Part shown: in pieces, positions 1-64,000 of the stretch
Layout of the letters: every line of letters begins with the position of its first letter
Numbering within the stretch: the first letter of the stretch is position 1
Source: Tomocerus qinae
Taxonomy: Eukaryota > Arthropoda > Collembola > Entomobryomorpha > Tomoceridae
Assembly: GCA_020055645.1 (NCBI GenBank)
Contig: CM034546.1
Span: 94,054,001-94,118,000, forward strand
Length of the DNA: 64,000 bases
Reading direction: 5' to 3'
Translations under genes and position numbers: made by a program
Notes under the pieces: model-generated
What the model was told of the DNA's origin: nothing
Databases searched by the model: none
What the model saw: only the letters and a program-made list of their open reading frames with translations

Positions 1-1207
1 AGGTACTTGTATTCTGACAGAAGGTGATAGGAAATCTAAAAGAAGTTTGGGGAACGGATAACCAGTAAATGACTACCTGTTTGTCTCTAGTCTCTAGTTG
101 TAGAAAAATTGAATTATATTATTCTTGGCATGTTTGTTGAAACATGTGTACCTACAACTTGTATAGGAACCTATTTCTCTATTTTGTAAACATCACAATT
201 GTAAAGTGATCTAATAAGTATGTGGCACTTCTAGTAAGTAAAAGTACCTACCTGTAGGATTAAGTTTATTGGAAACTGAATTCCCAGCTGTTTCATATAC
301 TGACATATAATTATATTTAGTCAAGGAAATAAGTATAATTTACTTTTTATTATTAGAGAATTCATGGTGAATCTCTTGGAGTATAGCCAACAGGGTCAAG
401 GTAAAGTTTTTGACCCACATTTTCGTATGGGTTGTGGACTAAACTGATATTATTGTAGTAGACTAGACAACATTTTTGTCCACTGTACCGTGAAGTTGTC
501 TAAATGACAGATTTTATGAGTAATCTATACGAAATGTAGTGTCTCTCATCCAAATAAATAGGTATAGCAGGCATTAGCTATACGTATCTACTTATTCAAT
601 GTAGTCATTGGTAGATTTATAGCAAAAGCAACTACGAGCATAAAAAAGATTGTTTATTATCATTCTCTCTACTTGAATGTTCGTTCACCCTAAACTGAAG
701 GCAATAGTTTTGTGATGCTATATTATAATTATATGTATAGAGATAGTGACACTGGAAGATTCGCATAGAACAGCGACGAAAGGTGTGTCAGAAGTAGTTA
801 ATTTCTCTACAGACAACATTGTGGATAAGTGAGGCTTTCCTTTTGAAATTGGGTAAAGGTAAAATCAAAGGTGAGTGTAAGGTAAATGTGGTTTCGTATG
901 ATTTGATCGTTTCTTCCAATGCATACAGCAGTCTCAATTTATTTTCTGGTCTTTAAATTATTATTGACATTTATTACACAGAGGGGAAGCGAACATAACA
1001 TTAATTACATGAGCACACAGTTGTAGAGTGCAGCTGTTGAAAATGAGATAAGATATTATTGGTGTTGGCTAAGAATAAGATGAGAAAGTGATTTGGTTTT
1101 GATTTGGATTGAATTAAGTAAACTCACGAGTACGTAGGTACATTGACAGCAAGAGCCAAAAGAGTAAACAGGGTGTTATTGAATTGACTGTGAGATGACT
1201 TTGAGAA
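1..1207. other. intergenic, no gene seen
   Basis: AT-rich unique-looking sequence. I see no frame with coding character, no RNA gene and no repeat array in this stretch. It lies directly upstream of the possible TATA promoter near 1.2 kb and could hold upstream regulatory DNA, but nothing in the sequence proves it. Confidence 0.4.
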
Positions 1208-1215
1208 TATAAAAG
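1208..1215 (+). promoter_or_regulatory. possible TATA box (TATAAAAG)
   Basis: A perfect TATAAAAG lies in a locally GC-richer context. About 200 bp downstream is an ATG whose short open frame ends at a consensus donor (GTAAGT, 1456). TATA-like strings are common by chance in AT-rich DNA, so the main support is this combination with the mini-exon. Confidence 0.25.
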
Positions 1216-1410
1216 TCTGCAGGCAGCAGTGGCAGTGGACTACCGCTGTAGCTTAACCGTCAGGCTACTTGTATTAGTATGTGTTGTGTGCTCACTGTTC
1301 ACGAAATTAACTCTGGCTGCCAGCAATAAAAATCTGGAGGTTTTTCTCATCTTGTTACCGTAATAACAACAACTAAAAGGATAACCAAGAAAACAGACAA
1401 GCACATCCAC

Positions 1411-1455
1411 ATGAGTATTTTGTGTAAATTAATAATGGCAAGGACATGCCGTGCT
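1411..1455 (+). CDS. possible first coding exon, 15 codons
   Basis: An ATG at 1411 and a second in-frame ATG at 1435 open a frame of 15 codons (MSILCKLIMARTCRA). It runs to a strong donor, GTAAGTGA, at 1456, in phase 0. A TATA box lies about 200 bp upstream. It could be the first exon of an unrecognised gene or of a long non-coding RNA. It cannot join directly to the first recognised STELLO-like exon at 29,706, which needs a phase-2 donor, so at least one unseen exon would be required. Low confidence, because short frames with a donor arise by chance. Confidence 0.2.
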
Positions 1456-4400
1456 GTAAGTGAACTTGTTTTCTATGTAAATGTGTAAAGCATGATTTGT
1501 GTGAATGGAAAAATGGAATGTATGCAGTACTTTCGTTTGACTTTGCGTTAAACGATATGTTTACCTACATGAGGTATTAGCGGTAAGGTCCTATTTGATT
1601 GAGGATTGGATTGAATGCCTGCTGAGTATCACACCAACCTACCACTTATTCCATTACATAAAACATTAAGGTAAACATTTAAGGAATGCACTTCCCTCGC
1701 TCCCCTGGAGTACACCCTGTAAATTCCCACTGTAATTACTATTTAAACGAGTCTATTGACACCCTTGTTATTTTCAATGTTTTCATGCAAATTTTAATAT
1801 GACTCAGAGGGGCAAAGTCGCTACCTCAGTTTTTTTTGTCCTCTTTATGCTAATTTAATTGAACAGAGTTCAATAAAGTTTTTGCTCATAGCTTGTTAAA
1901 CTGTTTTCTAGGTCACTTCCTAAGCGAGGATAATGATGATTTATTGGGCTATGGACAAAAACTTAAATTATTCCGTAAAAACTTACATAATAACCATGTT
2001 TCAGACTAATAACCTTTCATTTAAACAACTCATTTGACCACATAACTGTTTCCATTTAATTCTGCGAGTTAACGCCCATGGGTTTACAACTGGACATTAT
2101 CAAATTGTTTACTACTTAATTATCGCAGATATATTTTCTGCCTACAAAAAGCAAAATAAACGAGTCCTTGGACTTGAGTTTCATTATTTTGGGTAAAAAT
2201 TGATTTATTGATTCAAGTACATTCATTGAGTACCTATGAACACAACTTTGGAAGAAAGAAAAAGAAGGTAACATTGATACGGATTTATTCACTTGTGGCA
2301 ATAACATGTTGAGTTGTAATTAATTGGTCCTTTGTAAATAATGAGGTAATTGTTGCTTTATATCTTGAGACAAGTGAACCAACTTACAATTTTTATCTTA
2401 CAACCAATTTCCAGTTTTGTACATATTATTGTAACACTTTTTATAGCGTATTGTTTGTGAGAGGAACATATTTTCATTCAAATGTCAAACAAGTAATAAA
2501 ATTAAAAAATGTGATTATGCATGATGCATGATGGTCAACTCTTTGATGTTAAAAATGTGCATTAGGGAACAAAGAGACTCGGAGCCTCTTTTGGACTTGT
2601 GCTATCGCCTTTTTGTAAATATTTGGTTCGTTATGTAAATAATATTTGTTTAGTGATTTTAACTGCAGAAGGAAGGATAACGTGTACAAACTTTCGTTTT
2701 CTACTTTCTGTGATGTGTAATAAATAGATGCATTCAAATTAGCGAAGGTATATGGATAATCTGGTTTTTTATTACGACCAATATCAATCAATAGAAATCA
2801 AAGTAAATAGGTCTGCAAAGGATACGTGATTGATAAGTAAAATTTTACAATGTGGAGTGTGACAGGGATGCAGTAAACTGTCAATCGAAACAAATGGTAC
2901 GCAATAAGAACAACCTTTGAAGTAATTTTAGTGTTTCAATTTATTCAAAGTCAAAATAGTAAAGTAAAACAAAGTTGTATTGTGCCGAGGACAGAATTTG
3001 CGAGTTGCTGCTGATTGTTTAAATATTTACATCACATTCTATCAATAGGCACTCTGCAGTATCTAATCTAGCTCATCGTGAACAGTGAGAGTATTGCGTG
3101 ATGTTTGGCCATGCAATTTGATTCACTTATGCTCGCTGCCTTCATTTGTAGCCGGGCTTCTAGTGTCCATACTATATGATATTTGTTGCAGTAGTGTTCT
3201 TCTATTAGTCATTTAAATGCTCAATGCAACTTTGATTTTCATGCATACAATAGAAAAATGTGCGCAGTCAATCAGTACAAAGGACAATTGTTTGCACAAC
3301 TATTTTAGAGCTGTGCCTGCCTTCCAAACTCCAATTCTCCTCGAAGTATTTGACTGTTGGGCTTATTGTTCAGAATAATTAGTACTTTCAAAAGCAGAAA
3401 ATGACATTTTCATCAGCATTGGAGCTGAAGTATTCTAGCGAACTGTAAAAGAACAGTAATTCCATTTCCAATCAATTTCATAAATCTCTGAGTGTCTACG
3501 TTGGAAAAACACATGCGAATGGGTCGTAGAGACTTGAGTAAAATTAAGTAGCACAAACTTGTTAGTCAATCCCATAAAGGTTATACTAATGGACAAAAAC
3601 AAAAGTTTTCTCCTTTTCCTGCCAGACAAATCTGAAAAGTTAATCTGTGTCTTTGTCACAGCAGCATTTAGCGTCTGATATATTTACACTAAATCTCCAG
3701 AATGCCCGAGTTGACAGAATAATTCCCTAAGTATAGCTGAATTACTCGAGGAGAGAAGAAACCCGGTAGGAAATGACTGTATTATTACTTTCTTCATTTT
3801 AGTACGTTGGCTTTGTTGGCAGCTGAAAATTCTCAAGAATTGATGCGCACAGACACTATAAGCTTCATCTGCAAAGTCCCTACCCAAATGTAAGACTACA
3901 GACTCTGAGCTTTTAGGGAATTGCGTAAATATGCTATTGCTACAAAAGTGTAATCTGTACGACATCTTTTCCTTCTCTTGTCATTTCTCCATCTAAAAGC
4001 TTCTTGACTCACTTTTGAGAATTATGAACTAGGTAAGCTGAGTCCCATTCGGAGAACTGTACTCCTTACATCACTTTGATTGCAGCAATAAACTCCTTGC
4101 ATTAATAAATACAAAAGAACTTTTACAGGAGATCTTTATTGCGCATTTTTAATTTCATGCATTCATCTCCATTATATACAGATCCATGTTAATAATTATT
4201 ATACAAAAGTGTAGCAAATCGGAACAGAAAAAAATTGCAGGCTTAGTCAAAATTAATTGAAAAAATCCTGGAGAAATCCCGAATAAATACACCGAGAGGT
4301 AAAAGAATATTTCATCCTAAAAAAGCGGTACTCGGTTTCGATTACGGTACAATAAAGGATTATATAAGGAAATCTGTTCTTAGTGTTTTTGTGGGAAGAG

Positions 4401-7400
4401 GTACCATTAGAATTTTATCTTCATATATATTATGACGGAAGAATCTCAGCAGAATTTGATTAAGCTCATTTATTTTGCATGTAGGATTTCTAAGTTGGAA
4501 TAGGAATAAAAAATACACTCTCCCAGGGAAAAAATGGAGGAGTGGAGTAGACTTTAGAGATTTGAGAATAATGCCTCGATTCCTTTTCCTTAGTTATGTT
4601 CTCTAGAATGTAACTTAACTCCTCTGCTTATGTACATTTTGTACTAAGATATATGTATTCTTGGTTTGTCTGGGGTATAATTTTTAGTTTCATAAAATGA
4701 GTTAGTACTTTGGTGATGTAGCCAAGCCGAGTAAATAGATGCAAGTCTTCATATATGTGCCATAACTTTGTATCAATATAGTGGGATGTTAAAAGCGAAA
4801 TCTTTAGCGCATTTTTGAAAGACATCTAAAGACACACGAAGCTGTAGCACGTTATGAGGTTATGACTTTAGATGCATTGGAGTGGAGATACATCAACGAA
4901 TAACCTATAAAAAATACAAGAAGCGAAAAACGTACATTATCAAGTGAGTAAGTGAGTTGACTGAGTGTCTCTCTTGCCCTTGTCCTTAATATTTTCACTT
5001 GCAGAAAGGTTCTCTTTATTGGGCTGCAATGCTGCTCGTCCATTCAGAATTTCACAGTGCACTTTGTGGTAGTTAAGTTACTAGTAGCAATTCCATATCA
5101 GTAAATACATGTACTGAATTCTAATTGAACTAACAAGAAAACAAGCTCTTGTATAAACTGCCACAGTCTATCCGCTTTATAGAGATATCTACTGTATAGG
5201 CATCCATAAAAGAATGCATACAATATTAATAATAGCGCTACAATGCATTTATCAATGATAATGAGCATCAGCATGTATGTAATTTACACATCCTCCATTC
5301 ATATTCAGTTGCACTCCTCATTTTCGTTTGTATTTGCCAATGCGATTAGGATATGCTTAAGGTAAATGAGCATGAGTTACAGAATAAAAACATGCTCGAA
5401 TAGTTTACTACTAGAGTCATATTACTCTGCACCTACTTAAACATGCAGAATTAAATTATTAGAATTTTTAAATTCACACTTCATTCTGGAGAGTGAAACG
5501 TATAATTATCTGTTACCTAAACTGGACAATTGATTTTACTACATTACTACTACGTCCTGCTTTGTAAATTGATGGTAGAGATTGAAGTGTTATTGAATTT
5601 CAGCATTCAGGATAATATCTAATGTACCGCTGTGTGTATCCACTTTTCGTAATTGCAGTTTTTATTTCACAGCAACAATCTTCTTGGTCACACTATTCTT
5701 TTAAGGTATAATTATTATACTAGGTGTTTAGCTTTAAGTTACATCCGTCTGCGTAGCAGTTTAACGTGTGTGTACTATGAAACATTAAAGAAATTTGATT
5801 TGAACAGTATGCCTTATTTTTATGTGTTATTGTTGCGAATTGTGATCAATGTCATTTCAATTATGATTAAATGTAAGCATTAGTAGTACAATTAAAATCT
5901 ATCGAGATTTCCTTCAACAACTCTGTAATTACATTAACAGCGTACGTAGCATTAGAAATCAATTTCTACAATCTTTTATCAGTAGAAACAGTAGTTTGTG
6001 ATGTAGCTGCTAAGTTTTTTTAATTGTCGAAATTATGCAGTTAGGAGTTAATTCACGCAAGTAAAGTTAATTACCATTGCTAATTGCCATTTTGATTTTG
6101 CCCTAGGATTCTGTTGTAAATAGCAAATGTAGTACGGAGCACAAAGGAATTATTCATTGTTTGGTTCTAATAATAAGAGGAAAATGATCTAAGGTGATAA
6201 TTCAAGCTACAAGCGTGTCTATACAATGCATGAAAGATATAGAATGGCACCCACACCAAATCTGTAACGTAAATAGGTTAGGTAATGTGAAGTATTATTA
6301 TTTCTTTCTAATTCGATATGCTCTCCATAAGTTTATGAGGATAGTATCATTTTGTACTAAGGAAAAGGGTGACTGGGAACCCCAGTTATATCTCCTGTGA
6401 ATGCACGTATATTACATGGATATCTATGATTCCTTATGCCATATAATATCTCTAAATTTTTTCTATGCCAAGTTGAGCTACCTTTCTGGCAGGTCTTTCA
6501 TATGTTTATGTTTGATTTGACTCAAGTATGTACTTGTGGCATTACTAAATGACATGGCATTCCCTATTGTCTATAGAAAGGAACTATAACTATTCTGTAT
6601 TTAAGAGTATTATGTGTTTGTAAAAATGATGTGTATAAAAGAGCCTATGAGCAATTGGCATGTAAGAAGTAACAATGCAAACAAAAGCTTGATTATAAAA
6701 AGCTGCTCTCAACAGACTGTCTATTTGTAAGGAATAGGCATATGCACATTGTCTCATAAAGAATATCTCTGTCCGTATCACTTTCGACTTCTGCTAAAGT
6801 GTCATAAAGTGTTGAGTTTGCGTTGCCACTTCAATCCAATCAGCTTAATACGATAATGCAAGGCAGACTCACCAATGCAAATGGACGTCAAAGACATTAT
6901 CCTTACCTTTTGGTTGAATGTGACAGACCTAGACCCATTTTTTGGATTTTCTGCCTATATCCTTTGCCCTATCCCCATTTTGTCTCATTTTCTGTCTCGC
7001 ATTGTTGATGTGCTGTGGAATTTAGAGAATTGATTGTATACATACAGAGTACACTAATGGTGTAATGCACGGTTGAATGTCAAATGAGCGAGTCTGTCTC
7101 TGCCAAAAGTTTGTAGGTACCCACAATATTTCAGATCCTTAACACATTGTCAAAAAACATATTAAATTTAATTGTTACTTTGCATTGTTGTATAGATGAA
7201 GGGGATAGCCCATCTAATGCTCAAACGACATAAATATGATGCTATTACATGTAATCGTTATGTAAATAGGCAAAAGAGTATCGTCAGAGGAAGGAAAACA
7301 TTTTATGTCAAGATTGCCAACTAAAGTAAACAATAATAATGCTTTTCCAACTGTTCTGTGCGTGAACTTGGTTAGGGGCAACAAGAGCAGCAATTAACTT

Positions 7401-10400
7401 CTGTCAGGATAACATAATACCTCTTACAGCAGTAATTTCTTTGTACGTATATGGCAATTAGCCATTAAACACTCTTCTAGTAGAGCATTAATTTTTATAC
7501 TTTCGCTTTCCATGTCTTGTTATCTCTATCTATGCTTACTACTGTCATATCAGCATTACGTGAATTGTAGAATAATTAAAAGCAATTTGATATTACATTG
7601 TCTATTACATCCTAATTCCATTTAGGTCACTGTCATTCAGGTAGTAAGAATAAATTTTCTGTTTTCAAGATTTCTTCTATTTACTAATGCGAAGAACGTA
7701 CTTACACGTTTCCGTTGACATATACTACATTCTTATAGCATATTGTTCCTGTTACAATTATGCTACAATTTGTTTTCATTGAATGTATTGTTTCGATCAT
7801 TTTCTACTAATCGCAACTATTGTAATATCATTTGCGGAGTTTGAAGGATGATTGTGACATTAGCGTATAGACATGGACGCGTGCTACAGGAAGATATCAC
7901 TTCTTTGATGGTGGTCAACTTAAGTGCTACTACAAATTACGACTTACATTGTTTACTACAGAAAGGCGTAGTTTTCGTCTTCGACGATTATTGTCATTGT
8001 TTCGTTGTAATTCGGTAGAAATGGATACTCTCCTCGTAGTCCATTGTGTTTCTACGACTGTTGAAGGATGTTTCAAGGTGTGACAATTTATCACCTATTG
8101 TCATGCATTGGCCATTCAATTTATCTGCAACACATTCATATACTATTCAATAAACTTTTCTAACACTTATTTCTTGTTTATCTTTCATAATTAACTATTT
8201 AATGACCAATTTTTTTGCTATTATGTACCATAACGATGTCTGAGCACATCTTCACCGGAAAAAGATTTTTTTACGCACAATTACTTCAGGCTTTCTTCTG
8301 ATTGATTTAATAATAGTAACTTGTCAGTTTACGTCACGTCCGAATGAACATAATGTGTTATCAATGCTTAAAAATACATATGCTACTCTCACATTATTAC
8401 TATCAAGGATATATATTATGTACGTAATCTTAGACATTGTTTTGGTTAACCAGAAATTTTATTGCGGAACAAAAGTTAATGTAGTATAATAAACAAGTGT
8501 AGATTATTGGCTTTGCGTCTATGTAAATAATACGCTAGATTTCTTTTTTCTAAGCAATGGAAAACGGTTCATGTTATTCGTTATTTATGTTCGTCATTTT
8601 TTATGCTTATGCATTTGTAAGTAGGTAGTTTGTAGACGTATTATGTTGTTTTGACGGTAATTCTGCTCTAATGCTTGAAATACCATTTGAAATATTAGTA
8701 TACAATAGGAAAGTGAAGTTTGTAGGTGTACGCGTAGTAAAAGTGAAACGTAAATCCGTGTGAACTTTAACGATAGAAGATGTTTGCTGTGTAAATGGAA
8801 AGGTAAACAGTAATGTAGAAGATAAACAAAGTATCTTCCTTGTAGCATATAGGATTCTTATGTGTGCATTAGTGATTAAAATGACCCTTGTGAACTCTTA
8901 AGGAGAAGTTTGAAATTCTGTGTAACGCCCATTAAAGGATTTTAACTGCTTATCTCCGTCGTAGATGATCGATCGACACAAACATCTTTAGATTACGTTA
9001 CACTCTAATCATTTCATTATCCTTTGCATTTTAAATGGGAAATATGTAACCATTTTAATTGTAGAGGGATTTCTAATCAGTAATAATTATTACGGCAAAT
9101 CTTAATTAGTACTAATTTACATAGACGTAATTATTAAAAGGGCGGTTCTGGATATTTAGAATCAAATCGAAACATTAGTACTAAGGACGACGATGTGGGA
9201 TAATTGGTTTGCAATTATGCGGAAAGGTGATCATGATAACAAAATTTGAGGAATTAAAAATCAATGATATCTTGTTAAAGTAACCAGATGACAAGCCTTT
9301 GGGCAGAAAAAAAAAGATTTGTAGTGAAGCTTAACCTTCTTTTTCATAGATGAGGAATGACTAAGCATGATCATGCATTAATAATCGTTGTGTGGCTTAT
9401 GATTGATATATCAAGATACCTACTTTGAAATTGATGATTTCTTCCTCATGTTTTTGAGGTTCCTCGTTAAAATCGAGTGTCTATCATCTTAACGGCAGGT
9501 GGTAAACACAACATCATAACATAATATACTTCAACACAGGAACTATCGCTCAAGTAGCTTTATAAATTGTGAAGAAATCGAATGTTTCGGAAAACAAAGT
9601 AGAGTACCTACTATACATCATATCATAATTGATTTGTCAATTATTAAGCAGGCAGTTTTGGGAGGAAGGAAATGATAAGAATGTGGATTACTTTTGTTAG
9701 ATACTTCAAATGTAGTGTCTAACGGTCTTATAGCACCAGATTAAACTGTCATCGCCTATACAATCCTTGCTATACTCGCCACAAGTTCCTTATTGTCAAT
9801 TTTTTAAGCTTAAGGAACTGTAGGAAATGCAAATATTTGTGTAAGTATGAAGAAAGACAAGTCAAAAGGAAATTCCTTCGAACACCTCTCGATAGTCGAA
9901 ATTGATGAATCATGCCGTTCCTTTATACACAAATCAACATGTCTTCGTAAATAAGTATGGAGAAGTAAAGCTGAAGGCTTCATCACCAATCCTTATACAA
10001 ATGTATGCATGTCCTAATCGTGACAATCACTGCAATCATGTTCTTTTTATTATCAATGGATTTATTTCCACATTTGTCAGAATGCAATATTTTTTTGACT
10101 TCCATTCTTATTTTTTGCGATGTTTTGAGGAAATGTTACATCTCTATTATACCATTTAATCCCAATACATTTGAAGGATCATGATATTTTATGTAGGTAG
10201 AGAAATTGTAGCGAACGCATCGGAAGTTTTAAAAGCAATTCGTCACTTTGAATTTGTATTTCAATGCTTTGTTGATTGGTAAGCTAAATCTAAAATTCCG
10301 CATCGGAATTATTCTTTATGCTTCCGCTATTAAAAGGTGAACTACAATTTAAGTCAGAGAGATCAAATCAGATTGTGTTGACAGGCGTTTGAGGACAATT

Positions 10401-13400
10401 TGCACAAGTATTTATGCGAATACGAAAATAAATGTTTTGCAGATTGGAGTGTCGTACAGAACAAACACACAAAGCGTGTCATTTCTTCTGAAATCAAAAG
10501 CTGTTATCCTGTAATCTAATATTATAGGTATAGTCTTTCTATTGCCCTTGTTTTAATTTGCATACGTTACTTTATTACAGTAATACAACTACAAACTACA
10601 TGTGCATAATAAATAGGTTTTGAAAAGAGGTTACGTACTTCTGGTGCTGACAAATATTTCTAAGGACTTTGTAAAATAAGGAACGTAAGTTTCGGCTGGC
10701 CAAAATCTATAAATATAACAATTACATTTTAATGGCTGTGTGAGCCATTTATATACTAGTCTTTATTCATTCCGCTAACCAAGAATGACTTTATGCACGC
10801 CTGCTTTCCTGTTCCTAATAAATTTACTACCTAATTTATACGAAAGTGTACATTGTCACTATAATTATATTATATCCTCATGAGTATCATAGAAAGAACC
10901 TAAACTCTTTCTGTAATGTCGTACATTATACATAGAAGAAACTTTTCTTCTAATAAATTAACAGTCATTCTCCTTCATGCTTAATAACTTCTGCAGATAT
11001 ATAAGTAAGACGCATTGCCATGAATAACGCACTAGAATTTCAGACCTAGCAAACGTCTAATAATGGCTTTTTCCTGTATAATATTACTAACCATGGAGTA
11101 CTATGTTCTATTTCTAGTGACCATCTCCTCATTTCTCACCACTATATAAGATTATTTACAGGAAATTGTCCAAGATTTGCATGGAAATCCGATACATTAT
11201 GCCTAATGACCAAGTTGATTTGCTACTTGTCATTGTTTTAGTTGCCTACTGCAGACATTTAGTATTGCAATTGTAGCCACTCATCCCCACCTTACACGGA
11301 AGTTAAAGTTTGGGTTTCTACCATATTTTGCAGAACACTGTATTACTATAGGTATATAAATCAATTGTCGCAATTATTATAGCTGAGTAAATTAGGCAGG
11401 TTGTATTGCCTAAACTTAAGATGCATGAAAGGAGCTGCATAATGGATAGAGCCATTTACATCCTGTAGTTACTGTTAAAACGTCTTTGTACAGGAAAGCG
11501 ACAGTATTATAATGTTAGCAAATTCGTTGATTCAGTATTATGGAATAGCACTGATGTAAGTTTCAATGTTATTAGAACAATTTAAAGTTTTTATTTTCCA
11601 GAAAAAAACGATTTCTATTGTTAGAGATGCAATCGAGTGATTCCCAAATTGAATTGAGTTGGTGACGAAAGAATATTAACAATAACGACTGGAAAAAAGA
11701 TTCTATAAATATAATGAAAAGGTTTATTTTGGAAATGAGACAAAGTTTGTTAACGATACTTACTGTCTCACGATTATGACTATACTAATGTGTAAATCGA
11801 GCGTGGAGAATGTTTTCTGAGGTACTTACACACAAAAAGCATTAGTAAGCAAGTTCGCTGTCGGAAACGTCATTGATTTTTTGCTTGGAAATCAAGTAAT
11901 CAGTGTCTTAAGTTGGGTTTTTCTCACAGTTGTGGAGTTTGCCGTTGATTTTTACAAGATTTGATTTTCCGGGCTAATAATAATTTATGAGAGTTACTTA
12001 TGCTTTGATATGTACAAAAAATTAATACAAACAGATGAATCGCAGCTTGACATAATAATCTTGGCATATGGAAATGTATGGCTGAGTGAATTCGATGAAT
12101 AAGTGATACATAATGATAATTTAACAAAACATGCAGACGTTTAGCCATGCACCGACTTAAATGCTTAACAATAAATAAGGTCTGTATAAAAAGCGAGTAA
12201 ATCCAATGCATAATGCATATCCCTCTAAGCTTGCCTATAATAAAGCAAACAAAAAAACGTTCCGCGCAAAATACATTTGCCCGTCAATGTCTCAGGTGAG
12301 ATTAGCAATGTAAACCCAACAAGTCAACGATAAGCCAAAAAGAAACTGTTCAGGTACTTACTTATAAGATTCTATGCAGAGCTTTGCTAACATCTTTTAC
12401 AAGTGCACACAACAGTGCACTAATCCCCCTTATCTCTGCATAGCAATAGAACAGCAAAGCACAACTTACAAGGTTAACACAGCCATTGCTAGACATTTAT
12501 TTCCAATTTGTTTTCCTACATTCTAGCCATTAAACTAACTAATAAGTAGTTTTGTTCTTGTCTCATAGCTCCTGCTATTTCATATACCAAATTGTTAAAT
12601 AAAATGACTCACATGTGATTTACAGCTAAACAGTTTGTCTTACAAGTAATTCTACAGGCAATTTGAGAGATCCTAGTTGCAAATTACATGAAATGAAACC
12701 GCTAATGACATTGTGAATTATGGTCTGTAATTTGCCAGTACCACTACAACACTCACTACAATCAAAGGGTATGGGTACGGAATGGTTCTTAATGAATAAA
12801 TCGGGAAATTAAACAATGTCTACCTACCTCCTTCGTTTTGTTTTACATAATTGGGATTCGTACCTATCCAGATGCAATTTTCATGAATTGCACTCTATGT
12901 GGTCACAGTTAAGTTCATGTTCAAATAGAACTAGTGTTCTAAGTTCTCTTCTAACTACTTTAATTGTCTGCAAAAGGAAATAGTCCAAACTCATTCATGT
13001 TTATTACTCTGGTCTAATATGTTAATAATACCGTGAATCATCGTAAACAATAAGGATGAAAATGATGCATTGCCCATTTTACAGACCGCATTAAAGTGTG
13101 AATTTTTACTATCTGTAGTATTTAGTAATTGCGACAATTCAGTGTGTACCACCCTGTCGCAAAATACAATTTGTATTTTGTAATTTAAGTGGTAACTTGT
13201 GTTTTCCTGTGCCGTCCTTACTTGTTTTTGATGCTTGTCCTTTAAACGTTGCCTAAAGTCGTGAAATCTTAATGTAGGCAGGAACACACCTTCATACATA
13301 CTTGTCGTCGCACTTTGTTTACATCCATTCTCACTCTGTTCAAGTTCCTGCATTCTTCTTTATATTTATCTCCAGATTTTAGCACGCTTGACTCTCTTCC

Positions 13401-14699
13401 GTATTAACGTAGTTCACAAAGAGTTATTTGTAATATGTCAGTTACCATATACGTGTATAAATAAGTTAATGGTTTGAGCAGGACTCACGTACAGATAATT
13501 TGGCAGACAACGGTTCCGTATTAGTCACTGTGTCAGTAATACTCTCGAAGATTTTATCTTTAATAGCAGTAAGTAACTAACAGTATCTTTTTTATTGTTT
13601 TTGGTAGTTCTTGTTTCGCCTAGTAAATCTCCATTCAATCACATCAAAAGGAATTCAATGTCACGTTTATTGCCTATTGAATTTAATGGCCAGTCGTTTG
13701 CATTTGTGTGTGTCAGTTACGATTTCGCAGACCTAACCATTCTATTGCTAAATAATGCAATAGCTGAACGTAATCTAACCCAACAAGAAGCAAAAGTTCG
13801 TTTCACTTTTTTCTTAAGTTATGTCCGGCCCTCATAAATAATGTATGGAAGCATAAGTCATTCCCTTTCGAGCTGACTTGTAACTACATTCTTCTGCTTT
13901 CGGAATATCTTTAATATATATTTCAAAAATGCATGTTGTCACATGTGATATATCATTTGGTAATAAAATTAAAATATCTTGCCTATTGTCTTTAATGATA
14001 CTGTCCTAAATTATTATGTGCAAGACAACAGTAAACCTATAGTTAACGGATTTTTGTATTTGTAAGTAGGATCGATATTCAGATGCTGTGAACAAAATTT
14101 CTTTATGCTAATGTATAGATATAGTCATCTATAGTGACATATACTAGACAAAGGTAGGGACATGTGGATGTAGCAGTCTGTAGGTTGAAAAGTTGTGCAG
14201 ATACGTTTTGATTTAGTACAAGGAATCTTGTGGCATGTAATTTCCCATTCAAATGAGGGAATATTCCCTTGCTGTTGTGAAAACTGATTAGAATTATTAG
14301 TATTCCTTGATGTAGCTACTTAGTGACGAGACAAAAATTACAGCTTGCTCTGCCTGACCAAGTCAATTTTTCCATCTACTACTGGTTTGATCTGGTATGT
14401 TTTGATTTAAAGTTCACGTCTCTGGTAGAGTAATAGGTTACTGCATATATATAGTTACTACATATCTCAGCCATCTGGTAAGTTAACTATCTGCGTCGTT
14501 TTTATTTTGATGAACGGAGCATTGTCATTAAACTTGTAGGAGGAGATCAACATCAACCCGTTTAAAAAAGGAATTACCTTAATAGAAAAATAGGGAATTA
14601 GTCTGCAGTCGTTAGTGACGTAAGTAGGCAGGTAGCGAAGCTTAATATGGAGACATGGTAATAATGCTATTAAGTGTGTAGTGTATACGATGAAGAAAC
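1456..14699. other. gene-poor AT-rich stretch
   Basis: No exon with recognisable homology or clear coding bias was found on either strand. Open frames here are short (120 codons or fewer) and have the Phe/Ile/Tyr/Ser-rich, low-complexity look of translated AT-rich non-coding DNA. The longest, 12,991-13,353 on the minus strand, is hydrophilic but lacks any motif I know. No tRNA-like cloverleaf, tandem array or terminal-repeat element was noticed. It may be intergenic DNA or the intron of a gene whose exons I cannot recognise. Confidence 0.4.
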
Positions 14700-15775
14700 G
14701 GATCCGAGGTCCCGTTAGAGTATAACATTCTAGAATGCCATGTTAATCTGGGATACTCTGAGAAAGCCGTGAGTTGACGGGAGTGAAGTGAACTGAGGGC
14801 AGAGCAGGGCAAAGAATAGGAAGAATGATTTTATTTGATAAAGCTCGAAGAAACTCGAAGACGAGGCTCGTGAACTCAAACATTGAGTGAGAGAACCCTT
14901 TTTAGTTATCTCAACTGAACTGGAATAGAAATTACTCGGTGGGTTCGTATCCTTTGCACTTACAAAATGAAAAGAGGGCAAGAGAGACTCGTCAGATAGA
15001 GAGATGACAGTGTCACATTGTGATTATGCATTTAAAACTTCAAAAAGCATGAAAAATATTCCAAGGCTCTTGCGGAATGCCAAATGACAAGCAGAGTAGT
15101 AAGCCAGTATGTGGGAAAGGATGCTCTCTGCAATCAAGTCGAGTCACACATCCAACGTGTAGCTTTTCCATATCACCGTTCCTCCCACGTTAAACCTACT
15201 ACAACCGACCCTTCCATTCAGATCCATTGCAACTTAAAATATAAATCTACCCATTTACGTCTTTTAATAAGTAATATGATGCTGGAGTATGTATGCCATC
15301 CCAAGAGTCACAATCTCTATAGTGTACATGACCCCACTTGAGCTCCTCCGAAATATTGAAGATTTTTCTACTGAATACACTCTAGCATCGTATAAACTGC
15401 AAACTTCGCTCCATTTCGGGTTAAAACTCTATTGAATGTTTCTTTCTGCCTTTAGCTTTCATTTAACTTCCTGCCTTTCTCCTTTAGATAGCAATCTTAC
15501 ACTAGGTATACATAGCCACCCGTATCCAGGCCACTTGACTTGACTTTCCTTCAGATTGCAAGGCAAGAGAGTCAAAGAGCGGACGAGACAAGACTTCGTC
15601 TCTCCGAGTTCCCAGAGTCATTTGCGCGAAAGCAAAGATATTTGTGAAAACTTCAACTCTCCCAATGATTTTTCTTCCTCTACGTACTCTCTATGTAATT
15701 TGCTTCGTCTCATACACAGTTTACCAGGGAATTTGCAGACTTTGTTTGTTTGCCTACACTCTCTTTAGTTAAGCT
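14700..15775. other. GC-richer island, open frames on both strands
   Basis: This kilobase looks less AT-rich than its surroundings. It carries overlapping short open frames: 14,730-14,981 (-), Ser/Phe-rich; 15,084-15,341 (+); and 15,556-15,768 (+), which begins just after a TTCAG. None has a motif or family I recognise. It may be an unrecognised exon cluster, a non-coding RNA, a regulatory block or a decayed mobile element. Nothing distinguishes these by eye. Confidence 0.25.
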
Positions 15776-18700
15776 ACTAAAATGACATTTGGGTAGGGAA
15801 TTCTTACGTATAGAGAGTATACTAGCAATAGAAAACACTTTTCCTAGACATTGCCATACTTAGACTGTAGATTCTGTAAACTTCTGTATTAGTAGCTTTT
15901 GATACAAAATACTTTATTTACTCAGTAGAAACTTCAACTGATATCTCAAAACAATGCATTGACTGATATTTTAACGTGTTACCTTAAAAATATGCATTTC
16001 TAACTCCATTTCTTCAAGTTAACACAGTGAAATAACAGCAACAAAATGTACAATCTGCAAATTACTGGCGATACTGAAATTAAACCTGTTATTTTCTTGT
16101 AGCTGTAGTGTAATCATAATTTGTAGACACATTTTTTTCAGTTTTTTAGTTGTTTTCTAGCTAATTAAATATTTGTACATACTACACGAAAGCATATCAA
16201 AAGTTTACTTGATCTTCTTAGATGCTGCTAGCATTCTTTTAGATCCAAGTGGTCTTTGTTCGCTTGGTTCTCTATTATACATTTCTCTACATGAGTTTAA
16301 TATGAATGCAATTGGAATGTATTTGTTAAGCAGTGAGTGTGTATAATATAGGTGCACGTAATACTCAGCTTAACAATTGCTATCTGTACTTGTGTTGGGA
16401 AATGTTGTGGGTGGATTGACTGTAGCTAAATGCTAACCAGTAATACATTAATAACATTATGTTATACAGAATAGTGTGTGTAGAGATATAAAGTTGAATT
16501 GCCTAGGACATACCTATGTGCTACAAACATTAGCTGACTATAGTCAACGTGTTATTTTCCTCCTTCTTCCTTTCCATTCCATGAGAAGAAGGGTGAAGGC
16601 TGATGCAAGTTTTTAATTGAGTTTTAAGACGGGAGTAAATCCCAGGCTTAATTTCCGCGTAGTCAACACAAGGCAAGTTAGTACACGCTCTATTCTGACA
16701 TACACTCCTGCAATTTTTCTTTAATGTTAGAACATCATGCGAAGTTGCAAAGTATACCTGAACACTACTATACTACTGGCATGTACATATAGCTATAGTT
16801 TTACCTCTATCTCTTTCGTTCACTTGTACTTTTTTCTTACTACTACTACTACATTAGATTTACATTCAAATTTAGGAGTTTGGGGAGGGAAAAAATACTT
16901 TTAACACGTTTCTAGTCAGTTTAAGTTTTAAATTGTGTTGAATATAACTCCTATATTAGATCTATATTATAGTGTACGTTTTCTACTCAGTCAGGTAAAG
17001 TCAGTTGAGTCAGTCGGGTGAAGATGAATGCGTTATGTTTGCTATTATATCGGTGTACTAAAATAAAAGATATCCAGCCAACATTATTAAGGTTGGCTAT
17101 TGGTTATTATTGAAAAATATTAGTTAGGTGAGTTTAATGCTGTCAGTTTAGGTAGAAAAAATCAATGTAAACCTACAATTTGCTGTTATCATAGAGGAAA
17201 TGGGTTTAATTCCTTATTCCTTTGTCCCTACTTAACATAGAATGCTCAGTCTTCCATTGTAAGCACTTGTGATTTCTGGCTGAATTTCACTCATTGTCAG
17301 TTATAATGAGACAGGCATAACATGTTCATTGTAAGGTGTAATTAATTATGAGATATTTACTTATTGCTCAAAATCCAGGTGATATTTCCCCATGTTTCCT
17401 AGTTCCTTGCAAAAACAGATATGTTTTTGTCGGCAATAATTGCAATTATTGTTATGTGCGAGGTAATGATCATAAAGCGCGGTTACCCACATATAATTAT
17501 CCATTAAATACACTTAATTAACTATTCTAGTTGGCTTTTATTATTCAAGGAGCCTCAAGGAGGTGTGTTCTACTTTTATCTTTCACTGATCTGTTTACAA
17601 ACAACAGACAGATATTTGTGTTAACTATTATTATATTACGCACAATCTTATTTTGAAAAGTTTGGCAATTGAAAAGATTCGCGTTAATTGAATGGATTAT
17701 ACGAACAACCAGCAAACTCAGATCTTAGATAAATTTATGAAAAATCTCTCTTGACAACAAAACTTATTTTGAAAGAGCAGAGACCCGAAAGCCGATATGC
17801 ATTCTATCGCAAACCCCAATTTATGCAGTTGGCCTTAGAAGTCGATTTCGAAGATGGCAAGGATGTCATACATCCATAATATGTATAAATGGCCTAAAAA
17901 TCACATCGATTTTATTTTGGTATTTGGGGAAATTTGGCATTTGCCCCCTATGCCCCCCAACTTTGTTTTTAGTCCTATTGTTCGTTCAGAAAAATTGGAA
18001 AGTTCAAAATCTGAAAGGTTTTTTGGATATTTAAATGTTACCATGCTTATTTAGATTTTTGTCTTCAGTGAAATAAAATTTACCATTAAGGTTCAAGGGT
18101 GGTTCAAAATACGGGGAAATTCAACCAGGGGCAGGTAATGGGGAAGTATCTATGGCTACGATTTAAAATACACAGAGCCATAGAAATTTACTCTATGACA
18201 ATACAGCAAAATGAATAGAGCATAAAAGTGACGATTTTTTTGGGAAACTTGGATCTAGTCCGTGAATATTGGTCGTAGAAAGACGAAGTTGGTCTCTAAA
18301 AACGCAGAAAATGTCAATTTATAGCAGCTTGGACTACATCTGTAAGTTACAAGGCCCGATGGTGTTCGAAGCTATAGTTATAGACGTTTGAAATTTACAT
18401 ATTTAACATTAGTGAGATGGGAAATTTCTAATAAAAACCTTCCTTTCCTTTCAACCCTTTTCCTATCGCGTCCGTTTCTTTCAGTTGTTTAGACCATTGT
18501 GCATGTTATAAAGAAAATATTCTCCACTTTTGCTCTATTCCCTTAATATTATTAGAACCTCTTTGGTTTCCAACAACATAGCGTTTATGCTTCTTGGAGG
18601 AAACAGAGGAGGAAACGAGATCCCGCTGCCTTAATTATGCCTGCAAAAATAAAATTTAATTTCCAGAGGGGACTGATAATTTTTTGTTCAGTTTTGTTCG

Positions 18701-21700
18701 GCTGGATAAATCACCAAGTGATTTCGGGTGTTTTATTTGTTTGTTGTCAAGGATTAAATCATTAAAAAATTTTCCTAATTTATCTACGATTTGAGTTTGC
18801 TGGTCATTCGTATAGCCCATTCAATTGTCTGAGCATCAATTGAGAAATGCAATTGATTAATAAATTAACATTTTATTGTCTAGAAAGTTACGTCTTCATT
18901 AAGGCCATTCGGAGCATGAATATGATCAATTTGGTGCAAATTACAAAAGAATATTTCACGATTGCAGCAGTTGACAACTAAATCATAGATCTCTAGCCAC
19001 CTGTACTTTTATTATTATTGTAATGGATTCATCTTTATTATAAAACATGAATACTTATCTATGTAGGAGAGGAATCAGGCAGTTTGATTTCGCCATTTTC
19101 TGTCTTCGAGTTTCCTTTGATGTGCATAGCATTAACTTTGTCGTGTGCCTTGGTCATGCGATGAGCTTCTGCCTCTAGACAAAAAATGAAATGCTGTATT
19201 TCTTTTTGCATCTAATATTTGAATGTATCTGCTACCTTATTTACATAAGTTAGTTATACTTTATGCACCAAGGTACACATGGACAAAGTGTTACGTATTA
19301 TATGACACTGGTTTTTTGCACTGCTTACTGTTTAACTTCATTGCAGCATTTTTACTCTCACTTATTGTATACTTTTATTAATACAGAGCTGCTTACGTAT
19401 ACAAATGGATTGTAGATGATTGTAGTCTCTAGGCCTACTTAAATATGCAAGAGTACCTTGTTAGTAAAACTGTTAAGTGTATACCCAAAGCATAAGCATA
19501 GCATTGCATATTATTGTTGTCTAAAATCTACAGCATGTATTTACGTTGATTAGATAGACTGTCGTAATAATGATAGTTGAGTATGCTGTGTTTCCATATA
19601 GCCACAGAGTGGCATAGAATTTCTTAAAAATCACTGCCGCTTCCTACACAGCAATAGTAATGTCTTCACTTCTTGCTCCCACGAGTAATTCCTATAACAA
19701 ACATACCATTTATTCGTGGCAATCAATATTCTCCTTAGGTATTGTGTCTGGCTCATTACCTGCAGCTGTAATGTGCTACTTGAGGTGTTACGTATCTAAT
19801 GATCTGATAAGATTTTATCCTTTTTATGAAATACAGGTAATTTATATGCATTTATTATTGCATAAAATCTTGGTTTCGTACATACCGAAAGATAGTACAG
19901 ATAGATAAATTTTAAACAGCACAATTACAATTAAGTAGGTTCTCTTCCCTCCCAGATTACAGTGATTTACAAAATGTGAAAATGTAGGTACATCAAGCTG
20001 GCTATTATCATACCTTAACGATAATTTCATCCTTTTAGAAAAAACAATGCATAATCTAGGATGTTGAATGTGTAATCGAACATTTTAAATTGGGATAAGA
20101 CTTATGATCATTTTTATTTATGTTGATGGAGGATCCATTTGCACTTGACCTTGCTTTGTGATTTATTTCGATAATTTTGTGCAGAATAAAGTTGTTTGAA
20201 GTGCAACCCAATGATTTCCCATTGGCTTGGCTGCATTTCATCTGCATTTGTATTTCGACCACAATTGTTCGTACAATGTTAAGGTCCGCAGTACTTTGAG
20301 TGTAAGGTACATAGCACTATAAGTACTTTTACTTACTCTCCAAATGCATTATAGATCAAGAGTAAATCAAACTGTATCATTCATGCGTAGGCACTGCAGT
20401 CAGTTGGGGAATTCAGGCAGCGTACAGAAACTAGAAGCTCAGACATATCAGTCTACCTTCTACTTACTGTGTCCAATAGACTCTGATGTGTCGTAGTATT
20501 TCGTTGTGTAGTAGTATGTAAGATGAAAAGTGCACAAAAACAGTTCTGCTGCGGATTCCTCTTCCCTTCGTTCTTGCTTGCTCCAAGCAACGTGCTCAGA
20601 AAATCAACGAGCTAAATTTACATTTACTTTTGTACCATATCCATGCGAACTGACAAAAGAGTGAAACAAAGACGATGTGTAGTCTGCTAGGGGTGAATCG
20701 ATGAGATTTCTGAGAATGCTGGCTATCTCTCATCAGCTTTTTGATAAAAAGGGGTCTATACAGTATGCAGGATGTGCAGTCGTATACACTACATAAGCCA
20801 TCTACCATATATCTTAATACAGCTTTGGCTATGTGCATACGTGGTTTTTGGCCATAAATTCCAATATAGTAGGTGAGAATAACTATCATTTTCACTTTTT
20901 ACAGAAACCTTCTAATCATTCACTGATGTCTGCTTCAAACTTCCTTATTTTATTTTAATGTTTTACATGATCCCTACAAGAAATGTACAACGCATTCTCA
21001 GAGGCATTATTTGCATTACGTAAATAGCCAGAGATCAAACATTTATAAATCACTACATATTTTTGTACCAGTTGTATGCAGAAGGCGGAGTATTAGCTAA
21101 TATACAAGTAGGTACTATGTATGCAAAGAATGTGTGCATATGTACACGAGAAGTTTATTCAAACAATAAATAGTATAAATCATTCACTTTCAATATTTTT
21201 ACCGTTGGAAATGTATCCTGATGTATTATTATGCTACAGAGGACACACTTCAGTTGCGTATATATTGTACGTATCCCTTTCGTCGACATATATTATTACC
21301 ATAATAATGTTCTCCTATGCAGTAACGGTTTCATTGCACGATATGAGCACTATGGTTGTCCGAATTGAAAGGTATTGCAAATTATACATGTACAAAGCAG
21401 TTGGAATGTCATAACTCATAATGCATAATTATGAGATAAATAATAGCCAATAATTCATAACATCTGATCCGGCATCTGTATTGTGGTAAGTACTTCATTA
21501 GCAGCTCAATTTAAGTAAGAAATAATAAATGAATGATTGATCTCCAGAAAATAAAAGTCAACGCAAACAATAGAAATGGATATTTTTCTTCAGCTCAGGG
21601 GTATCAATAAAACAAAAGCTATGCGTTTTGACTGATGACAACTCTGTGATAGATATTTTTTGACCTCATGATTAACATAAATAAATACATGAATTTATAA

Positions 21701-23889
21701 CATGATCTGTATGTAAAACGTTTATGAATAATAATGATGCTGATCAGACTTCTAAATGTCTATGTTCATCTAGTTCCAGTACAAAATAATTAGATTCAAT
21801 TACTTTGCATTAGTGTACTAATAGTTTGAATTTGTATTCATGAATTGTATATTTTAGAGTATTTCTGCCATTTATATTTGCATAACTTCAATAATTGTCT
21901 GCTGAACTGGTCTTTGCGAGGCAAACCTACAAATAAGGAACTTTGACAAGGCTAAGGACAATAAAATGTTCATTGTTTTTATCTGATCTCCATCTTTTAC
22001 ATTAGTTAAAATCTTTAGATGAAGAATCTCAATAAATCTGCTTTTTACATAGTTTCGCAAAATGGAAATGGTGTGATTGTGTTTTTTAAGTATAACAATG
22101 ATATTCATGCATGCACACACACCACATGTTTCAACATGTTTATGCTTTACACTTCAATCGTCTAAGTACATGGCAAAAATACAAAATAATTTTTTATGTT
22201 TTACTAATGCAGGACCTCCCTGCTGTGAATCGTTCACTTTATCTAAAGCAACTAATGAATATTAAAAATAGCTAGATGTTCATTTAATAATATTGTTTCA
22301 ACGTGATTGTTTGAAATTGTGGTTTAAAGTTACATTTGGAGAGTCTGGTCCCCGAAGCAAGAGTGAAACAACGCAAATAACTCTGCATAACAAACACTAT
22401 GTCATTTATGATCTCCATATCCTCTCACGAAAGTTTACTCGCATAGATGCTTCCGCATAGCCTTCAGCAGGACAAATTGTAGTTAGTACTAAGTTTAGCA
22501 AAAATAACCACACAGGAAGGTAAACATACAAGCCAAACATACATATGTACCGTTCGCATGTAGATCCACGCATTAAACTTGTATGCGATACTGCTCATAC
22601 ACCATATCTACGAAAAGCTCAGGATTGTGCTGCGTCATCGATTATATATAAATAAGTGAACTTCTTCGAATGCTATAGTATTTGCACGTTTCGCAGAAGT
22701 TTTTCACTACCAAAACATTTCGGAGAAGTTCAATGATTCGGCACAACATTAGCAATGGTTTAAATACCTAGACATATCGATCTAAATGTGGCCGTTTAAC
22801 GTGAACGTAATTCTAAAGGAATAGCTTAACAAAGTTTGCACTAATGTAGTAATGAATTGTTTAAGAGAAATTTTGATTGCATTTAATATGTGTATGACAT
22901 AATCCACTTCCTCTGTAAGTAGAAATTCCATTACCAACTTATCAAAAAATGATACAGTAATACAAAGTACATGATGCAAAGGGAACAATTTAGGTAGTGC
23001 AATGATGTAAATTTTTGCCATAAACAGGTATGCAAGTGACACGTCTTATTAAGCAAATGGTATCTACCCGCGTGTACTGACTTGTTTCTACATTGAGATT
23101 TGGCAGGAATGTGACATTAAATGCACACTTTTTGTCTCATTGTCAGTAGTTAGAAAGTCTATGTTCACAAAACTATTGTTTGTTGTTAACTAAATTGCAG
23201 GTACATGTAGGGAATGAATACATGATGGACGTGACAGGAGATTTGTCTGGTTATTAATTTTAGGAAGTAGAGGTACAATAGTACTGCGACAAGGATATAG
23301 CTTTTTATTATTTAGTAGCTTAACGGCTAAAGCAGTCATATATTATTCACCTGTTTCAAGAGGAAACCAGAATGGAGACGAAACAATATTTAATTAAGCA
23401 ACTAACCTCACTGGCATTGGCATTGGCACGTGTAAGAATACTAAGAAGGCTTAACAGGAGAACAGTTAGGACTTAAGAACACCGTTTATATTGCTTCAAG
23501 TAACCATTTAGTTTCGACAGCTTTACAATTATCGTTTTCTCAAACTGTTACTCATAAGCATTTGCATTCATTTAGTGCTATTTTAGGTCGAACTGAATTA
23601 CATTACATTTGGCCAATTTTATCTAATTGTAAGATAGAACGATTTATTCTTATTTTACAAAATTTTCATCGGTGCTTTTAAATTGAAATTAAAATGACGC
23701 TTGTTTAGTAGTCCACAGTCTACACACAGTATGATACCTATACAGTAGCGCTTGGCAGTATTTGTTATGATTATCTATTGAAGATTACGTTTATTGCTGC
23801 AGTATAAGCACTGAAAAAATGTACATATAGAATAGCGGACTAATGTAAGGCAGAGGATTTACATATTAAAATTGGTGTAATAGAAGTTT
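15776..23889. other. gene-poor AT-rich stretch
   Basis: No supported gene. A slightly GC-richer patch at about 17,780-18,050 contains a 66-codon plus-strand frame with no recognisable domain. A frame at 19,660-19,908 (+) includes a hydrophobic segment and ends an exon-like stretch (...FYEIQ) at a GTAATT donor, but it has no homology I can name. The rest shows no organised repeats or RNA genes. Confidence 0.35.
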
Positions 23890-24424
23890 CATTGTTATAA
23901 AGTAGATTTAGTCAACGTCAACATTAAGTACTTCTGGTGAATAAAAGGCGACACAGTAAATGACAGAAAAAATGAAGCCGTTTGAGATAGCGTGGTTCGT
24001 ATGGTGTCTCCGACCTTGTTCCGTCTCAGGCTGTACTCGTGCCTCCACTTAATATCAATATTACATTTCAAATACTGGCCATAAAAGTAAACAATGGTCA
24101 TATACACAAGTATATAGGAAACATGAGACAAAAACAAAGATAAAGCATATAGCACATTAGCGGACGAGCCAACAAAGAAAAGGCCGCTATGTAGCATAAT
24201 GTAGTTCAATGCGGAATGATAGCGAGTATAAGTATTGCAGAAAAGTCCTTATTTCTGCACAGCAAACAGGAAGCGGTAGCAAATTGCCGGGTATTCCAGC
24301 AAAGCTTAGAAAGAAAAATATGCGAGGCTATAAGTCAGCATCATATCGTAGGAAACTGTTAAGGAGGCTCCTCTCGGAGAGTTGGACTCTCATATATCAA
24401 ATTAGTGAGAAGCGTCTTCCCTGA
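23890..24424. other. opposed short ORFs, unrecognised
   Basis: A minus-strand frame (24,209-23,895, 104 codons, TTG start) is strongly hydrophobic in its first half (GLFFVGSSANVLYALSLF and following), enough for one or two membrane spans. Abutting it on the plus strand is a very basic 71-codon frame (24,209-24,424, ATG start) with RRKLLRRLL near its end. Neither belongs to a family I recognise. No convincing splice partners were found. They could be chance frames in a GC-richer patch or fragments of a receptor-like gene. Confidence 0.2.
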
Positions 24425-27400
24425 TTTTTTGTGTTATTGCCAATAAGTCAGAATTAGTTTTTTCCCTTGGTCAAAATAGGAAAAGTAATCAAGAGGGACT
24501 TCGGCTGCTAGTAACGGCTATGAAATGGATTGCTTGGGAAATTACAGTTGATAGACAAAATACCAGAGTTTAGTTGCAAAGGTATTATCTTCTCGTTCCA
24601 TTGCCCATTACTAATGTATTGTTTTCTATCGGAGCATCATTGCACTACTTGGCGTGCCTTTCCTTGTCGAAATCTAAACGGGAGCAAACAAACATAAATT
24701 AAAGCAAGACAACGAGATGCATACACTTAGCTATGTTTATCTTTGTGTATATTTCCAGCACAGCCTACATTCTCGAGCTCAAATTACTGTTTTAATGTAT
24801 AACAATAAGAAGATAAAAACTGCTGTAAATACCATAGAACTCAATTCTAGAGGATAAATAGTATATCTTTACGTGCATAAAAGACATTTGTACTGTTTAT
24901 CTGCGGTATATAGTATTCTCATGAAGTTATTCGATCAGAGTTCAGTCTAGATAATATGTAGCATTAGGTTAGAAAAACAGAAACTATAAGGTAATCAGCT
25001 AGAACAATTGCTCTTCCTTGCCACTAAAGATAAGAAATGATATCGTCAAGTTGAACATAGTCCATTACACTTACTGACAAATGTTTAGGCAATCCATTCT
25101 GAGTGAGAGTTGGCTACTTTGGCTTCTATGTAATGTACCTCTAATACTACACATAAATATAATCATATGGATTGCAGTTGTTTATGAGAGACAATTTGCA
25201 GATAAAGTATAGCAAATCTTGTGGAATGGGATGATATGTAGAGTGACGTGTGTGAAATGATGTAAAAGTTCTCAAACATCCACATATCCTCTAGCCATAC
25301 AAAATAGGTAGTCGAATTAATTTCGTTTGGATGATAGTGCCTGAAAGTATTCATTTGTGGTTATCTAGGTGGAAGCGTTTATTCAGTCTCTCTAGCTGAG
25401 CTATTGAGTCGGAATAAGTAGCATTTGAATTTCAGCAAGTTGTTTTGTTAAAAATTATTGGTATGCATTGCTACAGGAGGCAAACAACCATTATGATTGG
25501 GATGAAGACAGGATGTCGTCGTATGAATTCACTTTCCATTTAATTACTAAACCTGATCTGCAGTTCGCACAGTCCAAACAAGACGCAGAGGGAAACGTCC
25601 AGAAAAAATCACACAATGTCCATTTTGAGTTTTGTAAAGAGTATACCATAAACTACTGAAGAAGCGACATTTTGAACAAAAGACATACCACATGGTAACA
25701 AATACCAATTGAGTTAAGAAGAGATTTCACATTCTCTTGTCATTTGTAATGCAATTTGATTAATCTTGTTTTGTCTCTTCTGTCCATCGAGGATGAGAAC
25801 TTTGAGTGACTTACAGTTTGTCAGTTCATACATAATAAGTAACGTTCACCAAAGCAAGAGAGTATTCAATATTCTCATCACATAACACCAAAGTCTTTTA
25901 TAGAGACTTTCTTTTGATAAACTATCAGTTTGACTTAATCATTATGTAAAGAATTCATAATAATGAACTTTGCCAGCTTTCTTTAGTAATAAAAAAATAC
26001 TAGTGCAGTGCAGTGTAACTTACGACAATAAAATGGGAAATTCGCATAGTAAAATTATAAATGCGGATATTATGCGAATTTTTACAGCTATGCACCACTA
26101 GTAGCACAGATTCATGTAATATGATTTTAATGTAACGAAGAATTGTAGTAAAAACGAGTTAGGACATTATTTGGATGGAACTAAGGCTTATCTCAGTCTG
26201 GTTCATTCAGAAATACAGACTAATAGTGCATTTATTGTGTTGTGAGTCATTACTCCTAAATTATAATTGGCGAGTGTCCAGTCCTTTTGCACTATAGTAC
26301 GGAGTAAATGTAAATCTAAGTGATTAGGGAGATGGTGAGAGCCGAATGTTGCTTTGGTACACTAACTCATGATATAAAATGGTCTACTCCGCCTAAAGCA
26401 TGTTGTAATGCCTAGACTAGCCAGGATACTTCTTGTAGCAAGCGAACAAACGTTATCAAATGTTTTACATGCAATTTTCTCATGACATTAACTTACGATT
26501 AAAATGAATTGCTGTCTATTTTATCGCTAATACACCCAGCGATGAGATGTAATCGGGCAGTGGAAGGGGAAGAGTTAAGGAAACGTGTGCACAATAGTAA
26601 TAGCTAATTTATACATACAAACTAAAATGGAATTAAACAAAACTCTTCATGCTCATTTTGTAGTAGCATTATAAAATAGAAATTTTAATTTGATTTAAAG
26701 TTCTATGACCTTAAGTACCTAACTGACATGGTCTACAGTCTAGACTAGTAGACATCTAGCTCTGCTAACAATCAATTTGCTCTGAGACTTACTGCGATAA
26801 GTTAATCGACTGTTCTTTATTGTAGTTTGGTATAAATAGATTATCATTTGCTTATCGTCACGCATTATTAACTAACCCCATATATTAATCGATTCAAGTT
26901 AAGTTGGTTCTAATAACTTATACTAGACAATTTTAAGGAAAATGATGCTGTCCATCCACGTAGTAATAAAAACCGAAGTGGTTGAGTTATCTAGTAGCCA
27001 ACAAAATTGTTCATGATTTTTGCAGAGAGTGTTAGATTTATGCTAATAGAAAACGCTATCGACCTGACTGATAAATTAAAATTAATACCAAGCAGTAACC
27101 TACAAGATCTGAATCTATAATGGTTGAACAGTTTTACTAGACGTAACAATAAATTACCGACATGATAATTTATAAATCCTATTAATTGTGCTCTAATGGT
27201 TTTCACTTCTCAGCTACAAAATGGTGCACATTTTGCAGAGTAGTTAATCAAAGATGAAACAGCCATATAATAAAGCTTAAATGCCTAAAAGTATAATGTA
27301 GAAATAATATTTGTATCACTGCTACTTACACATACGACAACCAGTCTGTATTCGTAGATAATATTACCATTGATTAATTCTAAAAATAAACTTACGCCAT

Positions 27401-29705
27401 GAGACCATTAAAACAATTCCATTTGTACACACCCACCCAATAGAAGGACCAGGCTGAATTTAAGTCGGACCCATTAAATTTCTATTAGTAGGTTACCTAT
27501 TACCTTATTTATTGCATTGAGCTGCTATTTATTTATTTAATGCAACAAGAAGCAACTATGAATTGTTAATCAATTCCCTTTAGGTATGTATGGTAAGAGA
27601 GGGATTGGATTTAATGAGTTATTATTACGAAAGATAAATACTACAAGAGTAAAGCACTTAAAGGTGTTTACGCTTGATGCGTTTACGATCCAAGAAAAGA
27701 AAACTTGCAGTGATGCCAAACGTTAATTGTTGACATATCCAACGTTAAGTCGAACTCATATCACGTAATATTAATAGTTTTATTCTAAATTCATTATTGA
27801 AAACAATTAGCATGTAACGTACATAAATATCTGTAATAGTGGCAAGTAGTAAGACCATTATGCTGTAACTCTTTCTGGCAAGTTTCTATTTTCCTCCTGC
27901 TACCAAATATATTGCACAATTACACTCCTGTATTTTTCCGTCTACTTGGAATTTCATCCGTCTTCCACTCTAGATCATGGAGAATAATCTTGTTTTGCCT
28001 AGATTTTCGTTAAAGATGTCTGGTCTTTGATGAATTATTAGTCAGTAAGTAATCCTGTCTACTGCCATACTTAGAAGGGTCAGTCATAAAAATTCCCATT
28101 TATATGCACACTTCTGCGACTAAATAAAGTAGCGTACCTACTTATTACTAAGGTATGTCGGCATGTAGACCTGAATTGGGTGCTGTAATATAGTTTGGTA
28201 GTGAATTTTATGTAAAATCCTTCATGCAGCAAACAACGCACGTGTACATCCGCCATGAATACAGAAATATAGCAAAATCTTTGTTCAATCTAAATGCTAA
28301 ACGAAATCCACCAAGGTCACAATCACTATAATACAATGCCTCATCTTCATTGCATAATGATCAGACCAAACTCCTATTTTAGCATCATACATTTTTATTG
28401 CTCATTTCAAAAGTTTTAAAGTCTTTGTAACATTTTTATCTTGAGAGCAAGTTCATATTAAATTATGTTGATAGCTTCGGTTCTTTTTAGCAATTTCTAT
28501 GCGCCATGTCAGCTTTGATTTACGGTTACAGAGCTACTTGTACTACATAATATATCATTTAGTGGCAGACTTGTCGAAATGGACCTACCTACTCCCAATT
28601 ACAATTAAGTACATGTAGATAACGCATAGCATAAAGGTTATGTTAGTTAGTGATTTGATTACTCTATCTGAACAATTACCTGACCTATACGTAATTGAAA
28701 AGGATAGAAATGCGTAATCTTTTTACATGTAAGATGTAGTACCTAATTGTACATATTATATAGCATTTAAGCGTTAGATAATAAACCTGAAATCATTTTG
28801 TCTTCCTTATCACTTTGGCTGTGTTAATGCTAATGTTAATTGTCAACGCAGAACTATTGTAAGATCAAGTCACGACACTGCACTCTTATTTGTATTACAG
28901 GATTAGGTAAATGATTTCATTACTGATTGCATTACTCCTATTACTATTGCTAACATGGAGTGTTGTATAGTTGTATCGTTGTATGCAATAGTGTATTGAC
29001 AGAAAATACTACGCTATGAAATATACTAGTTTATTGTTCTTATGATACTCTATATAATTTTTAGTATGTAAATATTCAAAGCATTGCTTTATATGTGTGG
29101 TTGTTTTGTTATTTACATGAGTAAATAATGCATAAGTGGCTTACAGCTTACCTTGTAAGTAGCTTATAACTCATGACCTAGTGAATACTATGTAAGATAG
29201 TTTAATTTAATTGTTTGTTTTGGTTTTGGTATGGTTGCGTATTTATTAATTGCTAACTATTTCTTGTACAGTCAGTTACAGTAAAATTATATTATTTAGG
29301 CATATAATTCAGTATGCAAATTTATAGATGTTGTTTCACTTCATTTGGCATTGCTGAGTTGCATTTCATGGTATTTTGTCATTTGTAATAATATTATAGA
29401 GGGTGAAGTCAATAAGTTTGGTATTACATAAATATACTGGGGCATTGACGCTTAATTTCATTAGGACATTACAAACACGTTACGCTTGACTGATTATTGC
29501 ACAAAGAACACATTTAAATAACTTGCCAATGTAAACAAAAAACCTGTAAGCATTTGACATTACTTTAGCTTTCTGGTAGGCTTTTTCATTGCTTTTGCGT
29601 TGCAGAAATGTTAAATATAATCATCCCCTGAAACAAATTGGTTATGTAAGAGTTGGGAATTTGATATTTATCGCTAATTGGGATTTTTTTTAAATTTTAA
29701 TTTAG
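24425..29705. other. upstream of STELLO-like exon, no clear exon
   Basis: This AT-rich interval should contain, or lie within the intron leading from, the missing 5' exons of the STELLO-like gene. A frame at 25,478-25,659 (+) follows a plausible acceptor (TTGCTACAG) and is hydrophilic (EANNHYDWDEDRMSSYEF...), but it stops at a TGA and resembles no known family. An 11-bp perfect inverted repeat lies at 26,038-26,081. Nothing else is supported. Confidence 0.35.
26038..26081. repeat. perfect 11-bp inverted repeat
   Basis: AAATTCGCATA (26,038-26,048) and its exact reverse complement TATGCGAATTT (26,071-26,081) are separated by 22 bp. It could form a hairpin or be a dyad binding site. It has no flanking target duplication and no coding context. 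Confidence 0.5.
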
Positions 29706-29882
29706 TGTTGGCCACGTTCTTCCTGCTGCGTCGACAACAAAATGGGTGGTAGTGGGAAATCCCGATACAGAAGATGAATTTAATACTGGACAGGGAAGCA
29801 ATTATGTCTGCTCGGTTGCACGAGTTGCAAGAGAAGCTGGCTGGAAAGTCATCATCATTGGAGAAAAACTCAGTTGCTGTCG
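29706..29882 (+). CDS. STELLO-like exon A (first recognised)
   Basis: Acceptor AATTTAG, donor GTACGT, phase 2 in and phase 2 out. It encodes the opening beta-alpha-beta of the DUF288 domain: TKWVVVGNPD at the first strand and GWKVIIIGEK at the second. An upstream exon with the cytosolic tail and membrane anchor is expected, because the acceptor is out of phase with any start in this exon. Confidence 0.85.
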
Positions 29883-32800
29883 GTACGTAATTTTCTTAAG
29901 GTTGAAATGGCCATATTACATTTACCCTTGGATGAACATATATTCGATACCAGTTTGTACATTTTGCTACACGAGGTACTTTCGATAAAATTTCTAGGTG
30001 TATAAAACACCTTTTCACTACATGAAATGCAAAAAATATGTAAGATTCCTGCAGCTATTTTTTCAAAAAACTTTTCGACTAATAACCCATTTTGAAAGAT
30101 ATGAAATGTTTGATAAAGAATTTCATGTGCGATCACAAGACCAAGTAGCAATTACGTAGGTTTACTCTGCTAATGATGGTATGATAAGAGTTTGCGAAAT
30201 GAAAACCATTTTTTGCATTTGGTTGCTTTATTCCATCATCTCAAGCTTCATAGTTAATACAATAATTAGTATATTGCTAATAGATTATTTCATGAAACCC
30301 ATCCTTTTCGATGCTGTACAAAATCTTTGATCCAGAAATAAATCTTTTGTATTCATAAGACTAGTCTAAATATTGACATTAATGGGTTTTAGGTACCTAC
30401 TGTATATTATAGTAAACTATTAGCAGTAAATAATCCTTTTAATAATATACCAACATCCTGTAACATATATTTTGATTTATACAAACAGACATGTAGAAAA
30501 GCTAGTTTTAAGGGAAATGTGCATTTATTTATAAGCATTATTATTAGGTGTGGTTTGCGATTGTAAAACTGTAAAATAGCTATGAAACGGAACGTAACTA
30601 GTATGGCAGGTTTAGTAATGACGCTATTTCTGAGAAAATTACTTTTATTGTTTATTTGACGGATTCAACCTCAGAGTGATTTACTACAGCATCTCTACAT
30701 CTTAATGGTTTTACTTTTAGCTTGTACTAAACGATTCTTTTGATTAAAATTACGTATGAAAGCAAGTCCTTACATAAGTAGTTAAAATTAAAAAGCACGT
30801 GATTCTCAATGTGCAATGTATGTAACATCTACGGAAAAAATTTCAAAAAGAGTGCAGTACATATGTTCTCATCTAGTAATTACGGATGTGAAAACACCCC
30901 AAAGGTATAGTTACTACACAATTCTATGTTGTTCATCATGAAACGGAACTAACAAATCCTAATAGCTGTTACTACTTAGGAAAATAATAATCATGTAATG
31001 ATTTTATTTTTATTTTTAATTGCATTAGACAGTTGAGACGCAAATCACTTTTACTTCGTTCTATTTGCACTCAGATGATGTCATTTATTAATATGACTTC
31101 TTATAACATTACAAAGTGGAGTAAAGAGGAAATGCTGAAAAACTGCAATAATAGTTATTAACTAACTAGGACTATATGATAAGTATTTCATGATACTGTC
31201 AAAAGATCAAACCGGCGGAACTGTATCATGCTTTTTTCATGTCATATGCAATGGGAATAGTATTAGTAAATCATTAATGATGATAATCTTAAAGTTGCCA
31301 TTGTTAAGTTCCATGATGGATTTAGTACCACATAGTAGCGTGAGCTTGTCAAAAAGATAACTTAGGCTTTCGTTAGTTGACAAGTGAAAAGTGTCAACTC
31401 ATTGTACATAAATTTCCCATCTCGTTTGTACATACTTGCATAACGCAGTATACAACAGAAGCCACGAAAATCTTTGGCACGTGACAGCTTAACTAATTAA
31501 TTAGCAATAAGAATACACTGTCTTACGCAGTGAGAATAAATGTCAATCTTATGGCATGCATTAGCAGATAAAATTGTGTTCATGCTAACATGTTTAATTG
31601 TGACGAAAACAGAATGTAAACTTCTAGTACAAGACTAACTTAATCTTTAAAGCGCAATGTCACTTCAGTCACTTGATGCTATTCTAACAATCCTGTTCTG
31701 AAAAGAATAAAATAGTAGAAAAACAATCATTCAAATGAAAACATCATATATATTTTATATGTTACGTAATTTTGATCTTATAATGATTATGTCTGCTTAT
31801 TAGCAGTGAAATTAATTGTAGAGTAAGCATTTGTCATTTTATTTTGTACAGACGTCAAGCACCAAAAATAAACAGAAGAATGTTATAATTAGCATCACAT
31901 ATGTTTTCCCAACCACAGTGGAACACAAAAAATTCATGAATTTATAGCAAAAAAGGCTAATTATAGCCTGACATACACATAGACTGGATGAATTGCAATG
32001 ACTAACCACAATGAATTCCAATGGAATTTGAATTAATTTTTGTTGTAAAGTGTGATGGACATTTCCTTCCGCTGATTGTTATAAGGCAACGTGATCAATG
32101 GACTAAAAACAGTTCAGATGACTTACAACAGCGTATACTACAATTTAGATTCAACTCCCTACATTGCTTTAATTGGGATAGATTTGTCGAGTATTAATTA
32201 TTATTATCAAGATTGGTTAACTAATGACTTGAAATGTAAATGGAGATAATACAACTTAATTTTGATGTTTATTTTTAGGATGCCTGATTGCTACCCAATT
32301 CAGAAATCTCAATTTTTGCGAATGTCCTATCGCACGGCATCAGTATTGAAGACATTAATGGAGACTGGACAAAATCCACAAGCGTACAAAGAGGCAATTC
32401 GTAATTTGGCTTTTATCTGGGCAATTCATCGTGGAGCTCGCTACGTGTTCGATGCGTATGTGGAAGAATATCAATCTGCAGGGTGAGGAACCAAGTTACT
32501 TAATACCAAAAGAAAGGGCGTTTAAAATTTGTCGTAGTAAAATACTTTTAAAATGTAAAAGGTTTATCTCACTAAATTTCCTTTATGTGACTGGAGAAGT
32601 CATTCTGGTAGTATCTCAGTTGAAAAATGTGTTAGGGGGAGTAGTTGAGGAAATATTTAATAAGATGAATTGGGAATGTAGAGTAACTCTGCCTTAAAGG
32701 TTGATGCTAAATGTATCTGGGTACATGGCGCATCCTGCCAAGGTTTTCATTTTTATTAAAGGGCCAAGAATAGTTCCCGGCTCAATGTTGTTAGCACTTC

Positions 32801-35800
32801 TGTACAGAAGAATAAACTGCAGAGTTGTAAGTTGTACGAAAGCATAAAGCTGAGTCATCCTCTCATTTATCTTTGAGGAGCTTAAAGTTTTGATGACAAA
32901 CTGTCAAGAGTCTTTCTGTGGTTAAGCTACAGTAGCATTGCTTTGTATTCAAAGTTTCATGTTTCTATAGACGGGGAAAAAAGAATTTTACAATTTGCTA
33001 TAGCAGGCTGTAAAAGTATATACGTATTAAATGTAGCGTTCTTATTTTATGACTTTTCTTTTCCAAAGTTCACCATGTGTGTGGGATAAAATTACTGAAG
33101 TTTGTTCAAAGTCAATGAATTTGTCACTTTTCAGTGTTACAATCCCGAAATTTGAAGAAGAACTGAATAGGCAGTTACACACTTTGGCACTAGACGAGTC
33201 CTTGGCTCTTGTCGAAGAAAGAAGTCGAAGTAGAACTAGTTTGTTTAGGAATCCCTACAGTCACTTTGGGCGTCCTGATGTCAGATTGCTTCCTAGTGGT
33301 CCCGGCACTGGTTCCGGCTCTAATAGTCATACACTCCATCATGCCACATACCATCAGTATAGCACTTTCAACCTTGGACACGCTCATGGTCATGGTCATC
33401 ACAGTCACAATACGGGAGCATCCACAAATCATAAAAATCAAGATTTCCCCACTTTTCGGATCTGCGAAGTACGTCCACCATCCATTGAAAAGGTACCTTG
33501 CAGTTTCTTTTTTTACTAGCGATAACTTCTCTTCCCCACTTTTTTGTCCCTCTTTACTATTTACTACTACACAACGATAGACGTTAAGATCTAAGATTAA
33601 TTATCATACAGCCGCATGGAAATCATGTAATATTGAGACGGACCATTTACTCTCGCCAACTATCCATTGTTCCAACTACGCTTCAAATGATTGTCAGACT
33701 ATAATTTGGAACTTTCTTTAATGAGATTCAACTTTTTTGTTTTGCCGGTATCGCTGTAGGACGCAGCTTAATTACTGTTTGTGGAAACTGAAGTGTGATG
33801 TCATGTAAAAGATGTTTCAAGTTGTTCTGCGCTATAATTATAAATTTTGCAGGGGCAAGTAGGGTTTAGCCAATTTTGAAATGGTATCATTGGGTATGCT
33901 AATTCATTTTACGAAATTGGAAATGACAATACTAGCGACAAGATGTTTTAATCTGTAAAGAGTCATTACATGGATTTAAATCTCGGCTGGTACGGTTTAG
34001 TTTAGGCAGTTGCGTGTAGAAACAATTGTCTCATAATCTCATTTAATATTGTGGAAGTAAACTAATGTTTTATCAAAATAAACACACGAAACACACAAGT
34101 AGTATTTCTATTGTTGAGCTAACTAGCTCTGCTCTTTGTGGCATTGTCATTGTCCTAGAAAACAATTCGGATTGACGCAGTACAATAGATGACTAATACC
34201 AGTTGCTGATAATACAGCATTACGAGGCTTAAATTCTAATATATTGCATGTTTTGTGCAAACAAAAAAAATGTTACAAGCATTATTGTCTGTTCAATGGA
34301 ATTATGTTAGAATGTTAATTGTAGTTTAAGCAAGCTACTGTGTAGGTATCTATTTCCTTGTCCGGGTCTCATCAAAAGCACGCCATGCATTTACAAAAGC
34401 ATCCAATATCCCTATCACTCACTGCTAGATAATGTACAGAGGTATTAAGTAATTTTTTGTACTAAGCAGATACAGTATCAGATTTATTGAGACTTTTATC
34501 AAGCCAAGTCACCTGAGTTTGGCATTGACATTGAAACGGATTTCTGCTGTTTAATTTCAGTCTAAATGTCTGCCGTATATATCCATACAATTATAAAACT
34601 ATACTACATGCCCACATTTTGATCTATTATGCCGGCCTAATAATTATGGCGTAGTTATATTCAGTGTATTGTATTATAATAAAAGTTTTATTCTCAGCCT
34701 AACGTGTCTGCCTATATGCATTATACCTGCCATAAAGAATAAGATAGTGAGACTGGTTTGGTAAGGTTAATAGCAGTTTTAGTTGGGATTCAAGTTAAAA
34801 TATCGAGATTACTGGTAGTGACTCAACGTACACTAAGTAGTGGATTCTGTTAATTTCCTTAGATACTATACGAATTTTACCTACCTCAACGCGATAAGAT
34901 TCAACCCCGCCCTGACGTGAGCAAAAGAAACGAAATGTATCTCTTAATTAGCGTGCAAAAATGGTTTAATTACTTGAACCGTATCGGTAGCATTCTCTTG
35001 TCTGCACGAACATTGCATAACAATGTCTATCTGGTGCAGATACGAGAAGAGATCTTCTCAACTCCAGGCAAAGCTACATGCACTTACATCAGAAAATTTT
35101 CCTCGTATTTATCTCATCTTTTTACTAGTACTATCTCCCTACTTTAAAAAAAATACTAAAAAAATTAGCGAAAAGAATAATTTACTATACGTTGAAATAA
35201 TAGTACAAGTTTTAAATCTGTGATTCGCATCTATTACGTAGTAATTACCTTAAAACTTGATCCGGATCCTAAATGAGTTTTCCTGCATTTTGAAAAATGC
35301 GATAATTTTTTATTAAATAAAAAATCGATGCACGTAAAACGAAATTGCAGCGAGTTGCTCAAGATAACATCTTACCCAAGGTGGATGAATATGGGTAGGT
35401 CATTTTGAAATGCCATGCACTGGTTTCATGTATTTAATTTGAAGAGAATAGCATTGCAAATTGCAAACAAAACACATTAATGCTAATGTTGATTAGGTAT
35501 AATTTTGTGTGCTTTATTTCTGAGATATTTTTATAACTAGTTCCTGCTTATCTAGGCATTGAATAGGGAATTTGTTCTTGTAGACGTATTTTGTGTAGTT
35601 GGACTAATAATGGGCTATAACTTATTAGCTGAAAGTTAGTTTTTTATTTCCATCTCAAGGTAAACATCATTAATATGGAAATTACAACAGATGGCTAGTG
35701 ATAATAGAATCAGGTATAATTGAATACGTATTTAAGCTAATAATCCACAGAAATACTGGATTATGTGTTCAGCCTAATACCGACATGAACTCACAAATCT

Positions 35801-38800
35801 TTATATAGTCTCATCTCATCTGGTGTGCTTAGGCATTGCTGCGTTGGTGATTCAGTGTTGAGTAGGTAGTTTTAAGTATTTAACTTTATGCTTCCTACCT
35901 TCAATAGAGGTATAGGTACTCTTAAAATAAGAAGCGAAGGAATTGAATGATAGCTCTACAATCAGTTGGTGCCCTACTGACCAATAAACTCAACATTAAA
36001 CTTCTCGTTTGTTATTCCATTTAGTATTCTCTTCATTAGGCTGTAAATGTCTGAAAGGACTTCTTGCAAAAACATTCACCAGTTTCATGCATATGAATCA
36101 TGAATAGCAACAAAGGTTATTGCAATATGTTAGGTGTGTTACCTATTCACGTATTTATTAACTACATACACACAATTATTCGTTTACTAATACTCATGTG
36201 TTTAAGTCTTGTGTAAAATAGTATTGTAAGCACGCTACTACACCACTAGAGTGCGGAAAGCATAATCCAAATACAACATGCATAAGTATTTTCACATCAT
36301 ATATTGATTAGCTGGATACCTAACAGAAAACGAAGTACTCCAAACGCTCATAAAACTACATAAAGATTTTCCTTGGATATTTGTAGTAGATAAATCTGTG
36401 TGGAGCTACTCTAGCTAAAGCTACCTTCGCCTTAGTTCCTATTCACATGATCAAAGGAAAGGAACGATGAAAAGAGTAAATTATAAAGCTATTAAATGCT
36501 ATATTATGATTACTTGAATTTTCATTATAACTATTGTATAGGCTTTGCATTCAAGACGGAATGACATTCACAGAAAAGCACGTTGCACTTCGTTAGTATA
36601 GAGTTACAAATACACGTATACACATAGCAAGTTGCTCTTACTAAACATGTACTCAGTGGGAATGGGAAAAATAAATTAGAAATCCCTTTATTTTGCACAA
36701 TGTATATGTATGGAAGACTTGAGATTTTTTGTATAACGGAAATAGATCTCAACATTTTTCTGCGTTCCACTTTCAATTCTTCAGATAATAGCCAACACTT
36801 GACAGGTCGTCAAAAGGTATATATTCCATTTGCACTTAGTATAGGGAGAGTATATACACATTTGCATGCAATATCCTCTTATCTGTCGACAGGAAGGAAG
36901 AGCACTGCACTATGCTAAAATATTCTGGTTGTAATTGTAAAGGTAAGACATTCTTGTTGAAGCTGACAAAATAATGGAGTTTACGCCAGTGGCAATCGCA
37001 ACTGGTAAACATACATTGTCATTAATGGTCTACCGAGCATTTTCATCTAATGCTTCTTGTTAACCACAATACTAGAGTCAACAATTGCAGCTTGCAATTT
37101 AATGATGAGCTCTTCCTTTCTGTTGAACATGCATGCTGAATGAATGCCACGGACTTTGCAATATTAATAGTCCACACTGCATCAGATTGGCCAATGATTT
37201 CTGCTTTGATGTAGATGAACTTGACGGGATCTTTATTATCTGTAGTTTTGTATTATTGTCGATTCTCATGGGTTATTGTTGAACTGTCATCTCTATCGTG
37301 CAGTACTTGATTTGCAGCTAACTATTCACAATAGACTCAATAATTGTATTATTTGCTACTGATACGAGAATAACAATACTGATATACGCAGATGTGCCCC
37401 GTTGACAGTTGCTTGCATGTAAACATAAATTGCTACTTAGTATGACATCGTTAGAAAAGTGGATCGTCCATTTAAATCAAAAACATTTCCATTACTTTCA
37501 GAACTATTTATTTTCTCATCTTTTCTGTACATTGAAGATATTTACGCAGGAAAACATGTCACAAGATAAATAACTTTATGCATGCATGAACACCATCATT
37601 GGTACTTTGTGGTAAATCTAATCGGTGATTAATGCACTTCATCTCGAACGTCTGAAGTAGTGCACACTAATTGAGTGACATGTTTCTGATCTAGGAAATG
37701 CATCTTCATTTTAAACCACACTTTTTCCTTGTGCAAACGAGATGGATTGTTTTCTGTAATTTGCTACGCAATTAATATTTGCAAAAATTTTACTAATTTG
37801 ACATTAACTATGGCTGCAGTTGGCAACTGAAGAAACTGGTCAGCTATAAAGAAAAGAAACACAAGAGAAACTTTGACCAAAGGCTTAGAAATCGTGTCGA
37901 TATACTTAATGTCTACATAAAATTAAAAGTACCTGAATAATTTGTCGTTCTCACATCATATTTACTTTTCAAGAGGTCGCAGTTTCGACCTAAACAAGCT
38001 ATGAACAATCAAAGCATTTTTAAAATTGAGTCAAAAATCAATTAATTTCTGTAATTAGTTTGACAAGCAAACAATAATACAAACATCACTTCATCGTCGA
38101 TGTGGCATCGAATGCTATTTATTGGTTGAGACTTTATTTAGTCCTAATTAATAACTGCTTCCTATAAGCTTGTTGCAGTGAAATACAGAGTCAGATAACA
38201 TTACAGCCATTTCAAGGTGTAAATAAGTAGTTAACAATGCGAATCCTAAGAATCCATGTCTACCAAAAAATTAGCACATTAAACTAGAAATAGTTTTGCT
38301 TTTCTTGGAGATGCAGTAATAGCTATTGTTTGTCTTGACATACTAGGCCCACGTAAAGTCTCAATTGTACGTAAGTGGTCAGGGCAATTATGCACACACG
38401 TATGCATATATGTATAATTTACAAAGCGCATAAAGCCTACTCCTGTATGAGATACAATCACATGTAGGTTATTGATACATAGGTAATAGTAGTAGTTATA
38501 TATCTACATAGCAATGAATATCTGCACATGCATGATGCATGCACTTCGTAATAGGCTATACTGTAATGCAATTCCCATTGTTCTTAAATGGGAGCAACAT
38601 TGTAGAGGCAATATCTACATGCGATATTTGATGTATGATTATCAATTATTATAGATACTAGTGCATTACATCCTAGATTATAAGAAACAGTACAGCACAT
38701 TGTAAAGAAGACTCTTCTGTATACCTAGAGGTATACAACATAGAAGTATGTTATGGTCTTATTTATATATATAATTGGATATTTACTAGAACACTTGCTT

Positions 38801-41800
38801 CTACATTAGCACAATAAGGTGAGCCAAGGTAATATCGAATAGGAGAGAGTGTTAAAATATTCCATTATGTTATGATTTATGACTACACATCAATTTTAAG
38901 CACACATCATAACTATTACGTATGCATGTGTACGGGCATTCCTAAAATTCGTAAAATGTTAGCTTGTAAATTTTGACCATGTCCCGGTTAATAATGGCAT
39001 TGGTCTCTAGATTTGAACTTTTAACCTTTTAAGTAGTCATATCAAATTGCATGCAAACTTTTTAAAAAGTTTTCTCAGTTTAGTTGCATAACAATTTCGT
39101 GGAAAAAGATTATTTCTCTGATAAAATTTGAAATGCAAGAGGAGATGTAATTTTTCGTGACTGTACAAGTGTATATTACGGTATAGTTCGGGTAAATGAT
39201 AAATGTTAATAATATCTTCACTCTACTTGTTATTTCTGTCTGCCTTGTAGTCTGTATTGTAATGCGTCACTCTAGATGAAACTCACTAAGCAAAAACAAC
39301 TCTTCAGACATTCTGTGTTTGATGTAGAGCTTCTAGAATACTAAATGCAAGAGCTGCAGTGCCACGTAACGTAACCCGTTTCGTGGAGTCAGTCTAGGAA
39401 AATTCTAGGAATCGATTCTGGTTGAGATAGCATAGCACTACTGTTGATTGCGATTCAAGCATTGTGTACTGCGTAGGCACTTACACGGACTGCATTCCTA
39501 CATGCGAATCTTTTCTATTTTATTTGTACATTGCGCTTGAAATGCAATTCAGAAGGATGTTGTCCCTTTCCGTCTCACCTCAAATGATTTCAAGATATCA
39601 AGTGATCCCTGGGTTTTCTTATTATTGCGAACATGAAGGTTAAGATAAGGGTAGCTAGATTTTCTCTGCTGATTATTATACACGTACTTTGTTTATTTAT
39701 TCATTTTATTGGCTCCAATGCATCCGTGCTAAATGTAGACTCACTAACCATAATCACCGTTCTACACCAATCGATAGAAATGGTACTATGAACTTTAGTG
39801 CTTTTACTTTTAAATGTGTACAGGTGATACAGCATGATTGCTGAATTGATTAGGTGCACAGTGTTACATACTTTGAACAGTTTCATTCACTCTGTGTTGA
39901 TATTTTTAGAATGAAAAGTGGAGCAAGTTTCCCACGTTTCTAAACATACTTTTTTCATATGAATAGAAATAGGAATTTACAGGATTAAAAAAAATTCCAG
40001 GGTTTTTCATTCAGAATCCACAGACACGGATACTAGAATCTCGAGTAGGTTGGGTTTGCCTGTAGCTGTGTTGCAATTTTTCATTGAATGGATCAAAGAA
40101 TATAGATTGAAGGGAAGGAAGTTTTCCTGAAACGCAAAATTATAGGTTACTACAACTGCATGTATGTTTTTCTTTTTCTAAGGAAATTTGGTATCTTTCA
40201 TGTGGAAGTAATTTAGAAGTAAGCTCTCTTGTAATTAAGCCATTATGAGTACCAATAATTAATTACTGTCTACATGTACACTTATACATATGGTATACAT
40301 AATAATATACTTACACTTATGCTAGTATGTGATAAGGATTATGCAGAATATTAAGAGGCAAATACATTCGCGATTTTCTCAGTAGTACAAAGTACAAGCT
40401 AGCTGTACATTGAACCATCCTATGTAGTCTATGAAGAATAACTGGTAAACAGAAATCTTGAATTATTAAACTCACATGACAGCAATGTGATTAACCCTAC
40501 TGACAATGAGAAAATGAGCTCAATAAAAACTTCAATTGACCATGAAGAAAACACAGGAGCAAACTTCATTGAAAGATTATTGAATGTTACACACATCATA
40601 TAACACAAAAAATAACAATCCCATCACACATTTAAGTGCTTAATCAATGTCTTCCCATGTTAGCGAACTCTGCACAACAAACGGAGCAGAAGATATTCAG
40701 AACGACTATCTATCTACTTAATTGAGTATCTACAAATGTTTAATATTGACACTATTTTTGTCCATACCCACTGCCATTCCAATTAAGCTGGTCTGGATGA
40801 CCCTAGATCGCTAAGAATTTTCCTGTGTATGCACTTCAGAGTCCCATGATCCAAGTATAATTATATTCTATGCAAGCACGTGTATGAACTAATTCAAAGC
40901 TTCATAATAATTTCATGTTACCTTACTTGGTCAATATCTATTTGACATATTAATCTGCAATTAGATTGTATAAGTTTTATTCAACCACTATTAACTGTAC
41001 TAATGAAGAATTAGATACACAAAAATCATAACATCATGCGTCAACTGCATGCTTGCTGAGGGTAGGTCAAAATCCAAAACGTATCATTATGCTTGTAAGT
41101 TGATTAAGCAAATATGAATTATTAGTTTGACATTTAATTGTGGTAAGGTTTTGCATTTGTAGTTTGGTTGGACATTGTAGTAGGATGTAGAATACCATGA
41201 GGAGTGGGTTGAATTTAGTGTATTTATGGGCTGCGTAACATTGCGCATTGTAATGAAGGCTTCATATCAAAACCACGATGTTGCCAATCTATAAATTTTG
41301 TGATTTTAATTCGAATGATTAATATTATATGAACATTATCCTTTGTGTATGTTGATGCACATTACATTGAAATTCAATTTACTTTGGTTGGAAGAATTGT
41401 GATAGCATTGGGCAAAGGGAACTAGATAAAGTAGTTGTGCAAATGACTACAAGCAAGTTAAATATGGAAATGAAAGTGTGATTCGTTTGTTGTGGTTTGG
41501 TTCATTGCTACGTAGTCTTATGTTATGGTAGTGTGTGCGTGTGTCAAGTCAAGTGAGTATAATTTGTATTTTTAATTTCTAATGAAGGCAAGAGGTCATT
41601 TGCGGTATTGAATAAAACAACAAAGCTAAGGACAAGACAGGATACTCCTGTCGTATCTGTATCAATATGAACAGACATCATATCCATTTCAAGTGGAGAC
41701 AACAGACAATGCAGAAGAATTGAATTAAACTCTCTTTTTATTATGTTACTACCAGATATCCAAATGTGTACATTAGTAGGAGGTAAAGCAATAGGACAAT

Positions 41801-44800
41801 CATCGAGATCCTTCCCTGTAATTTAAACCTGCATGGTACAAAGTTTCAATTTATTTTCTTGCACAATTAATACAATAGTAGAAGACTAGTTTAATCATCT
41901 GAAAGTGTGTAATGGAGAATTCTTGTGAAAATAAATGGACATTGTAAATTGAGCAGTAATGGAACTATAGTAGTTGTAGAAATTGAGGTGTATATGTGGT
42001 GTGTGTCTTTAGAATAAATATTATTATTATCCCCTACGCAGTATTCATAAAATTGAACATAAATGGTTCTACATAAGTAGATTCGGTCGTAGAACACTTT
42101 CTGACTCTTTGTTGCGGCTGGCTGTAGTAAAAGAGATGCGAGTTTCTAAGGAGGAACAAAGGCAAAACCACATCAAGAATCTATTTCGCTTTAGCCAAAG
42201 CCATTCTTTATTGATCTGGTATGCTCCGTCTGACTCTTCACATGGCTCACTTTCACTACCGCTGAAAATTGACTGTCTGATTGACATTTGACTCGATTAA
42301 CCTTTGAGAGCTAAACTAAACGACCGCAAGTGGACATTACAATTATAACATTCCTCGTGTAAACTTATTTCAATAATTGCCTACTGTTCTGTTAGAAATC
42401 TTTTGTGCTAATGTTCTATCAGACTAATGCCGTGTCTTTTGTGTGTTTCGTCTCTGTAGTATAGATACTGATCTAATAAGATTGTAATTGGCCACATGTA
42501 GTAATTGTAACTAGATTAAAATGAAATGGCACTTTCTGCAGAATGCAAAATTCCTTTTCAGTAATTACTACAACATAGATTGATATCTTCATCCGCTTCT
42601 TCTGGTTTGAAAGTGTGTTTGTCAACAGGTAAATTAATGCAGGGGTTTGAATTGAAATTTTACTTAGCCATTTTCTAAATACAAATGACTAGAATAGAGA
42701 TTTGGACTATGTAGTACCTTAATGCTAGAAAATGACAAATGACAACGGAAAATGTCGTTAGGATAAGTAAGAGTAAGACGAAAGTACTTTGTGCGTCAAA
42801 ATCATAATGAGCGATGAAAAAGTGTATACCATTTATCTCAAGCGTTATGTAGTTTGCCAAACAAAGAAAAGCTACTTTGCTGTGTTTACAGGATTGGACC
42901 ATAGAACAAAAGTAAATGCAATTCAGAGCGATTTGAGATTAGATTTGGTTTAATTTTACTAGAGGAATAGGTAAAGAGATGAAAAAATGGCGTAATGCTT
43001 AAGAACGGAAGGGCTGGGTCACGGTTCCACTCACTTTCTACATTCTAGTCGACCATCTCTCTTGTCATCCAATTCCACGAAATTAGTCGCGGTTTAGTTT
43101 GTCTTTTGCATGCAACTGCATTTAAATGCTACATGGAAAGAAAAAAGGGCGACTTGCTTTTGTCTATTAGTGCGTTGCATTTTCCTTTGCACGGGAAGGT
43201 ACATAACTTTTCTTCTTTTTGTCTATTTTGTAATCTTTATTGCTACAGCAGGTTGTTCAGTGTGGAGACTAGAAGATTGAAGATTAACATGACCTAGCAG
43301 TCGCATCACTCCTAGAGTTTTAAATGCCTCTTAGTATATAGCAACATCCCTTGATTACATTTTACTTTGCATTGTTACGCAATAGATTAAAAAGATGAGA
43401 GATTGTATTGAGACATTGAGAGTGCCAAAGTACTACATTTCAAGATATAAATATATTAGACTCTGACTACAATGCATTAGTTCTGCTTTCGTTGCCACAT
43501 ACTACTGCATGGACTTGGGGTACAAAATGGATCCATGTATACTAATTGACATCTCGTCAAGAAACTTGAAAGTATTATAGCATTAAAATAATCGCTAAAA
43601 TCTGCCGAATTTATCTGTAATAGCAATCTTAATTTTATATTGACACATATTTAACATGCCCATTTCATTTTCGTTTGAAAGTAACCGATGTGATGATCAA
43701 AGGAAAACTGCAAAGATTAAATAAATTTTTATACAAAATTTTGGGAAGTTGTAGCAAATACTTTGAATTTCCTATGGTTTTTTATGCTGCAAACATCATA
43801 ATTACGACAACAACAATAATATCTGAAAATTCAGATTGTAAATATTATTGTAAGGATAAAATTACTATTACGCAACGTAGATAACTTAAATTGAAATGTG
43901 TATCCGCGAAATTAAACGTTTGAAATGTAAGGCTTAAGCTGACAAGTCGTTCTTTACATACCTAAATGGTAGTAGATTTGTAATTTAAATAGCAAACAGT
44001 TAGCCTTAACGGAAACAGGACGGGTGTCACCTTCGGTAGTAATAGTCATGGTATTGGTAAACACGGCATGATATTATGAAGTGTTAAAATCAGTTAGTAT
44101 GCGATGTCCATGCACACAGTTACTCATGCAGAGTCGGCAAGATATTTCCGATAGGTCATGTAATTCTAACAAAACAAATGACTACACTATGACATTAGGG
44201 ACGTGAAGTTGAAATGAAATAAAAAAGTAAAATGAGAAGTATCGTTTTAGTTGAGTATTCCCAATCACTCGTCGCCTTCCCTTCCTAACCAACCAATCAA
44301 CCCTAAGTTTACCTTGAACCAAATCGAAAATCACTACCCATATTGACACAGCAATTGTTAGATACTTAAAATACAATCAGATATATATGCTGTAACTGTT
44401 ATTCAAATTTAGACTCAGGGCACGTTATTCCTACCGATATATACTTTAGTGTCTGGATGTGTAACTTATATAGTAGGCTGTACACACCTCAGCTCGTATA
44501 TTACATTTTCTGCTTGTTATGGTAAGTGTTATGTCATAATGAGAGTTTTGTTGCCCTCTGCGTAACTGTTAAGTAAATATAATAGTATAAGTAGTATGCA
44601 ATAAGCAAGCAAATAAAAGTGAGCTTGACGAAAAGGAAAGGGATACAAAACGGCCAGATGACATGCCAAAAGTCAGTGTAGAGTGTGCAATGGATACCTG
44701 TGTAAATAAATGTCAGTCTATGTTACATTCAGCATTAGAAACAACTGAAATGATTGCTCCTGTTCATTAGACAAGATCGGTACTTAAATGGAAGGCAGAA

Positions 44801-47800
44801 ACATATTTACACACGTACACACTCTCTCAATCAAACACGTCATAAATGTAAACAATGCAGATTGTGGACAGATTTAAAAATACATTGTTATACGGGTTGT
44901 AATTCAAATGGTACGAACTCTACAACAAAATGCATTATTATTATTTTTAGCTTCTATTTACATACAATACTCTGTAGGTACATATCACTCGCATATTAGT
45001 GTACAGGCAGCACAATGGAAAGCAATCAAATGAATAATAAGTATAAAGTTGTCTTTGCAAAGTTCATAAAATTCCTTGAGGCAAAATGGGATATTTATCT
45101 TTTACATTTGCACTTATAAGAACAGCAGTCGGTCGTTGGTAGGCAGTCTGCATTGTACAAATTTAAAATTGTAAATTACATTCACAATCAGTTACACACT
45201 TGTTGTATTAATTATGGCAAGGCGTGCGTATGACATCCATCAATACACTGTACTACTAAATGATATGGTGCTAAGGTTAACATCAGAAATCTCGCCGTGT
45301 CATTTCGACTAACTAAAAGGAAACCCAATCAACGAAACAAAGAGTAAAGGAATGATATCTATGATCTAGTACTAAAGCTATGTAATGTTGTTGGGAATGC
45401 CAAATTCGCATGCAAGTGCAATGAATCAGTTTAAACATACAATTAAATCAGTACTAGGTACTTTTTTCTAACTTGTGTTTGGAAGTTACCTAATAAATAA
45501 CTTTGCATTTACACTCCAGGGCTGGGATGAATGATTACCAATAGGATAACTGACAGGTAGACACAAATAATGACCATGTACTTCTGACCCATTTTCAAAT
45601 TAGAAATGAAGGAATTGTTTGATTAACTTGGGAATGGAGTCTGAGTGTACTTAGGTACTTGCCTAACAATCCTGAAATGGTTAATGTACCTGTCACAAAT
45701 GTCCAGCAATTTACAAGACACTAATCAAGATTTTGCTTTCTATGATTTCAGTTTCTGGAGATTGACAAAGGATGGTGGGATATGCGGGCACCAGCTCTCG
45801 TTCTTCCTGGAGATACTATGCCACCATTGTGCACAAGAAATACTCTTTTCTCTCCTGAAGTTTTCTGGGCTTTACCTTTGCTACCTGACTACTCCGCTGG
45901 TATATTATTTTCAATCCCATTTTTTTGTTACATCGTTATATGTAGATAATCCCGTTTCAAAAAAGTCCGGGTGATGTTGTATAATAATAGAAGTAATGTT
46001 TATTTTAAATTAAATGCATGCTGAAGACGGATAACTAACAAAGTTGTAACTTTTAAAACCTACAACAGATGCAATTTAGCCAAAAAATATTTAGCATTAT
46101 ACAATGTGCAACTATTCAACAATACACAGCGATTAGCATTAGGTACCCAATGACTCTCAATATAGACATTAGCATTAGATAATCAAAAATGTCCACAATA
46201 TGGAATTAACTTACTAATCTGCATAATATTATTGTGTCTATCTGGTGATCCTGCAGTGTAAGGTAAGATAACTAATTCACCAACCTGAGTAATGTTACTC
46301 AAACTAATGGTTACATTATTTTGTCATTTCAAGGCGAGGGTGATGACCATCCAGAAGTTCCTCAAAATGCATCTCGAATCCCTCCGTGGTACATCCGTGG
46401 GTTATGGAGTCAATCTCTGCTAGGCGATTTGGGTGGAAGTATTCGATTGACACTTTCCAGAGTACCTACACTGCAATTGTAAGTGGCAGAGCGACAACAA
46501 TTTTGGCATAATGTTTTTTTCTTCATACAAATATTTCTGTACTATGGCATTTGAAGGCTATTGCATATTCTACTTTAGGGTATCGCAGGTGCAATGACAG
46601 ATGTAACTAAACTCCTCTTGTGCATATAAAACCAGTTACATCCAGATATGTTTCTACTTAAACGTCGTTGCTCACGACGCAGTCATTACGGGAGAAGTTG
46701 GGGATTTACTCTGATTTTTTAGCCCGTTTTATTATCCTGTGGTTATTTGGGTGACGCAATAGGAAAGGAATGATATCTATTGAGTTACTATTCATTGTTT
46801 GGTAGGAGTCGAACAGACAAAGTCCACTCCTGGTCCAATTACACAATTACAATGCTAATTTGCTGTAATACTGCCTCATTCCAGTTCTCTGGTTTAGTCG
46901 GAGCAGATGTTGGGAAAATGAATGATTGAATGATATGCAACATTTGTGTAAGTAAAAGTTAGAAATGTGGAGTTAACAAATAATAGGTAGTACGTTTTGA
47001 GAGTGGCTATTTGTGAAGTAACAATAGATTGAAAATGAAATTAGAGTTTTTAGTAGTCCATTGCTAATAGTTTTAACCATTGTTGCTGTTCAGGCAGTAG
47101 GTGTTGTACTATATGAAAAGATAATTTGAAGTTACGATTAAAATTTTTTGCTCTCTAAAAAGGATTAAAAGAGAATGAAGAAAGGCTTGCATAATCAAAT
47201 CCTTTCGTTGCAGATAATTGCAAAAAGTGTCTACGCATAAAGACACTTGCAAAAATGATGTACGAATAGGTTCGTGAACACTCAAGTGTCTAGTGCATGT
47301 AATTCTTACATCCGTTGCTATATACAGATCGAGATTTTCATGATTCGTTAGTTATAGGAACTAATGTATACTAGAGATTGCAGAATATACGAAAGGAACA
47401 GGCTTTATAAAATGGATTTTATATAACCGAGTGTGACGTACGAAGCTTGTACATGTTTAGTTAAAATAGTTTTTCTGTCACGGATTAAAGTAGCAAGTAC
47501 CTATGGAAGAGTTTCATTTAGCATATAAATCTGTTTGAGAATGAATGGCTGTTGAATGGTCGTGACAGTGACTGTCACTCTGGATGTATGTGTCGCAAAT
47601 GGACGAAATCATTTGGAGAACAGGAATGTACTGGAATAAAAGAGATTTTCATTGTCGTGGTGGTACATTGTGCTTGCAACTGTGATGCGAATTCTCGATG
47701 TGAAAGAAATAGTGATTCTCATGAGAGAAATTCTGTGCAGAATTGTGTAATGGTCGTTTGGCTGAGCAAAATGCATTTTCATGTTTTTTGTAGGGATTTT

Positions 47801-50800
47801 TATGCATGTATAGATAAGTATGTGGATATATTGTGATAGTGTGTTGTGTTATTTAGGAATCAAGATTATTTTGTCGGGGGCGATTACGAACCGAACTTGA
47901 ATCCATCGAGCCACACGAACGCAAATAACAATCGGACAGGCTCTTCGAAACTTCTTAAGCGTTGGCATTGTCGTTCTCGTTCTACTTTCCGCTGTCTCTC
48001 GCTAATGTCGAAAGAACTGTCGAAATCAGTGTACTTGAAGAAGAACGATTTGTCTCTAATAGATGCTTGGATCATTGATTTGAAAAGTATCCATTATGCT
48101 GAGCCACCAATGTTGCCAAGAAGGAGATCCCACACAAATCCCTGTTTAGGAGCAGATGGTCTGCATGGAGTGTCCTTCTACCCGTCACTGGAACCAAATG
48201 AGGATTTTGCGTTGGAGGAGTATGTCGCAAAAAGAAATGACACTCTTAAATCTATTGTTGCAAAAATTGAATCGACAGAGTCAAAAGCTCTTAGGGACAA
48301 AAGGGAAACTGAACGACCGATTGATTTGCCTTTGTGGCAGTTGCCTCCTAATGAAAACTCTACTTATGCTCCAATAGACTGGTCTGCTCACGTCCCTCAA
48401 CTCGTCTCTCCACAAGAAGATGTTTCCGTTGAACAACCTCCTGTCAACAATGCTGAAGATTCCTATTATTTACAATATAAAGAGTCTCAAGCACAAAAGT
48501 CAGCAACAGAAAATCAACCAGCAGAAAGCCAACCGGAGGATTTTGTATACCATCATCATGATATGCTATCCAACCCATCGACTTATTCAAGAAGAACATT
48601 ACCATTAGTTGACAAGTCAGTTTATCCTTCGGATTCCCGCTCCTCTTACTCTTCTGCAACAAGGTCGGCTAAACAGTTCAAAGCTTTTTTACAAGAAATT
48701 GCTGCCAAATCGGCTGACGCTAGTGCCGACGAATTTCCCATACTCAAAGCTATTTCAGAAAATATGTGTCCCGGATTTGGACCTTTAATACCGTACCAAC
48801 CTAGAAACGTATATAAAGACGCCCTACTCATAGTCGTCTTCACAAATCAACACTACGACCTCATTCCGACTTTAGAAGTGCTCTATCGATCCGCATTTCC
48901 TAATATTCTCTACTGTGGACATCCTCATGAGTCTGTCGAGATATTTCTACGAAAATACCAATCTGTTGAGCATCGCTCTTTTAGTTTCTTACCTACGTAC
49001 ACACGAGCTACCTACGAATGTGTGTTAGGAGCAATGGAAATGAATTATGAGGTCAAAGGCTACATGGTTGTTACTGATGAAACTTTAATGAAAACTTGGA
49101 ATATTGAAAAACTTGATATGAATAAAATTTGGGTGAGTTCTTCTGGACATGATGTACCTGTCACAAAATCCTCATGGCCTAAACTAGACCCCAGAGGACA
49201 GAAACTTCCCCGGTTACTCGATGGTATCATTGCCACATGGAAACTTTTCTCCTATATTTTAGTGGGACAAGACTCTTGGACATTGGAACCAAGAGGAATA
49301 AAGAAAAGAAGTATTGACGATGACGTAATGGTTCCGATTGCTTCTGAAATTTCTCCCATCATAGCTGCCCCTGCAGCAGTCAAGCATAATACAGAGGAAA
49401 CTTTAGATACAGGTGAAACAGCATATATTCCCCGATCAATTTTCTCCTGGTCTGATAATCCTAACAGTAACAAACCTAAGAATGAAACAAGTAATCCAAC
49501 TGGCCTTGACTCAGTCGAAGATGTGAAAATACCTTCCCAGACCGAAGATAAAAATGCCGATCTGTCTGTGTCCGATTGGGACTATGTAAAAGGCTCAAGT
49601 TTTGTTATTTCTAAAGGTAAACTCCTGGATGACCTTTCTCCTGATAATGAAACGGAAAGTGGAAGTGAGGATGCTGTTGATGAAGAAGTTCTTGTTGGAG
49701 AAGACTCGGAAGACGACGAGGTTGCTGCTGATATCATTGAACATATCCCCGCCCTGGGACCCTCTTCTCCATCTCCAAATGATCAAACAACCGATGAAAA
49801 CGATTCTTTAATTTTAGCCACACCAACAGATGAATCCATTTTGGAAAATTCTACATCTTTGTGGCCAGCACAAGACGCAAGCACCTCAAATACAAACGGA
49901 ACTAATGGAGACAGTTCTGAGTCTTCTACCACAACAGGAACTGAAAGTTCCGTTGGTGTTCCTTTGTACCATGTTGAACACATTGAACCTCCAACAGCCC
50001 CAACGTGGCACAAACCCGAAAATATTTTAGGCCCATCTTCTACTGAAAGAGTAGATAACAAAGGAAAGGAAAGCAGCTCTGCTGAAAATCCCAGTGTCAG
50101 CAGTGGTAGCTTTTCTTTCAGTGTTTCTGATATACCTTCAAACAATGACAATAACAAAGAGAAAACCAATCCGAATTATTTGTCCTCAACTCACCCTCCA
50201 GCTACAGACAAACAGACTGAGCAAGAAAATGGATCTTCCACATCAGCATCTCCAGAATCATCCTCTGCATCTTCTACAACGACTGATAGTAACAGCAATA
50301 CACTTACAATGACTCATGTAGATGAATTTGAGCAAATATTGAAAAAAGAAATTGACAGTCTCCTCGATGGACTCAACAACGCTTACCTCAATATGCTTAG
50401 TGTCGTCGCTCAGTATCAAGAAAGCAACGATACTTTGAGAAATACAGAGTACAGTTCAGAAGGTAATAACAATCGCTTAATAATAATTTGTGTCCGAATT
50501 AATATCTCTATCTATTTAAATCAGATTCTATTTGCATCATATGGTAATAAAATAGTATTTGTAATATTTGTATACTTGAATACTACTATAAAGTTTAAAT
50601 GTTTATTTCTGTTTTTCCTTAACTAGGAGGAGATACCAGTCTTCTTGAGGATGCCAAATCTCACCGAATCTCTCCAAGAGAGTTTCGTCACATTCGTTGT
50701 ACTCTTCAAGACGATGGTCATCAATCCGAATTGTGTTCCACACTACGACTTTACATAAACTTATTAGGTACAAACCTTGGACGAGATATTCGTCTTTTCC

Positions 50801-53800
50801 ACGACACAGTACCTATGTACTACCTTCCTTCGTGGACAACAAAATCTTTCTACTCAGTTGCCAATGTGTTACTCCATTATGCAGTTATGGACGAGCTAGC
50901 TCTGCCTATACTTTTCAGAGGTCTTGCTGAAGAGTCCGATTGGATTAATTTGAACAAAAGTTCAGATTTACTTGCTCAAACTCCTTCTCCAGTTCCCAGT
51001 GGAGATTCTTCAAAAGAAACACAAGTTTCAGAAGGACATTATCTACATCCTTTCAATTTACACAAAGTATACAGTGACCCTGTTGTTAGACATGAATTTT
51101 GTTCTAGGTATTTACTGCGGGTGCTGCAGATGTAGTAGAGTTTTATTGAAATTGTGTCTATTACATTATAGTTCCAACTTTAATTTAATCACATTCTGTA
51201 TTGGTGCCTACTCATTTAAACTTGTTAAGTAATTTTATAAAGTACAGACTTGCCTCCATCTTAGTAGGTTAACTTTGTACTTTCTAATGCCTACAGTAAT
51301 TTATTAGATACCGACTAAGAGTACTTGACCTATTACTGCTGGACTTCTGGATAGAGTCAATACTAGTTGAGACAGCAGTTTGGGTATCTTAGGCAGGTAG
51401 CTATGTTATAGTTTCCTTACAAATTCTATTATTGTTTCGAATTAAGGGAGAAGAAGGGTATTACTTGATTCACTCGACGGTAAATACACAATATCCGACA
51501 AAATAATTTATCTTGAACTCAGCTTTAAGTTTTCTTCAATTGTCTCAAGTTTCTGTTGCTTTCTATTTAAATTAAGCCCTATTTAAATAGATGTTAATGT
51601 AGATTATTTAGTGCAGATCTTTAATTTGTTTGACATGGAAAACATCCTACTGTATGTAACTCATTTGAATTCCTCCATTTCCTCAAATGGAAAATAATTG
51701 AAAAAGACTACAAATCGGCTGATTAAAAATAAAGACTTGTTGTAATGTTCCCGATGTAAATTGTGAAATTCAATAATCTAACTAGCACAATCCTACTTAA
51801 CAATTAGACAGAATGTTTTCCATTCAGTATTTGTTCTGTATAAAGAACTCGTTGTTTTTTATGCATTTAAAAACTAATAATAATATTTAGACTTTTGACT
51901 TGATTGTCTGTGTAATAGCATTATATTCATGAATGAGGTCAACAAAAAGCATCATTTGCAATAAAATTTTCTGTACGAATCAATACAAATAAGGGAGAGG
52001 ATTAAGTAAGGTCTATTGTAATGTAATGTAACCCGGTACTGTACAGTGCTACTGATGTAGTGTACAATATATTATTACCTTTATTGTGATATTATTCATG
52101 TAGTTGTAGCTAAAATTTGTGAGAAGGGGTATTATAATGCTGTCTCCGTACTTTCATTATAATATATCTCGTTTCGTTACATTCATCAATACTGTCTTAT
52201 AATTAATTACTAATTCAGAAGAATTAGTTCCTTCGTCAAAAAGCTTTTGGGGCAAAACAGAACGTTTCCGCCTTAGAATTCAGGTAACGGTTATGAGAAA
52301 ACGAACAAACAATTAATATTTTATAGACATGTAAGTAACTATTAGACAAAATAATGAGATATTATTCATGTTGTATATTGTAACTTGTAATTGTGACTTC
52401 TTGTTGCTCTGTTGGTTTACGTTTAGTCAAGTCAGTGCTTATGTAATTTTTGTAGCTTTAGAGTTAGTACCTATTGGTACTGCTTAAGTTAAAACGGTAG
52501 TGTTAAAAAGACGGTGTATAGTGGATAGATGCATGAATATACATTAAAAGATTGAAATCACGATTGACATTCGAGTGCTTGTGGTGAGCTTGTGTATTTT
52601 ATTGTTGTAATTTGTGAGTGCTGTGACGTGTTTTGTTTTCATGTGTAAATGAGTGAATCAATATTTGTAACATTTTATCTTTGGTAATCTTTAATGAAGT
52701 CGTGGGACATTGCTGAGCTGATATAATAGGAATACTAAAATTAAACATCTGCTGGCTGGACCAGTTTCTCATAATAAATACAAACAATAAGTATACAAAC
52801 TTTTATATGCGAATACGAATTACTATCTGTATAATAACGTAGCGTATCCTAAAGGTAACTGTTGTGATAACTCCAGCAATAATTCTGTATTTCAGTATTT
52901 TTTGAGAAACTCGGCTGAACAAAGAAAGGGGAAATAATAAAGGATTTACCATAGCAGATTGATATTGGTATACACAAATCTACATTTTGTAAGTAATTTT
53001 GTAAGCAAGAATTGTATGCACAAACTTTATAAACATTATATGGATGGTTAATTATTATTTGTTGACTAAATAAAGGGTTATCCAAATGACTTCAATAGAA
53101 ATTATTAGTCTTATTGCATTTTATTTCGCTTCTAAGCAGGAAAAAGTAGAACAATATATATAAATGTTTCCTCCTTACAGCCTTAAACCAATTCATTTTC
53201 CTCGGTCGTCAGTAAACTTGCTCTAGGAGCTAGAAATACGCTAGGGTAATGCATTTTCCTGTACAATGGACTGTTTTCGTGCCAAATCCATGCTTTGGTT
53301 TAATTTATAGTCCCTGCAGCACAAGAATAAGGTTAAAACGACCAGAACAGACCCATCCAAAAAAATCCATAGCCAGAAGTACACATAGTGAATTTGCGTT
53401 GATATGTTTAGCGAAATGTAAATAACTGAGTTCAGGAGGAGAGTGAAACCTCCAATAAAGTTCACCCATTTCCATGTAGATCTACAAAGTATCTGCAAAA
53501 TGGAACATCTTCCATTAATTCCAGTTTACATAGACTATGCTTCATTTCCTTGAATAATAAATGAGCCGCAAGCATCAATACGTACTTTGCATATGGGTAA
53601 TATTGAAAAAGATGTCTGAACAATTCCGACGAAAGCTGCAACTACGAAATATAAAACCAGGGAATGTACATGTACATCATTCGACGATTTGTCTGCATTC
53701 TCGTCAACGTTATCCATGTGAATTAAATTCACCATGGAGTAGGCTGCCGTAATGATTCCCAATATCTGTATTCAATTCAATGTTATAAACTTTTATGAAA

Positions 53801-55142
53801 ATGCAAATTATACTAAATTTGTATCCAATATTTTTCACTTACGGCTGTAATTCCCGAGATCCATGTAAATAAATTATGTTCGGTACATTCGTTCCTAGCT
53901 TGTTGATTACACATTTTGCGGAATAATTCACATAAGTGAAAGATATTGAATTATTTAACAAGATGTTACTATAAAGGTACTACGTACTGGATTCTTTAAT
54001 TAAAGTTTTAACAGAAAGCAACATGAAATTCACTACTGCAGTTGTAACTGTTTTCGCTAAGGTTCTATTTAATCAATGACATTTATTTGTTTTGCAACTA
54101 CCTTATGTATATCTGATAAATACGCAAATGGTTCCTTGTACAATATGAATGCTTACTTAGAAATTGTCGGTTATTGTTTACCTAATTGTTGGTTTTGTTT
54201 CACAGGAATTTTGTTTATGATGGTCAGCAGGGATTGCCCAGATTTAGAAATAAGCAAAATGTTTGTTTTCTAAGTTTTACTATTTTTTAGCTAAAAGTTT
54301 AAACCAGGTCAAAATAACGACGTTTTAAACTTGATGGTAGTAGAATTAGGTAAATAAGGATTAGTAACTATACTTTGACCGCAAACACGTTTAGATCATC
54401 ATTTAGATACTATACAACATTCATGATATTATAATGTATTGTTTGTATAATATGTAGAAGTTCAAGTGAATTTGGTGGTTTGCAAACAGTTTATGTTTGT
54501 GTGCGTATAGTACGTTACCCGCTTTGAAGTTTAGCCTTCCTATCCCCAAGTTGCATAGCGATACGCATTCTGATTGGTTGATAATTTTTGAAATCCTGCA
54601 ATCTGATTGGTTATTTCTATGGCAAAAATTCTATAGGTTACCTAAATGGGGACACATTTTCAAAATTTATGAAATTGTTGCAAAACTCAACCAAGTCATA
54701 TTATGAATCATCTGAATGATCTATTTACCTACTACTTTCCCTTTCAATGTACACATTTATGAGAATGGTGAATCGAGCTATTTATATACACAATATTGTG
54801 CAATTATTTATTATTTAACTATGACTCTGGTACAAGTGAACAATCGGTACTACTTTATTCCAATTTATTACCAAATAAAGGTTATATATAATATAGGTCG
54901 GTTTGAAGATTAATATCATTCAGTACTGTGTTATAGTAGCGTAGAACAAAATATCAAGATCATTATCAAAATCATTAAGATCCATCTTTTTTCATTTCAG
55001 CTGTATTATTTAGCCTAGGAGTCCTTTTGACCTTCGACGAAAATTAAAAGTTAGTCGCCTGAGTGTCATTGAGGAGTTGTCCAAGAAAGGTTACAGTCAG
55101 CTCGCAAATACTGATAAAGCATCAGCTTCTGAGACAGTGTAA
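29706..55142 (+). CDS. STELLO/DUF288-type glycosyltransferase-like protein, 5' incomplete
   Basis: Eight exons join in frame: 29706-29882, 32279-32482, 33135-33492, 45752-45899, 46334-46478, 47857-50462, 50627-51107, 55019-55142. They give about 1,413 residues. Family hallmarks in order: KWVVVGNPD and GWKVIIIGE (residues ~12-55); the Tyr/Arg-rich block ending NLAFIWAIHRGARYVFD (to ~120); NTLFSPEVFWALPLLPD (~276-292); RGLWSQSLLGDLGG (~318-331). A second glycosyltransferase-like half follows (ALLIVVFTNQ...FPNILYCG...GYMVVTDETLMKTW). Then come an acidic Ser/Thr-rich linker and a C-terminal block, IRLFHDTVPMYYLPSW. Plant STELLOs are Golgi type II membrane proteins that assist cellulose synthase export; the role of animal relatives is unclear. 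The N-terminal anchor exon is not found. The acidic DDD-type motif expected after the HRGA block reads DAYVEEYQ, so activity is doubtful. Family call strong, gene ends weak. Confidence 0.85.
29883..32278 (+). other. intron A-B of STELLO-like gene, 2.4 kb
   Basis: AT-rich intron bounded by GTACGT and TTTTTAG. No nested gene, repeat array or extra exon was recognised on either strand. Confidence 0.7.
32279..32482 (+). CDS. STELLO-like exon B
   Basis: It joins exon A by completing a CGG codon (CG|G). It encodes RMPDCYPIQKSQFLRMSYRT... through NLAFIWAIHRGARYVFDAYVEEYQ, the DUF288 segment corresponding to the conserved 'Y-R-K-N-I-G-Y-L-x-A-I-x-x-G-A' region. In most family members this is followed by an acidic cluster. 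Here DAYVEEYQ stands in its place. The donor is GTGAGG, leaving GG to make a Gly codon with exon C. Confidence 0.85.
32483..33134 (+). other. intron B-C of STELLO-like gene, 652 bp
   Basis: The intron runs from GTGAGG to CACTTTTCAG. It remains open in one frame for about 70 codons after the donor, which is probably chance. No other feature was seen. Confidence 0.7.
33135..33492 (+). CDS. STELLO-like exon C with His/Gly-rich insert
   Basis: 119 codons after the Gly junction, starting VTIPKFEEELNRQLHTLALDESLAL and ending ICEVRPPSIEK at a GTACCT donor in phase 0. The middle is a low-complexity, probably disordered segment with a GTGSGSNSH stretch and a histidine cluster HGHGHHSHN at about 33,385-33,410. 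The end aligns in position with the family's 'D-P-D-x-D-A-I-x-R-L' motif, but the aspartates are not visible. The histidine cluster could bind metal; that is speculation. Confidence 0.8.
35285..35325. repeat. two adjacent perfect hairpins
   Basis: GCATTTT/AAAATGC (35,285-35,300, 2-bp loop) is followed at once by ATTTTTTATT/AATAAAAAAT (35,305-35,325, 1-bp loop). They could extrude as a double cruciform in the large intron. AT-rich DNA makes such palindromes fairly likely by chance. Confidence 0.4.
38719..38736. repeat. 8-bp near-palindrome in large intron
   Basis: GTATACCT and AGGTATAC separated by two bases form a compact dyad. The arms contain AGGTA, part of a short motif common throughout this window. 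No known function. Confidence 0.35.
45752..45899 (+). CDS. STELLO-like exon D
   Basis: Encodes FLEIDKGWWDMRAPALVLPG... and NTLFSPEVFWALPLLPDYSAG. The run N-T-L-F-x-x-E-x-F-W-A-L-x-L-P is a strong DUF288/STELLO signature. Acceptor ATGATTTCAG, donor GTATAT after one base of a Gly codon. This is among the exons that most clearly identify the family. Confidence 0.88.
45900..46333 (+). other. intron D-E of STELLO-like gene, 434 bp
   Basis: Bounded by GTATAT and CATTTCAAG. Nothing else was recognised inside. Confidence 0.7.
46334..46478 (+). CDS. STELLO-like exon E
   Basis: Encodes GGEGDDHPEVPQNASRIPPW and then YIRGLWSQSLLGDLGG plus a hydrophobic tail. This aligns with the family's 'R-G-Y-W-x-Q-R-L-L-W-x-I-G-G' block, although the usual Arg-Leu-Leu-Trp has become Ser-Leu-Leu-Gly. 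Donor GTAAGT in phase 2; the first base of exon F completes a Leu codon. Confidence 0.85.
46479..47856 (+). other. intron E-F of STELLO-like gene, 1.4 kb
   Basis: Contains a 94-codon cysteine-rich open frame at 47,552-47,836 (TTG start) just before the acceptor of exon F. I see no signal peptide or family match and treat it as chance. A small hairpin (AAGTGTCT/AGACACTT) lies at 47,225-47,248. Confidence 0.6.
47225..47248. repeat. 8-bp stem hairpin in intron
   Basis: AAGTGTCT and AGACACTT flank an 8-base loop. A related AAGTGTCT recurs about 40 bp downstream (near 47,285). No known role. Confidence 0.35.
47857..50462 (+). CDS. STELLO-like exon F (large exon)
   Basis: 868 codons without interruption. 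It opens with NQDYFVGGDYEPNLNPSS and a basic-to-mixed stretch containing SLIDAWIIDL, seen in family members. A disordered Gln/Glu/Ser-rich section follows. Then comes the second glycosyltransferase-like unit (about 48,750-49,150): ALLIVVFTNQHYDLIPTLEV, FPNILYCGHP, ATYECVLGAMEMNYEVKGYM and VVTDETLMKTWNIEKLD. From about 49,300 to 50,320 is an acidic Ser/Thr/Asn-rich linker. A helical segment, EQILKKEIDSLLDGLNNAY, closes the exon. Donor GTAATA, phase 1. The open frame reads on into the intron to 50,626, but this part is AT-rich noise. Confidence 0.88.
50627..51107 (+). CDS. STELLO-like exon G
   Basis: It follows a 164-bp intron. It encodes ISPREFRHIRCTLQDDG, DIRLFHDTVPMYYLPSWTTK and SVANVLLHYAVMDELALPIL, resembling the C-terminal helper block of STELLO proteins in which a membrane-facing residue run follows 'Y-V-P'. 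It ends at ...VRHEFCS with donor GTATTT in phase 2. If not spliced, the frame continues for seven codons and stops at about 51,133, giving an alternative short C-terminus. Confidence 0.82.
51108..53119 (+). other. last intron of STELLO-like gene, 5' part
   Basis: AT-rich, no exon recognised. A perfect 10-bp inverted repeat lies at 51,563-51,590. AATAAA strings (for example near 51,727) could serve a transcript that fails to splice to the last exon. The nested minus-strand gene begins beyond this stretch. Confidence 0.55.
51563..51590. repeat. 10-bp stem hairpin
   Basis: CTATTTAAAT (51,563-51,572) and ATTTAAATAG (51,581-51,590) flank an 8-bp loop. The arms are perfectly complementary. No target duplication or coding context. 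Confidence 0.4.
53120..53125 (-). terminator. poly(A) signal for nested 4-TM gene
   Basis: TTTATT on the plus strand reads AATAAA on the minus strand. It lies about 115 bp downstream of the stop codon of the nested membrane-protein gene, a normal 3'-UTR distance. Confidence 0.5.
53241..53914 (-). CDS. small four-pass membrane protein, nested antisense
   Basis: Three exons on the minus strand (53914-53843, 53765-53586, 53492-53241) join in phase 0 through introns of 77 and 93 bp. Donors are GTAAGT and GTACGT; acceptors are ATACAG and TTGCAG. The protein has 167 residues, starts MCNQQARNECTEHNLFTW and ends QENALP. Four hydrophobic spans are visible: WISGITAILGIITAAY (~18-33), LVLYFVVAAFVGIVQTSF (~57-74), VNFIGGFTLLLNSVIYISL (~94-112) and YFWLWIFLDGSVLVVLTLFL (~121-140). 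The loop after span 1 is acidic and the C-terminus is short and polar. Topology is like small tetraspan proteins (LAPTM or MARVEL type), but no signature is present. I do not recognise the family. It lies wholly in the last intron of the STELLO-like gene, on the opposite strand. Confidence 0.65.
54513..54882 (+). repeat. left arm of foldback element 1
   Basis: It begins CGTTACCCGC and ends near ...TTTATTACCAAATAAAGG. The reverse complement occurs at 55,262-55,623. It includes CTGATTGGTTGATAA and CTGATTGGTTATTTC about 40 bp apart. Confidence 0.8.
55019..55142 (+). CDS. predicted terminal exon H of STELLO-like gene
   Basis: With acceptor GCCTAG|G the phase-2 end of exon G is completed to AGG. 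Forty more codons follow (starting SPFDLRRKLK, ending SASETV) to a TAA at 55,140-55,142. The peptide is hydrophilic and coding-like. Two other acceptors lie just upstream: TTTCATTTCAG ending at 55,000, which has the stronger pyrimidine tract, and TATTTAG at 55,013. These would give only a few codons before a stop. The exon sits in the central loop of a foldback element, so it may be transposon-derived or captured. Confidence is limited because I cannot confirm that the tail is conserved in relatives. Confidence 0.5.
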
Positions 55143-55261
55143 TCTGATTGCTTCTACATATTTATAGAGATCGAATAGTTAATTAATGTTGTGTAAACAT
55201 ATTTTCTAGAATACAGTGCAATTTAACTAGTTAGTTACATAGTTAATTCTAAATGCATTTA

Positions 55262-55623
55262 CCTTCATGTGGTAATAAATTGGAATAAAGTAGTACCGAT
55301 TGTTCACTTGTACCAGAGTCATAGTTAAATAATTGCATAATATTGTGTATATAAATAGCTCGATTCACCATTCTCATAAATGTGTACATTGAAAGGGAAA
55401 GTAGTAGGTAAATAGATCATTCAGATGATTCATAATATGACTTGGTTGAGTTTTGCAACAATTCATAATTTTTGAAAATGTGTCCCCATTTAGGTAATCT
55501 ATAGAATTTTTGTCATAGAAATAACCAATCAGATTGCAGGATTTCAAAAATTATCAACCAATCAGAATGCGTATCGCTATGCAACTTGGGGATAGGAAGG
55601 CTAAACTTCAAAGCGGGTAACAG
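55262..55623 (-). repeat. right arm of foldback element 1
   Basis: Reverse complement of the left arm, ending ...AAGCGGGTAACAG before TA at 55,624. It contains the poly(A) hexamers that follow the predicted terminal exon. Confidence 0.8.
55274..55289 (+). terminator. tandem AATAAA poly(A) signals in element arm
   Basis: Two AATAAA hexamers (55,274-55,279 and 55,284-55,289) lie about 135 bp after the TAA of the predicted last STELLO-like exon. They are inside the right arm of foldback element 1, so the element would provide the 3' end of the transcript. Confidence 0.45.
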
Positions 55624-55659
55624 TATAGTACTAAACACAGTACAGGGACTGGATGAGTA

Positions 55660-56673
55660 CTGATCCTGTCACTCCATGGGGACTATTTTCAAATCGAGGG
55701 GGACATGAAAATCGCTTCTCATTGGTGGATGAAATTTTTTATTGACCAATCAGAAGGCAGCATTTCATTTCAAAATTTTATATGATTTTCAAAAAGCATT
55801 CCCAAGGGAAATATTTATTGTAACATTTGACTTCTGAGATTTATCTTAATTACTTGCTGTAAGGAGTAACTGTTGACTCAACTATTATTATGTTGACACG
55901 CAAAATAGACAGTAGGCACACTACATAGGGTTTAGGGTAGATTTTGTTACTATAAATCATCAATACTGCAAGTCACTGCATAATGATTAGTCTCCCCAAG
56001 GAGCTTGGACGGTTAATAAGGAGAGCCAAGTAGAGAATTGCCCGTAAGGGATTTTGAAGATCTATAAGGGACATTTTATCCCTAATTTTGTGTGAATATC
56101 TGGTTGCTATGCTGTTGGAAAAGGTATTAAATTATTAGAGGATAGCAAGTGAGACATCAATGTTTATAGCAGCTTGATAAAGACAGGGGTAGGGGACGTT
56201 TTCCAAAAAACGTCCCTTATAGATCTTCAAATTCGCTTATGGTAAAATTCCCTACTCGGCTCTCATGATAAAGCGCTACTATACTATGGCAACGTCCATG
56301 CTCCTTGAGTCTCTCTAAAATAATACAGATACAAGCCAATGGATTATCTTACAATTATGTATGCTAAAATACTCTGGTATGCCTTCTAGCTTAGTCTACT
56401 AGTCTTGTTACATCCGTAGAGTTAAGTACGCAATGTGGTAAGTATATAGCTTAGAATGGTGATAATAAAATTACATGCTAAAGTGTATAATGTCTCAGAA
56501 GTCAAATGTTGCAATAAATATTTCCCTTGGGAATGCTTTTTGAAAATCATATAAAATTTTGAAATGAAAATGCTGCGTTCTGATTGGTCAATAAAAAATT
56601 TCATCCACCAATGAGAAGCGATTTTCATGCCCCCCTCGATTTGAAAATAGTCCCCATGGAGTGACAGGATCAG
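55660..56673. mobile_element. foldback/MITE-like element 2, 1.0 kb, TA-flanked
   Basis: Termini CTGATCCTGTCACTCCATGG (from 55,660) and its reverse complement (ending 56,673) are flanked by TA at 55,658-55,659 and 56,674-56,675. Outer arms are 55,660-55,839 and 56,493-56,673, reading close to identical. A second, more diverged inverted pair lies inside (about 55,976-56,090 and 56,200-56,340). There is no open frame for a transposase. Its sequence is unrelated to element 1 except for the shared TCTGATTGGT-type motif. It starts 36 bp after element 1 and ends 278 bp before the ATG of the UBE2O-like gene. Confidence 0.8.
55976..56340. repeat. inner diverged inverted repeat of element 2
   Basis: Blocks GGAG..TTGGACG, GAGAGCCAAGTAGAGAATT and TTGAAGATCTATAAGGGACAT (left, to ~56,075) recur inverted and diverged on the right (56,209-56,330). 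At 56,194-56,214 the sequence GGACGTTTTCC...AAAACGTCC forms its own small hairpin. It may be an older element into which, or around which, the outer arms were assembled. Confidence 0.6.
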
Positions 56674-56951
56674 TAATGGACATGACTTGGATTTTCATGA
56701 GCCGGCCGGAACAAGGAATTGATTCGGATATGGATTAATGCTTGGAATATTGCTTCCCTGTAAATTAGGAGGTTTCCATCACGATTACTTCTATGAAAAT
56801 AACAAAAAACACGAAAGAGACTAATCAAGACTTCCTGTATTCATGAAATTGCTTTTTGAATTTAGGTCATTTTTCATCTTCAATTTTTCGTTTTCATAAG
56901 AGCCATCCGATTTTGTTCATCAGTGAAGTTCGGTACGAAGAGGACTAAGAT

Positions 56952-59178
56952 ATGTCAACGTACACTAGAAGATTAGCGGTTGACGATCTGATTCTGCACA
57001 TTCTTCGAGATGGAACTTTCGAAGTTGGGCGCATTCCAGTTCAGAACACTCTTGGAGCACATCGTATGAAAACCAAATGTCATGACCGCCACGACGAAGA
57101 CCTCTCCTCTGACCCAATGTACAATAACATCTTGGTGAAATTGTTTCCTAACGATGGTACTCCTAAAGATGTCTTACCTAAGGATGTAATTCACTATTTT
57201 TCAGATTTCCAATCATTTCCAGTTAAGAATTTTACAGGAAATGCAATTACAATTTTTATTTGTCTGTTTAATGTTTCGCCCCAGCTCGTTATTCTTGACC
57301 GGAACTTTAAGATTGGACAATTAGTGAAGCAGCAGGACCATAAGGGTCAGGTTGGAAAAGTTGGTTACATTAGCTCATTTAAACAAATAGCTACTGCACG
57401 AATTTATGAGCCGGACGAAACTAAGCGAAAGAATCCTGCCAACGAATTGTACATCTATAACAAACCTGCCAGATTCTATCACGATCCTTCGCGGGTATTA
57501 ATTGCATTCATCAGTACTCTACGTAATGGTTTGAATTTTCATGAGATGGTAATAGTAATAATTTGCTTTTGCTATTAAAGTCCTCTTTAGAAGTTGAGGA
57601 TGTAATAAATGTGGACGGATGGCTTGGAATTATCAAAGGTATAAAACGAGAAGTGGAATTAACTGTTGACTTCGGAAGTAGTATTCTACAATCTGCAGAG
57701 ATCGAACAAAGTGACTTGTATGACACTATGTTGGCTTATGGGATAACAGAAATAATTCCAAAGGAAACTTGCCATTTTGAGATGAATGGCATTAATAGTA
57801 TTTTCCGTGGACGCACTTTCGTAATACCTTACAAACACCTACTAGATAATGCATTTCAGCGTCCATCTTTCCGATGGATCATCGGTACTTCAACTCCATA
57901 CAAACCACATGATACTTCGCTGGCTGTACGAGTGATTATCAGGGGAGTATCCGTAAGATATTTTTGTACTCAATAAAGTTTAGATATTTTATTGAGTTTT
58001 AAAAATGCACACGCCTAGCATTTTACTGATTATATTAATATCACATGCAAATTTGCCATTATCTAACTACTGTATACAGCTCAGTCAATTGCAAGTGGAA
58101 TGGAAAGCGCATGAAGAAATCTCTAGCCCGAAACCTGATGATTCAACTCCTCTAAACTGCAAGGGTAGATTTTCTTTGAACATTGTAACTCATCCTAAGC
58201 CTTTGAAGATTGGTGATATACGAATTTGTAATATGACTGAAGAAGATTGGAAAATTGTGTTGAATAAAGTTGCTTGGAAGAGCTGTGTAGCGAAAGATTA
58301 CTTCCTGCATAAAAGAAGGGGCAAAAGTCCCAGATTAGATGAAAATACGAAGGTTACTACATGTTTTTGTATTTAGAGGAATCTGAGAAACGAAATATCA
58401 ACGTTTACAATATTGGTTTTGATTTTTGACAAACAGGAAATTCTACCGTCGGTTTTGCCGGCAAAAGTGGCTGTAGAGATCATAACAACTGCCACAAAAG
58501 TGGATATTATCAATATGGTAGGTTGGTTTACATTATCAAAATAGTAACATTTATTTAGTGGCTACTACAGCTTTATATTCTGTTTAGGATGGAACCGTTG
58601 ATCTGGATGTTGACTCAAGGGATTTGGATCCGGTCCGATATCAGAATGAATTTCCTGGATCAATAGTGATTACGAGTGATGAGCCTCACCGAAGTTTTAA
58701 CGCTGTCGGAAGTGCTATGACACGTTCGTTGGACTATTCTGTCGTACAGAGTTCCCAAAGAATTGTTAGCAACCAAGAGGAGAGTAAGATTTATTCCGAA
58801 CAACCCAACTTTTGTATATAAAAAGCTTTATTTAGTGATCATAGACTATTCATTTTAGAGTTAAAGTGGACGGTTCAGGATTATAGATTGAACATTGGAA
58901 CTGTAGTACCTGTCCCAATTGGCGAACCTCGTGTTATCAGCGAGTATAATGGACCTACACTGAGAATGTGTTGGCTATGGCGTAAAAATAAACCTCAGGT
59001 TGTAACCAAAATGAAAAATTCTGAAGCTGACTTTTCATATGGATGCGTCATTGGGATGTTTCCTGATGGTCGTGTTAGAATTCGAAATGAAAATGGAATA
59101 ATAATGGAAGTGTGGCCTACAGATTTGATTCCACTGGATCATCCTAAAAATACAGACTCAAAAGAGCGAATATATTGA
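56952..59178 (+). CDS. UBE2O-like protein without E2 domain
   Basis: Seven exons: 56952-57221, 57285-57522, 57591-57952, 58080-58352, 58437-58517, 58588-58783, 58859-59178. They give about 579 residues. The chain follows the N-terminal SH3-like conserved regions of the ubiquitin E2/E3 hybrid UBE2O: LDRNFKIGQLVKQ; VINVDGWLGIIKGI; RGRTFVIPYKHLL; QLQVEWKAHEE; KPLKIGDIRIC; LPAKVAVEIITTATKVDI; DGTVDLDVDSRDLDPV; NEFPGSIVI; and YGCVIGMFPDGRVRIRNENG. UBE2O recognises orphan and misfolded clients through these regions. No coiled coil and no UBC domain with catalytic Cys follows: the frame ends at TGA and the next 850 bp is non-coding. A stand-alone substrate-binding relative, a truncated gene or a split gene are all possible. 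Introns are 63-127 bp. An alternative 32-bp third-exon junction (57,549-57,580) is judged unlikely. Confidence 0.72.
57222..57284 (+). other. 63-bp intron, multiple of three, no stop
   Basis: GTTAAG...CCCCAG divides the first two exons of the UBE2O-like gene. Read through, it adds 21 residues (VKNFTGNAITIFICLFNVSP plus Q) without a stop. Alignment with UBE2O (…LEDRS-x-x-PGD…) fits better when it is removed. Its size agrees with the neighbouring 68-84 bp introns. Confidence 0.55.
57968..57997. repeat. 10-bp stem hairpin in UBE2O-like intron
   Basis: ACTCAATAAA (57,968-57,977) and TTTATTGAGT (57,988-57,997) lie just after the donor at 57,953 in a 127-bp intron. The arms also place AATAAA on both strands. 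It could affect splicing or premature polyadenylation; that is inference. Confidence 0.45.
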
Positions 59179-60030
59179 ACAGTTTCATGTCAAAATGTAT
59201 CGGACTAAAATCTCAAACCCCAAAGAAAAAATTCGTGATAGTATTTTAGTAAGTAGTATTAGTACTATTGAGGTATAGAAATACTGTTTAATTATCATCA
59301 TTTTACTGTCACTGTCTAAGTTAACTATTGTTTGTAGAGGTGTAAATTGAAATGTCACGATTTCCTGTAAAACTATTCTTACCGAAGTACCAAGAAATCA
59401 TTTAGCCATTGCAATGCGAAATGAAATTGTCACTTCAATATTATTAGCGATAAATACTGTTTCTATTCATATAATTATATATAACATAGGCACCAGATAC
59501 AGTTATATATTTCTATCCTATATACACGAATTATATATATAAGATTAGGCTAATTATATACAACTTAAAAAACATTTATACCAATAAGTAGACACAAAAG
59601 TAAGTAGATGTATCGACATACTTATACATTAACTATTTGTAAAAACTAATTGATATTTTAAGCAAGCTATAGTATATTGTCGCACGTACAGGCCTTTTTG
59701 CTAGATTTTTTTTCTATTTTTGATTGATTTCTAGTTTTTACTTTCATATCAGTTACGGTCGGTATTCACACATGTTGCTTATTATGTTGATAGAATGTTG
59801 GTTCTTAGTAGGTAACAAAATCCATAGGACTTGTAGCAAATGTAATGCGATTGCTCTACAAACGCATCAACTTCGCTACGCTACTGCATTCTCATATGGA
59901 CTAAATAAAAAGTAATGGTATACGGACAGAGGCAGATCAAGTTTGATGTTCGATAAATGGCATATCCGTCTATGTGTATAAAGCAGCGTTTACTTATTGA
60001 TTTGGTAGAATAAAATTTTACGTATTCTAA
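59179..60030. other. convergent 3' intergenic space
   Basis: AT-rich, between the TGA of the UBE2O-like gene and the stop codon of EXOC4 on the other strand. No UBC-like exon was found. A plus-strand AATAAA at 59,904-59,909 could end the UBE2O-like transcript, leaving a 3' UTR of about 0.7 kb. A 63-codon plus-strand frame at 59,724-59,915 has no recognisable content. Confidence 0.55.
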
Positions 60031-63000
60031 TCACACGACAACGCCAATATCCCCAAGAATGTTTGATAGTCTGTTCAGGCTTTCGTCCAACATTTCAGGC
60101 TTTAATCCAGGTTTACTTCTGAACAAAAGTTTCAAGGCAGTGACATATTCGAGCTCTTTGAATTGTGGACCTTTCTCCAGAATTGCATTCACCAACTCCT
60201 GCGAAGAAAAAAACTGTGTCAAACAATCTGTCCTACAGAATATTAAAACTTCACAAGCATGTAGTTGCAGTGAATGTTGACAACGAAACTAGAGAATTAT
60301 CTACCTCTGGTGACAATAGAAACAATTCATAGTATTGTCTCGCATGGTCCATAGCATGCTCCGGTTGGTTTGTGATATTGCATAAAGTTTGCTGTATAGC
60401 AAATATATCACGGCACAATTTCTTCACTCCATTATCATTTATTCTCTGAATGTCTTGAGCTGCGCCAATCAATACTGTGGAAATAAGTTGACCAACACCT
60501 TGGAAAATGTACTGAAAAGCAAAAAAATCCATTAGAGTCGCAACAGACATAATATTATAAAATTATTACACAGTGACAGGACAGGAGTTAGAGTAGAAGA
60601 ACAAAGTTTAAGAAACTTACTTTTGTTTTAATTGGCTGCAACGCAGAATTTAGAACATTTTCAATATCAGCTAAATCCTTGTTCAGTTGTACAACTTCTG
60701 GGTCGGGAACTTGATTATCGACTCCAGGGGCAAACTCGCCTTTTTTGGCCATTGGAAGCAGATAGTAAAAACAGTGTACTCTAATCTGTAAAATAAAACG
60801 TTTCTTTGAAATTCTGTCGTGTTTTTAGTTGAAAATTGATAAAATCAAAATTTCATTTTCATTAACCTCTAAATGCAACACCAGAAGACAAATGTCAGCA
60901 AGATCCTGAAAAGTTGATCCTATGGAATGTAGTTTAGCGATTGAATCCTTCATTTCCTTTTCAGTATCTTGAATCAATTCAAACGAACTAGCCACACCAC
61001 TAACAATATCCGCAAACCATTCCTATTGAAGAAAATAGGCAAATCAGTGCCCATACTCAAGGGTACATAAAATTTGGATCATTTAAAGTTGCAAATTTTT
61101 TAGGCTCACCAAACTTTCTTGGAGATGTGAAAGCTGCTCAAGTTGCCTAACATCTGATAGGATTTCGTGCTGCAATACAATTTTTCCATTAAAGATGCCA
61201 CTAAGAAGATCCGACTCCCGAATATTTTGAGCGCGTAAGTCCTCTGGACTTTCATCGATAACTTCTGGTTGTTTTTTGTCTTTGGCTTTCTGTAACTTTG
61301 CCCAGTTTGGCAAAGATTTCAGTAATCTTTCAATATCCTCGTCTTTAACCCAAGTGGCAGATATCACACCCTTATCTTCGGCATCTGGTTGTACCACACC
61401 ATTATAGGCATCTTGACACGTTTCTCGATATTGTGTCAGAAGTGCATCTAGAATGTGTATGAGCTGATCGGAGTGGGAAGGAAGATCTTTTGACAAGCTT
61501 ATAACCTCCTGGATACTGCGGCCAATACTAACCACACTCTATAAAAATTCAATGAAGTCACTTTTAAAATATTCTACTGCAATTTAGTTGGTACTGATAA
61601 TGCCCAACTGCAAATGAATAGCACAATCCACAATACCTGAAGCAAAGGTCTTTGACATTTCAAAGACTTGGCTACTTCAATAGAAATCACGTCCCTCCAG
61701 CAATCTGGATTTCTTTTAGCTATATCTACAGCGTCTTGAACTTCTTTATAAATCTGCTGCACGAACACACGGTTTACGTTGTTGCCCATAAATTTTCTTA
61801 ATTCACATTTTTTCCTGAAGCACGTACAAAAATTAAATTGAAGAATGTCTATATATATTGTTCTTCAAAGTTTTGTAAACTTCTGGATTGAAATAGTTCA
61901 AATGTAAAAATAATATGCAGTAAAATGAATTACAAAATGCTTACCCATTCAAAGACTGCTCTATTTCTAAAACAAAATCTTGTACAGATCCATAAATAAC
62001 AATTATGTTTCTAGAATTCGGTTTGCATACTAGAAATCTGTGTCTGTCCACAATGCTTCGGTCTACACCATCCTATAATTTAAATCCAATTTAGCAAAAA
62101 CATCGAATATGGTCATGTAGGAAGTAAGAATATAAATTAGTTTGATTAATACCTGGTCAGGAACGTAATCGTTGATATTTAAGCCATGCATTGAGTATTC
62201 GAATTTAAAAAGTGGAATCTTCTTTTGCCTTGATTAAGAAAAATGAAAACACAAATTTTGAAAGAGCTATAATTAATAAGTAACCACTAAGTAAACAATC
62301 AAGCTGAGATTATGACACGTTTTCTACCTAGGTTGTCTTCTTTTAACAAAGTAGCTGTTGATATCTGCATTTAAAGTATTTCTATTCGCATTACCAATGC
62401 TAGAAGAATGATTTGTCTTTGAATCGCTTAGATCAAAATATATTTTTAGGGTTGATTGCAACTAAAATATAAAATAGACAACTTTTAGAGCATTTCTCAT
62501 AAGATTAGGTTAACGATAATTTACGTTACAATATTATGGGTCACTTACTACTAGCTGGATTTTTGTCCACACAAATTCTTCACTGTATAGCTTCACTTCT
62601 ATGCAACTAAAGTCAGCAGCTGCCTTCTTCATTTGATTTATTAACTGAATATGTGAGCGAACAATCCATCGAAATTGGGTAAATGTTGTCTATAAAAACG
62701 AATTCCATACATGAATTACAATAACACGAATAAACACAATCTTTTTTGGATAACAACGTGTAATAGCAATATTATTGCCGAACGTTGTTCTAGACGTTCT
62801 AAGATAACCTGGGGAAAATAAGAATTAGTATAGCACATACTTGTATCGGTAACTTTAAATAGGTATTTAAATACATTGAATATTATGTCATAATCCTATC
62901 ATTTCAGATGGTCAGGTAAGCCATATTATTTTACAACCATTTATTAACCCTAACAATTCAAGTTTGTGCAATACCAATAAAAACACAGCCGATTACCTGG

Positions 63001-64000
63001 AGTAGTTCCTGCAAAAGTGATGCATCTGTCTCGTTAATTCCATTGGTGTCTCCATATTCAATTATTTGTTGTGAAGTGCTATTTACTACGGCAAGTAATT
63101 TTGCTTCCATTTGATATCTTATATCGTGCGAAAATTTTGGTAATTCATTTAGAAGCCCAATACATCTAACGATTGTTGGTATTATTGAATCTGACTCTAG
63201 AGTTTCATTATTGTGCATGTTAGATCTGCCATATCCATTTGTGCTACTGAATTTTCACAAATACAAAATGTTATGTATTTAACATGTTATTTAGCAATTA
63301 AAAACTTATTAATATCCACAAAAGACAGAAAATTAAGTCATACTTGGTAACTGAAGGCGATACATCCAGAAAAATTTTTCTTGCTTTGATTTGATTGCTT
63401 CTGTTTCTCCCCGAGCTTCTACGATCAGAACTTGATCTCTGAAAATGGGAAAATACGCCCGATCCTTGTCGTTTTTCTAAGTCAGTCAAAGTTCCTTTTT
63501 GGTATATTTCGTTGTACAATTCTTCTTTCAATGTTTCGTACATTTTCTACAATGAAAAGTAAACACAAAATTAGTCCAACGACAAACCACTAATGACTTA
63601 CATTATAATGTAATAATTATTATAATTCCCTCGTGTCTATTCAAAATTAATTCTTACATGTTTCTTAGACTTCAGATCTTGCTGTACATCTTTTAATCCT
63701 TCAATTTGATCCAAACTATCGTTCCAGTTATTTAAACAATTCATTAAAATCTCCACAGCTTGTAGATATTGTTTTCGATTAAGAAGCTTGTTGAACTGAT
63801 CACTACCAGAACGCAATCGATCGCTAAAGGGAAATTAGAAAATGTGTATGAAAAAATTTGACCTAAAAATTGCAGTAATTTACTTAAGATATAGACTTAT
63901 AGCTAAGACGTATTTCTTACATTTGGTCAAGAATCTCTAAAGCATGTTTATGTTCAATTCCTTCAAGCCATAGTCGTTCCAATTCTTCTCTTCTGCAATG
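60031..64000 (-). CDS. EXOC4: exocyst complex component 4 (SEC8), 5' end outside window
   Basis: Fourteen exons on the minus strand: 64000-63921 (partial), 63823-63658, 63546-63344, 63246-62997, 62689-62549, 62461-62328, 62228-62153, 62072-61945, 61814-61637, 61538-61110, 61022-60867, 60785-60621, 60511-60305, 60198-60031. All join in frame with GT-AG introns of 80-307 bp, giving about 826 residues. Matches to animal SEC8 run end to end: REELERLWLEGIEHKHALEI near the start, LFKFEYSMHGL, FLVCKPNSRNIIVIYGS, SLKCQRPLLQ, VISATWVKDEDIERLLKSLP, LADICLLVLHLE, YIFQGVGQLISTVLIGAAQD and ELEYVTALKLLFRSKPG. SEC8 is a rod-shaped helical subunit of the exocyst, which tethers secretory vesicles to the plasma membrane. 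About 105 N-terminal residues lie beyond 64,000. It is nearly full length with no break seen. Confidence 0.96.
61110..61538 (-). CDS. EXOC4: EXOC4 longest exon
   Basis: 143 codons in phase 0 (SVVSIGRSIQEVI to LSHLQESL). It holds the best conserved stretch, DAYNGVVQ followed by VISATWVKDEDIERLLKSLPNW, which nearly matches human SEC8. The exon lies between acceptor TTTTTATAG and donor GTGAGC, and encodes part of the C-terminal helical bundle region. Confidence 0.95.
63921..64000 (-). CDS. EXOC4: EXOC4 exon cut by the window edge
   Basis: Reads HCRREELERLWLEGIEHKHA and LEILDQ, matching SEC8 at about human residue 105 onward. Donor GTAAGA at 63,920, phase 2. The Sec8 N-terminal coiled-coil region continues past the right edge. 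Confidence 0.93.

Follow-up and report, generated by a model that had tools for sequence, protein, structure and literature searches.

Transposons that carry pieces of genes are seldom multicopy in animals, and against this background the family described here is notable. In the survey by Tan et al. (2021, PMC8277862), multicopy Pack-TIRs are given as rare, with four cases in 100 reference genomes, and the pictured multicopy example had amplified to three places. Like those animal cases (PMC8277862), the element found in our window, that is, the whole 64-kb stretch of Tomocerus qinae DNA analysed, is a non-autonomous TIR transposon with a putative gene piece between its TIRs, and it occurs as several chimeric copies of the same structure with independent target duplications. 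It differs from them in the number of copies, 16 of full length and 37 loci with the exon having been examined, in its sub-families and inverted rearrangements, and in the two exons of the carried piece. Moreover, whereas the survey (PMC8277862) required a parental gene, the putative assignment of our element to the Pack-TIRs draws on an exon-intron-exon anatomy. As described in the same paper, the Drosophila foldback Pack element Ssk-FB4 is similar in its long inverted arms, frequent arm rearrangement and captured coding exons, but it has target duplications of 9–10 bp and carries nearly the whole Ssk gene, while the present element has TA and apparently a 3′ end only (PMC8277862).

Plant Pack-MULEs share with the element the apparent capture of gene fragments between TIRs and their amplification. 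The target duplications of MULEs, however, measure 8–11 bp, longer than the TA observed here. Tc3 and Minos have long TIRs, and many Tc1 elements end in a CAGT-type sequence, from which the element end CTGTTACCC differs; this end is linked to no transposase. With the MITEs of the Tc1/mariner type, the element has in common a TA target duplication, a non-autonomous nature and near-identical copies, although the TIRs of such MITEs are generally under 100 bp, according to the survey (PMC8277862), and the arms here are long, about 365 bp. A limited literature search returned no report of this family, which is no claim of its absence from print. Taken with the comparisons below, we consider it probable that this is a young, non-autonomous, TA-duplicating family with long TIRs and a 3′ gene end captured from the host, and that the window copy lies downstream of a self-terminated STELLO-like gene.

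Structure of the element and its copies in the genome

The element is a complete, non-autonomous transposon copy with long TIRs at positions 54513–55623 (+ strand), recognised as such by the repetition of the whole unit in the genome. The sequence-only reading had described two inverted arms of about 365 bp flanked by TA, with AATAAA signals in the right arm, and all of these are present. Alignment placed the left arm at 54514–54882 (+ strand) and the right arm at 55261–55621 (− strand), the latter with + strand AATAAA hexamers that start at 55274 and 55284, and the TA duplications are at 54511–54512 and 55624–55625. Identity between the arms is 96.2% over 369 alignment columns, gaps included, their complementarity is 97–99% in three ungapped blocks, and 378 bp lie between them in the 1.1-kb copies. 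The left end reads CGTTACCC, one T fewer than the CTGTTACCC of other copies, and the right end reads GGGTAACAG. When the window was scanned for inverted pairs of at least 60 nt (seed 14), the only others belonged to a second foldback, at 55658–56675, adjoining the element. Rfam gave no matches in the window at the gathering score.

Further copies of the arms and centre, for which a genome search had been proposed, were found as the whole 1.1-kb unit at many loci with differing flanks. The 1,111-bp element, supposed exon included, was recovered at about 100% in at least seven places (its own among them) and near-complete at 97% in at least nine more, with 40 of the 567 candidates scored. Termini CTGTTACCC and GGGTAACAG, each bordered by TA, are intact in 14 of the 16 full-length copies, the other two (L001 and L035) having lost terminal bases. 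Three of the 16 (L001–L003) are identical, four (L004–L007) have one substitution each, and the remaining nine have 8–15 substitutions as well as indels. The marks by which Pack-TIRs are recognised, namely TIRs, a duplicated target site and more than one independent insertion, all occur in the family, as does the TA duplication expected of Tc1/mariner elements; a long duplication of the foldback or MULE type does not, TA alone being common to both flanks across the copies. A 9-bp duplication was also considered for the window copy, which has GTATAGTAC on either flank, and was rejected, since other copies have only TA in common. The family includes sub-families and inverted rearrangements, and the inverted copies bear the exon on both arms. 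The window element is a copy of a transposon family with recent movement. It had also been suggested that two copies inserted in opposite orientation around an exon; this was rejected, as the whole unit recurs at 16 loci.

The carried exon and its longer relatives

At least part of the exon is present at 37 of the 40 loci examined. From the sequence and the comparison of loci, a polypyrimidine tract followed by CAG at 54986–55000 (+ strand) is predicted to be its strong 3′ splice site, and comparison with the 37 exon-bearing loci places the carried last coding exon at 55001–55142 (+ strand), with a stop at 55140–55142. In these loci the bases TGGA, next to 55032, are absent in 11, kept in 19 and short of one base in 1, while the point is not covered in 6. 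We interpret the difference as a 4-nt deletion that shifts the frame of the window copy. The open frame 55019–55142 (+ strand), which had been predicted as a STELLO exon, would exist only because of this deletion, and the locus comparison and a scan of acceptors suggest that it is a by-product frame inside 55001–55142. The undeleted form is open from the strong acceptor at 55000/55001 to the stop. Of the 19 undeleted loci, 16 are free of frame-shifting indels as far as they align, although one of them, L013, has lost the stop. The three exceptions are L011 and L015, each with a 1-nt insertion, and L040, in which the acceptor region is rearranged. In L014, L015 and L016, an upstream exon ends in phase 1 at GTAAGT and is followed by an intron and by the last exon, which starts in phase 1.

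It is extremely unlikely that the centre is noncoding and the element an anonymous foldback MITE, with an open frame, splice-like sites and an agreement in phase all due to chance. The short frame, the lack of a database match, the mostly neutral-looking changes and the low hydropathy maximum would agree with this, but the two exons with a GTAAGT donor, a strong acceptor and matching phase in three relatives would not, nor would the 16 of 19 undeleted loci free of frame-shifting indels in their aligned part.

The encoded end is hydrophobic, then basic, and finishes in a polar tail (KKGYSQL-type). Its hydrophobic part is possibly a membrane anchor; the hydropathy maximum is 1.25, against a customary threshold of 1.6 for a membrane span. 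No convincing match to the two-exon peptide was found in Pfam, NCBIfam or PDB (lowest E values 0.17 in Pfam and 1 in PDB), so the fragment could be part of the element's own gene. The two exons would then be native to the transposon. They would form the 3′ end of a gene carried by an autonomous partner, with the known copies as internal-deletion derivatives. This is consistent with the presence of the exon in several sub-families, with no arm-free exon copy being known so far, and with the mostly synonymous differences between some sub-families. Most other sub-family pairs look neutral, however, and no transposase-like ORF was found among the two ORFs scanned from longer copies (L016 and L009), neither of which matched Pfam. 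Such a combination of hydrophobic end and polar tail is, to our knowledge, also unlike known transposases, and on balance we regard native exons as possible but unlikely.

Substitutions in the exon gave a mixed picture. Between group A and groups B, B2, C, D and D2, synonymous changes dominate (6:1, 7:4, 4:1, 4:2 and 6:3, respectively, against an expected synonymous share of 0.26–0.32), and these differences would fit constraint or re-capture. A-C2 (4:6), A-E (4:5) and most other pairs do not fit these, and selection on the exon was rejected as a clear result, the counts being mixed. The counts ignored any insertion relative to group A, so that the 1-nt insertion of L015 is hidden in its consensus. 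The 54–56% differences in the 3′ flank of group B2 are an alignment artefact from a nested insertion and were left out of use.

The 3′ end of the STELLO-like gene

The sequence-only reading had let the STELLO-like gene end with 55019–55142 as its last coding exon. An open stretch preceded by TAG does exist there, but its membership of that gene is unsupported, because the whole element, exon included, is dispersed over many loci, and because the window frame would be a hybrid from the 4-nt deletion, absent in 19 of the 37 exon-bearing loci. It is unsupported also because the STELLO donor at 51106, joined to the strong acceptor (pyrimidines at 13 of 15 positions), gives SCII* and the in-frame joint needs the weaker TAG acceptor before 55019 (10 of 15, 18 nt further in), and because the gene has its own probable true stop codon at 51133–51135 (+ strand, ...EFCSRYLLRVLQM*) and a probable poly(A) signal, AATAAA, at 51728–51733 (+ strand), 2.8 kb ahead of the element. 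As far as can be judged from the sequence, the gene can end unspliced at 51135, and it most likely ends before the element and not inside it. The same features speak against the proposal that the element made the C-terminal tail and 3′ end of the gene. The proposal that the element captured an exon fared better: capture is probable, although most likely not of an exon belonging to the STELLO-like gene.

Exonisation after insertion, by which the element would supply the last STELLO exon here through a splice from 51106 to 55019, could draw on the GT donor at 51107, the AATAAA in the right arm and a 41-residue in-frame tail, the longest among 24 acceptor-like sites scanned between 51.3 and 56.8 kb. 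An unrelated site of the same scan, however, yields a nearly equal tail of 38 residues, and identical copies of the element lie elsewhere in the genome. No in-frame splice at a convincing acceptor was found, the in-frame joint requiring both the weaker acceptor and the 4-nt deletion. Splicing of the STELLO-like gene into the element is improbable, and we consider its exonisation here very unlikely.

Proposed origin and possible consequences

The carried piece resembles a 3′ end captured from a different, putative donor gene, which would make the family a multicopy Pack-TIR. An ancestor of the family would have taken up a piece no smaller than the penultimate exon, the intron after it and the stop-bearing last coding exon, and the family would have spread by cut-and-paste, with the transposase supplied from elsewhere. 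The penultimate exon would have been lost in the type to which the window copy belongs, and four coding bases as well in the sub-family of this copy. The copy would have landed downstream of the STELLO-like gene, itself ending ahead of the element.

It is an unlikely, speculative extension that this recently active TA-type foldback family provides an animal genome with a mobile terminal exon. Equipped with a coding tail, AATAAA signals and a strong 3′ splice site, such an exon, if real, could work as a natural gene trap and give new ends to genes hit by insertion. On this reading, with at least part of the exon at 37 of the 40 loci examined, the family would rank with the most amplified Pack-TIRs of animals. 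For annotation, the locus is a warning that a frame-shifted, transposon-borne exon can mimic the natural end of a neighbouring gene. Young, near-identical copies, longer two-exon relatives and inverted copies with an exon on each arm would make it possible to trace in which order capture, deletion and arm duplication took place.

At two further loci (L025 and L028), the matches both stop at 54928–54931, right after CAG-TA-CTG, and the flank examined contains no right arm; they would represent either a shorter element or a truncation.

Anatomy and copies of the foldback element

The element downstream of the STELLO-like gene (54513–55623) is a foldback, as the sequence-only reading had described: its inverted arms of about 365 bp, at 54514–54882 and 55261–55621, are 96.2% identical (369 alignment columns), TA lies on both sides (54511–54512 and 55624–55625), and the predicted exon sits in the 378 bases separating the arms. 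A second foldback (55658–56675) starts 34 bases past the first, with arms at 55658–55839 and 56493–56675 that are 98% identical over 183 columns; inverted repeats resembling it were found within or adjoining other copies of the first element, e.g., at L013, L016, L025, and L027 (L numbers denote matching loci in the same genome).

Searching the genome (334 Mb, 115 contigs) with the whole element returned at least 154 matches, including at least seven places of ∼100% identity over the full length, the window's own among them, and at least nine further places with nearly complete matches at 97%; these counts are lower bounds because only 40 of the 567 candidates were scored. We examined 40 loci, eight from this search (including the window's own) and 32 others, and compared 16 full-length copies base by base. 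The window copy, L002, and L003 show no differences between the terminal GTTACCCGC and GCGGGTAAC, L004–L007 carry one substitution each, and the remaining nine carry 8–15 substitutions and small indels. The flanks vary between copies, and the arrangement TA-CTGTTACCC...GGGTAACAG-TA was observed in 14 of the 16; one T is missing at the left end of the window copy, and L035 has bases missing at both ends. Because near-identical copies have differing flanks, with TA at both ends, this is a recently mobile element that transposes with a 2-bp TA target duplication.

Also downstream of the element are the coding stretches of a UBE2O-like gene (56949–59178, plus strand), which score 20.9 bits (E 0.00033) against Pfam SH3-C_UBE2O, whose cut-off is 21. 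Together with the STELLO-like gene, it indicates an animal source. Minus-strand coding stretches follow at 60031–63834, one of them weakly resembling RINT1_TIP1 (E 0.0078) and Sec15_C (E 0.021), below the cut-offs; they may encode an exocyst subunit.

The carried exon and the end of the STELLO-like gene

At least part of the carried exon is present in 37 of the 40 loci, being absent from L025, L026, and L028. At one point, 11 loci (the window copy plus ten) lack four bases, TGGA, which are present in 19; L037 lacks one base, and six loci do not reach the point. Since the more divergent sub-families are among the 19, we take TGGA to be original and its absence to be a deletion. When TGGA is present, the frame starts at a strong acceptor (CAG, 54998–55000, preceded by pyrimidines at 13 of 15 positions) and continues through VLFSLGVLLTWIRRKLKVSRLSVIEELSKKGYSQLANTDEASASETV to a stop; over the portion aligned, 16 of these 19 loci are free of frame-shifting indels. 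The irregularities among these 19 are 1-nt insertions (L011, L015), 6-nt insertions (L012, L021), a lost stop (L013), a missing acceptor or tract (L015, L020), and a rearranged acceptor (L040).

The original frame of the window copy stops after VLLTFDEN. The stretch 55019–55142, previously proposed as the last STELLO exon, opens 18 nt past the strong acceptor, at a weaker TAG and outside the original frame, which it joins only because of the 4-nt deletion. The best explanation for this reading frame is that it is a by-product.

The upstream gene itself matches Pfam PF03385 in two stretches (E 7.9e-7, 28.7 bits, cut-off 27.8). Splicing from 51106 to 55019, by which the element would supply the protein's C terminus, gives the longest in-frame tail (41 residues) of 24 candidate sites, but the runner-up, unrelated to 55019, gives 38, and the strong acceptor joined to 51106 yields SCII*. 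Left unspliced, the last exon passes ...EFCSRYLLRVLQM to a stop at 51133–51135, with an AATAAA at 51728, 2.8 kb ahead of the element. The nine residues thus added past 51106 are too few for proof by themselves, and no Pfam match was obtained for the last exon on its own; even so, splicing into the element is improbable, and the STELLO-like gene probably ends before it. The striking claim of a transposon-made C terminus thus falls, leaving a good element of a known kind.

Longer relatives and the origin of the carried fragment

Additional sequence is found in L010–L013 and L027 where the window copy passes from 54954 to 54969. In L014, L015, and L016, an exon ...CPPEENKDSIFWTFLKSDLVEHYFYP ends at GTAAGT and is followed by an intron and the last exon; the donor leaves one base over, and the last exon requires exactly that phase. 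The predicted spliced reading across the joint would be ...LVEHYFYPTVLFSLGVLLTWIRRK..., and the longer relatives thus appear to display the end of a multi-exon gene. Four donor bases are missing from L010 and L027. The maximum 19-residue hydropathy mean falls at the exon–exon joint, its value being only 1.25, below the 1.6 customary for a membrane span; a membrane anchor may be encoded there.

In L014 (1223–2748) and L015 (1210–2752), two right halves of ∼660 bp, 95% identical to the window element, are inverted with the carried last exon on both sides: the foldback arms have been extended over the carried piece. L016 (2160–2871) and L017 have a further inverted insertion within the carried exon, between the equivalents of 55100 and 55104, with a reading frame ENIRDHA.WEPIVTDEVDNFSIYS... 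in both orientations that has no Pfam match. L025 (1327–1734) and L028 (1136–1551) contain the element's left part only; in both, the match ends right after CAG-TA-CTG (54928–54931), and no right arm was found in the fetched flank; these represent either a shorter element or a common truncation point.

The observations behind our reading are the repetition of the unit, its ends and TA flanks, its exon–intron anatomy, and the 4-nt difference. We consider it fairly probable that a multicopy, gene-capturing terminal inverted repeat (TIR) transposon landed downstream of the STELLO-like gene; the carried fragment would be of host origin, an unseen transposase would act on the element in trans, and the gene would not splice into it. 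The main rival, in which an autonomous partner element is the native source of the carried exons, seems unlikely. As a gene-capturing element, the family would work like the TIR elements described by Tan and co-workers (PMC8277862) and would be an unusually amplified candidate member.

Selection on the fragment

Sub-family consensuses were compared with insertions dropped; the expected synonymous share was 0.26–0.32. Synonymous to non-synonymous changes were 6:1 (A-B), 7:4 (A-B2), 4:1 (A-C), 4:2 (A-D), 6:3 (A-D2), 4:6 (A-C2), and 4:5 (A-E) in pairs with group A, and 2:2 (B-C), 1:5 (B-B2), 0:3 (C-D), and 0:5 (C-C2) in pairs without it. Most of the changes look to us like decay, although there is a weak hint that those setting group A apart arose under constraint, with re-capture as one possible route. 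Divergence in the coding part was lower than in the 3′ flank for some pairs, such as A-B (0.049 versus 0.119), and not lower for others, such as A-C2 (0.069 versus 0.051).
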